Assembly (NCBI RefSeq): GCF_020091585.1
Contig: NZ_CP083582.1
Location: 806,001 to 870,000 of the forward strand
Reading direction: 5' to 3'
DNA length: 64,000 nt
DNA from: Kovacikia minuta CCNUW1
GTDB lineage: Bacteria; Cyanobacteriota; Cyanobacteriia; Leptolyngbyales; Leptolyngbyaceae
The notes below the pieces were generated by a model. It saw only the letters and a program-made list of their open reading frames with translations. It was not told the origin of the DNA and ran no database searches. A program made the translations under genes and the position numbers. Of this stretch, positions 1 to 64,000 are shown in pieces; position 1 is the first letter of the stretch; every line of letters begins with the position of its first letter.

Positions 1-581
1 AGTTTGTAGATGCCGCCCCATTGAGCAGTTCCAGACTTGACCGCCGAGGTGTACCAGGGACGGGTGCGGGGATCATAGTTGGCTTTTGATCTGAGAAGTT
101 TTGTCCGATGACCGGGGCGATCGGCGGCATAAATTCGAACCTCATGATTGGTTGATTCCCCCGACTCTTTGACGCGGAAACTGCCATCCTCTCCCCGTTC
201 TACGGCAACATGTTCTCGATTCTCTGAACCAATGTAGACAGCGGTGACGGTATCAAAAGTCTCCAGTTGATACCAGAGATGCCGTTCTAACCCCAACACA
301 TTCTGCGTATTCACTTCACTCAACCGAACCGCATTGGCATTCAGTTGATTGATTTTGTGGGGAACCGAGACATAGGTTTGCAGATATTGGTTGATGCGGG
401 CAGTCACTTCATTCCGAAGTTGAGTTGCAACATCATTAACTGCCTGCTGCCCATTACGGATGGACAGCCACCCGGTTAGACCTACAGCAATAGAAATTTG
501 TAGGATAAACGGCACAACAAGAATGCCAGGCAGTGGCACACTTTTGGCAAGGGCAGAAAATCGATGGGCAATAGGGCGCAT
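1..581 (-). CDS. Cache-domain membrane sensor, N-terminal part (runs off window)
   Basis: The reverse strand is open from an ATG at 581 to the window edge, giving about 193 residues. A hydrophobic segment at about residues 17-40 (with the run VPFILQISIAVGLTGWL) is followed by an extracytoplasmic region. That region contains the pattern ANYDPRTRPWY, typical of dCache domains in cyanobacterial sensor kinases, adenylate cyclases and GGDEF proteins. It probably senses a small ligand outside the membrane and signals through a C-terminal output domain that lies beyond the window. The output domain, and so the exact class, cannot be told. It is divergent from the kinase gene starting at 1195. Confidence 0.75.
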   Translation of the reverse strand, partial: MRPIAHRFSALAKSVPLPGILVVPFILQISIAVGLTGWLSIRNGQQAVNDVATQLRNEVTARINQYLQTYVSVPHKINQLNANAVRLSEVNTQNVLGLERHLWYQLETFDTVTAVYIGSENREHVAVERGEDGSFRVKESGESTNHEVRIYAADRPGHRTKLLRSKANYDPRTRPWYTSAVKSGTAQWGGIYK

Positions 582-1194
582 GTTTTGGTGCCTCAAATGC
601 AACAGCGCAGTAAGGTGCAAATGCATCGAAATAGATCTCTAACTTAGATCCTTCTCCAGCAAAAGATCTCTACAGTCCAGCAAACTCCCGTTATGCATTA
701 TATGCTGTCGCGAAAAGGTGCTAGAGAAAATCACCTGAGCGGGTGATAAGGGGGTGTAAGTCAGGCAGTGTAGGAATCCTGACTTTTGTAGCTAAACCGA
801 GATTCAGTGTTTTGAGCGATCACAAAGAGTAATTTTTCTTTACTTTGATTGCATAATTGTCTTCACTCAGGTTTTTTTTAAGAAAACCGTCCCTAAAATT
901 AGGGTAAAGCATTCAATAAATTTGATTGGACTGACGTATTTTGACCAAAACCTCCCAAGTTTAAAGCGGTAGGGTTGGTCACAATACTTAATTTTTGGTT
1001 AAAACTTCTGAGGGTTACATCAGTTTGATCGAATTAATTTATGGTTTAGTGACTCAATGCTTTGCCCTTGCAGCAGTAATTCCTTGACCAGAAATCTCCT
1101 AAGATTGATGCGGGAACGACATGCGTTCCTGACAGCAGCTATGGATGTTACCAAACGTTACGCGATCGCCCACTCCTTTAGTCCTCACCCCCCT
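582..1194. other. Intergenic region between divergent signalling genes
   Basis: About 610 bases hold the 5' regions of two divergent genes. The stretch 820-1050 is AT-rich and plausibly carries the promoter of the downstream kinase. The plus frame of the kinase is open back to 1057, but that extension looks unlike protein, so it is treated as noncoding. No RNA gene or clear operator was recognised. Confidence 0.4.
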
Positions 1195-2301
1195 ATGGAA
1201 CACGCGCAGGCAAGTAAGGGAGATATTCTCCTCGTTGACGACACCCTGGACAACCTCCGCCTCTTGTCAGCAATGTTAAGTGAGCGTGGCTATGACGTTC
1301 GCTGTGTTACCAATGGTGCAACGGCATTAATGGGAATGCAAGCCCAACCTCCCAATTTGATTCTGTTGGATATCAATATGCCTGGGATGGATGGTTACGA
1401 GGTATGTCGGCGGTTAAAGTCCAACCCTGTGACCCAGGAAATTCCGGTTATTTTTATCAGTGCCCTGGATGAAGCGATCGATAAAATTACCGCTTTCTCC
1501 GTGGGCGGTGTCGATTTTATTACCAAACCGTTTCAAGTCGAAGAGGTGTTTACCCGGGTTGAGCATCAACTCAGCCTGTGTCGCCTGCAACAGCAACTGC
1601 AACAGCAAAATCAACGCTTGCAACAGGCAGAGGTAGAACTGCGGCGAGCACTCGAACATGAACGGGCGCTGAATCGGCGGATTGAGCAAATGGCAATGCT
1701 GGAAGAACGAAACCGGATTGCTCAAGATATCCACGACTCCTTGGGGCACTCTCTGGTGGCACTCAATATTCAGATGGAAACCGCCCTCGCCCTCTGGCAA
1801 TCCGCTCCTGATCGCGCCTACACCCTGTTAGGGGAAGCGAAACAATTAGGGTCAGAAGCCCTCCAATCTGTGCGGGAATCCGTTTCCCTGATTCGCTCCG
1901 ACCCCCTCCAGGGACGCCTCCTGGAAGATGCGATCGCCAAATTGGCACAGGAATTTCAGCGGACAACGGGAGTTTTACCAGAATGCCAGATTGACCTGTC
2001 CCACCCCCTGCCTAACCCCGTTAACCACGTGGTCTATCGCCTTGTCCAGGAAGGATTAACGAATATTTGTAAACATGCAGCAGCCACGATCGTTCAAATC
2101 ACTATCCAAACTACAGAAGCAGGACTGTCGCTACTCCTCAAAGATAACGGTAAAGGATTTCAATCCGACCAACCCTTTGCTGGTTTTGGCTTGCAAGGCA
2201 TGCGAGAACGAACCACAAGAATGGGTGCACAATTAGAAATTGTCAGCGCACCTGGCTCAGGTTGCCAGATTTCTGCTTTTTTTCCAAGGGAGAGCGAGTA
2301 A
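1195..2301 (+). CDS. Receiver-histidine kinase fusion (NarX/DegS-type HisKA_3)
   Basis: A soluble hybrid of about 368 residues. An N-terminal receiver domain (residues 8-125) has phospho-acceptor D59 in LLDINMPG and the conserved lysine K111 in ITKPF. A glutamine-rich coiled coil (about 125-170) follows. A HisKA_3 dimerisation domain carries H180 in IAQDIHDSLGHSL, and a C-terminal HATPase has DNGKGF and GFGLQGMRER boxes. HisKA_3 kinases typically phosphorylate NarL/FixJ regulators, and two such regulators follow directly downstream. I chose the ATG at 1195 because residues encoded upstream (from 1057) have no homology-like pattern and the receiver starts right after this codon. The input signal presumably arrives as phosphate from another kinase. 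Confidence 0.85.
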   Translation: MEHAQASKGDILLVDDTLDNLRLLSAMLSERGYDVRCVTNGATALMGMQAQPPNLILLDINMPGMDGYEVCRRLKSNPVTQEIPVIFISALDEAIDKITAFSVGGVDFITKPFQVEEVFTRVEHQLSLCRLQQQLQQQNQRLQQAEVELRRALEHERALNRRIEQMAMLEERNRIAQDIHDSLGHSLVALNIQMETALALWQSAPDRAYTLLGEAKQLGSEALQSVRESVSLIRSDPLQGRLLEDAIAKLAQEFQRTTGVLPECQIDLSHPLPNPVNHVVYRLVQEGLTNICKHAAATIVQITIQTTEAGLSLLLKDNGKGFQSDQPFAGFGLQGMRERTTRMGAQLEIVSAPGSGCQISAFFPRESE

Positions 2302-2477
2302 GGCAGAAGAGGGTAGGTGACAAGTGACAGGTGGAAGGTGTAAAGGAAAGGATAAAGGCTGAAGGATAAAGGATAAAAACAATCTCATTATCATCACCCC
2401 ATCACCCCATCACCTCTTCATCCCACACTGCGCACCCCATTCCCCAATTCATCATTCATAACTCTTAATTCCCTCCT

Positions 2478-3161
2478 ATGATTTATATTCTGCTTGTAGA
2501 AGACCAGGAAATTGTCCGGCGTGGGCTAAAAACACTACTGGAAACGAAGCCCGACCTTCAAATTGTGGGGGAGGCGGAGAATGGTCAGCAGGGACTTGAC
2601 CAACTTGAGAAATTAAATGAAACCGAGCAATTTCCCGATGTTGTCTTGATGGATATCCGGATGCCTGTGATGAATGGAGTAGAAGCGACTAATTTGATTT
2701 GTCAGCAATATCCAGGAATCAAGATTCTCATGTTAACAACATTTAATGACACGCATTATGTCTCTGAAGCCCTGCGGTTGGGCGCAAAGGGCTATTTGCT
2801 GAAAGACACCCCTGCCGACGAATTGGCAAAAGCCATTCGCTCCATTCACCAGGGTTATACCCAATTTGGTCCCGGAATTGTGGAAAAAATTATTGCTGAG
2901 GCACCATCAGTAAAGTCAACATCAGAGGCACCCGTCACAGAACTACCACCTGGATTTGCTGAATTGACTGAGCGCGAGTGCGACGTTTTACGATTGATTG
3001 CGAAGGGGGCAAGTAATCGGGAAATTGCCCAGAACCTTCATCTATCTGAAGGAACGGTCAGAAATCACATTTCCCATATCTTGACTCGGTTGAACCTGCG
3101 CGATCGCACCCAGGCAGCCATTCTGGCAAACTCCTGCCTTTCCTGGCTCGACAACACTTGA
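2478..3161 (+). CDS. NarL/FixJ family response regulator
   Basis: A 227-residue two-domain regulator. The receiver (residues 1-120) has D59 in VLMDIRMP and K104-type LLKDTP. The LuxR-type helix-turn-helix near the C terminus (about 160-220) contains LTERECDVLRLIAKGASNRE and the recognition-helix pattern SEGTVRNHISHIL. It is probably the phosphorylation target of the HisKA_3 kinase ending 176 bases upstream. The short gap between them contains low-complexity AGGATAAAGG-type repeats. It resembles the regulator at 3817-4518 closely enough to suggest paralogues. Confidence 0.88.
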   Translation: MIYILLVEDQEIVRRGLKTLLETKPDLQIVGEAENGQQGLDQLEKLNETEQFPDVVLMDIRMPVMNGVEATNLICQQYPGIKILMLTTFNDTHYVSEALRLGAKGYLLKDTPADELAKAIRSIHQGYTQFGPGIVEKIIAEAPSVKSTSEAPVTELPPGFAELTERECDVLRLIAKGASNREIAQNLHLSEGTVRNHISHILTRLNLRDRTQAAILANSCLSWLDNT

Positions 3162-3816
3162 AAACCCATCAATCGTAATCTATCGCAGATCCGTGTAGAT
3201 TGGGTTGCGTACCTCAACCCAACGCGTAGCAGATGTCAGGTGTCGGTGTCAGGTGTTGGGGAACCAGTCGCTCACACCGAAGTCTGCCCTCTACCTTTTT
3301 TTATCCTTTATCCTTCATCCTCTATCCTTTCCTTCCCTTCTCCCCTCATCTTCCCTAGTTCTTCCCGATCGCTCCCTATTCTAAAACTCCTAAGCGCAGG
3401 AAAATGCAACTGAATAGAATAACCAGGTTAATCAATTCAAAATCTAACTCAGCTCTCGAACTCACACCTGAACTTGAACATGAATGATTAAGTATTGTTT
3501 CGTGAGAATCCAGGTTGCAATCTCGCCCGTACTCCCTTGCAAAGATACAGCACGACCGACAAAGATTAGGACAAATTGAACGGTTAAACGGCTTTATATC
3601 GGTTCTTCGCCGCCTGCCGTCTGCCTTTTACTATAGCAATCCTAAACAGTTTGTGATTACGACAAATCACACACAACAAATCACACACAACAAATGACAA
3701 ATATTAGATGGCAGTTCAGTTAAAACATTCGTATCTTGTTTATCGTCACACCACTGAAAACAATCGCGTTAACCACTCGTTGATGATGTAACTCAACTAC
3801 AAAGGGTGTAGAAATA
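3162..3816. other. Intergenic region with palindromic and low-complexity repeats
   Basis: About 655 bases without a credible gene. An inverted repeat, TTGGGTTG at 3200-3207 and CAACCCAA at 3215-3222, matches the palindrome family also seen at 18814, 52997 and 53110. ATCCTTTATCC-type short repeats occupy 3298-3345, and an ACAAATCACACACA-type triple repeat lies at 3660-3700. A 60-codon open frame at 3515-3697 overlaps these repeats and is not believed. Confidence 0.5.
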
Positions 3817-4518
3817 ATGGAAAGTACAGAAGCCCCCATCCGTCTATTAATCGTTGATGATCAGCACTTAATTCGTCAGGGACTCAAGGCAATGTTAGAG
3901 CTAGAGCCTGATTTGCAAATTATCGGAGATGCAGAAAACGGCAAAGTTGCTCTGGAACTGATTGCAACCCTGCAACCAGATGTCGTGTTGATGGATATTC
4001 AGATGCCCGAAATGGACGGATTGACTGCCACCAAATTAATTACTCAAAATTTTCCTGATATTCGAGTTTTAATTTTAAGTACATTTGATGACTATAGTTA
4101 TGTCTCTGGAGCGGTCCAATCGGGAGCAAAGGGCTATTTACTTAAGGATGTGCCTTCCCGGCAGTTAATCAGTGCAATTCGGTTTGTTTATCATGGCTAT
4201 ACCCAGTTTGGACCAGGGTTATTCGATAAACTGCTGGTAACCGCTGCTCCCGTATCCCCAACCAATCAAGCCACTGCTTTTCCCAAATTATCCGAACTCA
4301 CCTCGCGGGAACAGGAGGTTCTGCAACTGGTTGGAATTGGTTGCACCAATCGGGAAATTGCCGAACGTCTCTTCATCACTGAAGGCACCGTCAAGACCTA
4401 TGTCACAAGTATTCTGAGTCGCTTGAATTTGCGTAATCGATCGCAACTTGCTATCTATGCCAACTCTGCGACAACTCCCGGAAATGAACTGGCAGGAGTT
4501 GTCAGGAGGAAAAATTAA
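3817..4518 (+). CDS. NarL/FixJ family response regulator, second copy
   Basis: A 233-residue regulator. The receiver has D60 in VVLMDIQMPEMDG and a YLLKDVP lysine box. The C-terminal LuxR helix-turn-helix contains LTSREQEVLQLVGIGCTNRE and TEGTVKTYVTSILSRLNL. The domain plan and the conserved YTQFGPG linker segment match the regulator at 2478-3161, so the two probably arose by duplication. The 655-base repeat-rich gap suggests its own promoter rather than co-transcription. It could share the upstream HisKA_3 kinase, or be fed by the Cache sensor at the window start. Confidence 0.87.
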   Translation: MESTEAPIRLLIVDDQHLIRQGLKAMLELEPDLQIIGDAENGKVALELIATLQPDVVLMDIQMPEMDGLTATKLITQNFPDIRVLILSTFDDYSYVSGAVQSGAKGYLLKDVPSRQLISAIRFVYHGYTQFGPGLFDKLLVTAAPVSPTNQATAFPKLSELTSREQEVLQLVGIGCTNREIAERLFITEGTVKTYVTSILSRLNLRNRSQLAIYANSATTPGNELAGVVRRKN

Positions 4519-4643
4519 ACATTAGAGCGACCGAGAACTATGAGCCAGAGAATAACCCCCAATCCGTGATAGTCAGATTACCCACGCTGTGAGAAGTTTG
4601 CCAATCTGAGTGAGCAGGAGGCAATAATCCCAGCTTTCATTAA

Positions 4644-4890
4644 CTAACGCAGTGACTTGAATGCCGCCCGAATCTCCTCCGAGAAAATCTGCGGCTGTTC
4701 CCATGCGGCGAAGTGTCCGCCTTGTCCGTAACCTGATGGGCACTGTTCTGAGTAGCTTGCTGTGCCAGGATGCGGGTGGGTAGTGCCAAAAACACCATCG
4801 CCACCAGGAGCGCGACGAGGAGGCGCGACAGGACGAAGGCACTTGCGATGCGAACTTTGGGTTTGTAATGTCTTTTTTTCGTTTGATCAT
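4644..4890 (-). pseudogene. Remnant of an exported alpha/beta hydrolase (both ends, middle missing)
   Basis: The minus strand from the ATG at 4890 begins MIKRKK. After a one-base shift in a seven-A run it reads a convincing signal peptide (VRIASAFVLSRLLVALLVAM... ending ILAQQ). About 40 codons later the frame changes again and reads GQGGHFAAWEQPQIF...RAAFKSLR-stop. That is the characteristic C terminus of epoxide-hydrolase-type alpha/beta hydrolases. The whole catalytic middle (about 300 residues) is absent. The first and last codons are therefore preserved around a large internal deletion, with frameshifts. It lies downstream of an intact relative on the same strand. Confidence 0.6.
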
Positions 4891-5090
4891 GATAGTTTTT
4901 CCCTGCTGGAAATTCTCCCTTTCACGACTCAGGCTCAGCACACAATACTTTTCGTTAAAAGGGCAAAGGGCAAGGGCGAAAGAAGAAGACCTCTGGCTTT
5001 CATCCCTTTCCCCCTTCGCCTTCCCCCTTTCGCCTTTCGCCTTCCCCCTTCCCCTCCCCCTTCCTAAGCCATCCTGAGCGAAACCCACCA

Positions 5091-6140
5091 TTACCCATCC
5101 ACATCAAAGATCGCTTTGGCAAACTCCTGTGGTGCTTCCTGCGGCAGGTTATGCCCAATGCCGCCTTTGATCGTGCGGTGCGAATATTTGCCTGAAAATT
5201 TTTGGGCGTAGGAGCTGGGCTTTGGATGCGGTGCGCCATTGGCATCCCCCTCTAATGTGATGGTGGGTACGGCGATCTCAGGGGCAGCGGCGAGTCGCTT
5301 CTCGTACTCGTCATACTTCGATTCACCTTCGACCAAACCGAGCCGCCAGCGGTAGTTATGGATGACAATCGCGACATGATCCGGGTTGTTGAAGGACGCT
5401 GCACTGCGATCGAACGTCGCGTCATCAAAGTGCCATTTTGGCGAGGCAAGTTGCCAGATCAGCTTGTTGAAATCGTGCCGATTTTTTTCGTAGCCGAGCT
5501 GGCCGCGTTCCGTCGCGAAGTAAAACTGGTACCACCATTGAAGTTCGGACTGCGGCGGTAGCGGCATTTTGTTGGCTTCAGGGCTGCCGATCAGATAGCC
5601 ACTGACGGAAACGAGCGCTTTGCAACGCTCCGGCCAGAGTGCCGCGATGATGTTAGCGGTACGTGCGCCCCAATCATACCCAGCGAGAATGGCTCGCTCG
5701 ATCTTAAGCGCATCCATCAGTGCGATAATATCGACTGCAAGTGCCGACTGCTGACCATTTCGGGGTGTCTCACTGGCAAGAAAGCGCGTCGTACCATAGC
5801 CCCGCAAATAGGGGATGATGACCCGATAGCCCGCCGATGCCAACAACGGAGCGACATCGACATAGCTGTGAATATCGTAGGGCCATCCGTGCAGGAGGAT
5901 GACAGGACGACCATTCGCAGGACCGGCTTCGGCGTACCCGACACTCAAGACACCGGCATCAACCTGCTTCAGGGAGCCGAACGACGGGTTTGTCCCCGTC
6001 TTCGTCCTATCCCAAACGGCTGGTTTTATTTGGCTCGATTGGGCGTTGGCAGAACCGAATCGGTTGAGCTGTGTCATCGCAATGGCGATCGCCGCAGTGC
6101 CCAAAAAGCGGCGACGTTGATGGTTGAGTTTTTCAAACAT
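5091..6140 (-). CDS. Exported alpha/beta hydrolase, epoxide hydrolase / haloalkane dehalogenase type
   Basis: 349 residues. The N terminus has a Tat-like signal (twin-arginine RRRFLG at 9-14, hydrophobic run, ANAQ cleavage area at about 31-34). The hydrolase core has the oxyanion box LLHGWP (82-87) and the nucleophile elbow AGYDWGAR, so the nucleophile is Asp156 rather than Ser, as in epoxide hydrolases and dehalogenases. The catalytic His is about 330 in GGIGHNLP. It probably hydrolyses epoxides or similar small electrophiles outside the cytoplasmic membrane; the substrate is unknown. It belongs to the same-strand stress/detoxification array that runs down from 10861. Confidence 0.82.
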   Translation of the reverse strand: MFEKLNHQRRRFLGTAAIAIAMTQLNRFGSANAQSSQIKPAVWDRTKTGTNPSFGSLKQVDAGVLSVGYAEAGPANGRPVILLHGWPYDIHSYVDVAPLLASAGYRVIIPYLRGYGTTRFLASETPRNGQQSALAVDIIALMDALKIERAILAGYDWGARTANIIAALWPERCKALVSVSGYLIGSPEANKMPLPPQSELQWWYQFYFATERGQLGYEKNRHDFNKLIWQLASPKWHFDDATFDRSAASFNNPDHVAIVIHNYRWRLGLVEGESKYDEYEKRLAAAPEIAVPTITLEGDANGAPHPKPSSYAQKFSGKYSHRTIKGGIGHNLPQEAPQEFAKAIFDVDG

Positions 6141-6143
6141 TTT

Positions 6144-6233
6144 CTAATCCTGTTCACTGATCGTTTGCGCGTAGGTTTTGCCGTAGGGGTAGAAGCGTTC
6201 TTTGCGTCCTTTAGGAATGGGGATTAAGTAATT
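6144..6233 (-). pseudogene. Possible 3'-end fragment of an unidentified gene
   Basis: Just upstream of the hydrolase, the minus strand encodes about 29 residues (NYLIPIPKGRKERFYPYGKT... then a stop) with a protein-like composition. The upstream continuation passes into a repeat-like sequence at 6235-6300 and has no start. I do not recognise the family. It fits the local pattern of gene ends left after deletions, but may be chance. Confidence 0.25.
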
Positions 6234-6332
6234 TGCAATTCTCGTGGGATAGGCATCTTGCCCGTCCGAGCGGGTGACACACCCACCCCACAGGTTATTT
6301 AATTCATGATCCTTAGTGGAGCGATCGAACTG

Positions 6333-6811
6333 TCAAGCCGGGACTGTCCTCCGCGTGAATTCAGCGGCGTGCAGTTTCACGAAGTCGTACACTTTTGTTG
6401 GCGTCTTGCCGGTGAGCTTGAATAGGTGATCTGTCATATCGAGTCCAAATCAGTCAGATCGCCCTGCACAACCTCGGCTCCAAGCTGCCGCAGTGCCTCA
6501 GCCCGTTCATCGTCTCGTCGAACTAAGGCACGCACTTTATTAACCTGGCAATATTTGATCTAGCATGAGCTGTAGGGTGCTGTTAGGCATCGCCGTAACG
6601 CACCGCTAACCCACGCCTCGGTGCGTTACGCTGTCGCTAACAGCACCCTACGCAATCATGGCGCAATTCCAAAATATGTAGGAACAAAAGCTGCCGGGTT
6701 AATATGTCCCTTGTCGAGCAGCAGTGCCGTGAGATTACGTCCGATCGCACCGAGATCGCCAGCGGCTCCAGTCACCAAAATCGGGCTGTCATAGGTGAAT
6801 TTCATCGTCAT
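6333..6811 (-). pseudogene. NmrA-like NAD(P)-binding protein, deleted and MITE-interrupted
   Basis: From the ATG at 6811 (AAGG-type ribosome site upstream) the minus strand reads MTMKFTYDSPILVTGAAGDL, a Rossmann dinucleotide motif. It continues to LLLDKGH, where the 163-bp element at 6540-6702 intervenes. Beyond it the frame resumes as KVRALVRRDDERAEALRQLG and GDLTDLDS. It then jumps directly to MTDHLFKLTGKTPTKVYDFV...HAAEFT and a stop, the usual NmrA/azoreductase-like C terminus. Roughly 180 residues are missing at that junction. Two independent lesions therefore hit this gene: an internal deletion and a transposon insertion. It is non-functional. Confidence 0.75.
6540..6702. mobile_element. 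163-bp MITE with TA target duplication
   Basis: The element starts TTAACCTGGCA and ends TGCCGGGTTAA, inverted ends of about 11 bases with one mismatch. It is flanked by TA at 6538-6539 and 6703-6704. Removing the element and one TA joins the NmrA reading frame exactly (GGA CAT AAA GTG CGT), which proves insertion. Inside is a nested hairpin: arms GTAGGGTGCTGTTAG / CTAACAGCACCCTAC and GTAACGCACCG / CGGTGCGTTAC. There is no coding capacity. TA duplication suggests mobilisation by an IS630/Tc1-mariner-type transposase (inference). Confidence 0.85.
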
Positions 6812-6927
6812 ATTGTTTACCTTTTGCAGCAGGTTTCATTTGCATCAACCACACCCCACACCCCACACCCCACACCCCAGTTCAAAGACTGTGGCTCACT
6901 CACTCGAAAATTGCTGCAATTGCGGGA

Positions 6928-7959
6928 TCAGCCGAACGTGAATGCAAATACCTCCACCCCAGCATCCAGAAACTCAATCTCGAACTGTCGATCGCCGATA
7001 GGCTGCGGCTGCCGCACCAGTTGGTACAACCGTTGTTCAGTAACCGCGCCTTCGCCTTGCTCATCAACGTCAAATCCGTGAGCGGCAACTGGTGGCTGTC
7101 CATCTACAAGCACGCGAAACTGTACAGACGTTCTTAGCCTGGCTGGACCCATGACAAGATGTAGATCACGGGCGTGGAAGCGATATGCAATCCGTCCCCC
7201 AGATTGATTCAGGGCAATGGCTTGTCTGCCGATCGTCCAATCGCCCGCAAGCGCCCACTGATTCCGTTGCAGTTGCGCCGGGATGGTATATGAACGAGGC
7301 GTGTTTATCACTGCGCCACCGGGAGATGCAAAATGCTCCGTTCTGTCGTAACCGAGGTAGTTTTCCGGCGATTTGAGGCTGTTCCAATCGGCGGCAACTT
7401 CAAAACCGCGAGCGTCGATTTCGACTATTTCCTGGCTGACACGACTCGTTCCAGACTCAGACAGGAGCTGTTGAATCACCCGTTCGGATTGCTCGTACTC
7501 GCCCTCACCGAAGTGGTGATGACGAATGCGTCCTTGCCTGTCGATGAAATAAAGGGCTGGCCAGTAATGGTTCTCGAAGGCACGCCACATGGCATAGTTA
7601 TTATCTACCGCGATCGGGTAGTTCATGTTCATATCCGTTAAGGCTCGACGGACATTCTCGATCGTGTGCTCAAACTCGAACTCAGGTGTGTGTACACCGA
7701 TCACCACTAAGCCCTGGTCTTTATACTTCTCAGCCCAGGCGCGAACATACGGGAGTTGGCGCAGCCAATTGATGCAAGTATACGTCCAGAAGTTGATCAG
7801 CACGACTTTGCCGCTTAGTTCGTCCACTGTCAATGGCTGGGAATTGAGCCACGGGGTCGCGCCGATAAGAGGGGGCAGTTCGCCTTCAATTGGTAATTCA
7901 ATCGGTTGAACCGTCGTTGTTGAGAACTCGCGACGCTTAGAATGAATTTCTTCGGACAT
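6928..7959 (-). CDS. Thioredoxin-like protein, DipZ/TlpA-like, with one active-site Cys missing
   Basis: 343 residues without a signal peptide. Residues about 25-180 form a redoxin domain (VVLINFWTYTC at 52-62, later LVVIGVHTPEFEFEHTIENV and WPALYFIDRQGRIRHHHFGE). Residues 190-343 resemble the C-terminal beta-sandwich found after redoxin in DipZ proteins. The active site reads TCINWLR (C62, W65), whereas relatives have CxxC. The resolving Cys is thus replaced by Trp, so normal disulfide exchange is doubtful; a mixed-disulfide or peroxidase-like role is possible. It is preceded on the same strand by the nitrilase remnant. Confidence 0.8.
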   Translation of the reverse strand: MSEEIHSKRREFSTTTVQPIELPIEGELPPLIGATPWLNSQPLTVDELSGKVVLINFWTYTCINWLRQLPYVRAWAEKYKDQGLVVIGVHTPEFEFEHTIENVRRALTDMNMNYPIAVDNNYAMWRAFENHYWPALYFIDRQGRIRHHHFGEGEYEQSERVIQQLLSESGTSRVSQEIVEIDARGFEVAADWNSLKSPENYLGYDRTEHFASPGGAVINTPRSYTIPAQLQRNQWALAGDWTIGRQAIALNQSGGRIAYRFHARDLHLVMGPARLRTSVQFRVLVDGQPPVAAHGFDVDEQGEGAVTEQRLYQLVRQPQPIGDRQFEIEFLDAGVEVFAFTFG

Positions 7960-8002
7960 GGGCTGACCTCCTTGTCGTTCCGTTCGGATGGATAGGGTGG
8001 GA

Positions 8003-8281
8003 TTAGACGACTTTGATAGTCCTCTCCTCGACGATCGCGTGCGAGCCAGTAACCGACTCTTCCATCAACCGGAGCTGCTCCTTTGCCAATCCAAATGGAG
8101 CTAGCACGCAGGAAAAGTAAGGGTAATAGGGAATGATGGTTTCTAGGAAAGTGGCGAACTGAACACCTGGTTTGCCCAGCTCACGAATCTTCTTCACAAT
8201 CTTCTCGTCGGTTCCTTGTCGGCTGTACAGCACCGGGCTGATCTGCACGGCGGCAGCTTTAATGATTGATTTTTTAAACAT
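8003..8281 (-). pseudogene. Aliphatic nitrilase, N-terminal fragment
   Basis: The 92-residue frame opens with KAAAVQISPVLYSRQGT...VQFATFLETIIPYYPYF...LRLMEESVT, the N-terminal quarter of the roughly 330-residue nitrilase family. It includes the catalytic Glu position (FATFxET). After SVT it ends within about 14 unrelated residues. The lysine and cysteine of the Glu-Lys-Cys triad and the rest of the enzyme are missing, so it cannot be active. The start codon and ribosome site are preserved. It is another member of the minus-strand array that has lost most of its body. Confidence 0.7.
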
Positions 8282-8306
8282 CCATCGTGCTCCAATTGAA
8301 TTTAAC

Positions 8307-8915
8307 TCAACTGGCTTTTATTGAGTTTGCTAATTGGTTTAAATGTGAGTATTGATGTTGATCTGGTTTGGAGGAAGCAGTAGCATTTTGATGCTGTTTG
8401 ATTCTCAACACATAGCCAACACTACGCACTGTATGGATGAATTGTTTTGCACCGTGCGCTTCTAGCTTGATTCGCAAGTAGCGAATATAAACTTCAACCA
8501 CATTAGAACTGACCAAACTTTCGTAACCCCAAACACCATCTAAAATTTGATCACGGGTTAATACTTGATTTGGATGGCGCATTAGATATTCCAACAAATC
8601 AAACTCTTTCGCGGTTAGTTCAATTTCTCGATGGCAGTAGAAAACCTGATGTGCTTTGCGATCGAGAATAAGTTGCTCAAACTGTAGAATATGAGTTAAT
8701 TTTTCTCCCTGCCCCAAGTGTACTCGAACTCTAGCGATGAGTTTTTCTATCACATCTTCCACTGAGCTAATTTGATATCCTTCATAGCTCAGTTCCTGTA
8801 CAATTAGCTGAGCCAATTGACGATCGTTTTCGACCAGTGGAATGTGTGATGTTGATTGTACCGCCGTTTTATGAACACGATCGTTCGTGTTGATTTGAGG
8901 AATCGTTTGTAGCAT
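8307..8915 (-). CDS. OmpR/PhoB-family regulator with a gutted receiver domain
   Basis: 202 residues. The C-terminal winged helix is complete (about 80-175: REIELTAKEFDLLEYLM, LTRDQILDGVWGYE, SNVVEVYIRYLRIKLE, IHTVRSVGYVLR). The receiver starts normally (PLVENDRQLAQLIVQELSYE at about 27-46) but then passes within a few residues to EKLIARVRVHL, which is the alpha-5 end of a receiver. About 70 residues carrying the phospho-acceptor Asp and conserved Lys are gone, without loss of frame. The protein could still bind DNA but not be phosphorylated in the usual way. It could be a decay product or a constitutive regulator of the surrounding array. Confidence 0.75.
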   Translation of the reverse strand: MLQTIPQINTNDRVHKTAVQSTSHIPLVENDRQLAQLIVQELSYEGYQISSVEDVIEKLIARVRVHLGQGEKLTHILQFEQLILDRKAHQVFYCHREIELTAKEFDLLEYLMRHPNQVLTRDQILDGVWGYESLVSSNVVEVYIRYLRIKLEAHGAKQFIHTVRSVGYVLRIKQHQNATASSKPDQHQYSHLNQLANSIKAS

Positions 8916-8947
8916 CTTGAAACCCCGCCTGGATTGCGTTTATAGAC

Positions 8948-9166
8948 TTATGCACTGCGGAGAGCCACTCCGAGTGAAGAACCTGTCACATCGGCACGAT
9001 AGGCAACAGCTTTTGGACCCAGTTCTTCGATAGCAACATCGAGCGTCTGCTGATCTCGACCTGTGATTGCCACCTCAGCCCCTTTGTGAATGAAGAGCCG
9101 AGCGGTAGTAAAGCCAATACCGCTGTTTCCCCCAGTAATCAGTGCCTTCTTCCCTTCCAGTCTCAT
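8948..9166 (-). pseudogene. Short-chain dehydrogenase, N-terminal fragment
   Basis: 72 residues starting MRLEGKKALITGGNSGIGF, the classical SDR nucleotide-binding motif TGxxxGIG. It continues through AEVAITGRDQQTLD and YRADVTG and then ends in a short tail. Normal SDRs are about 245 residues; the catalytic Ser-Tyr-Lys region is missing. It sits 52 bases after the full-length SDR on the same strand. It retains a good start and ribosome site, so a short peptide may be made, but an enzyme is not possible. Confidence 0.7.
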
Positions 9167-9218
9167 AACAATCTCCTTTGGGAAGTGAATGTGTGCATGT
9201 TGCAGGTCAGGTAACGGT

Positions 9219-10076
9219 CTAGGCTGCTATGCGATCGTCATGGTCGGTACTTGCGGATACTGGCAGCCAGTCCTCGATTTCCTGTGCCACTTTTGCGGCG
9301 TTGTTCTGATACATTGCGACGGCATCCTTGCCGACGGGTAAATGCAACGGTGGATGTTCTGCATTGGCGACTTGAAGAATGACCTGAGCCAGCTTTTTCG
9401 GATCACCGGGTTGGTTCCCGTGTAGCGCATCCGCTCCGTTCCGCATCCGACCTACTGTTGTCTGGTAATCGTCGATGATGGTTTTAGTGGCAACATAGGA
9501 TTCAGTGCTGAGGAAGTCGGTTGTAAACAGACCGGGAGCGACTGCCGTAACGTGAATACCGAGCGGTGCCAGTTCGACCGCTAGCCCCTGGGAAAGACCT
9601 TCGACGGCAAATTTCGTAGACCCATACAATCCCCAGCCCGGAACCACATCGTAACCAAATAAAGACGAGATATTGATGATTCGCCCAGACCTTTGCTGGC
9701 GCAAGTACGGCAACACCGCACGAGTCACGTTGAGTAAGCCAAACACGTTGGTATCATACTGTTTGCGAACCTCGGCATCCGTGGCTTCTTCGATCGCCGT
9801 TACCATACCAAACCCGGCATTATTGAGTAAGACATCAATCCGACCAAAATCGGCAATGCCCTGCTTGACCGCCGCTTGTACCTGGTCTTCCTGAGTGACA
9901 TCCATCTGCACCACATACAAATCCGGGGGATTGTTTAGGGTAGCGGTGAGGTGTTCGGGCTGACGACGAACTGTTGCAATGACTCGATCGCCTGCTGCCA
10001 GGGCTGCTTTGGTAACTTCCAACCCGAAGCCTCTAGAAGCTCCGGTGATGAACCATACTTTCTGTGTTTTCATCAT
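9219..10076 (-). CDS. Short-chain dehydrogenase/reductase (classical SDR)
   Basis: About 285 residues from the ATGATG at 10071-10076, chosen because a GAGGA ribosome site lies immediately upstream; an earlier in-frame start at 10103 lacks one. It has TGASRGFG (cofactor), NNAG, the ISS serine and the YGSTK catalytic Tyr-Lys. It therefore looks like an intact NAD(P)-dependent oxidoreductase of the group often annotated as oxidoreductase/retinol dehydrogenase-like. The substrate is unknown. It is second in the minus-strand array, 78 bases after the VOC gene. Confidence 0.87.
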   Translation of the reverse strand: MMKTQKVWFITGASRGFGLEVTKAALAAGDRVIATVRRQPEHLTATLNNPPDLYVVQMDVTQEDQVQAAVKQGIADFGRIDVLLNNAGFGMVTAIEEATDAEVRKQYDTNVFGLLNVTRAVLPYLRQQRSGRIINISSLFGYDVVPGWGLYGSTKFAVEGLSQGLAVELAPLGIHVTAVAPGLFTTDFLSTESYVATKTIIDDYQTTVGRMRNGADALHGNQPGDPKKLAQVILQVANAEHPPLHLPVGKDAVAMYQNNAAKVAQEIEDWLPVSASTDHDDRIAA

Positions 10077-10180
10077 GTGTCCTCGTTTTACAACGGTTGT
10101 CAAATGGAGCAGCTACAACCCTATGGATTGGGGTGTGGGGTGTGGGGTGTGGATAACGCAAGTGAAAATAGCTGGGGGTG

Positions 10181-10861
10181 TTATCTGGAAAGAACGGGAG
10201 AAAGTTCTTCCATGTAACGATCGGCGGCAGCGGCTGCCTCCTCTGGACTGCTGCCGTTCTGACGGGCGCTTAGATAGGGCGCGTACCAGTCCCACCAGTC
10301 GTGCTCACCGTGAGTTTTCTCGTAGTGGTCGTGGTGTTCTGCCGTCTCACGCAGCAAGGTTGCCAGGGTTGCAACGTCTGTTTGGGGAAAGTCCCACAGG
10401 CGACCAGGAAGGCGTGTTGTGATTTCCTGGAGTAGCCAGAGGTTGCCGTCCGGATCTTCAAACGAGGCAAAGGAGAAGTAGGAATGACCTTGCGGATCGC
10501 GTCCGGGGAGGCGCGGGGTTTCTACAGCGTTATTAAAAGGACCACCCGCGTAGTGGAAGATCTCACTCACATTGACACCGCGATCGAGTAAGTCTTTGCG
10601 GGCAGTATCGAGGTTTTCCACGACGAGAACTAAGCTGTGTGCCGAACCTCCATTGTCGGGAGTGACGCCCTTGCCGAAGATAATTGAGGCGTCCGAGTTG
10701 GGCGGCGTCATCTGTACACCACGGAAGCTGCCCTCTACCACGTCGATGTCAAACCGCCAGCCAAGATTTTTGTAGAATGCCTTCGCCCGATCGACATCGG
10801 AAACGTTGAACACTACAATTTCGAGTTTCATGGTTGGATTGTTTACGGAATTGCTACTCAT
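10181..10861 (-). CDS. VOC (glyoxalase/bleomycin-resistance fold) protein
   Basis: 226 residues. A vicinal-oxygen-chelate domain (about 10-150) has the paired motifs MKLEIVVFNVSDVDRAKAFY and FASFEDPDGNLWLLQEIT. A charged helical tail (150-226; AEHHDHYEKTHGEHDWWDWY) is found in a subgroup of these proteins. The family includes glyoxalases, dioxygenases and resistance proteins; no specific reaction can be assigned. The start at 10861 is supported by AAGGAG ahead of the ATG. It is the first gene of the array, and its upstream region carries a palindrome and flanks shared with the emrA upstream region. Confidence 0.82.
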   Translation of the reverse strand: MSSNSVNNPTMKLEIVVFNVSDVDRAKAFYKNLGWRFDIDVVEGSFRGVQMTPPNSDASIIFGKGVTPDNGGSAHSLVLVVENLDTARKDLLDRGVNVSEIFHYAGGPFNNAVETPRLPGRDPQGHSYFSFASFEDPDGNLWLLQEITTRLPGRLWDFPQTDVATLATLLRETAEHHDHYEKTHGEHDWWDWYAPYLSARQNGSSPEEAAAAADRYMEELSPVLSR

Positions 10862-10910
10862 CTTGTTCTCCTTAAGATTGATAGATTTGCTATTCAGTTT
10901 GATTTCCTTT

Positions 10911-10976
10911 CATTCTTCTGAGATCGCCCCCCACAGACCACTCAAGTTCTTTGAGTTAAAATGCGACTTAATCATT
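10911..10976 (-). promoter_or_regulatory. Conserved upstream region with perfect palindrome, VOC array
   Basis: 66 bases align without gaps to 18354-18419 upstream of emrA. They share CATTCTTCTG, then GATCGCCC, a palindrome, and ACTTAATCATT at identical spacing. The palindrome is ACTCAA-GTTCT-TTGAGT (10940-10956), about 80 bases before the VOC start codon. It is probably a common operator and promoter for a dimeric regulator not encoded nearby. Confidence 0.6.
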
Positions 10977-11188
10977 TGATTGGCAGAAAGCAGAAAGAAT
11001 TAAGCCAGAAATTGTTAGACCCACACATGCTTCAAGTCACGATCGCATCATTCACCGAATCAATCGGCAAACTGATCTTGGGCTGCTCCTGCTGCTTCTG
11101 CTGCACATTGAGCCTGGGGATGAATTTGACGTTGGGAAAAATGCTGAAAGATAAAACATAAATCATCCCCTCCTGAGGAAACAGGAAG

Positions 11189-11350
11189 CTACCACTGAAT
11201 CGCTTTAATCAACTGATAAACGTCCGCGCTGTGAGAGCGTTGATAGTCTCCATACATTACGAGTATTACGGCAGCATCTAACTGACCTTCCGTGTGATCC
11301 TGGGTTGCAGGTGGAACGGATACTGGACTGCGGACATAATCATGATTCAT
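11189..11350 (-). pseudogene. DsbA/thioredoxin-fold protein, N-terminal fragment
   Basis: From the ATG at 11350 the minus strand reads about 53 residues, including DHTEGQLDAAVILVMYGDYQ and SADVYQLIKAIQ. This is the start of DsbA-family proteins (GxxDAxVTLVxYGDYxCPxS). The active-site CPxS appears as RSHS, so the Cys is lost, and the protein stops after one helix instead of about 170 residues. It is on the same strand as the array and another truncated redox gene. The identification rests on this short motif. Confidence 0.5.
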
Positions 11351-11383
11351 GAATCCCTCCAAGAGTACGCATTCTACTCGCAA

Positions 11384-12027
11384 CCAAGCGTCTACAACCC
11401 TCTTTTCCTCACCCCTATCCAGTAAACTGAGAGCCTGTAACTCGGTTGATTGGCGACCCTTATGAGGGTGAGTTCACTATAACCAATTGGGTTTGGTTTG
11501 TCGCCTACCTAGAGTTTGCAATTTTGCACCTTAGCAGGAGTGATTCATCCGTCACTCTCAGGAGGGAAGCCGATGTCAACTCAGGTTGTACTTTGAGATC
11601 CAACTTAAGTAGGGTTGTACTCACAAAAATTGCATCAGGCAGTTATTTCAGCTTGCGCACTGAGCACAACTGTTGCATCTTGAAAAACGGTTTGGGCGAC
11701 TTTTGACAATCTTGACTTCGATCCAATGTATGACTGAACTCTTTACACTCGCAATACCTGTAGCATGACTTTCCTACCCATTGCCATTAGTGCCGTTCAA
11801 CTTAAAGTTGGAGTCTGGCTCAATCCTTAGTTGGATAGGGGAATCATACTCTCTGGGGTACGAAGTAGTAACTCTCGTTGGAGGGGCATAAACTACTTGC
11901 CAGAATTGTCAACTAGCGACAATTACTCCATCAGTCAACGGTGCAACGTCATTTGTGCAAGTTGGAGCAATTACCATCGAGAATAGCTGTAACCTGATCT
12001 GGTCGCTTTAGGAGCGAGAACAGCAAC
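11384..12027. other. Intergenic region upstream of the haemagglutinin gene
   Basis: About 640 bases, with no frame resembling a known protein. The longest plus frame (11446-11706) has an unusual residue mix and no ribosome site. AGGAG at about 12010-12014 is the probable ribosome site for the gene at 12028. No repeat family or RNA was recognised. Confidence 0.4.
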
Positions 12028-14583
12028 ATGAATCGATCACAGCTAAGTTCATGGATTGTAACAAGCATTTTCTGGAATACAGTGATGTATGCTCACCCGA
12101 TCGTTGCTCAAGTGGTTCCCGATAATACATTGCCAGTAGGGGAGCGATCGCAGGTGATTGGCAATCCCAACGCGCAAATTGATGGCGGAGCTAGACGAGG
12201 CGGTAATCTTTTTCACAGCTTCAGCCAGTTTTCAATTCCGACAGGTGGGGCTGCCTACTTCAATAACGCGATCGATATCCGAAATATTTTCAGTCGGGTT
12301 ACGGGTGGCTCAGTCTCAAATATTGATGGATTGATTCGGGCAAATGGTACTGCCAATCTGTTTCTACTCAATCCCAATGGCATTCTGTTTGGTCCCAATG
12401 CGCGATTGAATATTGGTGGTTCCTTTGTAGCGACGACGGCTGACAGCATCAACTTTGCCGATAATTTCCAGTACAGCGCTACCCATTCTCAAACGCCACC
12501 ACTGTTGACGGTTAGCGTTCCAGTTGGGTTGCAGATGGGAGCCAATCCAGGATCGATCGCGGTGCGGGGGAGTGGATACAATTTATCTGTTGCAGTTCCT
12601 ATCTTCACGCCTCTAATCAGAGGCAGTAGTACAACAGGGTTGCGGGTGCCAGCAGGTCAAACTCTCGCTTTGATTGGTGGAGATATAGACATTAACGGTG
12701 GCACGCTGACAGCAGAGCAAGGACGGATTGAGCTGGGTAGCGTTCGCGGCGGGCAAGTAAGCCTTAGTGATGGTTTTACCTTTAGCTATCCAGGAGTACA
12801 AACCTTTGGCAACATCCGTCTATCGCGACAGGCATTAGCCGATGCAAGCGGTGGTGGCTTGATTCAAGTACAGGGGAATCAGATATCGCTGAGTGATGGC
12901 TCACTGTTATTCATTCAAAACCAGGGGACTCAAACAGGTGGAAGCATCAAAGTGAATGCTGTCCGATCTTTAGAACTAAGTGGAACCAGTCCAGCTAATA
13001 CATTCTCAGGCGGCATAGATACTCAAGCTGAGGGAGTTGGACAGGGAGCAGATATTACAATTTCAACTCAGCATTTGTTCATACGGGATGCGGCAGAAAT
13101 ACAGACTGATTCTCACGCCTCTGGCAGGTCGGGCAATGTAGTTATACAAGTTTCTAATTCCACACAAGTCCTTGGGTCTTCACCCATTAGTCCAATTTTG
13201 TACAGCAGTGTCGGCACTGGAACTTACGGTGCTGGAGATGCAGGAGATGTCATCCTATCGACACGAGAGTTAACGGTTCTTGATGGCGGAACCATAGGGG
13301 TAGGAACATTTGGCACTGGTCGTGGCGGGAATGTAACAGTGAATGCGCTTGACTTTATCAAGGTGAGCGGACAGAGTTTTCTGCCCAGCGTCAGTAATAT
13401 TGTTGCGATTGCTGTCGTTGGTGATGCGGGTCGCCTTACAGTCAACACTTCAAGGTTAATACTCCAGAATGGCGGCACAATTTCGACTTCTACACTGGGA
13501 GATGGTAACGCTGGTAGTGTCATCATCAATGCGAGGGAATCTGTCGAGCTAAGCAGTACGGCACCAGGCAGTTCTGCTCCCAGTTTTGTAGGTTCGTCTG
13601 CGCCGATTTTGATTGAACCTTTACGGCAACTTTATGGATTGCCTGATCGACCAAATGGAAATTCAGGTAGCGTGATCATTAACACTCCCCGTTTAAGCAT
13701 CAGGGACGGTACCGCTGTCACTGTTAGTAATGATGGAACTGGAGTGGCTGGCACATTGCGGGTAAATACTAATTCGATTGTTTTAGATCGTGGTGGCTCA
13801 ATTACGGCAGCTACCGCATCCGGGGAAGGGGGCAACATTGAACTCAATGTGCGAGATTTTATCCTGCTGCGAAATGGTAGTCCCATTACAGCGTCAGCAG
13901 GTGGCACTGGCAATGGTGGCAACATTCGGATTGATGCCGGGTTGATCGTCGCCCTTCCCAACGAAAATAGCGACATCCGCGCCAACTCAGTCAACGCTCG
14001 TGGCGGCAATATCTCGATTACGGCTTCTGGCATTTTTGGCATCCAGCCTCGCCCGCAAGATACCCCTTTGAGCGATATTACTGCCACCGGAGCTAATTCC
14101 GCCTTCAACGGCACAGTGCAACTGAATATCGATCGACTGGACCCTACGGCTAGTTTAATCCAATTGCCTTCAGGAGTGGTCGATCCATCTCGGTTCATCG
14201 CTCAGGGTTGTCCTGCTGATCGAGGTAATTCGTTCGTCATCACTGGTCGCGGTGGCTTACCACCCACACCCCAACAAGCACTCGATGATGATGCCGAGTG
14301 GAGCGATCGCAGAACCCTCGCCGTGCTTCAGCGGAGGGGACAGGGGGACGCGGGGACAGGGGGACACGGGGATACGGAGACACGCAGACGTGGAGATGAA
14401 AACCCTACACCCCACACCCTACACCCCACACCCCACCCTCCAATCACCGAAGCTACCGGATGGCAAACAACCCCTACCGGAGAGATCATTCTGATTGCAA
14501 ACACAGCGAATTCAATGGTGCAGAATTCGTTGAATTCATTGCAAAACGGGTTGCATCCCTCAACTTTCTGTCAAGGAAAATAA
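12028..14583 (+). CDS. Two-partner-secretion haemagglutinin-like exoprotein (TpsA type)
   Basis: 851 residues. A signal peptide (about 1-28, ending PIVAQ) is followed by a TPS/haemagglutination-activity domain (about 30-260) with the diagnostic NPNGILFGPNARLNIGGSF. Long beta-helix repeats rich in GGxI/GGNI patterns run to about 700. The C terminus has the CPADRGNSFVITGRGGLPP box usual in cyanobacterial TpsA proteins. It would be exported through an outer-membrane TpsB/Omp85-type partner; none is in the window. The last about 90 residues contain an in-frame low-complexity insertion (TGGHGDTETRRRGD... and TPHTLHPTPHPP). Its DNA belongs to the intergenic repeat family, so the tail has been remodelled by repeat expansion. 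Confidence 0.88.
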   Translation: MNRSQLSSWIVTSIFWNTVMYAHPIVAQVVPDNTLPVGERSQVIGNPNAQIDGGARRGGNLFHSFSQFSIPTGGAAYFNNAIDIRNIFSRVTGGSVSNIDGLIRANGTANLFLLNPNGILFGPNARLNIGGSFVATTADSINFADNFQYSATHSQTPPLLTVSVPVGLQMGANPGSIAVRGSGYNLSVAVPIFTPLIRGSSTTGLRVPAGQTLALIGGDIDINGGTLTAEQGRIELGSVRGGQVSLSDGFTFSYPGVQTFGNIRLSRQALADASGGGLIQVQGNQISLSDGSLLFIQNQGTQTGGSIKVNAVRSLELSGTSPANTFSGGIDTQAEGVGQGADITISTQHLFIRDAAEIQTDSHASGRSGNVVIQVSNSTQVLGSSPISPILYSSVGTGTYGAGDAGDVILSTRELTVLDGGTIGVGTFGTGRGGNVTVNALDFIKVSGQSFLPSVSNIVAIAVVGDAGRLTVNTSRLILQNGGTISTSTLGDGNAGSVIINARESVELSSTAPGSSAPSFVGSSAPILIEPLRQLYGLPDRPNGNSGSVIINTPRLSIRDGTAVTVSNDGTGVAGTLRVNTNSIVLDRGGSITAATASGEGGNIELNVRDFILLRNGSPITASAGGTGNGGNIRIDAGLIVALPNENSDIRANSVNARGGNISITASGIFGIQPRPQDTPLSDITATGANSAFNGTVQLNIDRLDPTASLIQLPSGVVDPSRFIAQGCPADRGNSFVITGRGGLPPTPQQALDDDAEWSDRRTLAVLQRRGQGDAGTGGHGDTETRRRGDENPTPHTLHPTPHPPITEATGWQTTPTGEIILIANTANSMVQNSLNSLQNGLHPSTFCQGK
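14336..14450 (+). repeat. G-rich and CCCCACACC low-complexity repeat inside the TpsA gene
   Basis: GGGACGCGGGGACAGGGGGACACGG-like units run into ACCCCACACCC units within the coding region without breaking the frame. The same unit types occur at 16800-16935 and 62165-62330. Confidence 0.75.
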
Positions 14584-14702
14584 TAATGGTTTAAATTGCA
14601 TTAACTTATCTATCTTCCCTGGTTTAATTTCGCAATACTGGCGACTATAAGAAACTAATCTAATCAAGAACAAACATCCATTGATACCAGCATCCGAAGG
14701 AG

Positions 14703-14891
14703 TTGCAGACGTCGATGCATGAGAGTTACTGGGGCAGGCGAATTGATTGGATAGTTCGGATCTTACAGCGCCTTTTCTCACACCGAGGATGGTATCGGTT
14801 TCTATGGGTTGCCCTGGGCTTGCTTATGACTTTCAGCCTTAGAGGGTGTTTGAAAAGTCCTACGTCGGTAGCAAAGATGCGATCCCCCTAA
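14703..14891 (+). pseudogene. Short membrane-segment frame, probably a truncated gene start
   Basis: A 62-codon frame (likely start ATG at 14715) has a basic amphipathic N terminus (WIVRILQRLFSHRGWYRF) and one transmembrane segment (LWVALGLLMTFSL). It then stops after sequence resembling an insertion-sequence end (GAGGGTGTTTGAAAAGTCC at 14841-14859). Genes after TpsA in cyanobacteria often start with such an anchor before a large domain, so this may be the stump of one. The evidence is weak. Confidence 0.3.
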
Positions 14892-14965
14892 GTCCTATCT
14901 ACGACATCTGTTGTTTAATAAACGGTATATCGCCCTTGATCTGACCCCATAACCTAATTACATCA

Positions 14966-15172
14966 ATGACTATTTCACTTGTTCTAATTATCCTGGGAGT
15001 TCTGACACAAGCGGTTGTTTTGGTAACCTCACGGTCATCCCTGGTGCGGTTCAACCAAACGTGCCAAACTTGTGGCGGTCAGATTCCACCAATGGAACGT
15101 CCCCCGGCATTCTACGATTGTCCAGGTTGCACGCGCCTGTCTAGCCTTAGTGACCCACTGCCCCGCCCGTAG
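14966..15172 (+). CDS. Possible small membrane-anchored zinc-ribbon protein
   Basis: A 68-codon frame has an N-terminal hydrophobic helix (ISLVLIILGVLTQAVVLV) and two CxxC pairs (CQTCGG and YDCPGCTR). That is a plausible small zinc-ribbon protein. There is no clear ribosome site, and its 3' end overlaps the end of the convergent efflux gene by 26 bases. It could be spurious. Confidence 0.35.
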   Translation: MTISLVLIILGVLTQAVVLVTSRSSLVRFNQTCQTCGGQIPPMERPPAFYDCPGCTRLSSLSDPLPRP

Positions 15173-16754
15173 GCTTGACTTTTTTGAGGAGCAGCACCAG
15201 TAGCGCCGCTGCAAACAGCGTAAAGCCCATAAACAGAAAGCAATCATTGAAGGACTGAACATTGGCTTCCCGACGCACAATGGTTGCGATTTGAGCGATC
15301 GCTTGATTGTGAGCCGTTACCGGATCAGCTCCTTGAGTGGTAAAAAACTCTGTTAGTTGGTCAATGCGATCGAGCGTAATTGGATTTGAAAGAGAGACAT
15401 TATCGACTAAGCGATTGGAGTGAAACCGTTCCCGTCGGGATTGCAGCGTTCCCAGAATCGCAATCCCAACCGAGCCGCCCAGGTTCCGTGCCATGTTGTA
15501 AATGGCGGAAGCAGAACCGATCTGTTTCGCTTCAATGCCCGCCGACGAAATACTGGAAAGGGGCGTCAGGAGTAGAGGTTGACCCAGGGCACGCACAATC
15601 TGCGCTGGAATTAGTTGATCGATGCCCGTGTCGTGGGTCATATTAGAGTTCATAAAACAACTGATGCCAAATAGCGTTAGTCCAACGGCGACGAGTAACC
15701 GCAGGTCAAACCGCTTCATCAGTTTGGGCACAAAGGGCGTAATAAAAAGCTGGGGAATACCCGCCCAGGCGATCGTTTCACCAATTTGCACCGCGTTGTA
15801 GCCCTGCACCGTTGAGAGGTAAAGAGGCAGGATGAAGGTTGATCCGTACAAGCCAAATCCCAGTGCCAGAGTAATCACGATCGCCAAGCCGAAGTTGCGT
15901 CGCCCCAGGAGTCGCAAATTGAGCAACGGCTGCTTGCGCGTAAACTGAATCACCACAAACAACGGCAGCATGATGGCAGCAATGATAGCCGCGTGCTGAA
16001 TTTCTTCAGAACTAAACCAGTCTTTGCGATTGCCTTCATCCGCAAAAAACTCGAAGGAAGCAAACCCGATCGCCATCGTGATAATGCCCCACCAATCGCC
16101 GTTCCGTAGGAGATTGAGCTGCATCGGCTTGGCAGCTAACCCGTACCAGACTCCAGCAATCAGCATGAGACCGGGAACGATGTTGATGTAGAAAATGTAT
16201 TCCCAACCAAAATTATCCGTGAGCCAACCGCCAATTGTCGGACCGATCGAGGGAGCAAAGGTTGCCGTGATCGAGAATAAGGATAAGCCGATCGGTTGCT
16301 TAGAAGGTGGCAGTGTTATCAAGATCACGGTAAACGCCATCGGGATCAGCACTCCTCCGGTAAATCCCTGTCCTGCCCGAAACAAAATCATCATCGGCAG
16401 ATTAACAGCGAAGGCACAGGCGATCGAAAACATCAAAAACAACGTGGCATTCACGAGCAGGTATCGCCGCACCGAAAACACCTGCGCCAACCATCCCGTC
16501 ATCGGAATCACGACAATTTCAGCCACCAGATAACCCGTCGAAATCCAGGAGCCTTCATCAATGGTGGCACCTAATGCGCCGGTAATATCTTTGAGCGAGG
16601 CATTCGTCACCTGAATATCCAGCACTGCCATGAATGCCCCCAACAGGGTTGCCATCACCCCCACCCATTCTTTGAAGGAAACCGATCGCTCCGAGGCACT
16701 TTGGGCTGGCCGAGCAGACGATGCTGGGGAACGATTGATGCTTGTGTTAGCCAT
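15147..16754 (-). CDS. emrB: DHA2-family drug efflux transporter (EmrB/QacA type)
   Basis: 535 residues with about 14 predicted membrane segments. Features are the DHA2 N-terminal pattern MATLLGAFMAVLDIQVTNAS, the motif-C-like APSIGPTIGGWLTDNFGW (the antiporter signature) and WEYIFYINIVPG. It would export hydrophobic compounds by proton antiport and work with the adaptor encoded immediately upstream on the same strand, reaching the outer membrane through a TolC-like channel not present here. The symbol follows the family; the substrate is unknown. Transcription is from the region at 18354-18419, which shares its sequence with that of the VOC array. Confidence 0.87.
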   Translation of the reverse strand: MANTSINRSPASSARPAQSASERSVSFKEWVGVMATLLGAFMAVLDIQVTNASLKDITGALGATIDEGSWISTGYLVAEIVVIPMTGWLAQVFSVRRYLLVNATLFLMFSIACAFAVNLPMMILFRAGQGFTGGVLIPMAFTVILITLPPSKQPIGLSLFSITATFAPSIGPTIGGWLTDNFGWEYIFYINIVPGLMLIAGVWYGLAAKPMQLNLLRNGDWWGIITMAIGFASFEFFADEGNRKDWFSSEEIQHAAIIAAIMLPLFVVIQFTRKQPLLNLRLLGRRNFGLAIVITLALGFGLYGSTFILPLYLSTVQGYNAVQIGETIAWAGIPQLFITPFVPKLMKRFDLRLLVAVGLTLFGISCFMNSNMTHDTGIDQLIPAQIVRALGQPLLLTPLSSISSAGIEAKQIGSASAIYNMARNLGGSVGIAILGTLQSRRERFHSNRLVDNVSLSNPITLDRIDQLTEFFTTQGADPVTAHNQAIAQIATIVRREANVQSFNDCFLFMGFTLFAAALLVLLLKKVKPTGGAVGH

Positions 16755-16799
16755 GAGCTAGTCTCTGTATGACTGGGTAATTATGGGCAGATTCAGGTT

Positions 16800-16935
16800 G
16801 ACACGGGGACAGGGGGGCGCGGGGACGTGGGGATGTGGGGACACGGAGACGAAGACGCGGGGACGTGGGGACACGGAAACTTTGTAAATCACAACCCCTC
16901 TCCGCGTCCCCCCTCTCCGCCTCTCTGCGTCCTCT
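16800..16935. repeat. G-rich short tandem repeats between and within emrAB
   Basis: Units such as GGGGACGTGGGGACACGG fill 16800-16880 and extend, as CTCTCCGC/CCTCTCT units, into the last codons of emrA. They encode its odd tail ERTQRGGEGGRGEGL. Confidence 0.7.
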
Positions 16936-18286
16936 CTCCCTGCGTATCAACGGTGACAACAACCGACATCCCTGGCGCAATCCGAGATTCGTAGCCGCGA
17001 ATGCTGTCTGGATCGAAGACAACTTTCACGGGAATGCGCTGCACAATCTTGGTGAAATTCCCCGTTGCATTGTCTGGTGGCAAGAGCGCAAATTTGGCTC
17101 CAGAAGCAGGAGACAGACTATCGACTTTGCCCTTAAATGGATGATGGGGAAAGGCATCGACTTTGATTTCAACCGCCTGTCCGGGCTGCATATTCTCCAA
17201 CTGGGTTTCCTTAAAGTTGGCAACGATCCAGGGGGTTAGCTGCACGACAGACATTAAGGTTTGTCCCGGCTGCACCCGTTGTCCAACCTGAACGGTTTTG
17301 TTGCCAATGCGTCCCGAGATCGGAGCCACGATCGACGTATAGGACAATTGCAGGTCTGCATTCTTCAATGCCGCTTGTGACTGCGCGATCGCCGCTTGGG
17401 CAGCTTTATACTGCCGTCGATTCACTTCGGTTTGTTGACCCGTTGCGTTAGCTTGTTGCAGGTTCCCTTGAGTGGAATTCAGTTTCGCCTGGGCATTGGT
17501 CAGATTCTTTTGAGCCTGCACTACTCTGGTTTGAGCCTGCTTAATTTGCTCACTGATGGCGTTGTATTGTGCCAGCGTTGATTCATAGGCTGCTTTAGCC
17601 GTATCCGCCTGTTCTTGAGGCACAGCACCTTCAGCAGCAAGCGTCGTGTACCGTTTGTAATCCAGCTCAGCTTTGACCAAATTTGCCTTGACTTGAGCCA
17701 GTTGAGCCTGGGTAGCAGGCACCCCTGCCTGGGCTTCCGCTAAAGCCGCTTGGGCTGTAGAAACCGTTGCCGCCGCCGCATTAATATTGCCTTCAGCTTC
17801 AGTGGTCTGTCCCGCCGCATTGGTTGCTGTCACCCCAATACTGGCCTGGGCAACTGCCGCTTGCTGCTGTGCCGCTGCGAGCGCTGCCGCTGACTGCTGG
17901 CGTGCGACTGCATAGTCCCGCGAGTCTAACTTCACCAAAAGTGTTCCCTGGGATACCTGCTGATTGTCGTCTACCTCCACGTTTACTACGGTGCCATTGA
18001 TGCGAGCATTGACCGGATGGATATAGGATGTGACATAGGCATCATCGGTTGACTCGTGAGTCGAGGCATAGCGCCACCAGTGGTAGCCAAAAATAGCACC
18101 AGCAATTAACCCGATGCCCAGTAAGCCAAACAATATCTGCTTGCGACGAGGATGTTGGTCGGGTGGATTCGGGGAACTCGGCGGCGCTTCAATGGCTGCA
18201 CTCCCAGAAGCGATTTCTTTGTCTAGGACAGGTGGTTTATGTCCGGCACGAGATGCATTTTCAGTCGTTAAGTTGGTCGGTTCCAT
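16889..18286 (-). CDS. emrA: EmrA/HlyD-family membrane fusion protein
   Basis: 465 residues. A cytoplasmic Pro-rich start and one membrane helix (about 50-68, ILFGLLGIGLIAGAIFGYHW) are followed by a biotinyl-lipoyl half-motif (GTVVNVEVDDNQQVSQGTLL). A long Ala/Gln-rich coiled coil spans about 130-300, then the second lipoyl half (SIVAPISGRIGNKTVQVGQ) and a beta-barrel region. It bridges the EmrB-like pump to an outer-membrane channel. The last about 15 residues are encoded by G-rich repeat DNA and are not family sequence. It is first in an operon with the transporter that starts 134 bases downstream. Confidence 0.87.
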   Translation of the reverse strand: MEPTNLTTENASRAGHKPPVLDKEIASGSAAIEAPPSSPNPPDQHPRRKQILFGLLGIGLIAGAIFGYHWWRYASTHESTDDAYVTSYIHPVNARINGTVVNVEVDDNQQVSQGTLLVKLDSRDYAVARQQSAAALAAAQQQAAVAQASIGVTATNAAGQTTEAEGNINAAAATVSTAQAALAEAQAGVPATQAQLAQVKANLVKAELDYKRYTTLAAEGAVPQEQADTAKAAYESTLAQYNAISEQIKQAQTRVVQAQKNLTNAQAKLNSTQGNLQQANATGQQTEVNRRQYKAAQAAIAQSQAALKNADLQLSYTSIVAPISGRIGNKTVQVGQRVQPGQTLMSVVQLTPWIVANFKETQLENMQPGQAVEIKVDAFPHHPFKGKVDSLSPASGAKFALLPPDNATGNFTKIVQRIPVKVVFDPDSIRGYESRIAPGMSVVVTVDTQGERTQRGGEGGRGEGL

Positions 18287-18353
18287 TGCTCTATCAAGGG
18301 CATTACAAGAAATTGTTAGATCGGTGGGCTTAATATCTACCTTGGTTACCCCT

Positions 18354-18419
18354 CATTCTTCTGCGATCGCCCAATTTAGACCACTCAAGTTAGTTGAATA
18401 AAGACGCAACTTAATCATT
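18354..18419 (-). promoter_or_regulatory. Conserved upstream region with palindrome, emrAB
   Basis: Aligned without gaps to 10911-10976. The palindrome ACTCAA-GTTAG-TTGAAT (18383-18399) has five of six paired positions and lies about 97 bases before the emrA start. Shared flanks CATTCTTCTG and ACTTAATCATT are at identical spacing. It is likely a binding site for the same regulator. Confidence 0.6.
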
Positions 18420-18905
18420 CGGGTAAGTCGTGTCCTGAAAGAACCCTTTGCGAACAACCGTTGTTCTAAGGCTTATGACTTGGTGTAAGCATTTTTTGCG
18501 AGATTACGTGCTGGTTCAGTTGAGGTTTCGCCAACGTAGGTGCAGTCGGACTAGCCACCCTATGTCGGCAGGAGGCGGATTGGGGCTTATTGGATGATTT
18601 GGGGAGGGTGCGCGATCGGCCAGGTTGGCAGAAGTGCCTGGAGGAACACTGTGCAGAGTTTAAGGGGCATCGGGTCGTGTGGCGGAAAGATGCCGATCCT
18701 TATCGGATGAAGTTGGTGTTTTCTTGGCGCAAAGGACAAGAATTATAAGAGGTACGTTCAGATAATTGGAAATACTAAGTGGGAGGGTGCCATTAAATAT
18801 AAGACCCATGTCGGTTGGGTTGAGGCACGAAACCCAACGCCCGCATGGGTTACACTATCGCTAACCCATCCTACTTTTATTGCTACTTTTATTGCAACTA
18901 CCTAC
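18420..18905. other. Intergenic region with palindromic repeats
   Basis: About 485 bases. They hold the gene fragment at 18576-18748, an inverted repeat GTTGGGTT (18814-18821) / AACCCAAC (18831-18838), and a second hairpin with ATGGGTTA / TAACCCAT arms at about 18844-18868. These palindromes match the family at 3200, 52997 and 53110. Confidence 0.5.
18576..18748 (+). pseudogene. 3' fragment of an unidentified gene
   Basis: An open plus frame without a start encodes about 57 residues (DWGLLDDLGRVRDRPGWQKC, then FKGHRVVWRKDADPYRMKLVFSWRKGQEL and a stop). Composition is protein-like and ends cleanly, but I do not recognise the family. It is probably the tail of a deleted gene. Confidence 0.3.
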
Positions 18906-20177
18906 TTACTTAGGCTTGAAACTCTTGAAATCAAATAATTTACCTTGGCTCGATTTGATAATAATATCTCCCGGTTTAAGTTGCTTAGCTTTTGTAATTT
19001 TTCCGTTTCTCCATACCTCGATCTCCCTCATGTCTCTTTGCTCATCCACATAGCTCATATAATGATTAACAGGAGATGGATTAGTCTGCATTGTTTTAAC
19101 ATGAAGCTCCTCAAAAGGAATTCCATCTTCATAGCTGTAAATTACAGGCATGAGTTCGTTGTTTAAACTTTCAATAGAAGCCCTTACATTTTCTTCTTCT
19201 ATATTGAATATCTTTGTTCCTCTTTCATAATATTCTGGTGTACTGAATCCAAGACCAGTTACACCACGATTAAATTGATAAATTAGCTCTATATTGTTAT
19301 GTTCCCAAAGGGCATTTTTAATAACTCTTTGAGCAGTTGGGCTACTAGCCAAATGAACAAGATAATACTCAACCGTAGTTCTGTTCGGTAGCAGAGCAAA
19401 GCTATAAACGTAGCGAGCATTTCCCCTATTTCTAAAAAGCCTTAAAGTTTCATTTCGCAAGTAATCTTGCTGATCAAGAATGTTGTACCCACTAGCAGGC
19501 ATGAAATAGCCATCGGCTTCCAAAATGTCTGTGAATGCTCTTTTTAATGAGCCTTCTCTTTCGCTCAAAAACCTTCTAATGAAGTCAATCATAAATGTAT
19601 AAATAATTTCTGACTTTCCCAAAGAAATTATTTTCCTAATAGTTGCCATAGTCACATCGGTATAACCGAAAGGGTCTAGAAAGAAAAATGAAGATCCCTT
19701 CCTCATACCAACCTCAGAAACTAGACGTTCAGCCAGTGGCTCAAATTCTCCACAAATGAATTCACATTTTTCATGATTATGAATGTAATGTTCAAGCCCA
19801 GCACGTTGCATCTGAATTTTTAAGCAATCTATATGGTCTGGCTTGCTATCAATGAATATAAATTTTGCATTTAAATCATAATCAAACTTACTTTTCTCAT
19901 GCTTAACAATTTCTAATCCACGCTCAACCATCTCTATCATGCGAATAGGTGAACCCTCCCATAATTCATTATTGTTCTCCGGGTCAACATACATTCCACC
20001 ACCGCAAAATCCATCAATCAAAGTGACAGTTTTTCTCTTGCCCATGTTATTGCCGCAGAGTGTCACAACCCAGTTCTTGATGTAATCTGCTAAGATTTGG
20101 TGCTTTGCTTTTGTATGTGGCTTGACAGGAGGTAAATAGCTACCGTCCGCTTTCCAGTAAGTATCGTGATCTCCCAT
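18906..20177 (-). CDS. tcmP: Three-Cys-motif partner protein (TcmP)
   Basis: 423 residues matching the TcmP family. The opening is YWKADGSYLPPVKPHTKAKH, followed by TLIDGFCGGGMY (52-63), FIFIDSKPDHIDCLK and SSFFFLDPFGYTDV. The glycine-rich box, the acidic end of the second strand and the DPFGY box together resemble the fold of class I SAM-dependent methyltransferases; that reading is my inference. Known context for the family is a neighbouring gene for a three-Cys protein. Here that partner lies divergently, 62 bases away. The biological role is not established. The start is supported by AAGGAAAG before the ATG. Confidence 0.85.
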   Translation of the reverse strand: MGDHDTYWKADGSYLPPVKPHTKAKHQILADYIKNWVVTLCGNNMGKRKTVTLIDGFCGGGMYVDPENNNELWEGSPIRMIEMVERGLEIVKHEKSKFDYDLNAKFIFIDSKPDHIDCLKIQMQRAGLEHYIHNHEKCEFICGEFEPLAERLVSEVGMRKGSSFFFLDPFGYTDVTMATIRKIISLGKSEIIYTFMIDFIRRFLSEREGSLKRAFTDILEADGYFMPASGYNILDQQDYLRNETLRLFRNRGNARYVYSFALLPNRTTVEYYLVHLASSPTAQRVIKNALWEHNNIELIYQFNRGVTGLGFSTPEYYERGTKIFNIEEENVRASIESLNNELMPVIYSYEDGIPFEELHVKTMQTNPSPVNHYMSYVDEQRDMREIEVWRNGKITKAKQLKPGDIIIKSSQGKLFDFKSFKPK

Positions 20178-20239
20178 AGTGACTTTCCTTACAAAGCTCT
20201 TCTGTTGCAGGATTTGTCAGATTTTAGTATAAATGTACT
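20178..20239. promoter_or_regulatory. Divergent promoter region tcmP / Gp37-like gene
   Basis: Only 62 bases separate the two start codons. A TAGTATAAAT box ends about 8 bases before the plus-strand ATG, and no ribosome site is visible there. The plus gene may therefore be translated from a very short or absent leader. Control of both genes from one small region suggests joint regulation. Confidence 0.45.
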
Positions 20240-21256
20240 ATGATCATCCAAAAAGGCACTGAAAAAGTCATTAATCCCTTGCAACAAAGCGCACTTGGCA
20301 AGAAGGGGCTGTGTGACTATGTAGTTAATGTAGCATCAGGTTGTCTGCACGGATGCACGTTTTGTTACGTCCCCTCAACACCTGTTATAAGAGCAAGGCA
20401 AGCTCAACTCCAAGAAAAAGGAGTGGAAAATCCGCAGATGGATTGGGGAAAGTATCTTTTTATACGAGATGATATACCTGAACAGCTAGAAGCGGTTCTT
20501 AGCCGAAAGAGAACTTGGCATGAGACTAGTGCTGGAAGGGGTGTTGTTCTCCTGTGTTCTGGAACTGATCCTTACCAGAATCAACAGACTGCTAATGTTA
20601 GTCGGGCAGCAATTCAAACTCTGCTGAAATACAATAAACGAGTTAGAGTTTTGACTAGAGGTCTCCTTTGGACAGAGGATCTAGACATCCTCGCAAATCC
20701 AAATGTGACGCTAGGTATGAGTCTACCCTATATAAACGACGACCTAAGCCGTCAGATTGAGCCACAAGCTCCCCCTCCTTCTCAACGATATAAAGCTTTT
20801 CTTAGAGGCTTTAAAGCTGGATGTCGGTTATACGTTGCTGTAGCTCCTACTCCTCCAATGATGGATAAGGACGATTTTAAGAAACATTTAGACAGTCTAC
20901 TACTCTTTAATCCAGAAGTTATTTTTTGGGAACCAATCAATGCTCGTGGTACTAACGGAAAACGAATGCTAGCAGCCGGATTAAACTTTGCAAAATCCAT
21001 CATGGAAAAAGATGCTTGGGCAACCTGTTTTCTTAAACAATGGGAAGCAATTGAAGCGGCGGCAGAGGATTTGGGCTGTATAGACCGTTTACACATTTGG
21101 CCAGACCAAGAGTTGAAAGGCTATGTCGATTCATCAATACTAGATTATTGGTGGTATAAGCCAACCGTTGAGAAATGGGATGGTATTGAAACTGTAGATT
21201 GCCAATATAGAAAATCACCTCCACTCCAAACTCAACTGCCCCTTCTAAATTCATAG
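20240..21256 (+). CDS. Three-Cys-motif radical-SAM-like protein, phage Gp37/Gp68 family
   Basis: 338 residues. The motif ASGCLHGCTFCYV gives Cys35, Cys39 and Cys42 in the CxxxCxxC spacing of radical SAM iron-sulfur clusters. Downstream are VVLLCSGTDPYQNQQT and later VIFWEPINARGTNG, as in the Gp37/Gp68 (DUF5131-like) family. The protein probably binds a 4Fe-4S cluster and SAM. The substrate is unknown; nucleic acid or a modified base is a guess. Divergence from TcmP matches the known genomic pairing, so the two likely act together. Confidence 0.82.
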   Translation: MIIQKGTEKVINPLQQSALGKKGLCDYVVNVASGCLHGCTFCYVPSTPVIRARQAQLQEKGVENPQMDWGKYLFIRDDIPEQLEAVLSRKRTWHETSAGRGVVLLCSGTDPYQNQQTANVSRAAIQTLLKYNKRVRVLTRGLLWTEDLDILANPNVTLGMSLPYINDDLSRQIEPQAPPPSQRYKAFLRGFKAGCRLYVAVAPTPPMMDKDDFKKHLDSLLLFNPEVIFWEPINARGTNGKRMLAAGLNFAKSIMEKDAWATCFLKQWEAIEAAAEDLGCIDRLHIWPDQELKGYVDSSILDYWWYKPTVEKWDGIETVDCQYRKSPPLQTQLPLLNS

Positions 21257-21270
21257 GCTAGCATCCCAAT

Positions 21271-21507
21271 ATGGAAAATAATCTATTACAACGCATCACT
21301 CACAACCCAGAGGTATGTCATGGTAAGCCCTGTATTCGTGGGTTACGCTACCCAGTCGAGTTTATCCTTGAACTTCTGAGTTCCGGCATGACAACTGAAG
21401 AAATCCTTGCTGACTATGATGATCTTGAAACAGACGATATTCTTGCGGTTCTTCTGTTTGCTGCTCGTCTTAGCCAGGTCAAAAGCATTCACAAACTGGC
21501 ATCATGA
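21271..21507 (+). CDS. DUF433 family protein, probable antitoxin
   Basis: 78 residues with the family signature HNPEVCHGKPCIRGLRYPVE and an acidic C-terminal half containing MTTEEILADYDDLETDDI. These proteins are small winged-helix-like DNA binders and commonly form a toxin-antitoxin-like pair with DUF5615 proteins. The next gene overlaps it by four bases (ATGA at 21504-21507), indicating translational coupling. It begins 15 bases after the Gp37-like gene and could be co-transcribed with it. Confidence 0.88.
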   Translation: MENNLLQRITHNPEVCHGKPCIRGLRYPVEFILELLSSGMTTEEILADYDDLETDDILAVLLFAARLSQVKSIHKLAS

Positions 21508-21857
21508 AGTTTCTCATTGATGCCCAACTTCCAATTCGACTTGCTCGACTGTTACGGGAAGCTGGCTATGACACCATTCATACCAGAGAGCTTCCCCAGC
21601 AAAACGCAACTCCAGGCTCCATCATCAATTCAATTTCGATTCAGGAAGAACGAATCGTCATCACCAAAGATTCAGATTTTGTTGACTCCTTCCTCACGGT
21701 GCAGCAACCCTACAAACTTCTGCTGATCACAACAGGAAACATCAAAAACGCAGACTTGGAAATTCTCTTCACCACAAATCTACCCTTGATCGTTGATTTG
21801 CTGTCTCAACACAATTACATCGAATTGAGTAGAGACTCCGTGATTGTGCATCAGTAA
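21504..21857 (+). CDS. DUF5615 family PIN-like protein, probable toxin
   Basis: 117 residues. It starts MKFLIDAQLPIRLARLLREAG (acidic D6 after a hydrophobic strand) and continues with YDTIHTRELP and IVITKDSDFVDSF, whose KDxDF supplies further acidic residues. This matches the PIN-like metal-dependent ribonuclease fold assigned to DUF5615. Coupled by overlap to the DUF433 gene, it is the likely toxin of the pair. All recognisable acidic residues are present. Confidence 0.88.
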   Translation: MKFLIDAQLPIRLARLLREAGYDTIHTRELPQQNATPGSIINSISIQEERIVITKDSDFVDSFLTVQQPYKLLLITTGNIKNADLEILFTTNLPLIVDLLSQHNYIELSRDSVIVHQ

Positions 21858-22219
21858 GAAAAAAAGATTTTAGTTTAATGGGTTGGCTGCTTTGATCCAA
21901 TTTGCAATCCCTTTCTTCGTAGGCACTCCTCCATTTGTAAACGTCCAAATGTTGTGTCTTTGCTGAGGAGCGTAGCTGATGTGGATGGGTCGCGCGGCTT
22001 CGGCGATACCGCAAGGGTCGCTCCCATAGTAGTACGGCGAGTCAAACGGTATAGAATCCACTCCACAAGGCGATCACTTCGCGTTACCCGCAAGGGGTCG
22101 CTCTCCAACCCCATAATCCGAAAATCACAGGCAGCATCGAGGCGATCGCGGCTTAAACTGGAGGAATGGTAGGTGCGATCGCAGATTGACGATGGGAAAC
22201 AGAGGTAGCCTTCGCTAGT
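21858..22219. other. Intergenic region rich in HIP1-like repeats
   Basis: About 360 bases. Several copies of GGTCGCTC / GCGATACCGCAAGGG-type short repeats and GCGATCGC octamers lie at 21990-22180. No frame resembles a known protein, and no hairpin terminator with a T-run was recognised. Confidence 0.4.
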
Positions 22220-23873
22220 TTACTTTAGTCGTCCCGATCGCAGAATGCTGACCACTAACCAGAGACCCAGGAAACTGGCGGAGACAAATAACGTCAGGCT
22301 AATCCAGAACAGGCGTCCAGTGGAGTCATTGGCAAGAATCATAGCTGCCCCGATGATTAATGCACCGACGACAATACTGAACGAGAGCCGATTCGCAGAA
22401 TCATCCACACTGCGGCGTAGCGAGTCTAAGTCACGGATAACGAAATTCCACTGTAAGGTTTCTGTGGTGACTCGTTCCAGCAACAGTTCAATCTGGCGGG
22501 GGGATTGAAGTGAGAGTGTTTTCAGATCTAAAGCCGTTCTTAACAGTGCTTGCAGGGGGGCTTCTCCGACCAATTGCCGCCGAAACAAATCGGTCATGAG
22601 TGGTTTAATCTGATCAGACAGATTGAATTCTGGGTCAAGTTTGCGAGCAACTCCTTCCAGATTTGCCAGCGTTTTGGCATACAGCCCCATGTTGCCCGGA
22701 ATCCGCAAATGGTTGGCACGGGCTTTTTGCAGGATTTCGTAGAACAGGTGGCTAAAGTTTACCTCCGATAGGTTGAGGTTGTAGTAGCGGCGCAGGAGGC
22801 GATCGTAATCATTTTCCAGTCTTGCCAGGTTCACAGGTTGCACCGATTCTGCCAGTTGCAAGGTGAGTTGGGTGCAGCGTTGCGCGTCCAGATTGACGAT
22901 CGCCAGCAGCATCTCCGTTAATATCTGCTGGGTGCGGGGGTCTAATTTTCCTACCATACCGCAGTCGAGCAGTGCCACCCGCCCGTCCTTCAAATAAAAC
23001 AGGTTGCCGGGGTGGGGGTCAGCGTGGAAAAACCCATCGATATAAATTTGCTGAAAAAATGCCCGCACCAGCAGACTGACGATCGCCTGTTTTTCCGCAA
23101 CGGCATTCCCGTTGTATCCTATGCCCAAACAGTTTGCCGTCAGAAGCGGTTCACCATCCAACCATTCCATTACCAAAAGTTTTCCGGTCGTCAAATCCCA
23201 ATTAATTTCGGGAATGACGAGACGGGTTGGATCGAACCAGCGGCTATCGGACAAATTGCGTCGCAGTTGATCCGTGTGGGTGGCTTCTTGAAAAAAGTCT
23301 AATTCTCCCCGCAGGGCGGTGGCAAACTCCTCCGCCAACGCTTTGAGGTCGTAATAGCGCCCAAAGTTTGTGCGGGACACCAGATCGGCAAGGCTGCGGA
23401 TCAAAGAAATGTCCTGCTCAACGACCAGTTCAATTCCTGGACGCTGGATCTTGAGGGCAACCTCGCGCCCATCAATCAGAGTTGCCCGATGGGTTTGGGC
23501 GATCGATCCGGCAGCCACAGGTTGGGGATTGATGGTTGTGAAAATCTCCTCCAGGGAACGGCGCGACTGTTCACGAATCACCGCTTCCACATCCTGCCAG
23601 GGAACGGGAGGCACCTCCGCCTGCAATGCAGTTAGTTCCGTAATATATTCTGGGGGCAACAGGTCAGGACGGGTACTTAGCAGTTGCCCCAACTTGACGT
23701 AAACAGGGACCAAGCTCCACCAGAATATTCCGTAAGACGATCGGAGGTGGGAGTTGGGGTTCTTCGGCTTTGGTGCCTGTGAGTAGTCGGCGCATGTAAC
23801 CCCAACCATTTCGCAGAACAACCTCAGCAATCTCCCGTTGGCGGGAACTAGCTTGGGCAATACGGGAAAACAT
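22220..23873 (-). pseudogene. AarF/UbiB (ABC1) family kinase, single-base frameshift
   Basis: The true N terminus begins at the ATG at 23873 (MFSRIAQASSRQREIAEVVL). It runs to NILVELGP and then loses frame in a CCC run at 23706-23708. Removing one base gives LGPVYVKLGQLLSTRPDLLP and a continuous protein of about 550 residues. Features are the KxGQ box, the Ala/Gly-rich AAGSIAQTH loop, the VALKIQRPG lysine, HADPHPGN and LLDCGM (DFG-equivalent). Two C-terminal membrane helices follow. The family supports quinone/prenyl-lipid metabolism as atypical kinase-like ATPases. The lesion may be a sequencing error. Confidence 0.8.
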
Positions 23874-24065
23874 TAACAGGGCTTAGGTAATAGGTGATAG
23901 GTGTCAGGTGTCAGGTGTCAGTTTCCAGTGATCAGGTTTCAGATGGTGTTAATAGCGTTCATTGTTCACGGACCGCTCACCAATCATCGTTTTACTGTTC
24001 ACTGTTTACTGTTTACGGCTGACTTCTAACACCTAAACCCTAGCAACTAAATCCTCAAATTGCTG

Positions 24066-25154
24066 TTACAACAGATCTTTAAACTGAGGGTTTGCCTGAA
24101 TTTCTTGCAGAACGTGCTTAATTTCCTGGGTTCGGTCTTTTTTGACGATTAAAGTAATTTTGCCGTCCCGGACGATGACCGTATCCTCTAACCCAATCGT
24201 GACAATTAAATCATCTTTGTCAGTGGCATAAAATAGCGCTCCGTGAGTATCGATGCCGACATGCCGGGCCAGTTCAACATTGGGGTTGTCGCCTTTCAGC
24301 AAGCGTTCGATCGCATTCCAGTCGCCCAGGTCGTCCCATCCAAAGGAAACGGGCAACACGTATGCCTGCTGAGTTTTTTCCATCAGGGCATAGTCGATAC
24401 TTTTCTTGGGCAGGGCGGGATAGGCAGAGACGCCCTTTGCTTCTAGAGGCCCGATAATTTCTGGGGCATAGGTTAGCAGTTCATCCAGTGCGACCCCTGC
24501 CCGAAAGACAAACATGCCACTATTCCAACTGAAGTTTCCGCTTGCCAAAAATTGGTTGGCAGTCAGGCGATCGGGCTTCTCGGTAAAGCGATCGACCCGG
24601 TAAGCTAAAAATCCAGGGTGATCTGTCGCGGGCACTGCACCGTAATAACCCATTGGTTCCCCTTGCTGAATATAGCCATAGCCAGTTGAGGGGAAGGTGG
24701 GAGCAATCCCCAGGGTAACAATGGCTGCTTTTTGAGCTGCTAAATGGGTTGCTGCGGTTAACGTTGCTTGAAAAATTTCGACATCTGCGATCCAGTGATC
24801 GGAGGGAAAAAAACCCAGCACCGCATCTTTGCCATAACGCCGGGAAATTTCCAGGGTACTCCAGGCGACAGCGGGAGCAGTGTCCCGCCCTTCAGGCTCA
24901 ATCAAAAGATTCCCTTCGGGTAAGTCTGGCAGTTGTTCTCGTACTCCATCGGCCAAATGGGAGGCAGTAATAACCCAGACCTTTTGCCAACCGCCTGCGA
25001 TCGCCAGCAGTCGATCGGCAGTCCCTTGCAACAAACTTCTTCCACTTCCATCCAGACTCAGAAATTGTTTCGGACGATGTTTACGACTCAGGGGCCAGAA
25101 ACGCTCTCCTTTGCCGCCTGCCAGAATTACGGGAACTAAAGAATGATCAGACAT
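24066..25154 (-). CDS. manC: Mannose-1-phosphate guanylyltransferase
   Basis: 362 residues. It makes GDP-mannose from mannose-1-phosphate and GTP for polysaccharide and glycan synthesis in the cytosol. The nucleotidyl-transferase signature VILAGGKGERFWPLSR (about 9-24) and the lysine in HRPKQF are present. So are FFPSDHWI (metal/nucleotide site), the EKP box in VDRFTEKPD, and WNSGMFVF. It is the length of the shorter family form that lacks the C-terminal isomerase domain. It stands alone, with repeat-rich DNA on both sides. Confidence 0.9.
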   Translation of the reverse strand: MSDHSLVPVILAGGKGERFWPLSRKHRPKQFLSLDGSGRSLLQGTADRLLAIAGGWQKVWVITASHLADGVREQLPDLPEGNLLIEPEGRDTAPAVAWSTLEISRRYGKDAVLGFFPSDHWIADVEIFQATLTAATHLAAQKAAIVTLGIAPTFPSTGYGYIQQGEPMGYYGAVPATDHPGFLAYRVDRFTEKPDRLTANQFLASGNFSWNSGMFVFRAGVALDELLTYAPEIIGPLEAKGVSAYPALPKKSIDYALMEKTQQAYVLPVSFGWDDLGDWNAIERLLKGDNPNVELARHVGIDTHGALFYATDKDDLIVTIGLEDTVIVRDGKITLIVKKDRTQEIKHVLQEIQANPQFKDLL

Positions 25155-25584
25155 TATTGCAATTCTATGATTGAAAGAGCCGGATACCAGTGTGAAGACT
25201 GATAGAGGGAGTGTAGGTAACCCATAGGGGTGATAACGAGTTATGACTACCCTTGCACAGTCTATGGTGATTGTCTAGAACCCTAATCCAGTCAGATCTT
25301 AATCGGGCTGTGATAATTGCTACTAATTTTCTCTAGTTCTTTACTAATTCTTTGATTTGTTCTTTATCTCGTGCCTATGATTTAACCACTAGCGGCAAGA
25401 GAGAATGCCATCAACAGGGAGCGGCAAACACCAGAGGAATGAGAGAGGCAAACACGGAAGCTTTCATGGAACTTGTATCTATTGCTACATGCCTCATTCT
25501 CCTTTGCCTTTCTGACCTTGACTCCAGTTTGATTGGGTTTGTTCCAGTAAACTCGGCGATGATGAACCTGTTACGTTTGCCACT
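25155..25584. other. Intergenic region, no gene seen
   Basis: About 430 bases upstream of manC and downstream of the AAA gene. A plus frame from 25352 has no ribosome site and overlaps the AAA gene end, so it is not believed. AT-rich TTCTTTACTAATTCTTTG-type stretches lie at 25325-25365. Nothing else was recognised. Confidence 0.35.
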
Positions 25585-27435
25585 TCAAATGGGTTGGCGT
25601 TGGTTGGAAAGCCGTTGGTGAGCGATCGCAAAGTCCTCCGTCGTAATTTGGATGGCATTGGGGTCACTGAGTCCCTGCCTGCGGTAGCGGCGAACGGCTT
25701 CTAAGGCTGCCTGGTTACTCAGCAGGGTCAGATCTGCCCCGTTCCAGCCTTCGGTGTGGGCTGCCCAGTGGGTCAGGTCTACCTCTGCTAAAGGACGTTC
25801 TTGATTATGTACCTGTAAGATGGCAAGGCGACTGGATGGATCAGGTAAATCAATTTTCAGTTGCAAATCTAATCTTCCAGACCTCAAAAGTGCTGGATCA
25901 AGGGCTTCCGGGCGGTTGGTGGCTCCTACCAGCAAAACATTGGCACATTCCTGCAAGCCATCAAGTTCGGTGAGCAACTGCCCAACCACCCGATCGCTCA
26001 CCCCCGAATCTCCCTGAAAACTACCCCGAGCTGGAGCGAGAGAATCAATCTCATCAATAAAAACCACACAGGGAGAGGCTTGGCGTGCTTTCGTAAACAG
26101 TTCCCGGACAGCCTGTTCAGACGCACCCACCCATTTACTTAACAGTTCGGGTCCATTTACTGCGATAAAATTTGCCCTTGCCTGAGCTGCAACCGCTTTT
26201 GCCAGCAGGGTTTTGCCCGTTCCTGGTGGACCCCACAGGAGGATGCCCCGTGGGGCTTTTGCCTGGGTGCGGTGGTACAGTTCGGGGTAGAGCAATGCGC
26301 CCTCCACCGATTCCTGGAGGGTTTGCTTAATGCTTTCCAGCCCACCGATCGCATCCCAGGAAACATTGGGAGCCTCAATCTCAACCGATCGCAACACAGC
26401 AGGTTTGATCTGTTTAATTGCCTCCATAAAGTCTGCCTGTGTCACCGTTACCCGTGCTGGTAGAGGTCCATCCAGAGTTGGAAATAAACGACGCAAAGCA
26501 GTATAGGCAGCCTTTTGGCAGAGCGCTTTCAGATCTGCCCCCACCATGCCAACTGCAAGATCGGCAATGGTGCCCAGATCCAGCGATCGCTCCAGGGGCA
26601 TATCCAGAGTCAGGATTTTCAAAATTTCCAATCGTCCGGCACGATCGGGAACTCGAAACCGGACTTCCCGATCGAACCGCCCGGGGCGACGCAATGCAGG
26701 ATCGAGGTGATCGGGACGATTGGTCGCCGCCAGCACAATCACGCCTTTGGTTTTGGCAAACCCATCCATCAATCCCAACAGTTGGGCAACCAACCGCTTT
26801 TCGACTTCACCTTCGACTTTGGTGCGATCGGGGGCAAGGCTATCGATTTCGTCAATAAATATCATGCAGGGAGCCGATCGGGAAGCTTTCTGAAAAATGC
26901 TGCGCAGGCGGGCTTCCGCCTCTCCGTAGTATTTGCCCATCACTTCTGGACCGACGATCGCAATATAGTTAACACCCAACTCTTCGGCAATGGCGCGGGC
27001 CGTCAACGTTTTGCCCGTTCCCGGAGGACCGACCAGGAGAACTCCCGTAGTCGGCTCTAACCCCAGCATCGTGATCAAATCTGGACGTTTCAGGGGCAAT
27101 TCCACCAGTTCTCGCAGTTCCCGCACCACTTCAGTCAAACCACCCACTCCACTTAAAGTTGTAGGCGGAACGTTCCCTACAGGCGGAGGCGTCACAATGA
27201 CCTGATCGCTTGTTGTCATATCTGATGTGGTTGCCGTTCGACCCGAACGAAGATCGCTGCGAACCGTTGAAGTATGATTCTCCAAGTTGTTAGAAGGATT
27301 GCGTCGAGAATTGTTCTTAACTTCTGTTTTAAATTCTTCCGGCTCCGCCCTACCTTCGATCTGTCGAACAATATCCAGCAAGTTGTCAAATCCCTGATCT
27401 AACAAGTCTTCAAATTCTTTTAGAAAATCATCCAT
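25585..27435 (-). CDS. Cdc48/p97-like protein with two AAA+ ATPase domains
   Basis: 616 residues. A short acidic N-terminal region (1-85) differs from the Cdc48 N domain. The first AAA module (about 90-345) has GPPGTGKT, FIDEIDSLAPDR and the arginine-finger segment RRPGRFDREV. The second (about 350-600) has GPPGTGKT, FIDEIDSLAPARG and LLRSGRLDLQL. Both modules look catalytically complete. Such proteins form hexameric unfoldases; the cyanobacterial targets are unknown. It is shorter than archaeal VAT (about 750) because the N domain is missing. It is monocistronic by spacing. Confidence 0.88.
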   Translation of the reverse strand: MDDFLKEFEDLLDQGFDNLLDIVRQIEGRAEPEEFKTEVKNNSRRNPSNNLENHTSTVRSDLRSGRTATTSDMTTSDQVIVTPPPVGNVPPTTLSGVGGLTEVVRELRELVELPLKRPDLITMLGLEPTTGVLLVGPPGTGKTLTARAIAEELGVNYIAIVGPEVMGKYYGEAEARLRSIFQKASRSAPCMIFIDEIDSLAPDRTKVEGEVEKRLVAQLLGLMDGFAKTKGVIVLAATNRPDHLDPALRRPGRFDREVRFRVPDRAGRLEILKILTLDMPLERSLDLGTIADLAVGMVGADLKALCQKAAYTALRRLFPTLDGPLPARVTVTQADFMEAIKQIKPAVLRSVEIEAPNVSWDAIGGLESIKQTLQESVEGALLYPELYHRTQAKAPRGILLWGPPGTGKTLLAKAVAAQARANFIAVNGPELLSKWVGASEQAVRELFTKARQASPCVVFIDEIDSLAPARGSFQGDSGVSDRVVGQLLTELDGLQECANVLLVGATNRPEALDPALLRSGRLDLQLKIDLPDPSSRLAILQVHNQERPLAEVDLTHWAAHTEGWNGADLTLLSNQAALEAVRRYRRQGLSDPNAIQITTEDFAIAHQRLSNQRQPI

Positions 27436-27612
27436 GAGAACGCCCTACCAAGCCCAGTGCTTTCAGTATAGACATCCGCTTCTAGTAGACGGCGGACACT
27501 GTATCGGTCTCGTTACACTTGGTGAGAATGCCATGCTGACCACACAGCGAAAACACAAGTTCAACACATTGATTCGATATCCTGGAAAGTAGGGCTGAAA
27601 AGGAGATAGGCG

Positions 27613-27792
27613 ATGAAAGTTTTGACGGGAATCAGTTTTGTCTTAATTGCAACGTGTTTACTTTGCTGGTTCTCAACTTCCCATTATTGGATTTTTGATC
27701 CGTTAACTGGGGGAATTGTTTTTCTGCTTGCAATTCTATTTATCGGGTATTTTGGGTTTTTGAGCATCGAGCAACCTTCTACCCGAATTTAA
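27613..27792 (+). CDS. Small two-helix membrane protein
   Basis: 59 residues, with a good ribosome site (AAAAGGAGATAGGCG before the ATG). Two hydrophobic helices (ISFVLIATCLLCWF and GGIVFLLAILFIGYFGFL) are separated by a short loop (SHYWIFDPLTG) and followed by a short polar tail. There is no known family that I recognise. Its 3' end overlaps the end of the opposite-strand TPR remnant by 57 bases. The strong ribosome site and typical membrane-protein composition make it a credible gene. Confidence 0.6.
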   Translation: MKVLTGISFVLIATCLLCWFSTSHYWIFDPLTGGIVFLLAILFIGYFGFLSIEQPSTRI

Positions 27793-29131
27793 AGACTGGT
27801 TATGTTGGTAACACTGACCTTGTTTGCGGGTTCTTTTTTCTAACTCTGCCTTCGCCCTCTTTGCCCACTGATCTTCGGGGAACACGCGAAGAAAATCCAC
27901 CAGATCACGGATGGCTACCTGAATTGTAGAGGTAAGCGCTTCCCGCTTGAGAGCATCACCATAGAAATGCCATGCCTGTTTAATATCGCCTGCTATTAGA
28001 TGATACAAAGCAAGATTAAAGGTGTTTTGATGATCGTCAGGCTTTTCGTCATATTGCTGTTGAGCCAATTGAATAGCCCGATCGAGGTCAGCTTTAGCAT
28101 TTTAAGAGCAAGGTAGGAAATCGCGCGATCGTATAGATACCAGTCATTATCTAAATTCAGTGCAATCACCTGGTTAAAATTTGCAAGTGCTTCACTGTAA
28201 AGACCTAAAAGCAACAAGGTTTCACCGTGTTGTGCGATCGCCCAAGTATTCTGCGGGTTAAGTTCAATCGCTCGGTTGTAATCTTGTAAGGCTTCTTCAT
28301 AGCGCCCCAATAACTGATAAGTTTGACCACGCATCGTGATTCCAAAAGCACCCTTCGGCTCCAGTTCGATCGCTTGGGTAAAGTCTTGTAAGGCTTCTTC
28401 GTGGCGCTCTATTGATTGGTAGTAAAGCCCTCGTAGCAAAAACCTCCTGGTATTATTTGAGGAACTGGTGCGTTCATACACATCAAACAACAGCAGCAGA
28501 TGATGCTGTTCTGCCAGCTTGATCAGATCCTGCAAAAACAGGGGAGTCAAAACTTCTACCGGTTCCTTTACCAGTCGCACTTCATCTTTGTTGCCCAGTT
28601 TTTTCGCCACATAACTTGCCCACTCACTGGCTTGTCCAGAGATTGCATCCTCATCCAGAAAGGGAGTAACGGCTCCGCTACCGGGAATTTGCTTGACGGC
28701 TCCCAGACTGGCCTTGGCAATTGCCTACTCATAAATGCTGAAAAACCCTGGGGTGCGTCCGGGTCAGCTTCCAATTCCTGCTTTTTCTGGCGATAGACCT
28801 TGTAGCGTTCGGCAAACCGTTCCAGCTTATGTCCCTGTTGCTCTAGCTGCTCTGCCAGATGTCCCATTATCTCCGGGACGCTGGTTTCGTCGCTGGTGAG
28901 GGCAGTGGCAAACTGGGCTTCCTCTGCTAACTTGCGAAACTGGCGCATCAGGGTGCTTTTGCCCACGCTACCCTGTCCCCAGACGTTGAAAATAAAGTAG
29001 TCGCGTAACTCTGGCGTTCGCCCCATCTCGCCTCGGAACAACTCAATCTGAGCCTCGCGCCCGACAAAAGTAGCCTGCGATCGCTGCCTCAAAATATCTT
29101 GGAGACTTTTGGACTTTTTAGGTAGAGTCAT
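27736..29131 (-). pseudogene. NTPase-TPR protein, frameshifted and internally deleted
   Basis: Starting at 29131 the frame reads SLQDILRQRSQATFVGREAQ and NVWGQGSVGKSTLMRQFRKL (Walker A of a STAND-like NTPase). It breaks near 28725 and resumes one frame over as GAVTPFLDEDAISGQASEW... and LTPLFLQDLIKLAEQ...LLLLFDVYERTSS (Walker B-like). It then leaps straight into TPR repeats (RHEEALQDFTQAIELEPKGA and following), so the rest of the NTPase is missing. A second shift in an A-run near 28100 separates the last TPR part (YDEKPDDHQNTFNLALYHLI). Intact relatives are large signalling NTPases. This copy is dead. Confidence 0.7.
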
Positions 29132-29340
29132 AGGGCGATAGATAACTTTCGTTTGATCTGGCCTAATCTAGCTTTTTCCCTGTGCGTCCTCAAATTAGAA
29201 TAGAAAGGCTAAAGATAACAAATTCTGAAAGTATCGTGATTCTTAGAGAGGATAGCCCAGGCTAATTTCATCGAGTTGCTCCATTCATTCCCAACACCGA
29301 GTTGAAGATCCTAAGCATGGATTGTAAAAATGGCTACAGT

Positions 29341-29571
29341 ATGAGTGAAATTTCAGAAAAATTTAAGACTGAACTTTCTCAACTCTCCGTACAGGAACGT
29401 GCAGAGCTTGCCTACTTCTTAATCCATTCGCTGGATGAAGGTGAAGATGAAGACGTGGAAATTAACTGGGATGGTGAGTTGGTGCGAAGAATGCAGGAGA
29501 TTAATAACGGTACGGCTTCTGGTGAGCCAGCAAGTAAAGTATTCACCGACTTGCGAGAGAAGTATTCGTGA
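29341..29571 (+). CDS. Addiction-module antitoxin (PF09720 type)
   Basis: About 76 residues from the ATG at 29341 (an upstream ATG at 29302 is possible but adds non-conserved residues). LTxLSxxERAELAxxLIxSL-like spacing is seen in LSQLSVQERAELAYFLIHSL. It then has the acidic stretch DEGEDEDVEINWDGELVRRM and a C-terminal toxin-contact tail. These unstable antitoxins pair with RelE/ParE toxins. The toxin frame overlaps its end by four bases but is interrupted by two stops. Confidence 0.8.
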   Translation: MSEISEKFKTELSQLSVQERAELAYFLIHSLDEGEDEDVEINWDGELVRRMQEINNGTASGEPASKVFTDLREKYS

Positions 29572-29870
29572 AGCCTCTCATTATTCACAGCGAAGCGAGA
29601 GAAGAACTAGACAGTGCAATCTCCTACTATGAGGAACAGAAGGTAGGCTTGGGACTTGATTTTTTGGCTGAAGTAGAACAAGCTCTTGGCAAAATTTAGC
29701 AAAACTCAAATTTAGGAGCAGTCTATAAGGTTGCAGGATCGCGCCACTAGGTCATCCAGCGGTTTCCTTTCCTGATTTTCTATGCAGAATTGGAAGAGTT
29801 TATCTGGATAGTTGCGATCGCACATGCAAAGCGTAGACCAGACTATTGGAGAAGACGACAGATAGAGTAA
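29568..29870 (+). pseudogene. RelE/ParE-family toxin with two in-frame TAG codons
   Basis: From GTG at 29568 one frame reads VKPLIIHSEAREELDSAISY and continues to ALGKI. It hits TAG at 29697, continues as NLGAVYKVAGSRH, hits TAG at 29748, then runs VIQRFPFLIFYAELEEFIWI to a TAA at 29868. This covers the whole roughly 100-residue ParE-type fold in a single frame, so only point nonsense changes inactivate it. The antitoxin upstream is intact, as expected when a toxin decays first. Confidence 0.75.
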
Positions 29871-29893
29871 CACCGCACGGACAAATGATCTGC

Positions 29894-32800
29894 CTAATTC
29901 CCATCGGACGATCGTTGGCTGGTTGTCATCTCTCTGCCATGCCCTACGCCATCTCCCCCATTCAGCCCATCTCCATCATTTGAACCGGGGTGATCATCGG
30001 CTAAATCAGGCTTGCGACGGCTTCTGAAGCGAGTTACAGCAGTCTTAATCACAATGTATAACACTGGGATGACAAATAGACTGAGAACGGTTGCCACGCA
30101 CATGCCCCCCACGACGGCTGTTCCCAGAGATTGACGGGCAGCGGCTCCTGGACCGGTGGCAATCACCAGGGGAACCGCACCAATGATGGTTGAGATTGCC
30201 GTCATCAGAATCGGGCGCAACCGTTCGCGGCTAGCTTCTAGCACCGATTTGGTGATACTCAAACCTTCTTCGTACATCTGATTGGCAAATTCCACAATCA
30301 AAATGGCATTCTTACTCGCCATCCCAATCAGCATGACGAAACCAATCTGGGTATAAACGTCGTTTGCAGTACCACGCAGCAGCACCGCAATCAGTGCGCC
30401 TAAAATTGCCAGTGGTACCGTTAGCAAAATAATGAATGGGTCGGTATAGCTCTCGTATTGGGCTGCCAGGGTAAGAAAGACGAAGATAATCCCCAAGGCA
30501 AAAATAAAGATGGAGGAACCTCCGGCTTGAATTTCTTCCAGTGAAAGCCCCGACCATTCAAACCCAAATCCTTTAGGCAAGGTCTGTTTGGCGACCGCTT
30601 CCATTGCTTTGATTGCCTGACCAGAACTGACACCCGGCGCGCCAGAACCGTTGATTTCGACCGATCGAAACAGATTGTAGTGGCTGATAATAGAGGGGCC
30701 AATCGTTTGCTTAATCGTGACTAAATTCGCCAGGGGAACCATTTTCCCGGTTTGCGTTCGCACATACAGTCGTTTGATGTCATCGGGGTTAGAGCGGAAT
30801 TGACTATCGGCTTGAACATATACGCGGTAGGTACGTTCAAACTGGTTGAAGTCATTGACATAGGTTGACCCCAGGAAAATTTGCAGGGTATTAAACACAT
30901 CCTGGGGAGAAATCTGGAGTTGGTTAATCCGGGTGCGATCGACCTCGACCGAAATTTGGGGCGTGTTGGCGTTAAAAGTGGGACGTAAACCTGCGAGTTG
31001 GGGATTTCCACCGGCAGGGTAGGCTGATGCAGCCGCCATAAATTTGCCCAGCACTTCGCCCAGGGTGCCAAATCCCAGCCCAGTTTGATCCTGTAAGTGA
31101 AACTCAAACCCACCAAAGTTACCCAACCCCTGGATCGGTGGGGGTGGGAAGGGAATCACAGTTGCTTCTTTGATGGCGATAAGTTGGGGAAATAGCCCGG
31201 TTGGCTTGGGGAAAAACCCACCAATGATTCCCTTCACCGAGCTTTCCTCGCCCCGACGCTTGTCCCACGGTTTCAAAGTTGTGAAAATAATCCCATTATT
31301 GGGGGTTGCACCACTGAAGCTAAATCCACCAATTGCAAACACGTTTTTGGTTTCTGGACGCTTTTTCAGGATTTCCTCAGCCTGAATTAAAACCTTTTCG
31401 GTATAGCTGAGCGAAACCCCTTCTGGCCCCTGAACGATCGTAATGAAATAGCCCTGATCCTCATCGGGCACAAATGCTGCGGGCACCATGCGATAAATGC
31501 CATAGGTCAATACCAGCCCTAAGCCAAACAAGCCCAGAACCAATCCCTTGCGTCGAATCACCTTGCCAAGGGTGCGGCTATAGGTCTGGCGGACGCTATT
31601 AATTCCCCGGTTGATGCCATTAAACAGCCAATTATTGGGTGCCTGGTCTCGCCGCAACAACAGGGCAGACAGCATCGGGGTAAAGGTAAGCGCGTTGAAG
31701 GTGGAGACGGTAATTGAGAAGGCGATCGTCAGCGCAAATTGCTTGTAAAGCTGTCCGGTTGTGCCAGGGAAAAAGGCAACGGGGACAAACACCGTAATCA
31801 ACACTAACGAGGTGGCAATTACTGCCCCATAGAGGGCATTCATGGAGGTGATTGCTGCATCAATCGGTCTTAAGCCATCCTCCTGAATCCGGCGGGTGAT
31901 GTCTTCCACAATGACGATCGCGTCATCCACCACCAGACCTGTTGCCAGGGTCAAGCCAAACAATGTCAGGGTATTGATCGAAAACCCCATCAGTTTGACG
32001 AAAATGAACGTCCCGATAAAGGATACGGGAATCGCGATCGACACCACTAGGGCTGTGCGCCAACTCTGTAAGAACAGGAAGATAACGATGATGACCAGCA
32101 CGATCGCCTGAATCAGCGAAATCACGACTTCTTCCGCACCCGCCTCAATGAAGGTGGTTGTGTCGAAGGCAATTTCGTATTTCATCCCAGGTGGGAAATT
32201 CCCAGACAGGCGCTTAATTTCTTCTTTAACCGCACGGGCAACATCTAGCGCATTGCTGCCAAACTGCTGCGTGATGCCTAAACCAATCCCCCGGTGGGTA
32301 ATGCCATCGTCAGGGGTAAATCTCAGGACCGAGCCGTAGTTTTCTGCTCCCAGTTCTGCCCGTCCAATGTCCTTCAGCCTGACCAGGGTGCCCGTTTCTG
32401 TCGTTTTGAGGACGAGACTGCCAAATTCCTCAGCGTCCTTAAACCGTCCCTGGGCTGTCACAGCATACTGATATTGTTGTTCTGCCGCAACGGGGGGTTG
32501 GCCAATTTGTCCGGCTCCCACCTGGAGGTTTTGCTGTTGCAGCGCTGTGACCACATCTTGGGGCGTTAAACTGCGGGCAGCCAAACGCTCCGGATCAAGC
32601 CAGAGCCGCATCGCATACTTCCGTTCGCCAAAGACCTGAACCCCACCCACCCCCTTCACCCGCTTCAGGGCATCCACAATATAAAGGTCAGCGTAGTTAC
32701 TCAGATAAACATCGTCGTAGAAATCCTGCCCTTTTTTTTCATCTCGATCGGAATACATCCCGATCGCCAGCAAAAAGTTGTTATTGGTTTTCGCGACCTG

Positions 32801-33193
32801 TACTCCGGTTTGGGTCACAGGCCCCGGTAAGCGGGAAAGTACCGTAGACACCCGGTTCTGAACATCCACCGCTGCCAAATCCTGATCCCGTTCCAGGTCA
32901 AAGGTGAGGTTAATACTACTACTGCCGTCGTTGGCGCTGGTGGATTTGATGTACTTCACCCCTTCAACGCCATTCAGTTCCCGCTCCAGAATGTTGGTAA
33001 CGGTGGACTCTACCGTTTCTGCGTTTGCCCCAATGTAGTTTGACGTAACGCTAACTTGAGGGGGCGTGATATCTGGATACTGGGCAACGGGCAGGGTTGG
33101 AATACAGGCAAGCCCCAGCAGTGTGACCACGATCGAACATACCGTTGCGAAGACGGGACGCCGGATGAAAAAGTCAGAGATGGAGAGAAGCAT
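29894..33193 (-). CDS. RND-family multidrug efflux pump (HAE1/AcrB type)
   Basis: About 1100 residues, beginning MLLSISDFFIRRPVFATVCS. That is the usual first helix of HAE1 pumps, so I place the start at 33193 rather than at 33304, whose extra residues come from low-complexity DNA. Twelve membrane helices and two large periplasmic loops are expected. The TM4 DD pair of the proton relay is present (TGLVVDDAIVIVEDITRRI). Other family segments are LPVAQYPDITPPQVSV and GMASKNAILIVEFANQMYEE. It exports amphiphilic compounds with the adaptor gene just upstream. No TolC gene is in view. Confidence 0.9.
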   Translation of the reverse strand: MLLSISDFFIRRPVFATVCSIVVTLLGLACIPTLPVAQYPDITPPQVSVTSNYIGANAETVESTVTNILERELNGVEGVKYIKSTSANDGSSSINLTFDLERDQDLAAVDVQNRVSTVLSRLPGPVTQTGVQVAKTNNNFLLAIGMYSDRDEKKGQDFYDDVYLSNYADLYIVDALKRVKGVGGVQVFGERKYAMRLWLDPERLAARSLTPQDVVTALQQQNLQVGAGQIGQPPVAAEQQYQYAVTAQGRFKDAEEFGSLVLKTTETGTLVRLKDIGRAELGAENYGSVLRFTPDDGITHRGIGLGITQQFGSNALDVARAVKEEIKRLSGNFPPGMKYEIAFDTTTFIEAGAEEVVISLIQAIVLVIIVIFLFLQSWRTALVVSIAIPVSFIGTFIFVKLMGFSINTLTLFGLTLATGLVVDDAIVIVEDITRRIQEDGLRPIDAAITSMNALYGAVIATSLVLITVFVPVAFFPGTTGQLYKQFALTIAFSITVSTFNALTFTPMLSALLLRRDQAPNNWLFNGINRGINSVRQTYSRTLGKVIRRKGLVLGLFGLGLVLTYGIYRMVPAAFVPDEDQGYFITIVQGPEGVSLSYTEKVLIQAEEILKKRPETKNVFAIGGFSFSGATPNNGIIFTTLKPWDKRRGEESSVKGIIGGFFPKPTGLFPQLIAIKEATVIPFPPPPIQGLGNFGGFEFHLQDQTGLGFGTLGEVLGKFMAAASAYPAGGNPQLAGLRPTFNANTPQISVEVDRTRINQLQISPQDVFNTLQIFLGSTYVNDFNQFERTYRVYVQADSQFRSNPDDIKRLYVRTQTGKMVPLANLVTIKQTIGPSIISHYNLFRSVEINGSGAPGVSSGQAIKAMEAVAKQTLPKGFGFEWSGLSLEEIQAGGSSIFIFALGIIFVFLTLAAQYESYTDPFIILLTVPLAILGALIAVLLRGTANDVYTQIGFVMLIGMASKNAILIVEFANQMYEEGLSITKSVLEASRERLRPILMTAISTIIGAVPLVIATGPGAAARQSLGTAVVGGMCVATVLSLFVIPVLYIVIKTAVTRFRSRRKPDLADDHPGSNDGDGLNGGDGVGHGREMTTSQRSSDGN

Positions 33194-33373
33194 GGGGAGG
33201 GGAAAGGTGGTAGGTGAAAGGTGGTAAGTAGTAGGAAGGCAGGGGAAGATGAGGTGATGGGGTGATCGGATGATGGGGTGTGGCGTGAAGAGATGAATTT
33301 TCATCCCTCATCCTCCATCCCTCAACCCTTATTTTTTATCCTTTCCCTACCACCTATCACCTGCCACCTGTGT

Positions 33374-34810
33374 TTACTTCGCTTCAGCGATGGGGGCACA
33401 GTTTTGGAGTTGCAGAATGCCAGAGGTGACGATGCGATCGCGCCCGCTCAACCCTTCTAGAACCTCCTGATCATTGCCCACAATTTTGCCCAACTGAATG
33501 GGTTTTTGGGCAGCAGTAAGTTGATCCGGTTCCACTTTTACAGGTCCACCGAACTCAGACTTCGCAGGTTCTTTGCAGCCTGAATCCTTAAATGGGGCGG
33601 CGACAAAAATAAAGTTCTTACCCCCCAGGCGAGAAATTGCACTGGTTGGCACTAAAACCCCTGGGCGGGTATTCCAAATCACCCTGGCACGAATAAACTG
33701 GGAGCTTCGTAGTTGATTTCCCACATTTGGGAAAATTGCCTTCACTTGAACAGATTGGGTAGAAGGATCGACGTTGGGTGCGATGAAAGAAATCTGCCCG
33801 CTTTGGAGCACCTTATCCTGCTGATCCAGCAGCTTAACAGGTAGCCCACGGCGCAACTGGGAAGCTCTTTCCAGGGGAATTTGGATTTGAATTTCGAGTT
33901 GCCGATTTTGAGTCAAATTGAGCAACTGGGTCGAAGTATCGACAAAATCTCCAACCTTAACTGGGATGTTGCCCACAATTCCCGTGAAAGGCGCTGTAAT
34001 GCTGTAAAATCCGAGTTCTGCCGCACCCTCATTCACAGTTGCCTGTGCCTGTTGCAGGGCGCGTTGATTTCTCACAACCTGGGAACGGGCACGGGCGATC
34101 GTAGATTGTTGTGCCCGGATATCGGCGTCTGCCTGTTGCAGTGCCGCCTGGGCAGTTTGGATCGCATTCAATCTTTGATCCAGGGTTTGTCTGCTCTCGG
34201 CTCCCTGCTTATAGAGTTCTTGATAGCGTTCATACTCCCGCTGGTTCAGTTGCACATTTGCCTGGGCTGAAGCCCGCCGTGCCTGGAGCGCTTTGAGATT
34301 GTCGATCGCATTATCCACATCTGCCCGGGCTGAGTCCACTTCAGCCGCCGCCGTGTCAGCCGCCGCCGTTCGACTGGCAACCTGTGCCCGTTGTGCATCT
34401 GAGTCAATTTGCAGGATTTGTTGCCCTGCCTCGACCCGATCGCCTGCCCTCACGTAGATTGCCGAAACCTGACCTGCGACCCGTGGCTGGAGGGTGATGG
34501 ACTGGCGAGAGTCAAGACTGGCCGCATAGTCTGAACTGTCATCAATTGGGGCAGACTTGGGGCTACCAAGCTGCACGGGTGTTGGCTGGGGTTTCATCTG
34601 GCTGAAAATAATTAGCGGCATAATTACGCGGCTAAAAACAATCCAGCCAACACCGCCTAGAATTGCCAACCCAATTAAACCAGGGACTAAAAATCGGCGA
34701 AATCGTGATTTGGGTGGGGTATCTTCTGTGTTTTCAGAATCTTGAGGACGTTCAACTTCCAGATCGGAAGCAGGGGGAAGGGTAGGGTGTTGGGTATCTT
34801 TGCCGCTCAT
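33374..34810 (-). CDS. RND efflux periplasmic adaptor (AcrA type)
   Basis: 478 residues. A polar cytoplasmic N terminus and one membrane helix (about 38-62) come first. A lipoyl half-motif (VAGQVSAIYVRAGDRVEAGQ), a coiled coil rich in Ala/Gln (about 145-270) and the second lipoyl half (SITAPFTGIVGNIPVKVGDF) follow, then beta-barrel and membrane-proximal regions. It forms an operon with the RND pump 180 bases downstream. That gap holds short low-complexity repeats (GGTGGTAGGTG-like, CATCCCTC-like), also seen elsewhere in the window. Confidence 0.9.
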   Translation of the reverse strand: MSGKDTQHPTLPPASDLEVERPQDSENTEDTPPKSRFRRFLVPGLIGLAILGGVGWIVFSRVIMPLIIFSQMKPQPTPVQLGSPKSAPIDDSSDYAASLDSRQSITLQPRVAGQVSAIYVRAGDRVEAGQQILQIDSDAQRAQVASRTAAADTAAAEVDSARADVDNAIDNLKALQARRASAQANVQLNQREYERYQELYKQGAESRQTLDQRLNAIQTAQAALQQADADIRAQQSTIARARSQVVRNQRALQQAQATVNEGAAELGFYSITAPFTGIVGNIPVKVGDFVDTSTQLLNLTQNRQLEIQIQIPLERASQLRRGLPVKLLDQQDKVLQSGQISFIAPNVDPSTQSVQVKAIFPNVGNQLRSSQFIRARVIWNTRPGVLVPTSAISRLGGKNFIFVAAPFKDSGCKEPAKSEFGGPVKVEPDQLTAAQKPIQLGKIVGNDQEVLEGLSGRDRIVTSGILQLQNCAPIAEAK

Positions 34811-35319
34811 AGATGAATGAAAGAAGTGGGTCAGGGATTGAGCTGCTAAAAAAGTGGCAGGGGACGTAGATGGCAGCCTGTAAGCTGGTTCAATAAATGC
34901 AAGCCACAGCTACAGCTTACACGAACAAATGTTCTCAGGGGAAAATGATTAATTGAGACACCAATTCCAATCGACGAAGCATCAATCTGGATAAAAAATC
35001 GTTTATAGAAATAAAGCAACTTCTGCTTGATAAAGGCACAAATCGGGATGTTACCCCAAATTTAAATTATGTCCGTCTAGCGTACTACAGATAGATGCAA
35101 TCTAACTTCACTCGCTCGAATCACCCGATCGGGTGAAGCAAGCTCAAATTACTTTCAAATCGCCGGTTTCTAGCTAGAAAATAGGGAGTGGGGAGTAGGG
35201 AGTGGGGAGTGGGGTGGAGATTTTCATGCCTGGGGGTAAGCGCAAATCATGGAATATTACCTGTTCACCGATCGGCGATCGTGGGCATGCTGGAAAGCAG
35301 ATTACCAGGAGCAGTCACC
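34811..35319. other. Intergenic region, divergent promoters and short repeats
   Basis: About 510 bases between the divergent adaptor gene and the gene starting at 35320. GGAGTGGGGAGTAGG-type tandem repeats fill 35185-35217. An open frame begins at 35188 within these repeats but is unlikely to be translated. AT-rich sequence at 34945-35080 may contain promoters. Confidence 0.4.
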
Positions 35320-36537
35320 ATGATCAACGCAGAAATCGCGAACATGCAGGATTTTCGGGCGTGGTTACGGGAAAAGCAAGCTAAATATCTGCTACTGGCT
35401 GTCCAGGCTCCGCTGGAAGAGGTTGCTGGTCAGTTAACAAAGCTAGTCAAAGTAGAAGACTGGCAAAAAAAGATTAGCCTGAATGGTTCTTTAGCCGATC
35501 TGCCAGATGTTCCTTTGTTGCAATTGCAGGGAAGCTCCTGGACGCTCGCCTATTGGGCGATCGGTCGATGCCCCAACCTGAAGCAGGAAGGTCGCCAGCT
35601 TTCAGAAAAATTGGATACCAGAGTCATCGAAATCTGGGCAGCCGACACCTCCGGTTGGACTGAATGGCGGGTGTGGGAAAGGGGCGAGGAACGGGAAGAA
35701 GCTGGAAGAGACCAAGGAGATGACGTGTACTTTGAGTCTTCTCTGCAATTCCGCCGAGATCCAGATGGGGATGAGTTTGAGTCAGGTGAACTGAATGGGG
35801 AGGAATTAAGAGCCAAACTTACCTGCATGCTAGACGAATTACTGACAAATCAAGGAATATGTTTTCCTTCACCCGATTGCACTTTGTCTGAAATGGAAAT
35901 CGATCGCCTGGATCTCTTCGTGCTACCCTCTCAGCCATTGGGCATGATTGATTTTCAAAAGTCAGTATATGAAGGACATCCTGAGTACGCAATTTTTGCA
36001 GTCAAAGCTCCGATAGAAATGGTTGCTCCAGAGGTTGCAAAATATTGTCGCGTTGAAGATTGGCAGAAAGACATCAAAACTGCTGCGACGATCTGGGATG
36101 CGGTTGGAGAAAATGAAAAGTATCAGATGCCAATGATTCAACCCAAAGATAACAACTGGACGGTGGTTTACTGGATCGTGGGCGAGTGGGAAAACCTTGC
36201 GGATATGTGCAGTCAATTATCATCCGATTTGCAAACCAGAGTAATGGAGATTGGAGAAGAGGACACCTCTGCGGCAGTTGGCTACTCACTCTATGAGAAC
36301 GGTAAGCGGTTGGAGTACCTGGAATGGTGTCCTGGTGAAGAAATCACCTTTGAGTCCGAACTGCGCGACGAGCCAGAATTCGACAACTTTGATGAGGATG
36401 AAAGTGATGCGGTTTGTGGCTATATCAACGATCGCTTCATCGCAGAAGGCATCTACATTCCACCCTGGGAACTGGAAGTCACCGATGAATGGTTAGAACG
36501 AGTCGATCTGATGCCACCCTATTGGAGTAAACGCTAA
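35320..36537 (+). CDS. Unknown acidic protein made of two related halves
   Basis: About 405 residues from the ATG at 35320, chosen because AGGAG lies 8 bases before it. The two halves align by eye. FRAWLREKQAKYLLLAVQAP / FQKSVYEGHPEYAIFAVKAP open each half. The pairs KVEDWQKKI / RVEDWQKDI, SSWTLAYWAIGR / NNWTVVYWIVGE, and TRVIEIWAADTS / TRVMEIGEEDTS follow. Each half ends with an acidic ESxL...D segment and a small helical tail. It is therefore an internal duplication of a domain of about 200 residues that I cannot name. No signal peptide or membrane helix is seen. Neighbours are ankyrin proteins. Confidence 0.8.
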   Translation: MINAEIANMQDFRAWLREKQAKYLLLAVQAPLEEVAGQLTKLVKVEDWQKKISLNGSLADLPDVPLLQLQGSSWTLAYWAIGRCPNLKQEGRQLSEKLDTRVIEIWAADTSGWTEWRVWERGEEREEAGRDQGDDVYFESSLQFRRDPDGDEFESGELNGEELRAKLTCMLDELLTNQGICFPSPDCTLSEMEIDRLDLFVLPSQPLGMIDFQKSVYEGHPEYAIFAVKAPIEMVAPEVAKYCRVEDWQKDIKTAATIWDAVGENEKYQMPMIQPKDNNWTVVYWIVGEWENLADMCSQLSSDLQTRVMEIGEEDTSAAVGYSLYENGKRLEYLEWCPGEEITFESELRDEPEFDNFDEDESDAVCGYINDRFIAEGIYIPPWELEVTDEWLERVDLMPPYWSKR

Positions 36538-36642
36538 CCATGTCTGCCAGTAAGCATTTGAAGGTGTTGGGTTTCGCAGACTCAACTCACCTACGAGGCA
36601 GACGATCGCACTAGTGTTGATTTCCAGTGAGGAAATTAAAGG

Positions 36643-37146
36643 GTGAGAAACCAAAATAGTGATTCTGATCTCAGAAAAATTCTATTTAGTGCAATAACAA
36701 ATAATAATGGAGATTTAATTAGAGAAATACTGGGAGAAAATACCGTAAAGAGCATTAATTTTTTAATGGATTTTGGTTATTCCCCTCTTGAATATGCTCT
36801 TGAAATCAGTAGCCTAGATGCTGCAAAAGTACTGATTGAATTAGAGTTTGGATTAAATATGCGTGTGGCATTATTCCCTTTAGAATCCGCCATCTCATTC
36901 AATCACATTGAGATGGTTGAAATACTTTTGGCGGCAGGAATCGATGTTAACAGAGATTTAGGAGGAGGTTGGACTTTTTTAATGCGAGCAGCCATTAGTG
37001 AAAACTTGCAAGCTGCAAAATTATTAGTTGATGCAGGTGCTGATGCTGGCAAGGTGACACAAGAGGGTTGGATAGCACACTCAATTGCCTTAAGAGAAGG
37101 TTTTGCTGAATTAGCTGGCTATTTAGAATCCTTAATGACTTTCTAG
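36643..37146 (+). CDS. Small ankyrin-repeat protein
   Basis: 167 residues from a GTG start (GAGG ribosome site about 12 bases upstream). About four ankyrin units are seen: FGYSPLEYALEISSLDAAKV, PLESAISFNHIEMVEILLAA, GWTFLMRAAISENLQAAKLL and GWIAHSIALREGFAELAGYL. It would act by protein binding, and no catalytic domain is present. It may be co-transcribed with the duplicated-domain gene 105 bases upstream. Base composition is more AT-rich than its neighbours, a possible sign of separate origin. Confidence 0.8.
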   Translation: MRNQNSDSDLRKILFSAITNNNGDLIREILGENTVKSINFLMDFGYSPLEYALEISSLDAAKVLIELEFGLNMRVALFPLESAISFNHIEMVEILLAAGIDVNRDLGGGWTFLMRAAISENLQAAKLLVDAGADAGKVTQEGWIAHSIALREGFAELAGYLESLMTF

Positions 37147-37877
37147 CCAAGCCTCCAGTTCAGCTAGGGTGGAAAAATTCAGCAGAGCGATCGCGAGGGC
37201 TTCTAGTTGAGCCAGGTTTAATTGAGAGAGGCGATCGCGGATGCCCTCCGGTAATTTCCCAACTCGTTGTTCTAGAAGGAGGAGAACGAGCGATCGTTGC
37301 CCTTCCTGAATGCCTCGCTCAAAGCCGATTTCTTCCACGCTAGTAATGTATGGCACCTTGCGTTCCTCCTCATAAGCCTTCAACTCCAACCAAAATGCCT
37401 GCTTTAACCCCTCTGGCAAGATCATAACCCAATCAATGAACTTGAATAGATTCAACACTTCCCGACGACCGTAACCAGATTCATATAATCGCCGATTAAG
37501 CCGAGTTTCCATTCCTTACGATCATTTGCATTGCGTTTAGTTTCCTGCGCCTTTAGATGTGCCATGACTACCGTGGCAAAGGGATTAGGGTTGGCTTCTA
37601 ACGCCTGCCATTGGGTCTGATAGTCCTGCACTTCGACATGCAGCAGTAAAAACAATTCTTTCCCCCGTTTACGCCAGAGTTTGACAAGTAGGTCGGCATA
37701 GCGTTTGCCCGTTTCGGTATCGGGCGCAATTTGTTGAAACTCCTTGTCCAAAAATTTGATCGACTTTTTCCAATCAATTAAGCGATGTCAGTTAGGGAAG
37801 AAAAACGCAATTGCTTCTGGGAAATATTGGCGCAGAATTTCTTTCCAGGGGGAATCCTGATCGGTACGAGCAAACAT
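37132..37877 (-). pseudogene. Rpn-family nuclease / DUF4351 protein, decayed
   Basis: Pieces in order from 37877: MFARTDQDSPWKEILRQYFP, an in-frame TGA near 37787, then FLDKEFQQIAPDTETGKRYA and LFLLLHVEVQDYQ (the HxEVQ nuclease box). A frameshift near 37500 lies within GLIG/NRRLYESGYG. The C-terminal part is EVLNLFKFIDWVMILPEGL and the DUF4351-like tail RVGKLPEGIRDRLSQLNLAQ. Intact relatives are about 300 residues and are recombination-promoting, transposase-like nucleases. Two lesions make it non-functional unless they are sequencing errors. Confidence 0.7.
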
Positions 37878-37917
37878 GTTTCTGTTGAACATCCTCTGAT
37901 TTCTAGGAACAAAAGCT

Positions 37918-40137
37918 TTACTCTGTTGCGCCTGCGGTGCGGAGAAGTTGGGCGATCGCTCGCTTCTTATCCTCCACAGCCAGTGCCAACGCGGTTTTTC
38001 CCTGGCGATTGCGAAGACTAAGATCAGCCCCCGCATCAATTAAAACTTGCACAACTTCAGTCGCATTCCAGGTGAGAGCTTTCATTAACGGAGTCCAACC
38101 ATCGTTATCCCGGACATTCACATCTGCTCCGGCTGCAATCAGTAGTTTGACCGTTTCAACATGCCCCCAGTACACGGCTTCAGAAAGGGCGGTTTGTCCC
38201 GAATTGCTGGTTTTATTGACATTTGCTCCCGCTGCTAAAAGCATTTGCACAACCTCAACCGTGCCCTTTGCCGCCGCAAAAATGAGAGCAGTCCAACCAC
38301 TATGATCAGGTGCATCCAGATTGGTAACGTCCGGCACCAGGGTTCTGACCAGTTCTGCATTTTCATCAAAGGCAGCAGAACGCAACATTTCCTCACGGGC
38401 AGCAGTGCTGGCTTTTCCGCCTTTCTGTTTGTCTGCCGCCATGACTAATTTGGAAATTTCTGGACTGGCATAGGTTGCCTGTTCAAATGGGGTGCCATCC
38501 CAGCTTTTCTTGTGGGGGTCAGCGCCAAATTCCAACAGCACTCGTACAGCTTCGGTGGTTTCTTCCTGAACGGCATAAAACAGGGCGGTTTCGCCTCGCT
38601 TATCTTGAGCATCTACCGTTGCGCCAGATTCCAGCAATAAACGCATTACTTCGGCATGGTCTGATTCAGCCGCAACCATGAGTGGCGTTTTGCCCAGTTT
38701 TTTGCCCGGACGATCGCTCAAATTCACCGATGCACCAGCCTCTAACAAAACCCGCACCGCTTCAATATGTCCTCGTTCGGCTGCAAACATCAAAGCCGTC
38801 TTGTGACGGGGATTGCGGCGTTCCTGTACTTCACTGGCATCGGGATTGATGCCTGCTTGCAACGCCGATCGCAAAGCCGCGACATTGCCCTGTTTTGCTG
38901 CCCCCAAAAGCGCCGCTGTGGAAAATTGAGTGGCACCTTCAGGGGCTTCGGCTCCTGCACTCTGGAGCAATTGCACAATGTCCGCGTGTCCCTGTTGAAC
39001 GGCAATCTCCAGGGCAGTGCGACCTTTTTTATCGGCGATTGCCACATTTGCTCCAGCGGCTAATAGGGCGGCAACGATTTCGGTGTGTCCCTTATCGGCG
39101 GCATAGATCAGGGCAGTCTTCCGGTCTGATTGCTCGGCGATCGCTGCTGCCATGTCCTTAAACAAGTCAGGCACCGTTCCCTTTGCTGGATCTTCTACCA
39201 CATTTGGAGCAGCCCCCTTTGCCAGCAGAATGTTGGCAATATCGAGATATCCCTGTTCAGCCGCCAGCATCAGGGCGGTTTGACCTTGAAAGTGGCGAGT
39301 ATCGAGGTTAACACCTGCATCTACAAGCAACTGCATGATGTATGCCATTCGCGATCGTGGATCGGAGTGATTGTCTCCTAGCCCCCAACTTGCTAAAGCC
39401 TGAACCATTTGGGGAACAGAGAACACGGCAATTAACGGGGTCACTCCATCTTTTCTTGGTTGATTGACATCTGCACCTGCGGCAATCAATTCATGCACCA
39501 CGCGATCGTGTCCATTCAAACAAGCATCCACCAATGCGGAGTCACCACTTGTGTTTGTGCTGTTGACCGGGCAGCCTGCTTCCAGTAGCAGTTGAATAAT
39601 CTCAGCGTTATTGGTTTTATTTGCTGCTTCAACCAGGGGATTAAATCCGGTACTGAATGTGACTTCTGCCCCTGCATTCAGAAGTAACTGCAACATCTCA
39701 GGATTGTTTGCTTTGATCGCTTTTGTTAAAGGTCGCAAGCCTGGATCATTCCAATTGGGATCGGCTCCTGCCTCCAGCAGAATCCGGGCAATTTCGGTAT
39801 AGCCTTTGTCTACGGCAAATTCCAGGGCATCGAATGTAAAAAATTGCTTGATCCGAACGTTGACATCGGCACCTGCGGCGATCAGTGCTTGCACAATCTC
39901 GATTCTGCCTTCTATCACTACTGCCATTAGTAGGGTCGGCTCATTCTGCTTACGGGTTTGGTTTTCGGTTGCCACCAGTTCACGGAAAAACTGCTGCTGT
40001 CCAGTGCGGGCTGCTGCCGAAAGCTCTTCAAAGAAGGCATTTTTATCCGCTTCATCTGAAGAACTGGGTGGGGTGGTGTCTCCCATCACTGATTGGGCGA
40101 TCGCACGAATGAGCTTGTCTAAGTTCTGTAATGACAC
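37918..40137 (-). CDS. Long ankyrin-repeat protein
   Basis: About 739 residues if started at the GTG at 40137, which has AAGGGAAG just upstream. The frame is open back to 40290, but those codons come from a repeat element. A helical N-terminal segment (SLQNLDKLIRAIAQSVMGD) precedes roughly 17-19 ankyrin units of the form ALxxAAxxGHxEIVxxLLxAGADVN, covering nearly the whole protein. It is a scaffold for protein interaction with no enzymatic domain. It ends 40 bases upstream of the Rpn remnant on the same strand. Confidence 0.85.
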   Translation of the reverse strand: MSLQNLDKLIRAIAQSVMGDTTPPSSSDEADKNAFFEELSAAARTGQQQFFRELVATENQTRKQNEPTLLMAVVIEGRIEIVQALIAAGADVNVRIKQFFTFDALEFAVDKGYTEIARILLEAGADPNWNDPGLRPLTKAIKANNPEMLQLLLNAGAEVTFSTGFNPLVEAANKTNNAEIIQLLLEAGCPVNSTNTSGDSALVDACLNGHDRVVHELIAAGADVNQPRKDGVTPLIAVFSVPQMVQALASWGLGDNHSDPRSRMAYIMQLLVDAGVNLDTRHFQGQTALMLAAEQGYLDIANILLAKGAAPNVVEDPAKGTVPDLFKDMAAAIAEQSDRKTALIYAADKGHTEIVAALLAAGANVAIADKKGRTALEIAVQQGHADIVQLLQSAGAEAPEGATQFSTAALLGAAKQGNVAALRSALQAGINPDASEVQERRNPRHKTALMFAAERGHIEAVRVLLEAGASVNLSDRPGKKLGKTPLMVAAESDHAEVMRLLLESGATVDAQDKRGETALFYAVQEETTEAVRVLLEFGADPHKKSWDGTPFEQATYASPEISKLVMAADKQKGGKASTAAREEMLRSAAFDENAELVRTLVPDVTNLDAPDHSGWTALIFAAAKGTVEVVQMLLAAGANVNKTSNSGQTALSEAVYWGHVETVKLLIAAGADVNVRDNDGWTPLMKALTWNATEVVQVLIDAGADLSLRNRQGKTALALAVEDKKRAIAQLLRTAGATE

Positions 40138-40181
40138 TGTTACTTCCCTTTGCCTTGAGTAAACCGGATATTCAGCCCTTG

Positions 40182-40285
40182 TTATACCAATTTGAATTGA
40201 AAACGCGACAGATCGGGTAGGGGCGTTTGGCCAAACGCCTTTACAGGATGTTGATGTGCCACGAAGACTATTTAAATTGGTATTA
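40182..40285. mobile_element. 104-bp MITE-like repeat
   Basis: The ends TTATACCAATTTGAAT and ATTTAAATTGGTATTA are imperfect inverted repeats (13 of 16). The centre holds a perfect 18-base palindrome GGCGTTTGGCCAAACGCC at 40222-40239. It has no coding capacity. It lies immediately upstream of the ankyrin gene and extends its open frame artificially. Confidence 0.6.
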
Positions 40286-40355
40286 GCCATCTAAGTAGGA
40301 TGCCCAAACACCACTAACAAATTGTGGTTGAATCGCACTGAAATAAATTGGTTTA

Positions 40356-40387
40356 GATCCCCGACTTTTTCAAAAAAGTCGGGGATC
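40356..40387 (-). terminator. Long perfect hairpin after the helicase gene
   Basis: GATCCCCGACTTTTT pairs with AAAAAGTCGGGGATC, a 15-base perfect stem with a two-base loop, 34 bases past the helicase stop. It lacks a clean T-run beyond the stem but contains one within. It may act as a bidirectional terminator or be a member of a dispersed palindrome family. Confidence 0.5.
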
Positions 40388-40420
40388 TGGGTTGGCGGGA
40401 TTGCTTTAAGTCAGTGCCAT

Positions 40421-42830
40421 TCAATTCTGGTTTTCCCGCACAATCTGATTCACTTCCACAAATGATTGCATCAACAGAATAAATTCTTGATTGCTGCCTG
40501 TGCGGCCTCCGATATCTAGATAGGCGGATGCATAGTTTTGACAAAGGAGGGCTTCATTCAAAAAACGATCGTGCTTCTCAATCACTTTATTCTTGACCGT
40601 AGCAGCCAGAGCGATCGCATCCACTGGAGGATTGGTAGCGATCGCCTGTAGGTGTGGCAAAAGTTGCTTCGGTGTTAAGTCTTCAATGATCAGGGCGATC
40701 GCATCTCGGCTGACCTTGATTCCCTGCGCCTGCAACTGCACCAGAATTGTATTGATCACAATGTCGCCTGTCCAGCAAAACAAAAGGGTCTGGGTACCAT
40801 AGGCCAGGATTGAGGTTTGCGCCAAGTTGTAGCGCATGAAGTTGGCTCTGGCTTCGAGCAGTAAATCGCGGGCAGTGGCATCCAAAAAAATCGGAATTTC
40901 TTCTGAACTATACAGCCGATACATTTCTTGCCGGATGCGATCGTGAATCCAGCCCCCACTGCCGCTGAAAATGGGTACCCGTCCTGCTGCTGCCCTTGCT
41001 ACCTCCACAACCTTGTGGTCTAAATTAACCGAAAGAATTTGCCAGCGATACCCGGCAAAAATGAGATAGGTTCCTTCTACCAGCGGATATTCTACCGGTA
41101 GGGTTCCCAGGGTTTTGCCACTGGTCACCACCCGATATTCCTCCGGGGTTTGAAAGGCGGTGTAGAAGCTGTAGTGATTGATCAGGCGTTCTCCGTTCAA
41201 ACCGGGCAATAGCGATCCATCCTGGCTTTGTTGAATCAGATCATGCGCTCCCAGACAGCGCAGCAATTGCCCAAACAGGGATTTGTTGACGTTGGTGAAG
41301 GGGCCGGTTTGGCAGAGGATCTGCCATGTCTGATCTGCATGCACTCCTCCAGATTGGGCAATCAGGGATAGAAATTGCTGGATCAGGGTTGAAAGGTGCA
41401 ATTTGCCGACAATGGGCGGTTCGCACCAGCGTTCCAGGAGTAGATTAATAATCGCGATCGCCTGCATCAGTTCGGGATGGAGTGCATCCTGGGGGGAAGT
41501 GTCCGGTGAGACTTCCGGTTCCGAAATGTAACAGCGCAGAATTGCCGGATCACCTTCCCGTCTGCCCGATCGCCCCAATCGCTGGCGGGTACTGGTCACG
41601 GAAAAGGGCGCACCGATTTGGGCGATCGAGGTCATTTCCCCAATATCAATTCCCATTTCCAGGGTCGTTGTACAAACCACATTGGCGGGACGTTCTCCCC
41701 TTAACGCCTGTTCTGCCTCTTCCCGTAGTTCTTTCGAGAGATTGCCGTGGTGGGGCAAAAACTCATTCGGGACGCGATTTTGTTCACACAGACGACGCAG
41801 GCGATCGGCGTAGGCTTCCACATCGGTTCGACGATTCACGAAAATCAGATTATGGCTACCACGCAACACTTTGAACAAATGATCGGCAATACTCTCCTTA
41901 TCAGGCTCCTCTTCCGTTGCAGCCTGTTTTGCTGGCTCTGGTTGCACAATGGGTAATGCTCTGCGATACCCCCGTACCTGAATTTTGAGTTCCTGCCCCC
42001 CATCGTCCACTGGGCTGAGCCGCACCACTGCATCACCTTTGCCAGGACGGAGAAAGTCGGCTGCCAGGGATAGATGCGCCTAAGGTTGCACTCAAACCAA
42101 TACGGGGAATCGATCGCTGCACCCCTAACTCCACCCGATGCATCAGGCTCTGGAGTTGTTTGCCACGCTCCACACCAATAAACGAATGCAGTTCATCAAC
42201 TACGATGTAATTCAATGCCTGGAATGTTGCTGCCAGCTCGTATCCGCGCCGCACAAACAGGGCTTCCAGAGATTCCGGCGTAATCAAAACCATCCCTGAG
42301 GGATGCTGTAATACCTTTCGTTTGCGACCGGCATCAATGTCTCCATGCCAGGGATGAATGGGAATATCCAGCCGTTCGCCCAACTCCGACAGGCGACGAT
42401 ATTGATCGTTAATCAAGGCTTTGAGGGGGCTGATGTAGAGGACCTGGATACCTGAAGAGGGATGAGGGATGGGGGATGGGGGATGAATTTTGAGTTCTAA
42501 ATTTTGAATTTTGAATTTTGAATTTTGCATGGAAAACCTCTCCCCGTCCCCGCGTCCCTGTATCCCCGCGCCTTCTGCCCTCTGCCCTCTGCCTTCTGCC
42601 TTCTGATTCAACAAATAGGAAAAAATGGGTAAAAATGCGGCTTCGGTTTTGCCGCCTGCGGTGGCGGCGGAGATGATGACATCGGTGTGGGCGGACAGGA
42701 TGGGGGCGATCGCCTGTTCCTGGATGTCACGTAATTCTGTCCAGCCCTGCTGCCAGATCCAGCGTTGCACCTGTGGGTGCAATTGATCAAATCCTGAGGA
42801 GTTGGAGCGAGAGTCGGAAGAAGCTGTCAT
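40421..42830 (-). pseudogene. Lhr/BrxHI-like DEAD/DEAH-box helicase, one frameshift
   Basis: The first part (from 42830) has the Q-motif region LRDIQEQAIAPIL, motif I AATAGGKTEAAFLP, motif II VDELHSF and motif III LSATLG. The frame then shifts near 42070. The second part resumes with LAADFLRPGKGDAVVRLSPV, TTTLEMGIDIGEM and motif VI RQRLGRSGRREGD, then a C-terminal region typical of Lhr-like helicases. The total is about 800 residues. Between motifs I and Ia, about 50 residues (EGRGQRAEGAGIQGRGD... SKFKIQNLELKIHPPS) come from short-repeat DNA inserted in frame. It is third in the TerB-DUF2791-helicase operon. It is functional only if the frameshift is an artefact. Confidence 0.8.
42453..42605. 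repeat. Short-repeat insertion within the helicase gene
   Basis: AATTTTGAATTTTG units, then CCCCGCGTCCC and CTTCTGCCCTCTGCC units, occupy about 150 bases between helicase motifs I and Ia while keeping the frame. These repeat types are otherwise intergenic here (for example 46770-46890). Confidence 0.7.
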
Positions 42831-42961
42831 TGTTAGTGTTCGAGCCTATGAATCTGATGCTGAAAAGTTAACCCTTGCTTCCATTCATGCAGAAATAGCG
42901 ATGGGAGACCTTTATGAAGGAGTAGGCTTTAGTCTAAATGAGGCTTGTATCAAGGAGAAGA

Positions 42962-44299
42962 TCAGAGGCGGAAGGAGGCAAGGTCATCGTCATCCCCTTC
43001 TGCTGGCACCCGAACTTTGCCATTGTCCTGAATGGGAGCCGTAAGTAAATCGGGATTAGTTTCGGGGGCAATGCTGACCTGGGAGACGAGATCGGTCCAG
43101 GTTACGTGTTGGTTTTGTTCCAGGACAGATAACAGATCGACAAAGGCTTTGATCGTGTTGCGGGGGGTGCGGAAGTAGGCGTCACCAATGCGTTTGGAGC
43201 AATGGGTCATGAATGCCTGGATGCCTTCGTCGGGGAGGAGGTATTGGTCGCGATCGCCAGAGGCAAACACATGCCGGATTTTGCTCAGTAACACAAACAA
43301 ATCCTCTGGGCTGAGGTTCCCCAGGCGTAATACAGGGTTATTGTAATCTACCAATCCATTGACGGCAAAGCTGTTTTCCGCCAGACGGGATTGCAGGGCA
43401 GGGTAGCTGTACAATCCCCGGCGGGTGTCCATCAAAAAATCTGGGGTGCCGCCCATCATGAAGCCTAAACCGCTTGCATTTCCTTGAAGGCAATCGTTGA
43501 GAATCCGAAGAATTTGTTCGTAGTTGCTTTTGCGTGCCTGGGTGTTTGCCAGTTTGTACAGATTAACCAGTTCATCGAGGCTAATCAGGAAGCCAGAATA
43601 GCCTGCCAGTTGGACTAACTGGGTGAATAACTTGAGTTGATCGTAGACATTGGCATCATCCACGATCGTCCTGACGCCGAGGGCATGGCGGGCATCGGTA
43701 CGGGTGGTGTATTCTCCCCGTAACCAGCGAATGGCATTGGCTTTCAGGGTTTCGTCACCGTTGTCGTGTCCGCGCCAGTAGGCCGCAATTACTTCCGCAA
43801 AATCGTAACCGCCAACCATTTCGGATAAATGGGCTAACCGTTCCCGGATCACGACTTCTGGTTCAACATTGCGATCGCGCCCTTCACTCACCGCAGAGGT
43901 GACAAATCGCTCAATCACACTTGGCAATGCGCCCCCTTCAGGTTTGGTGCGGGTGGCTAGATTCTGCATCAGTTCGGCGTAGAGCGATCGTGCCTGTCCA
44001 GCGGTGGCATGCAGGCGGCGATCGGGGGTGAGGTCGGCATGGGCAGTCACCAGTTTCTTTTCCAGGGCAATGGAGCGCACCAGCGATAGAAAGAAGGTTT
44101 TACCGGAACCGTATTCCCCAATCACAAACCGGATTGCGGAGCCACCTTCAGTGATGCGATCGAGATCGCGAATCACGGCTTTGGTTTCCTCTACCCGCCC
44201 CACCTGGATTAAGTGCTGACCCCTCCTGGGTACGACGCCCGCCTGTAGGGATTGAACCACCGTATCCCGATCCTTCGCTTTGATGGGGGTTTGCGTCAT
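42962..44299 (-). CDS. DUF2791 P-loop ATPase (BrxD-like)
   Basis: 445 residues. Walker A is GEYGSGKTFF (61-70) and Walker B is FLISLDELVNL (about 238-248). Family features are GEYGSGKT following SAIRFVIG, QARSLYAELM and FMMGGTPDFLMDTRRGLYSY. DUF2791 proteins include BrxD of BREX type 2 systems, where they accompany an Lhr-type helicase as here. The start ATG overlaps the stop of the TerB gene (ATGA, 44296-44299), so the two are translationally coupled. No PglX methylase or PglZ phosphatase is nearby, so this is not a standard BREX locus. Confidence 0.82.
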   Translation of the reverse strand: MTQTPIKAKDRDTVVQSLQAGVVPRRGQHLIQVGRVEETKAVIRDLDRITEGGSAIRFVIGEYGSGKTFFLSLVRSIALEKKLVTAHADLTPDRRLHATAGQARSLYAELMQNLATRTKPEGGALPSVIERFVTSAVSEGRDRNVEPEVVIRERLAHLSEMVGGYDFAEVIAAYWRGHDNGDETLKANAIRWLRGEYTTRTDARHALGVRTIVDDANVYDQLKLFTQLVQLAGYSGFLISLDELVNLYKLANTQARKSNYEQILRILNDCLQGNASGLGFMMGGTPDFLMDTRRGLYSYPALQSRLAENSFAVNGLVDYNNPVLRLGNLSPEDLFVLLSKIRHVFASGDRDQYLLPDEGIQAFMTHCSKRIGDAYFRTPRNTIKAFVDLLSVLEQNQHVTWTDLVSQVSIAPETNPDLLTAPIQDNGKVRVPAEGDDDDLASFRL

Positions 44300-46679
44300 G
44301 CAAGTAGCTCCTGTAATACCGCTGAGTTAACCTCGATCGGATCATCGCCTTCCATTAAAGCCTCATCGCAGCGATCGAAAGCAACTTCATTGATTACTTC
44401 GATCGCCCCGTCTAACATTAAATCGAGTTGGGTGGCGATCGTCGCTAATTCCTGACGCTGCCAAACGGGTTGCTTCGAGAGGGCGAATAATAACTCCGTA
44501 TGGGCGCTGTCCAAGCCTGCAACTTGCCGCCCAGATTGGGAGGTGGGTGTAGCGGGTTTAGATTTTTTACGGCTGCGTCTGGTTGATTTTGCGATATTTC
44601 GCGGACTTGCTGGAGTCGGGGTTGCTGCTTCCTCAACAAAGATTTCGGCTAACAGATTAGAAATCTCTTGCGATTCTTCCCAGCTTCGATTGCACCAGCG
44701 CCATATCCAGTGCCACTTCCGTCTGTTTCTTAGCTCGCTTCGGTTCCGAGAGAATCTTGTGCCCACGTCTAACGCCAGCCTTGCGCACGGTAACCGGCTC
44801 ACTGGCAGGTTGCCCCACGCTTGTACTGATATCGTGAATGTCGCTATAAACCGCCTGAGCATCCAACCCCAACAGCGTGTAGGCTTTCTCCAACAGTTGC
44901 ACTTCCTGCGGCTTCAGTTGCCCATCCGCAGCGGCGACCTGAACCAGCAGTTGGGCAACCTGCCTGGGATGTTCCAGGTTCACCCGCTCAATCCGTGCCT
45001 TGAGGCTTCGGAGGGTCGGTTTTTCTTCCAGTAACCAGTGGAGATGGGCATGCAGCCGCGATCGCTCTGGTTCTTTGAGAGAAACCATTTCGTCTAAGTG
45101 GGTGTGCAAAGCTTGCTGTTCCGATGGATTGGGAGATGCGTCACCGCTGGCAATCGCGATCGCCAGATGGGCGACTAAGGTTGCCTCAGAATACTCGGCT
45201 GAAAGCGCTTTGGGATTTGCGACTGGCAGGCGAAAGAGGGCAAGCCGCTTGTTTAGTGTGGGTAATGCACCCCCTAAACGGGGATCGGGTTCCATGCCAT
45301 AACCGAATCGCTCCAGCAATTGGGAAAGCCCTGATGCTTCTGGTTTTGTTAACTTTTCAGGATTCGCCCCAGACCAATGTTGCAATAATTCCTGTCCGGA
45401 GATGACCACAGTCTGAGTGGCGGGCTTAGCAAATTTTTGACCCAGCCATTGGTGCAGTTTACTGACGACTTCACCGCCATGCGTGGGCAGCAAATCGATC
45501 GGTAGGAGGGCGATCGCCGCTACGGTGTTCCGAGCGTCGGGATTGCGCCCCAGCAAGCGGCTGAGCGGGTCGAGTTCTACCCGGCATTGTTGTACGATGT
45601 CGCCAATTTTGGTGATTTTGGCAGTAAAGCGAGAGACATCGGGTAGATCGCCAATATTAACCTCGATCGCCCCCCCAAAGGTTGGGCTGGATGGATAATA
45701 AATTGTCTTCAGCAATGTCTTACCAGGCTTCAGCTTCAACCCTTCGCCATACTCCTGCTGATAGGGCAACTGAAACAGCGTCTTGAATTCGTCCAGGCAG
45801 CGGGCAGCGGCGGTTGGCAGGGGATTCTTTGCCAATCGGACGTACCATGCCAGTGCCCATTCTGCTGGAATCGGTTGCCCTTGCTTCACCCGTTGCCCCA
45901 AGCCCACCTGAAGTTCAAAGGGTGTGGCTTCCAGAGGATTACTGATGGGTTGATGGGGAGTGGGCGATCGAATCAGGCGACAAACCTGCAAAAATGTCTC
46001 TGCCTTATTGGCAAAGGACAAATTAGCACCGGGACTACCATAGAGAGCCTTCAGCCGCTCCACTTCAGCGATGATACGATCGAATTCCTGCTGTTTCGCC
46101 TCATCCCGTTCCAGATCCGCTTCCAGCAGCACATGAAACATACGCCGCTCCAAGCCGTAGAAAAACAGCCAGATATTGCCATTGTAGACTCTGAGACGCA
46201 CATCGACCTTCTGCTAACCAACGCAGGTAAGCCGCCCGATTTTCGGGCTGCATCTGCGTGTAGGACAGGCTATACGCGGTTGGCGGTTTTTCATAGTCAG
46301 ACGGCTTACGGCTAACCCGGAGATTGGGGCGCAGCAAACACGGCTCAACTCCGTAGCCCCGAACCATCTTCAGTCCTTCTCCGAAATACACCATACCGGG
46401 AATCTCATATCCCGATATTTTCACGGTTTCACCCACTGGCACCCAGTAGTCATCATCGTCAAGCCCCTCCTCCTCCGCCAATTCCGCTTCCCCCATCACC
46501 ATCTCCAGCAATTCAGCTAGTTCAGAAAGGTCACGGGAACTTACCTGGGAACCACGTGTTTTTCTTCCCGTTAGCGGATTAGCTTGCGGATATTGTTGCT
46601 CTGTTTCTTTGATCCGGGATGGATCGGGCAAAGAAATCCCAAGCTTTTTCAGCACGTCCCAGAATGATGGAAATTTCAT
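44296..46679 (-). pseudogene. TerB-N/TerB-C domain protein, two frameshifts
   Basis: The N-terminal part (from 46679) has a linker, then the TerB-N signature MVYFGEGLKMVRGYG...ENRAAYLRWLAEGR. Frame is lost near 46200 and regained as RLRVYNGNIWLFFYGLERRM. It continues through a long middle, a TerB-like helical domain (VAAADGQLKPQEVQLLEKAY) and then a GGG run at 44679-44681. There one extra base hides the C-terminal domain (LEESQEISNLLAEIFVEEAA, then RQELATIATQLDLMLDGAIE). Joined, it is about 790 residues. TerB-N/C proteins occur in stress and anti-phage gene neighbourhoods. The second shift looks like a homopolymer error; the first is less clear. Confidence 0.75.
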
Positions 46680-46896
46680 GGGAATGAAAAGAACACGATT
46701 TGACTAGTGTATCGTTTTGTGCCGAAACCGGATCTACACTAATCAGAGTTACGTCGATTGTCGCTTTCTATTCCCCACCCCAATTCAAAACTCAAAATTC
46801 TTCCCCCACCCCACACCCCTCAGATTCAACTCAAAACTCAAAACTCAAAACTTAAAACTCAAAACTCAAAACTTAAAACTCTCCCCCCCTCTACCA
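46680..46896. other. Divergent intergenic region with AACTCAAA repeats
   Basis: 217 bases between the TerB and SWIM genes. A heptad-like ACTCAAA / ACTTAAA tandem repeat runs from 46785 to 46880. The plus frame is open through it from 46717, but this is repeat translation. Confidence 0.55.
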
Positions 46897-47510
46897 ATGA
46901 CATCCCCATTCACTGACCTGCTCACTCCCGATCGATTGAAAGAACTGGCAGACGATCGCTCCTACCAGCGGGGCGAAGCCTACTTTCGCCAGGGACGAGT
47001 TTGTTCTGTGGAACAGCAAGAGGACACAATCATTGCCCGGGTTGAGGGAACAGAAACCTACGAGGTCAAATTTGAAATTGAAGACCAGAACCAACTGAGC
47101 TATCAGTGTGATTGTCCAGTTGGGATTGATGGTTGGTTTTGTAAGCATTGCGTGGCGGTTGGTTTAGCTTGGTTAGCGAATCCCCCCCAATCTCAAAAGG
47201 TAGGCAAGCACCGATCTCAGTCTCAGCCATCGGGAACGTCCATGCAGGATGTGCAGCGTTACCTGGAACAACAGGATAAGTCTGACCTTGTGAAGCTGAT
47301 TCTTGAACGTGCCTGGAAGGATAACGGCTGGCGAGAACAATTGTTACTAAAAGTGGCGGCACTACACCCGAAAGGCGTTGATCTGAAAACGTTTCAGCAT
47401 GCGCTTAAAAATGCGATCGAGGTGGGTGGCTATATAGAATATGCCGAAGCGAAAGGCTATGCACGGGGTATCGAGAAGGTATTGAATGCGATCGCGCCCC
47501 TGTTGGACGG

Positions 47511-48698
47511 TAGGGTTGATTTATTCTAGCCAGAGGGGAAGTCAAGCATCGGCAATAGCTGAGAAAAGTCGTTTTTGAGAAGGTCGATCGCAGTTGTAAT
47601 CGAGCGATGCCCCGCTCGGCGGAATAAGGTAATCGACAAGTTGCGAATCAACGCCATCAAGGTAGCCGCAGCAGGAGCAGAAATGGAGTGAGTGTCTTCC
47701 CCCAGCACCACATCTTTGACCCAATGCAACAGATTCTCGATACCCCAATGAGCCCGAATGCGCCCTTGCAAGGCATCTGCCTTGTCCATCCAACTGGTGA
47801 TGTAGTAGCGATGCTCTAAATACGGTTGCCCTTGACGATGACCGCAGCGAATCACCTCGACTCCCTGTTGGGCACCGCTCCACTGGTCTTTGAACGCATC
47901 AGGCAAGGGAAAGACTGACGCAATGCGGGTCGTTTGACGACTACGAGTGGTTTCGCTATCGAGATGAACACTCACGACTTCATCACTTTGTGCCAATGCC
48001 TGCAATTGTTGATAAAGCGTCTTCTGATTGGCTTTAACGGTAATCACATAATCATTACCCTGCTGATGAATCAACTCAACTGTTTTTTTGGGCGTGCAAA
48101 GCATCCAAGCTGATCGTGACTCCCGATAACTGCAATCGCTCTAACAGGTCATAGACTACCTGAATCTCGCTTCTGTCCCCATTGTCAAAAGCCGCTTGCC
48201 CCACCACCAATCCTTGCTCCAGTTGGAACACCGAGACGACGTTAACAAAGTTTTGCTCTGAACCATGAGCATTGTTAACCGTATTCCTCAAGCTTTTGCC
48301 ATCCACCGCACAGTTTTCTCCAGCTTGCATTAATCCTGCTGTTTGTGCCCAACTGTTGAATGCATCGGCAACCGCATTAAAGTCAATCTCTAGCAATAAC
48401 CGTCGAATCGTTGAATAACTCGGTAATGCTGCTCGTCGTAACCCTAACTGTTCGGAGAGGGTCTCTTGATGTCGTAGCATAAAGCGAGTTAACCCACGAT
48501 AACCGCGATAGCCGCTCATTGTTCCCAGAATGATTAACAACAGAAACACCCAGAGCGGATAGCGCTGTCCAGCACCACGTCGATGGTCAGGAATGGTTTT
48601 GAGAGCTTCAATGAGAGTCATGATGAGCTTTGGAAACGGGTATCTATATGTCCTCCTGATCTAGCTTAATAATCCTCTACTAGAATGAATCAACCCTA
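47511..48698 (-). mobile_element. ISAs1-family insertion sequence, 1188 bp
   Basis: Terminal inverted repeats of 19 bases (TAGGGTTGATTTATTCTAG; one mismatch at the other end) bound the element. A direct repeat CCTGTTGGACGG flanks it at 47499-47510 and 48699-48710. Twelve bases is longer than the 8-10 usual for the family, so the true duplication may be a little shorter with chance matches. It carries one transposase gene on the minus strand. The intact ends and target copies suggest recent insertion. Confidence 0.9.
47526..48621 (-). pseudogene. ISAs1-family transposase, frameshifted
   Basis: First part from 48621: MTLIEALKTIPDHRRGAGQR (the H-repeat/DUF-associated N-terminal domain), CAVDGKSLRNTVNNAHGSEQ (first catalytic Asp) and ISLDALHAQ. 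Second part: KTVELIHQQGNDYVITVKAN, RYYITSW, then IRAHWGIENLLHWVKDVV with the catalytic Glu. The break is at a seven-A run (plus-strand T run at 48082-48088). Six A bases would give DALHAQKTVELI in frame. The offset is +1, so classical -1 programmed slippage does not explain it. It is either inactive or a homopolymer error. Confidence 0.85.
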
Positions 48699-49856
48699 CC
48701 TGTTGGACGGGGGACATGCCCAGGCGGTGATGGAATTGTGTGAATATGCTATTCCGTTGTTAGAAACGGCGTTGAATGCGATCGATGATTCAAACGGCTA
48801 TGCCGGAGGAGTGCTGGCACGATTGCAAGAATTGCATCTACGTGCCTGTAAACAGGCTAAACCTGATCCGCTCAAACTCGCTGAACGATTGTTTGAATTT
48901 GAAATGGGCACCGCCTATGACACGTTTTACGGTGCTGTGGATACCTACGCCGACGTTCTGGGTCAATCTGGTTTGGCGCGTTATCGGGAACTGGCAGAAG
49001 CAGCCTGGGCAGAACTTCCAACCCTGACACCAGGTCAGCAACCCAGTTATAGTTCCGATCGCTGGCGGCTGACGCAAATCATGGAGCGATTGGCATGGCA
49101 GTCCGGCGACGTAGAAGCGGTTGTTGCAATCAAACGGCGTGATCTGTCACGCTCCTATACCTATCTGCAAATTGCTGAACTCTACCAGAAAGCCGGACAG
49201 GCTGATCCTGCTTTAAAGTGGGCAGAAGACGGTCTCAAAGCCTTTCCCGATAGTCCTGACTCTCGTTTGCAAAATTTTTTAGTACAGGAATACCAGCAAC
49301 GAGGACGGTTTGACCAAGCGATGCAAATCGTCTGGACGATGTTTACCGAATCACCGTCTCTGATGACCTATCAGAAACTGAAAACTGAAGCAGAAAGGGG
49401 GAATCAGTGGACAAAGTGGCGAGAACAAGCTATTTCCCACATCCGTCAGCAAATCGAGCGACCCAAACAACAGAAACAAGGAAAACTGGCATACATTTAC
49501 CGGGATCGCTCGTTGCTGGTTGAGATCTTTCTCTGGGAAGGGGCGATCGAGTTAGCCTGGCAGGAAGCTAAAGCGGGTGACTGTTCTAAAGAACTCTGGT
49601 TAAAACTGGCAGACCTCTGTCAGCAGAACCATCCTGAAGATTCCCTTTCAATTTATATGAATCAAATTGAACCGTTGATTCAGCAAGCCAACAATGCTGC
49701 CTATGCCCAGGCAGTGGATTTTTTAAAGCCAGTCAAAAAGCTGATGCTGCAATTAAATTTGCGATCGCAGTTTGAGCAATACCTGGAACATCTGCGATCG
49801 ACCCATAAAGCCAAACGCAACTTGATGAAGCTGTTGAATGAGGCAAAGCTGTAATC

Positions 49857-50273
49857 TTCATTCCCTACGATCGCCTGCGCTGGGCAACCGAAATTGTTGT
49901 GAATGGGTTCCGTGCAACCACACGCAAGCCAGACCTAATGGTGCTTTCAGTGGAAGCACGGGAAGCCCTCAGAGGTGCCAGTCGAGGCACCATTACTCCC
50001 GACATGCCTGCACAGCTACTGGTGATAGAGGTCGTCTCGCCAGGTCAAGCCAATGAAGATCGTGACTATCGTTACAAGCGATCGGAGTATGCATCACGAG
50101 GGATTGCTGAATATTGGATTGTAGAACACCCGCTGCGAGCTAGTTTAACCGTTTTAACCCTGGTCAACGGGCGATACCAAGAAGCTGTGTTTCAGGGAGC
50201 AGATGCAATCCGCTCCGTCACGTTTCCATTCCTCAACCTGACCGTTGATCAGGTGTTGAGTGTCGGCATATAG
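49857..50273 (+). pseudogene. Uma2-family endonuclease, 5'-truncated
   Basis: Immediately after the SWIM stop the frame reads FIPYDRLRWATEIVVNGFRA, then the PD-(D/E)xK-like core KPDLMVLS, LLVIEVVSPGQANED and YKRSEYASRGIAEYWIVE, to the end. About 50 N-terminal residues and the start codon are missing. An internal ATG at 49899 could start a shorter product with the core residues. Family members are about 185-190 residues and abundant in cyanobacteria. Confidence 0.7.
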
Positions 50274-50310
50274 TTATCGCGAGGTGCGTGTCACCTTCTA
50301 GAGAGGAAAT

Positions 50311-50559
50311 TCATAACTGATTATTGAGATAAGCACAGCGGTGAGCCAAAACTCTGGAGACATGCTGCGGTTTCCACCGCGCTCCCAAAATTTGCAAGCG
50401 GCGGTCAATCTGCTTGACGGTCGATTCAACTGCTCTAGCATCAATTGAGTCAATGTTTTCAGCTTGCAAATAATCGTAGTTGGGGATGCGGTGGCGATGC
50501 TTTTGCAGATACTGACAGAAACAGTGGGTATGGGAGCTGCATTGAATGCGGCATAACAA
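50311..50559 (-). pseudogene. ISKra4-family transposase, C-terminal fragment
   Basis: About 80 residues ending DARAVESTVKQIDRRLQILG, RWKPQHVSRVLAHRCAYLNN and a stop. ISKra4 transposases end with the same AVEST-KQI-RR...HRCAYLNG pattern. The N-terminal bulk is missing and no inverted repeats were found, so it is a relic. Confidence 0.55.
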
Positions 50560-50648
50560 CCCCAGTGCTGTGGATTGTCGAGAGCGACTGGTGGCATACT
50601 AAAGATCACTGCAACCGCTAACTGGAAACGTTAAGAGGGACACAGGGC

Positions 50649-51144
50649 ATGAAGCAGCGAGGAAAACTCTTCTTCTTTTGCGGCAAGATGGCGGCGGGGA
50701 AATCGACCCTGGCAAGGGAAATTGCGCAGCGAGAGGACGCGATTTTGGTCGTGCAAGACCACGTTCCTGGACAAGTTGTTTCCGGGCGAAGTCGTAGACA
50801 TTCCTAGCTTCGTCAAGTATTCATCAAGGCTAAAAGAGGCTCTTACGGCGCATATCTGCTCACTGCTGTCAAAGGGCATATCTGTTGTGCTCGACTTTCC
50901 TGGCAACACAAGAACGCAGCGTTCCTGGTTTCGCGAACTGTTTGAATGCGCAGACGCCGATCATGAGTTGCACTACATTGATGTAACTGACGAGTTGTGC
51001 AAGCGTCAGTTGCGAGAGCGGAGCAAGGATCTGGCTGAAGGCTCAGCTTTCACGAGTGATGCTGAGTTTGATGCCATCACACAATACTTCCATGCACCCT
51101 CAGACGATGAGAACTTCAACGTCATTCGTCATCAGCGCACCTAA
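50649..51144 (+). pseudogene. P-loop kinase / zeta-toxin-like ATPase, frameshifted
   Basis: Starts MKQRGKLFFFCGKMAAGKST (Walker A GKMAAGKST) and runs to ILVVQD. A shift near 50758 then leads to FLDKLFPGEVVDIPSFVKYS, GISVVLDFPGNTRTQRSWFR (the second-strand DFPGNT) and CKRQLRERSKDLAEGSAFTS, to the end. Joined, it is about 165 residues, normal for small AAA_33-type kinases that phosphorylate small molecules or nucleotides. The substrate is unknown. The single shift may be an error. Confidence 0.65.
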
Positions 51145-51322
51145 CGGCTCGATTACCTGACAGCACTAGCTAGAAAATAGAATCCAGGAGCCAGAATCCA
51201 GAATCCAGAATGGCTGTCTCCTCCTGACTCCTGGCTCCTGACTCCTTATTTTCATGCTTGGGGGTGAGGGGAGGTCATGGGAGGCAGTTTGGGCAATCAA
51301 CGCATAGCAGCGAGGCATCTCT

Positions 51323-52577
51323 ATGAATCCCTTATTTCCGATCGACCCTGAAACCGATCCGGCATTACCTGGTCATCCTGATCCTTACCCCATTTACCAT
51401 CAACTTCGCGCCCTCAAGCCAGTCTTTTGGAGTTCTGCGGTGAATGGTTGGGTTCTCCTTCGCTATGCAGATGCCATCGCTTACCTGAGCGATCGTCGCT
51501 TTAGTCGGCAAGCCTATCTCCAAACCCTCCAACAACGCTATGGTGATAGCCCGATTCTTGAATCGCAACGGCGAGAGATTGTTTTTACCGATCCACCACA
51601 GCACAAGCGATTGCGTCGATTAGCCGATCTTGCTAACTCCTTGCAAGACAGCACACCGTTTCGCCCACAAATAGAGCGGCTTGTGAATCAGAAAATCGAT
51701 CAGGTTCAGGCGAGGGGCGAGATGGATTTGATTGCAGATCTGGCTGAGCCACTCCCCCCCCAAGTTCTGGCACGTTGGTTAGGAGTCCCCCTCGCGATTG
51801 TGCCGTCTCTCAAAGCCTGGCGTACTGGCGATTCAAAGGGGACGGGGAATCGTGCGAACTCCTGAAACAACAGCAGCAGCTAGCCAAGCAGTCAAAGAGT
51901 TGGAAACCTATTTCGGCGAATTAATTGCTGAACGGCGTGAGTCTCCCCGGTCTGATGCGATTACGAGCTTGATTCAAGTTGAAGATCGGGGAGACAGGCT
52001 GACCGATCAGGAAGTGTTGATGTTCAGTTGGGGCTTGTTTTCTGCGGGTCACACATCGGTTCAGTATCTCATCGGCAACGCTCTTCTCGCCCTTCTACGG
52101 CATCCTGACCAGCTAGAGATGGTCAGGAGCGATCGCACCCTGATTGCCAACGCCGTTGAGGAAGCCCTCCGTTATGATCCTCCGACTCAAGCGTTGAACC
52201 CCCAGGTTGCATTAGAGGATGTAACCATCGGTGCCGAAACCATTCAAGCAGGGGAAGCGATTTCCGTTCTGATTGGAGCGGTTAATCGTGACCCTGAACG
52301 GTTTCCCGATCCCGATCGATTCGACATCACGCGAACCGATCACCATCATCTTTCCTTCAGTACGGGCGAGCATTTCTGTCCGGGTTCATTTCTGGCGCGT
52401 TTACAAGCGCAGATCGCACTTGACGTAATCCTACAAAGACTATCAAATCTGAAACTGGCAACAGACACACTCGCATGGCAGAAGTTGGGCAGATTTCGAG
52501 GGCTTGCTTCCTTACCCGTGACCTTTGATCCTGCACCACAAGCTTCACAACTGGACTATGGAGACCAAAACCGATGA
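51323..52577 (+). pseudogene. Cytochrome P450 (CypX type) with a central lesion
   Basis: N-terminal part: PGHPDPYPIYHQLRALKPVF, LRYADAIAYLSDRRFSRQAY and FTDPPQHKRLRRL. After LKAW (about 51810) the frame is lost. It is regained by IVRTPETTAAASQAVKELET and continues with the I-helix box FSAGHTS, EEALR (ExxR), the PERF region and the haem loop FSTGEHFCPGSFLAR, whose Cys ligates haem. Several residues between LKAW and IVRT also do not match relatives, so a small rearrangement rather than a single missing base is likely. It would otherwise be a soluble P450 of about 410 residues. Confidence 0.8.
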
Positions 52578-53512
52578 CGAATCTTGAATTGCTCCTCAAT
52601 CACTTCCAGGTAAACGGGCACTCGTGACGGTGGTTCTGAGTTACCCCAACTGCTCCACTGCTTGAAATTACTCTTGAGACGTGGGATATATTTTGGCATG
52701 ATCCTGCCTTGGCAGAGGCGAGAAAACCCATGTTATTCCCAAATCATTGCTTTAATTGGCTCCCGCAATTTCCCTGGCTTTTCTGCCTCACCCTGGGGTG
52801 GAACGAGATCGCGCCCCCAGTTAGCGCCCAACCAGTTAGCACCCAATCTGTTGCAAAACCCTTAACCGTACAAACAGGAATCCAGTTGCGCGAATTGCGA
52901 TTAAGTGATTTGACTCCAGATACATTCCATGCAAATTTCATCATCTGGTTTAGTTGGAAGCCCCAACCGGGGCAGTACGATCGCCCTCTCGCGTGGGTTG
53001 GGTTGAGTCCGCGAAACCCAACATCTATAAGCGTTAGAACGATCAGCGAGTTGGATGACAAAGTGCGGAATTGGACAGTTGAATCATTCGTTTCTGCGGG
53101 GCTGTTGATGTTGGGTTTCCTGTCGTCAACCCAACCTACAGCTGGAAATACTACACGAGGGGCGATCGAATAATTAAATACCCAAGTGCGATCGCTGATC
53201 TCCTGTAGGATGCGTTAGTTTGCGTAACGCATCAATTCAAGGGCTTAATCTACACATTTCAAATCACAATTGAGTTTCTATTACTTCTTGAATCAAATTT
53301 TTTGTAGCGCTCCAATTAATAAATCAATGCGTTACGCTTGCAGCTAACGCATTCTACGCAAGGGGCGATCGCACAATATAGGCCTAAATCTAGCGACCCA
53401 GAAATTTGCCAAGTCAGATCGCGATCGCAGGCTCAATATGCAAAGTGCGGACTGATGACTTCAGCTCCGCACTCAAAATATGTTAACAATTTACCACTCT
53501 AGTTAGATGTGA
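52578..53512. other. Repeat-rich intergenic region
   Basis: About 935 bases. Two short palindromes: GTTGGGTT/AACCCAAC at 52997-53022 and again at 53110-53135. A long-distance inverted repeat follows: TGTAGGATGCGTTAG...GCGTAACGCAT at about 53204-53232 against ATGCGTTACGC...CTAACGCATTCTAC at about 53327-53357. It resembles the hairpin inside the 6540-6702 MITE. A plus frame at 52709-53173 passes through the palindromes and is not believed. Confidence 0.6.
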
Positions 53513-54304
53513 TTATACGGGCACTTTTACTCCGGCTCCCATCACTTGTTTGGCGATCGCGCTGGCTTCCTGAGTCCAACGGTGTTCTGGATACCGCAGG
53601 GAAAAGATATCCTGGCTGCCCAGTTCAAACATTTCCTCACAAATTGGCAGAACACCTGCAACCGTTGCTTCGTAAGTATTTTGTACCCGTTGCCGTAGTT
53701 CCTTAAAATCCAGGGATGGGAGGGCTTTATTCACAACCAGGAGCATTTTAGGCACTTCTAATTTACGCGCCACATCAACTGCAACAGCTGTTCCCTGGTA
53801 ATCCTGATGGTCTGGGCGCAGAATCAGAATGAGTGTGTTGGACAAAATAATTGACAGTAACGTTTCCTCATTGATTCCAGGGTGGGTGTCAATGAAAAGA
53901 TAATCCAATTTCAGCTTACGGGTTAAATCGCGCAACCCATCATTCAACAAACGGGCATCGTACCCTTCACGCAGAATACGAGAAATTTCGCTGGTTTTAA
54001 TGCTAGAAGGAATCAGATGAATACTGCCCTGTTTACCAAACAAGGATTGTTTTTGTTTGAGAATACCACTGACATCATAAACCGCTTCTTCGATCGCGCA
54101 CCGTCCCCAGAGATAGTCATTCAGGGTATAGTGGATGCGTTCTTCCTTTAAACCAAACAAAACATGAATTCCTGGGGATTGAATGTCCGTATCGACAATT
54201 CCAACCCGACGACCAGTACGGGCAATCAGTGTGGCAACATTCCCGGTGACATTTGATTTGCCAGTTCCGCCACGAAACGAGTGAACAGAGATGATTTCAG
54301 ACAC
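53513..54304 (-). CDS. MinD/ParA-family ATPase
   Basis: 263 residues with the deviant Walker A SFRGGTGKSNVTGNVA (both Lys-equivalent and GKS intact), VGIVDTDIQSPGIHVLFGLK and YLFIDTHPGINEETLL (Walker B). The protein lacks an evident C-terminal amphipathic helix. Such ATPases position proteins or DNA, or regulate secretion and signalling complexes. It lies 190 bases downstream of a HAMP/haem-type sensor on the same strand. The gap holds GGTGGTAGGTGATAGG-type repeats. The target is not inferable. Confidence 0.85.
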   Translation of the reverse strand: MSEIISVHSFRGGTGKSNVTGNVATLIARTGRRVGIVDTDIQSPGIHVLFGLKEERIHYTLNDYLWGRCAIEEAVYDVSGILKQKQSLFGKQGSIHLIPSSIKTSEISRILREGYDARLLNDGLRDLTRKLKLDYLFIDTHPGINEETLLSIILSNTLILILRPDHQDYQGTAVAVDVARKLEVPKMLLVVNKALPSLDFKELRQRVQNTYEATVAGVLPICEEMFELGSQDIFSLRYPEHRWTQEASAIAKQVMGAGVKVPV

Positions 54305-54494
54305 GGTAAATCCTCAAAAGTGAAACGACTAATAAACGGTGTATAGAAGGTGATAGGTGGTAGGTGGTTAGGTGGTAGGTGATAGGTGGTAGGTGGTAGG
54401 TCTCGCCCAAAGTTAGGACATCTTGTGTCACTAAAACCTTTCGCTAACAGGGCTTTTATCCCTGACACCTGACACCTGTTATAAAACTCAGCGA

Positions 54495-55565
54495 TTACTC
54501 ATTCTCTGTACTCCATTTGCCTCTCATTTCTCTTGCCTCCGCGCGTAATTTTTGGAACTCTTCTGTATCAGCAATCTCGGCAACCTGACGCGCCCGTTTA
54601 GAATCATCGATTTCAAGCCGTAATTTCTGTAATTGTTGCTTCAACTGTTGTTCACGGGCATAGACTTCACGCACCATGCGATGAAAAACCCGCCCCAGCT
54701 GTCCCAACTCATCATCCCGTTTGACGATCGCGCCAAGTTTGCTCTTCTCAAATTCTTCTGCCTCTTCAGCACTCATTTCATCTGAACTAATTTTTTGGGC
54801 AATTTGAGCTAATGGCTTAATGGGTTGCAGCACATTCCGCTTCAACAGTTCACCAATCAGCCAGATCACAAAGGCGAAAATGCCTGCGAAAATGCTGATG
54901 AATAACAAAGAAGCCTGATTAGCACCCTTAATTACCTCGCTCGCTGGGACATAAATGATTTGGGTTCCCAAAATTTCCTTCAGCTTCCAGCCAAACCCAT
55001 TTTCTGAGCCATAGCTGGTAATGTGGCTTTTAGGTGCAATTTCCGGCGTGCTGTGGCAGCGTAAGCAGGATGAATTCTTAAGTGAAAAAGGGCGGGCGCT
55101 GTAAAATAATTTCTCACCATAGGAGTCACGGAAGCCAGAAACCGTCTTCAAATCTGGTTCATTCCGAAACCGCTCAATAATCTTCGTTTCAAACTCATCC
55201 GCCTTATCTTTTAGATTCGTTGGATTCAGGATGGCATCTTTGTAGAAGAAGTCTTTATAGTCTTCATTCTTGCGGAGACTGTCGAACACTTCCCGCACCG
55301 TGTAGCTTGGGATGGCTTCAGGAACAAAGGCGGATTGAGTGTCTACTAATGGCATCAACAGAGGAGTGACGTGCGTGCCTGTGAAGTTTCGCACCGAATT
55401 CATCGTTTCTGCCAGAATTTGACTGCGATAAACCACTTCGTCTTCCGCTCTTTTCTCCAGCGCTTTAGATAGGGTTAAGCCACTGACAATAATTGCGCCG
55501 ATAAACACCAGCGACAACAGTAAGGTAAATTTAGCAGCTAGTTTGGAATTGAATTTCTTGAACAT
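54495..55565 (-). CDS. Tll0287-like haem-binding sensor with HAMP domain
   Basis: 356 residues. An N-terminal membrane helix (about 13-32) is followed by an extracytoplasmic DUF3365/Tll0287-like domain containing SCLRCHSTPE, a CxxCH c-type haem site. A second membrane helix (about 215-240) precedes a HAMP domain (RNVLQPIKPLAQIAQKISSD) and a C-terminal coiled coil. There is no kinase or cyclase domain, so it must signal through a partner. The MinD-like ATPase downstream is a candidate. A role in redox or gas sensing is inferred from the haem site. Confidence 0.85.
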   Translation of the reverse strand: MFKKFNSKLAAKFTLLLSLVFIGAIIVSGLTLSKALEKRAEDEVVYRSQILAETMNSVRNFTGTHVTPLLMPLVDTQSAFVPEAIPSYTVREVFDSLRKNEDYKDFFYKDAILNPTNLKDKADEFETKIIERFRNEPDLKTVSGFRDSYGEKLFYSARPFSLKNSSCLRCHSTPEIAPKSHITSYGSENGFGWKLKEILGTQIIYVPASEVIKGANQASLLFISIFAGIFAFVIWLIGELLKRNVLQPIKPLAQIAQKISSDEMSAEEAEEFEKSKLGAIVKRDDELGQLGRVFHRMVREVYAREQQLKQQLQKLRLEIDDSKRARQVAEIADTEEFQKLRAEAREMRGKWSTENE

Positions 55566-55996
55566 TGCTGTTTCCGATTACATCTACAAAGTTTGCTAGG
55601 AATTTGGGGGAGTGGGGAGCGGGGAGCGGGCTTGCTGATGACGATGACCCATTACCCATCACCCATCACAAAATCGATACTTCTGAAAACAACCCAGATC
55701 AGTTCTCTTTCTCCATTCATACTCAAAGATGAATTGAAACACCATAGCTGAAGCTAAACTCATGACTTTTGATGGGGTAAACGCTGCCCACCCATGACAA
55801 ATGTCCTGGAAGGGGTGCTCAGGGAGCCAGCGAAAGTCAGGGTAAATCGATGGTTTAACTCATGACAGTTTTCAGATGTACAGGAGGGGTGGGAAATCCT
55901 ATTCTGGGTACATCGAGTGAAGAACGGATGCAGCAACTGACTCGCTAGCCTACTTTACTTGAGTTATCAAACACACCCACTAAGGAGAAACCAATC
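55566..55996. promoter_or_regulatory. Upstream region of the precursor-peptide array
   Basis: About 430 bases between divergent genes. GGGGAGCGGGGAGCGGG-type repeats lie at 55606-55630. The last 40 bases (TATCAAACACACCCACTAAGGAGAAACCAATC) carry a strong AAGGAG ribosome site. A shorter version of the leader is repeated before each following copy. The promoter for the whole peptide array is presumably here. Confidence 0.5.
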
Positions 55997-56230
55997 ATGT
56001 CTGAGCAAATCAAGATTGTTGAACTGTCTGCTGACGAACTCGATACCGTTGCTGGTGGAGTGAGCGAACTGCATATCGACAGCGATTTTTCCAAGCAAAC
56101 CGAAGCTACCGCTCAAGTTTTCGCTAACGGTGAGAAGGGTTCATTCTTCGCTTCTGAAACCTTCAATGAGTCAATTGACAGCGAAACCAGTATCCACCAA
56201 TTCGTTGACGCTGGCAAATCCACTTTATAA
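55997..56230 (+). CDS. Double-glycine precursor peptide, copy 1
   Basis: 77 residues. The leader MSEQIKIVELSADELDTVAGG (21 residues) has the ELSxxELDxVAGG pattern of bacteriocin-type peptides cleaved by C39 peptidases. The core of 56 residues (from VSELHIDSDFSKQTEATAQV) has no Cys and an excess of Asp/Glu. It differs from copies 2-4 at the leader (IV for PV), in FNESIDSETS and at the end (STL). The C39-ABC exporter 4.5 kb downstream is the obvious processing enzyme. AAGGAG lies 11 bases before the ATG. Confidence 0.85.
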   Translation: MSEQIKIVELSADELDTVAGGVSELHIDSDFSKQTEATAQVFANGEKGSFFASETFNESIDSETSIHQFVDAGKSTL

Positions 56231-56350
56231 GCCGTTTCCTACGACCCGGCATTAATCTGGTCACGTAACGGAAGGATTCACCAACTCGAATTTGTTTGAA
56301 CTATCAAACACACCAATACACACAAACCAACCACTAAGGAGAAACCAATC

Positions 56351-56584
56351 ATGTCTGAGCAAATCAAGCCCGTTGAACTGTCTGCTGACGAACTCGATAC
56401 CGTTGCTGGTGGAGTGAGCGAACTGCATATCGACAGCGATTTTTCCAAGCAAACCGAAGCTACCGCTCAAGTTTTCGCTAACGGTGAGAAGGGTTCATTC
56501 TTCGCTTCTGAAACCTTCAATCAATCGGTTGACAGCGAAACTGACATCCACCAATTCGTTGACGCTGGCAAATCCATTGCCTAA
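56351..56584 (+). CDS. Double-glycine precursor peptide, copy 2
   Basis: 77 residues, beginning MSEQIKPVELSADELDTVAG, with the core running to FNQSVDSETDIHQFVDAGKS and ending IA. It starts exactly 354 bases after copy 1. It differs from copy 3 by one residue (GS for GT in NGEKGSFF). Upstream are AAGGAGAAACCAATC and an inverted repeat GTTTGA-acta-TCAAAC that is also before copies 3 and 4. Cysteine-free and acidic, so no lanthionine or disulfide is possible. Confidence 0.85.
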   Translation: MSEQIKPVELSADELDTVAGGVSELHIDSDFSKQTEATAQVFANGEKGSFFASETFNQSVDSETDIHQFVDAGKSIA

Positions 56585-56704
56585 ATCGGTTGCCGCGACC
56601 TGGCATTAACCAGGTCAGGTAACGGAAGGATTCACCAACTCGAATTTGTTTGAACTATCAAACACACCAATACACACAAACCAACCACTAAGGAGAAACC
56701 AATC

Positions 56705-56938
56705 ATGTCTGAGCAAATCAAGCCCGTTGAACTGTCTGCTGACGAACTCGATACCGTTGCTGGTGGAGTGAGCGAACTGCATATCGACAGCGATTTTTCC
56801 AAGCAAACCGAAGCTACCGCTCAAGTTTTCGCTAACGGTGAAAAGGGTACATTCTTCGCTTCTGAAACCTTCAATCAATCGGTTGACAGCGAAACTGACA
56901 TCCACCAATTCGTTGACGCTGGCAAATCCATTGCCTAA
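56705..56938 (+). CDS. Double-glycine precursor peptide, copy 3
   Basis: 77 residues, 354 bases after copy 2, and nearly identical to it at DNA level in both coding and spacer sequence. It carries NGEKGTFFASETFN instead of the Ser form, and ends GKSIA. The spacer that follows has a perfect seven-base stem GACCTGG-cattaa-CCAGGTC (56951-56970). Confidence 0.85.
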   Translation: MSEQIKPVELSADELDTVAGGVSELHIDSDFSKQTEATAQVFANGEKGTFFASETFNQSVDSETDIHQFVDAGKSIA

Positions 56939-57058
56939 ATCGGTTGCCGCGACCTGGCATTAACCAGGTCAGGTAACGGAAGGATTCACCAACTCGAATT
57001 TGTTTGAACTATCAAACACACCAATACACACAAACCAACCACTAAGGAGAAACCAATC

Positions 57059-57292
57059 ATGTCTGAGCAAATCAAGCCCGTTGAACTGTCTGCTGACGAA
57101 CTCGATACCGTTGCTGGTGGAGTTAGCGAACTGCATATCGACAGCGATTTTTCCAAGCAAACCGAAGTTACCGCTCAAGTTTTCGCTAACGGTGAAAAGG
57201 GTACATTCTTCGCTTCTGAAACCTTCAATCAATCGGTTGACAGCGAAACTGACATCCACCAATTCGTTGATGCAGGCAAATCCCCCGTATAA
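57059..57292 (+). CDS. Double-glycine precursor peptide, copy 4
   Basis: 77 residues, 354 bases after copy 3. It differs by TEVTAQV for TEATAQV and by a distinct C terminus, GKSPV. Its downstream spacer diverges, since GACCTTACATTAACCAGGTC keeps only part of the stem. That marks the end of the tandem array. Confidence 0.85.
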   Translation: MSEQIKPVELSADELDTVAGGVSELHIDSDFSKQTEVTAQVFANGEKGTFFASETFNQSVDSETDIHQFVDAGKSPV

Positions 57293-57487
57293 GCCGTTTC
57301 CTATGACCTTACATTAACCAGGTCAGGTAGCGATAGGGGGACTCAACTGGAGCGGTTGATCGTTCTAAGGCGAGTTCCCCGTTGCTTTATCTATATCGGA
57401 CAGGGTTTCAACAGTAGAGAGGGATCGATCGATTCGATCATCCTCTCCATTTACAGTTAAGCCTGTCTCAATCGTAAGGAGTCCACT

Positions 57488-57751
57488 ATGCCAGGTGATG
57501 AAATTCAACCAACAAATGATCCGATCGAACTATCCGACGAAGACCTAGATGAGGTAGCAGGCGGACTGAATCTGCTGATCAATGCAGGGTTCTTCCGAAA
57601 AATCGGTATAAGGTCCGAAGATGACTCTGCTTCCATAGAAAGCATTGAATCTGCTGGTCTGCAAATTCTAATTACAGATGCCTCAGCTGAGGATCTGGAA
57701 TTTCTAGGTAATTTACTCGGAAAAGCTGACGCAGTCAAAGGACTGGACTAA
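57488..57751 (+). CDS. Double-glycine precursor peptide, divergent type A
   Basis: 87 residues. The leader MPGDEIQPTNDPIELSDEDL continues to DEVAGG and matches the leader pattern of the tandem copies. The core of 61 residues (LNLLINAGFFRKIGIRSEDD onward) is unrelated to theirs, contains no Cys and includes a hydrophobic start. The ribosome site TAAGGAG is 8 bases before the ATG. It is the same operon direction and presumably has the same exporter. Confidence 0.75.
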   Translation: MPGDEIQPTNDPIELSDEDLDEVAGGLNLLINAGFFRKIGIRSEDDSASIESIESAGLQILITDASAEDLEFLGNLLGKADAVKGLD

Positions 57752-57837
57752 ACGTAAACGCTATCAAGAATCATTTTGAGTTGAGTCTATTCAACTGAAA
57801 TGATCAGGTAAACCCACATTACAAGGAGAACATTGTC

Positions 57838-58065
57838 ATGGACAATACAACGAACCAACAAGCTCAAGAGTTATCTGCTCAAGATCTGGCAACAATTTCG
57901 GGTGGCGCTTTCGTCCCCGACGACTATAAATATCCTGCTCCCGGACAAGTCGATCATCCAGTTAGTGATTTAGACGTATCTGGATTGATTGACGAGAAAC
58001 GGAAAAGTTACTCGGAACAATATGACGGCTACCCTCAACCGCTCCCGGCTGAACCCAAAAATTAA
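57838..58065 (+). CDS. Double-glycine precursor peptide, divergent type B
   Basis: 75 residues. Leader MDNTTNQQAQELSAQDLATI then SGG, a variant of the double-glycine leader. The core of 52 residues (AFVPDDYKYPAPGQVDHPVS, ending PLPAEPKN) is rich in Pro, Tyr and Asp. No Cys. The ribosome site AAGGAGAAC precedes the ATG. It lies 86 bases after type A and 108 bases before the next gene. Confidence 0.7.
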   Translation: MDNTTNQQAQELSAQDLATISGGAFVPDDYKYPAPGQVDHPVSDLDVSGLIDEKRKSYSEQYDGYPQPLPAEPKN

Positions 58066-58173
58066 TCACGCAGGAGATGGGGAAGATTAGAGGTACTACC
58101 TAATGATGGAATTCCTCTCCCCACTCTCTTACTCTTGGCGCTCGCGTTAGCAATACAGAAGGAAGTTAAATTT

Positions 58174-59271
58174 ATGACAGAAGTTCTACTCAAGGAACTC
58201 ACCAATAGTGATATTGACTGGATGCTTGCAACAGGTCGCAGAGAAGAGATTGACTCAGGCACAATCCTCATCCGCCAGGGAGAACCAGTCGAGGCGCTAT
58301 ATATCCTGCTGGATGGGGCACTGGCTGTTTCAATCGCTCAAGCCAACGACAATCCAATTGGTCGGGCATTTGCGGCGTTGGAGGGAGGGGAATTATCCGG
58401 GCGGGAAATTGCCCGACTGACCAATGGTGAAGTGGTCGGAGAAATGCCCTTTTTAGAGTCTTACCTCTCATCTACTACAGTTAAAGCGACAAAACGATCG
58501 CTGATTCTAGTCATTCCCCAACAGGAATTGATTGAAAAGTTGCGGTCGGATGAGAACTTTGCGGCTCATTTGTACCGCTCGATCGCCGTTCTGCTTGCCC
58601 ATCGCCTGGAACAGATGGTCAATCAACTGGGCAATCGCACGATGGTTCTTTGCCAACCTCAAATTCGTGAGATCCTATTTACATTCTCTGAATTAAGCGA
58701 CAGTGACATCGGTTGGATGATTGCAACCGGAAGTTCAGTTCGGCTCTCAAAAGGGGAAGTATTATTCCATTCGGGAAGACCTGTGGATGCCCTCTACATT
58801 TTGCTAGATGGGAAAATGGTTGCTTCCGTCTCTGAGGATGAGAATAATCCGCTCACCCGTGCCTTCTCAAATCTGGAACAATCGACAACCATTGAACGGG
58901 AGTTTGCCCAACTTTCGCGGGGCGACATTGTGGGTGAAACGCCATTTGTTGATGCAAATCCACCTGCAATGACGGTGAAAGCGGTCGAAGATGCGATCGT
59001 GCTGTCTATTCCTCGGCGAAAACTGGCAGCAAAACTGTTGAGTGACATGGGTTTTGCCGCTCGCTTCTACCGGGTGTTGGCAATCTTACTAGCAGATAAA
59101 CAGCAGGGAATTATTAACCGCCTGGGGTACGGCAGGATTACCTACAGTTCCGGTCAATCTTTAGATGAGCGCCTGACCTATGAAGATGAACTGAGTTCCA
59201 GCTTTCTGGCGCAGGTAACGCTGGCTGGCACGAGATTTGACTGGATGCTGAAGCAGATTCGAGGGAACTGA
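58174..59271 (+). CDS. Protein with two cyclic-nucleotide-binding-like domains
   Basis: 365 residues from the ATG at 58174 (GAAGGAAG before it; an upstream in-frame ATG at 58135 lacks one). Two tandem domains align: ELTNSDIDWMLATGRREEID...PVEALYILLDG...GEVVGEMPFL and ELSDSDIGWMIATGSSVRLS...PVDALYILLDG...GDIVGETPFV. Both keep the jelly-roll pattern of cNMP domains, but the canonical phosphate-binding Arg-Ala segment is not evident. There is no DNA-binding domain. Three bases separate it from the HlyD gene, so it is part of the export operon. It probably gates or targets the exporter. Confidence 0.8.
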   Translation: MTEVLLKELTNSDIDWMLATGRREEIDSGTILIRQGEPVEALYILLDGALAVSIAQANDNPIGRAFAALEGGELSGREIARLTNGEVVGEMPFLESYLSSTTVKATKRSLILVIPQQELIEKLRSDENFAAHLYRSIAVLLAHRLEQMVNQLGNRTMVLCQPQIREILFTFSELSDSDIGWMIATGSSVRLSKGEVLFHSGRPVDALYILLDGKMVASVSEDENNPLTRAFSNLEQSTTIEREFAQLSRGDIVGETPFVDANPPAMTVKAVEDAIVLSIPRRKLAAKLLSDMGFAARFYRVLAILLADKQQGIINRLGYGRITYSSGQSLDERLTYEDELSSSFLAQVTLAGTRFDWMLKQIRGN

Positions 59272-59273
59272 CA

Positions 59274-60716
59274 ATGACTACGACACAAAAAACTAATCTC
59301 TTTCGCAAAGAAGCACTCGATCGGTTATCGTCCCCGGAGCGACTTGACCAACTAATGCAAGTGGCTCAACCCAAAAAGTGGATTCCATTAGCGGCAATGG
59401 GTTCATTGATCACGGTTGGGCTGGCATGGAGCATTTTTGGTCGGATTCCCATTACCGTACCAGGACAGGGCGTTTTAGTATTTCCCAGCCAGGTTGTTCC
59501 GTTTCAAGCTCCCAGTTCGGGACAAATTCTCGCGATTAATGTCAAACCAGGTGACACGATCAAGAAAGGACAGGTACTGGCAACGATCGACCAGACCGAA
59601 CTTCAAAAGAAGCTGGATCTGTTGCGTGCCAAGCTTGCCCAACTTCTGGAGCAAGATCAAAGCGCCAATTCCCTCCAGAGTCAACGCACCGTTCTAGATA
59701 AGGATGCCGCTCAGCAACAGCGGCAGGCACTCCAGCAAAGTCTGGAAGCAACCCAGTCCGTAACCCCGATTTTGCGAGAAAAAGGACTGGACTCGATTCA
59801 GCAACAACGGTTGAGCTTACAGGGACAATTGCAAACGACCCGTGATTTGCTGCCAACCTTCAAACAACGCTGGGAGATCCGGCAGCAACTACGTCGGGAA
59901 GGAGCCGTTTCGAGCGATGCCGTCCTCCAGGCACAACAGCAATTTTTGGACAGTCAATCGAAAGTTAACGAAATCAAATCCCAATTGAAACAACTGGATT
60001 TAAAGGAAGCAGATGCTCAACGGGAGTATCTTGCCAACATCAATTCAGTCAAAGATATCCAGGCGCAATTAGCAACGCTTAACACCAAACTTGCCAATCA
60101 GGCAGAACAGGATTTAGCGACTGCCACCAATCGCAAGAAAGAGATTGAAGAAACCCGTCGATCGATCACCCAGTTGGAGCTGCAATTAACCGACAAAACC
60201 CGTGTGGTCAGCAGCTTCAATGGACGGATTTTAGAAATTGGGGCAGTTCCCGGACAGTACTTCGAAGAAGGGAAACAAATCGGCACGATCGAAGCCCAGG
60301 ACAACGACAGCAAACTCGTCAGTGTTGCCTTCTTCCCCGTCAGCGAAGGTAAAAAAATTCAGCCTGGGATGGAACTGCAAGTGACGCCTTCTAACGTCAA
60401 GCGCGAACGGTTTGGCGGCATTGTGGCAAAGGTCACCAACGTCTCAGCGTTCCCCGTTACCAAAGAAACGGCATCCAGTGTGGTTGGCGGTCCGGATATT
60501 TTGCAAGGATTAATTTCCAAGGAACCTCAAATCCAGGTCTTCGCAGAACTCCAACCCGATCCCTCAACCGTCAGTAAATTTCGCTGGTCATCTTCTAAGG
60601 GACCCAATAGCCAGGTGACCTCTGGAACAACAACTTCAGTGCGCGTCAAAGTAGACGAACAAGCACCGATTTCCTTTGTCTTTCCAATTCTGCGATCGTG
60701 GAGTGGAGTGTATTAA
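59274..60716 (+). CDS. NHLP-system HlyD-family secretion adaptor
   Basis: 480 residues. One membrane helix (about 37-56, IPLAAMGSLITVGLAWSIFG) is followed by a lipoyl half-motif (SSGQILAINVKPGDTIKKGQ). A Gln-rich coiled coil spans about 100-300, then the second half (VVSSFNGRILEIGAVPGQYF) and a beta domain to the end. It matches the membrane-fusion component of NHLM/NHLP bacteriocin exporters (TIGR03794-like). It links the inner-membrane ABC unit to the envelope. The next gene starts two bases after its stop. Confidence 0.85.
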   Translation: MTTTQKTNLFRKEALDRLSSPERLDQLMQVAQPKKWIPLAAMGSLITVGLAWSIFGRIPITVPGQGVLVFPSQVVPFQAPSSGQILAINVKPGDTIKKGQVLATIDQTELQKKLDLLRAKLAQLLEQDQSANSLQSQRTVLDKDAAQQQRQALQQSLEATQSVTPILREKGLDSIQQQRLSLQGQLQTTRDLLPTFKQRWEIRQQLRREGAVSSDAVLQAQQQFLDSQSKVNEIKSQLKQLDLKEADAQREYLANINSVKDIQAQLATLNTKLANQAEQDLATATNRKKEIEETRRSITQLELQLTDKTRVVSSFNGRILEIGAVPGQYFEEGKQIGTIEAQDNDSKLVSVAFFPVSEGKKIQPGMELQVTPSNVKRERFGGIVAKVTNVSAFPVTKETASSVVGGPDILQGLISKEPQIQVFAELQPDPSTVSKFRWSSSKGPNSQVTSGTTTSVRVKVDEQAPISFVFPILRSWSGVY

Positions 60717-60718
60717 TC

Positions 60719-63082
60719 ATGCAGTGGCAAACAGTATTGAAAAAAGTCCGCCGGATGACGAGTCAGCCCCATCGTCGTCGCCGTACTCCCACCCTCCTGC
60801 AAATGGAAGCGGTCGAGTGCGGTGCGGCAGCCCTGGGGATAATTCTGGGATATCACAATCGCATTGTCCCCCTGGCTGAACTGCGGCAAGCCTGCGGTGT
60901 CTCACGGGATGGTAGCAAAGCCTCCAATATCCTCACGGCTGCAAAGGGATATGGACTCCAGGCAAAGGGCTTTAAGGTCGATTTAGATGGACTGCGAAAA
61001 CTGGAATGTCCCTATATTGTTTTTTGGAATTTCAACCACTTTTTAGTGGTAGAAGGGTTTGCTAAAGATAAGGTTTATTTGAATGATCCAGCGAGCGGAC
61101 CAACCGCCGTTCCCCTAGAAGAATTCGATCGCTCATTTACTGGAGTCACCCTGGTGTTTGAACCAGGCCCAACCTTCAAGCCAGGGGGACGCAAACCCAG
61201 CCTTGCACTCGCGTTATGGGATCGGTTACAGAGTTCTCTGGGAGCGCTTGCCTACTGTGTGGTTGCCGGATTGCTGCTGGTTATTCCCGGATTGGCAATT
61301 CCCACCTTCTCTCAAATGTTTGTAGATAACGTGTTGATTGAAGGCAGAGATGACTGGTTGCGCCCACTCATTATTGGCATTTTGTTGGTTGCCGGATTGA
61401 ATGGCTTTCTGACATTGCTCCAGCTCCAGTTTCTGCGCCAAATGAAGATCAAACTGGCAGTCAGCATGTCCAGCCGATTCCTGTGGCACATTTTGCGGTT
61501 ACCCGTTAGCTTCTATGACCAGCGATTTGCTGGAGAAATCAGCAGTCGGGTGCGCCTGAATGACAGCCTGGCGACCCTGCTTTCGGGACGCTTAGCCACC
61601 ACCGTCATCTCGGCAATCACCGTCATCCTCTACGCTGCGGTCATGCTGCAATATGATGTCGTCTTAACGTTGATTGGTGTTGCCTTTGTCGCAGTCAACA
61701 TTACGGTTTGGCGATGGGTATCACGCCAGCGGGTCGATGCCAACATGCGGTTGATGCAAGAACAGGGTAAAGTCAGCGGTGTCTCCATCTCCGGACTGCA
61801 AAGTATGGAAACCCTGAAAGCGTCGGGTCTGGAGTCAGAATTTTTTGCTCGCTGGTCTGGCTATTACGCCAAAGCAGTGAATGCCCGCCAGGAAATGGAT
61901 ACCACGAACCAGACACTGGGAGTGTTGCCCTCTTTCCTGACTGCAATTACAACCATGCTGCTGTTAGCGGTGGGCGGCTTGCGGGTGATGGATGGGGCGC
62001 TCAGCATCGGCATGCTGGTTGCCTTCCAGGGAATGATGGGCAAGTTTCTTGAGCCGGTGAATAATCTGGTCAGCCTGGCAGGCGAACTGCAAGAAATGGA
62101 AGGGAACCTGGGGCGGTTGGATGATGTTTTGCGCAACAAGATTGACCCGGAAGTCGAGGAGGGAAAGATTGGATGGGAAGATGGGGAGATGGAGAGACGC
62201 GGAGATGCAGAGACGCAGAGACGCGGAGAACGGGGAGACAAGGGAACTTCCCCTCTGGATTTGCTGTCTGCGCTTTCTTCCCCCGCTGCCGCTGCCGCCC
62301 CCTCCCGCCCCCTCCCCCCTCCTTCTTTCCGGCTTCAGGGCTACATTGAACTGCGGAATCTGACCTTTGGCTATAACCGATCGGCTCCCCCTCTGATTGA
62401 AAGCTTCAATCTGACGCTGAAACCAGGACAACGGGTTGCCCTCGTTGGAGGTAGTGGGTCGGGCAAATCAACCGTTGCCAAACTGGTGTGTGGATTGTAC
62501 GAACCGTGGGATGGAGAAATTCTATTTGATGGGCGTCCGCGTCGGCAGATTCCCCGTCCGGTTTTAACCCATTCGATCGCCCTGGTTGAGCAAGACATTT
62601 CCCTGTTTGCCGGAACTGTAAAAGATAATCTCACCCTGTGGGATTCGACCGTTCCCTTCAGTAATCTGGTGCGGGCTTGCAAGGATGCAGCAATTCAAGA
62701 GGTCATCCTTTCCATGCCCGGAGGTTACAACGCAGATCTGGCAGAAGGCGCAACCAACCTCAGTGGTGGACAACGGCAACGATTAGAAATTGCCCGCGCA
62801 TTTGTGAATAATCCTTCCATTCTGGTTATGGATGAAGCGACCAGTGCGCTGGATGCGGAAACGGAAAAAATCATTGATCAAAAGCTGCGGGAACGGGGCT
62901 GCACCTGTGTGATCGTGGCGCACCGCCTGAGTACGATTCGGGATTGTGACGAAATTATTGTGTTCGATCGCGGCAAGGTGGTGCAACGCGGCACCCACGA
63001 ATCATTGCAGCGAGTAGAAGGCAAATATGCCCAATTAATTCGGAGTGAAGGGGAAGCGAAACAGGAGGAAACCCCATGCTAG
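60719..63082 (+). CDS. NHLP-type exporter: C39 peptidase-permease-ATPase
   Basis: 787 residues from the ATG at 60719. The C39 peptidase (about 20-140) has catalytic Cys34 in QMEAVECGAAAL, His in NFNHFLVVEG and Asp in YLNDPASGP, so it should cleave after double glycines. Six membrane helices (about 165-450) and the ABC ATPase (about 545-785) follow. The ATPase has GGSGSGKST, LSGGQRQR and LVMDEATSALD. Between membrane and ATPase domains, about 55 residues (ERRGDAETQRRGERGDKG..., PAAAAAPSRPLPPP) are encoded by G-rich repeat DNA. It is the maturation and export enzyme for the precursors upstream. Confidence 0.9.
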   Translation: MQWQTVLKKVRRMTSQPHRRRRTPTLLQMEAVECGAAALGIILGYHNRIVPLAELRQACGVSRDGSKASNILTAAKGYGLQAKGFKVDLDGLRKLECPYIVFWNFNHFLVVEGFAKDKVYLNDPASGPTAVPLEEFDRSFTGVTLVFEPGPTFKPGGRKPSLALALWDRLQSSLGALAYCVVAGLLLVIPGLAIPTFSQMFVDNVLIEGRDDWLRPLIIGILLVAGLNGFLTLLQLQFLRQMKIKLAVSMSSRFLWHILRLPVSFYDQRFAGEISSRVRLNDSLATLLSGRLATTVISAITVILYAAVMLQYDVVLTLIGVAFVAVNITVWRWVSRQRVDANMRLMQEQGKVSGVSISGLQSMETLKASGLESEFFARWSGYYAKAVNARQEMDTTNQTLGVLPSFLTAITTMLLLAVGGLRVMDGALSIGMLVAFQGMMGKFLEPVNNLVSLAGELQEMEGNLGRLDDVLRNKIDPEVEEGKIGWEDGEMERRGDAETQRRGERGDKGTSPLDLLSALSSPAAAAAPSRPLPPPSFRLQGYIELRNLTFGYNRSAPPLIESFNLTLKPGQRVALVGGSGSGKSTVAKLVCGLYEPWDGEILFDGRPRRQIPRPVLTHSIALVEQDISLFAGTVKDNLTLWDSTVPFSNLVRACKDAAIQEVILSMPGGYNADLAEGATNLSGGQRQRLEIARAFVNNPSILVMDEATSALDAETEKIIDQKLRERGCTCVIVAHRLSTIRDCDEIIVFDRGKVVQRGTHESLQRVEGKYAQLIRSEGEAKQEETPC
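62165..62330 (+). repeat. G-rich repeat insertion in the exporter gene
   Basis: GAGACGCGGAGATGCAGAGACGC-like units, then CCCCCTCCCGCC units, lie in frame in the linker before the ATPase domain. Confidence 0.75.
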
Positions 63083-64000
63083 ACCAAGTTCGAATTGTTA
63101 GCCTGTCCGGCGAGTACCACCACTTAAGCAGCAATGGCTCGATCGTCCTCAATGACCCCCATACCGTTTGGATTGTGAAATCAGGGGCACTGGCGTTGTT
63201 TGCCGTTCCCCTTCAGGACGGAACCCCAGAAGGCACTCGCCGCTACCTGTTTACTACCAGAGTGCAGCAGGCGATGTTCTCAACCATGAATGCAGCTGCT
63301 CCTGATCAAATTGTGGCGGTGGCGATCGAAGAAACCGAACTACTCCAGGTGTCGATCGCAGACTTCCGGGAGCATCTGGCAAACGGGTATCGGGAAGCGA
63401 TCGATTGGATTGAGGGTTGGATCGAGCAATTGGGACTGGCACTGGCTCATCTGATGCCGCCCGGAATTCCGTTTCAAGAAGATGGGGTGCGCTACTTCAC
63501 AATGGCAAGCGAGCAGATCTTTCAACCCCAGCGCCAGCTTGTCTCCTGGGTTCAGATTCAGGAAGGATTTGCCAACTGGATGGGATTTGATCAGTTGTCG
63601 CTTGCCCCTGAATCAGAAATTCTGCCCTTGAGTGCGGACATGTGGTTCCAGGCGGAAGGAACGGTGGAACTTGCCGTTTTCAACACGCTTGAAATCGATG
63701 ATCCAGAAACCTTGATGTTGGGATTATTCCAACTTCAACGCTATTTTCTGCAAGGCATTCATCTACTCGAACAACAGGAAACCAGTGCCGAATTAAACCG
63801 CTTCCAGGAACGGCAACGCCTGAACCAGCAGGTGATGGAAGAAACCCTGGGAGAACTGTCATCCCTACTGAGAACTTCCGATGCCGGGACGCAGGCTGGG
63901 GTTGCAGAAGATCCAGATAAGGCATTGTTGATCGCTGCTGGTGCCGTGGGACGGGTGTTGGGAGTCACCATTCGTCCGCCCGCCAAGTCCGAAGACCTGC
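63076..64000 (+). CDS. NHLP-type exporter, second ABC subunit (partial)
   Basis: The first 308 residues are visible. The start overlaps the preceding stop by seven bases (ATGCTAG). The N-terminal region (LSGEYHHLSSNGSIVLNDPH, VWIVKSGALALFAVPLQDGT) is the beta-rich, cNMP-like module of TIGR03797-type permease/ATPase subunits. A helical region (QQETSAELNRFQERQRLNQQ) follows, before the membrane part lying outside the window. It has no peptidase Cys motif. It likely pairs with the C39-containing subunit as a heterodimer. Confidence 0.85.
   Translation, partial: MLDQVRIVSLSGEYHHLSSNGSIVLNDPHTVWIVKSGALALFAVPLQDGTPEGTRRYLFTTRVQQAMFSTMNAAAPDQIVAVAIEETELLQVSIADFREHLANGYREAIDWIEGWIEQLGLALAHLMPPGIPFQEDGVRYFTMASEQIFQPQRQLVSWVQIQEGFANWMGFDQLSLAPESEILPLSADMWFQAEGTVELAVFNTLEIDDPETLMLGLFQLQRYFLQGIHLLEQQETSAELNRFQERQRLNQQVMEETLGELSSLLRTSDAGTQAGVAEDPDKALLIAAGAVGRVLGVTIRPPAKSEDL

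Follow-up and report, generated by a model that had tools for sequence, protein, structure and literature searches.

A cyanobacterial gene array with two-ended remnants that look like recent gene loss shaped by live neighbors

The genes of the array all lie on the reverse strand of the window (the whole stretch of DNA analyzed, 64,000 nucleotides). Read along that strand, it opens with a remnant of a DsbA-family gene (about 11069–11383), followed by the genes for a VOC protein (10181–10861) and SDR2 (9219–10103), both full length and constrained. The next four genes are a remnant of SDR1 (8948–9166, junction at about 8983), an OmpR-type regulator with a shortened receiver (8307–8915, junction at about 8752), a remnant of a nitrilase gene (Nit; 8003–8281, junction at about 8048) and a live thioredoxin-like gene with Redoxin and Thioredoxin_10 matches (Trx; 6928–7959, junction in its leader at about 7899); from SDR2 to Trx the intergenic gaps are 52, 32, 25 and 43 nt. 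Further along lie an NmrA-family remnant (6336–6811, junction at about 6437/6438), the final 22 codons alone of an AhpC-like gene (6144–6212), a full-length, constrained alpha/beta hydrolase gene (ABH; 5091–6140) and a remnant of the epoxide-hydrolase gene EHN2 (about 4641–4934), with its 5′ part at about 4725–4934 and its 3′ part at about 4641–4724. The genes that relatives carry between NmrA and the AhpC-like gene are missing here. For VOC and SDR2 the window's own copies served as references, and relatives match both over the full length. Rfam, searched at gathering thresholds, gave no match between positions 4000 and 12000.

Compared with full-length cyanobacterial copies (2–12 homologs aligned per gene), five genes, EHN2, NmrA, Nit, OmpR and SDR1, have each lost one block of coding sequence and kept both ends; full-length open versions of the shortened genes occur in relatives. 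The N-terminus to C-terminus joins proposed for the hydrolase remnant and NmrA in the original prediction are borne out by 12 homologs each: EHN2 lacks 1,102–1,128 nt (about 1,120, as the placement of the split varies) and NmrA lacks 622 nt in all 12 comparisons, both out of frame. The in-frame loss of about 70 residues from the OmpR receiver is likewise recovered, with 213, 210 and 214 nt missing relative to three homologs, the DNA-binding domain whole and an open frame as far as the native stop. Nit, SDR1 and DsbA had been described together as N-terminal parts with short tails. This description fits Nit and SDR1, whose tails are their own C-termini: Nit lacks 720 nt in frame relative to six of eight homologs (722 and 725 relative to the other two), and SDR1 lacks 555 nt in frame (559 relative to the second of two homologs). 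It does not fit DsbA, which has an early stop codon (11189–11191) and, in the alignment, no recognizable native 3′ end (this end lies outside the shuffle test), so that DsbA is not an end-keeping deletion. Similarly, of the genes thought to alternate intact with the remnants, ABH, SDR2 and VOC are indeed full length, whereas Trx has an in-frame loss of 60 nt in its N-terminal leader (seven of nine comparisons; 59 and 61 nt in the other two) that had been overlooked. Also missed was the composite start of the Nit remnant, which runs from the start and first codons of a deleted neighbor, EHN1 (about 8260–8281), through nitrilase codons 3 to about 74, to the rejoined native C-terminus. From SDR2 to Trx all shortened genes keep an open frame up to their own stops, and the SDR1, OmpR and Nit deletions and the EHN1-Nit joint are all open to a native stop. 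Altogether, six blocks of 60–1,128 nt are missing within about 4.5 kb.

The NmrA remnant is additionally interrupted by a palindromic mobile repeat of 163 bp (6540–6702, assigned to no strand), which had not been noticed before. It has terminal inverted repeats, a TA on either side (6538–6539 and 6703–6704) and many near-identical copies, the features by which miniature elements (MITEs) with a TA target are recognized; 20 copies, including the one in NmrA, are identical.

Across relatives the array is strongly mosaic and remnants recur, and it also occurs on a plasmid typed as conjugative. Remnants were recounted by hand at 26 loci besides the window, one of which (L043) comes from the same genome, as its second array; L054, L161 and L164 were not included. 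The recount gave 24 remnants: EHN1 and ABH (L180), EHN2 (L185), NIPSNAP (L186), SDR2 (L043), GMC and NIPSNAP (L021), OmpR (L023), EHN2 (L024), SDR1 and EHN1 (L044), Nit (L046), ABH (L048), GMC (L049), NIPSNAP (L052), VOC2, EHN2 and ABH2 (L053), EHN1 and Nit (L159), AhpC and ABH (L162), NmrA (L163) and Nit (L165), where L162 ABH and L163 NmrA come from earlier comparisons with the ends tested separately. Several EHN genes of relatives that had appeared to be 5′-only remnants were rejected, since their frames are open over the full length and combine a borrowed leader with a different body; six such leader fusions were left out of the count (EHN2 of L044, L049, L180 and L186; EHN1 of L047 and L185). 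Also left out were rows lying on or close to a contig end (L044 SDR2, L046 VOC, L160 Nit, L024 EHN1), frame-broken or short members of the VOC family (VOC and VOC2 of L043, VOC2 of L186) and L051 VOC2, whose frame continues for 227 residues; VOC rows ending at residues 146–174 were skipped by the script. The sole clearly two-ended remnant among the 24 is the Nit of L165, a Nostoc plasmid array, and two more are marginal (L052 NIPSNAP, z 5.0; L053 EHN2, z 4.7 and 5.8). The profile used to survey the SDR genes of the K. minuta genome (51 matches) covers only the protein's first part, which would make an SDR1-like deletion look one-ended.

The suspicion that ordinary decay would rarely preserve both ends so regularly is supported by two post hoc tests, whose P values are optimistic because the locus was picked for looking striking: under a uniform-placement model in which live genes are protected from deletion, the probability that all five genes keep both ends is 5.1e-4 (0.014 for four or more), and two-ended remnants make up 5/7 in the window versus 1/24 in relatives (P 6.9e-4; 5.6e-3 when the two marginal relatives are counted as two-ended, and 1.5e-3 when the EHN1 start is taken as an eighth window remnant). 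A further end-keeping case, the shortened ABH2-MsrA gene of L024, lies outside the 24 and its inclusion would weaken the contrast; it shows a related in-frame event, joining the ABH2 start to an entire MsrA domain, and its counterpart in G054, G046 and L185 is a single long ABH2-MsrA frame. As to frame, the chance of three in-frame deletions in the tight stretch is 0.037, or 0.012 for four when the EHN1-Nit joint is included; three in frame among all five internal deletions is unremarkable (P 0.21).

The live genes between the remnants stay constrained, with dN/dS values of 0.13 for VOC, 0.13 for SDR2, 0.15 for Trx and 0.11 for ABH, none of them exceeding those between homologs (0.15–0.20). 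The values for the remnants come from stretches of 26–71 codons and have low power: 0.093 versus 0.061 in homologs for Nit, 0.227 versus 0.143 (one homolog pair) for SDR1, 0.116 versus 0.086 for the 5′ end and 0.285 versus 0.221 for the 3′ part of NmrA, 0.057 versus 0.069 for the 3′ end of EHN2, and 0.351 versus 0.302 for the 5′ part of OmpR. One NmrA row (NmrA_N2; 0.352 versus 0.079) was left out, as its coordinates are suspected to be out of frame. With little extra divergence beyond that of intact homologs, the remnants look young. Among the matches listed for positions 7960–11400 in 42 genomes of the family, with at most 7 candidates scored in each, none outside this genome spans the Nit, OmpR or SDR1 junction; in that listing the short forms of these three genes do not appear as conserved proteins.

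Short direct repeats had been suggested as a cause of the deletions. When the junctions were aligned for microhomology, the position of the split was ambiguous by 0–4 bases in 41 of 46 comparisons, and by more in the other five, each with a single homolog; no repeat stands clearly above chance. Deletion-prone machinery, another suggestion, is not demonstrated: Ku (PF02735) was not found in the genome (among 14 control genomes, B. subtilis matched), and four tests of the HIP1 palindrome (GCGATCGC) disagree. HIP1 is abundant in the window (40 sites versus 0.91 expected), and one paper (PMC4390886) ties it to recombination of the site-specific kind and, with low efficiency, of the illegitimate kind. 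The mean distance to exact HIP1 sites is smaller from the breakpoints than from random positions (P 0.014), two being within 30 bases (P 0.045). When one mismatch is allowed, 4 of 12 breakpoints have a site within 30 bases (EHN2 at 3, NmrA at 11, Nit at 26, OmpR at 30; P 0.035). Against this, the mean distance with one mismatch is ordinary (P 0.42), for SDR1 and Trx no site comes within 30 bases of either breakpoint, and these are four tests on six junctions with P values uncorrected for multiple testing. As the four values disagree we do not claim HIP1 as the cause, and we consider it unlikely that a local or genome-wide deletion-prone process excises the interiors of genes here.

It is improbable, too, that the short forms are working proteins, i.e., a receiver-poor OmpR, a leaderless Trx and perhaps Nit and SDR1 peptides. 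The mature part of Trx is constrained, and the OmpR DNA-binding domain is as constrained as in three homologs (0.220 versus 0.199); the three full-length relatives already have Gly at what we take, from receiver structure, to be the usual site of the phosphate-accepting Asp. Yet most of the catalytic domains of Nit and SDR1 are gone, and the junctions of Nit, OmpR and SDR1 have no listed counterpart in the family genomes. That same result bears on whether recombination between arrays brought in the genes from several donors in an already shortened form, which we regard as quite improbable: the mosaic array and the independently shortened Nit on a plasmid would suit import, but no donor with any of the three junctions is among the listed matches, and the plasmid Nit carries a different deletion. 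Least probable is a fault of assembly or sequencing. Further genes split between frames do exist in this genome, but six blocks are missing within about 4.5 kb, the tight stretch keeps its frame, and the junctions have little overlap that could collapse. An assembly fault should not remove 555, 720 and 213 nt and yet leave the frame open to a native stop, and the assembly consists of 3 contigs with 100% completeness, though with 4.11% contamination.

The reading we favor, with somewhat better than even confidence, is that members of a mosaic array, carried in part on plasmids, were recently inactivated in ordinary ways and that selection on neighboring genes filtered the outcome. The pattern suggests recent gene loss under the influence of live neighbors rather than a new deletion machine, and no special deletion mechanism is evident. 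The array would be an accessory cluster gained, traded and lost by many cyanobacteria, several members of which may have been inactivated recently in this lineage by separate single deletions and one insertion of the mobile repeat. The deletions probably arose by ordinary slippage or by end-joining without Ku, and selection would have purged those that reached into a live neighbor or halted translation before a tightly packed live gene. As harmful deletions are selected against, the survivors would miss their middles, in frame where genes are spaced by 25–52 nt but not at the other two, NmrA and EHN2, which are out of frame. It counts against this reading that NmrA and EHN2 would need plain luck. 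Judging from gene spacing, SDR2 to Trx may form an operon; a promoter scan gave 6 sites versus 5.8 in shuffles.

A more general rule is possible but doubtful: where genes are tightly packed, their death may preferentially take the form of an in-frame loss of the middle or an in-frame joining of a start to the next body, in the proposed reading because translation must reach the live genes downstream. The Nit deletion of L165, which keeps both ends, lies just before an annotated Trx gene, arose independently and is out of frame (as judged by eye from the alignment), which argues against a strict frame rule; in L046 and L159, Nit remnants without a native start precede a full-length Trx. We found nothing citable on such a rule for operon pseudogenes among the titles and abstract openings searched, and no paper on this gene set (at least five of six terms). 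Were the rule true, the array would be a natural record of it, and it would predict which deletions in operons are survivable and give a signature of genes dying beside important ones. New leader-body combinations would arise likewise; those observed are the EHN1 start on nitrilase, the ABH2 start on MsrA and DUF6130 with two different leaders. The exchanged leaders form a natural set in which to study the origin of such N-terminal combinations. For annotators, short open frames with a native start and stop can be hollowed-out genes.

Several known systems offer parallels. The repeat in NmrA, a 163-bp palindrome with TA on both sides and 20 identical copies, resembles non-autonomous insertion repeats (MITEs) of the TA-target type, a target linked with IS630/Tc1-mariner elements. 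HIP1-associated deletion in cyanobacteria, reportedly described by Gupta in 1993, is matched by those breakpoints that lie near HIP1 or HIP1-like sites, but here the tests disagree and concern six junctions. A further likeness is to pseudogenes that internal deletion produces when bacteria lose genes, to which the five genes belong in that a coding block present in full-length homologs is absent: the deletions are single, have little or no repeat at their ends and adjoin live genes. In contrast to the usual examples, most remnants here are two-ended, three read open to their native stop, and all lie in one array.

Within the window (positions 806,001-870,000 of a 7.3-Mb contig; genome 8.56 Mb in 3 contigs), the array occupies the minus strand from ~11,383 down to 4,641. 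Alignment of each remnant to full-length homologues, with a script choosing the best single split, confirmed the predicted retention of both ends and loss of the middle for five genes: the epoxide hydrolase EHN2 (4641-4934), NmrA (6336-6811), the nitrilase (8003-8281), OmpR (8307-8915) and SDR1 (8948-9166). As the original prediction had it, the ends of EHN2 and NmrA are each joined across a large deletion, of 1,102-1,128 nt (12 comparisons, split position varying) and 622 nt (all 12 comparisons), respectively, both out of frame. The nitrilase has lost 720 nt in six of eight comparisons (722 and 725 in the remaining two), SDR1 555 and 559 nt in two comparisons, and OmpR 213, 210 and 214 nt in three, in agreement with the expected in-frame loss of ~70 residues. 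Each of these three remnants translates without interruption from its start to the native stop; a deletion of 60 nt in the leader of the thioredoxin-like gene Trx (seven of nine comparisons) is likewise in frame. Of the genes described as N-terminal parts with short tails, the nitrilase and SDR1 end in their native C-termini; DsbA (11069-11383) differs, having an early stop codon and a lost 3' end. The 5' end of the nitrilase remnant consists of the sequence immediately ahead of EHN1 (also an epoxide hydrolase) and the first codons of EHN1; thus, a further deletion took nearly all of EHN1, fusing its start to nitrilase codon 3. In relatives, further sequence lies between the NmrA stop and the final 22 AhpC-like codons; in the window this segment is absent. 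In an alignment with three full-length relatives, the receiver of this OmpR family has Gly at what we take to be the usual phosphate-accepting Asp site.

Intact counterparts occur within the family. In G002, which appears to be Myxacorys californica WJT36-NPBG1, the array L021 reads VOC, OmpR, EHN1, nitrilase, thioredoxin-like, NmrA, hydrolase ABH2, VOC2, AhpC-like, hydrolase ABH, EHN2 with every frame open, and Pfam domains are near end-to-end in its nitrilase, EHN2, NmrA and OmpR; it also holds pieces of GMC oxidoreductase and NIPSNAP genes. The arrays of G054 (L155 and L156) and G046 (L157 and L158) are nearly complete and have DsbA and SDR2 on their upstream side, and in G051 (L159) a full SDR1 adjoins SDR2, at the place of the window remnant. 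Related arrays of differing gene content are present on contigs of Nostoc, Mojavia, Phormidium, Gloeocapsa and Nodosilinea, and on pNsp_a of Nostoc sp. ATCC 53789, a plasmid typed as conjugative. A thioredoxin-like match at E <= 1e-100 was obtained in 15 of 388 class genomes, the window's genome counted.

The live genes VOC, SDR2, Trx and ABH have pairwise dN/dS of 0.11-0.15 against homologues, not above homologue-homologue values. In the remnants, which are short stretches, dN/dS is raised only slightly, so that the bulk of their divergence seems older than the loss; young losses would help to account for starts and stops being still readable. The genome has a second array (L043, G000:C1:2925001-2945000), which follows genes for a large kinase-like protein and a response regulator. 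It contains DsbA, NIPSNAP, an SDR1 with an open frame, a remnant of the 3' part of SDR2, a VOC whose frame is broken, and two members of the 163-bp repeat family described below. Its SDR1 is 88% identical in DNA to the window remnant across 237 nt, and a nitrilase relative elsewhere matches residues 3-297 of 328 at 57%, suggesting possible redundancy for some functions. For EHN2, no intact copy was found elsewhere in the genome, and the best NmrA match there is 29%. Other genes of the genome may be broken as well, through either real decay or sequencing error: one thioredoxin-like gene (G000:C2:1173959-1174391) is divided between reading frames, and by profile coverage a number of SDR genes are split or truncated.

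The regular retention of start and stop had been considered unusual, and our statistics, though post hoc, agree. When the five deletion sizes are placed uniformly on our composite of gene lengths and gaps, with SDR2, Trx and ABH protected, 1.4 end-keeping deletions are expected; the probability of five is 5e-4 (7e-4 with the OmpR DNA-binding half protected as well), and that of at least four 0.014-0.017. A nucleotide-level search for the missing end, scored against shuffled sequence, recovered all five window cases (z >= 12) and was clear in one of 24 hand-picked remnants of relatives, with two others marginal (Fisher P 6.9e-4; 5.6e-3 including the marginal cases). The clear one (z 29), a nitrilase on pNsp_a (L165:8110-8798) that has no listed gene and retains ~54 nt at its 5' end plus about the final third, is an independent end-keeping deletion.

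The pattern is true and somewhat unusual; its cause is most likely ordinary. Short direct repeats at the junctions, as proposed, are not borne out: 41 of the 46 comparisons leave the split ambiguous by 0-4 bases. A deletion-prone mechanism is an unlikely alternative: Ku was looked for and not found, and the palindromic motif HIP1 (GCGATCGC), present 40 times in the whole window versus 0.91 expected, gave mixed proximity to breakpoints (P 0.014, 0.045, 0.42, 0.035). Plain slippage or Ku-free end joining would be the default. A filter by coupled translation fits the frames, short of proof: from SDR2 to Trx the gaps between successive genes measure 52, 32, 25 and 43 nt, and there each of the three internal deletions, like the EHN1-nitrilase joint, leaves the frame open to the native stop (chance 0.037 for three of three, 0.012 for four of four), whereas outside neither NmrA nor EHN2 does so; three in frame among all five internal deletions has P 0.21. 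ABH2-MsrA forms a single open frame in G054, G046 and L185, and L024:3235-3906 retains the ABH2 start and the whole MsrA domain in frame, the ABH2 body gone, an event related to the in-frame losses of the window. Against such a filter, the L165 nitrilase remnant is out of frame and those of L046 and L159 are without native start, all ahead of full-length Trx genes.

NmrA is interrupted by a palindromic repeat of 163 bp (6540-6702), flanked on either side by TA. At least 20 identical full copies, this one counted, are present in the genome, and by hand count at least about 40 further places have >= 93% identity; the copies are a recent burst. Among family genomes, G054 has one 90% copy, and in eight others the matches are shorter or more diverged (33 of these are in G008).

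A by-product more interesting than the deletions is the exchange of N-terminal leaders among unrelated proteins of the arrays. DUF6130 (PF19625; Pfam check on L044, L047, L049 and L160) has an EHN1/ABH-type leader in L047:8197-8781 and L185 (about 12770-12100), and an EHN2-type leader in L044:6679-7302, L049:4251-4874, L160:6283-6879, L180 (about 8262-8900) and L186 (about 6270-6960). The DUF6130 bodies of L047 and L044 are 87% identical in DNA, beginning about where the borrowed leader ends.
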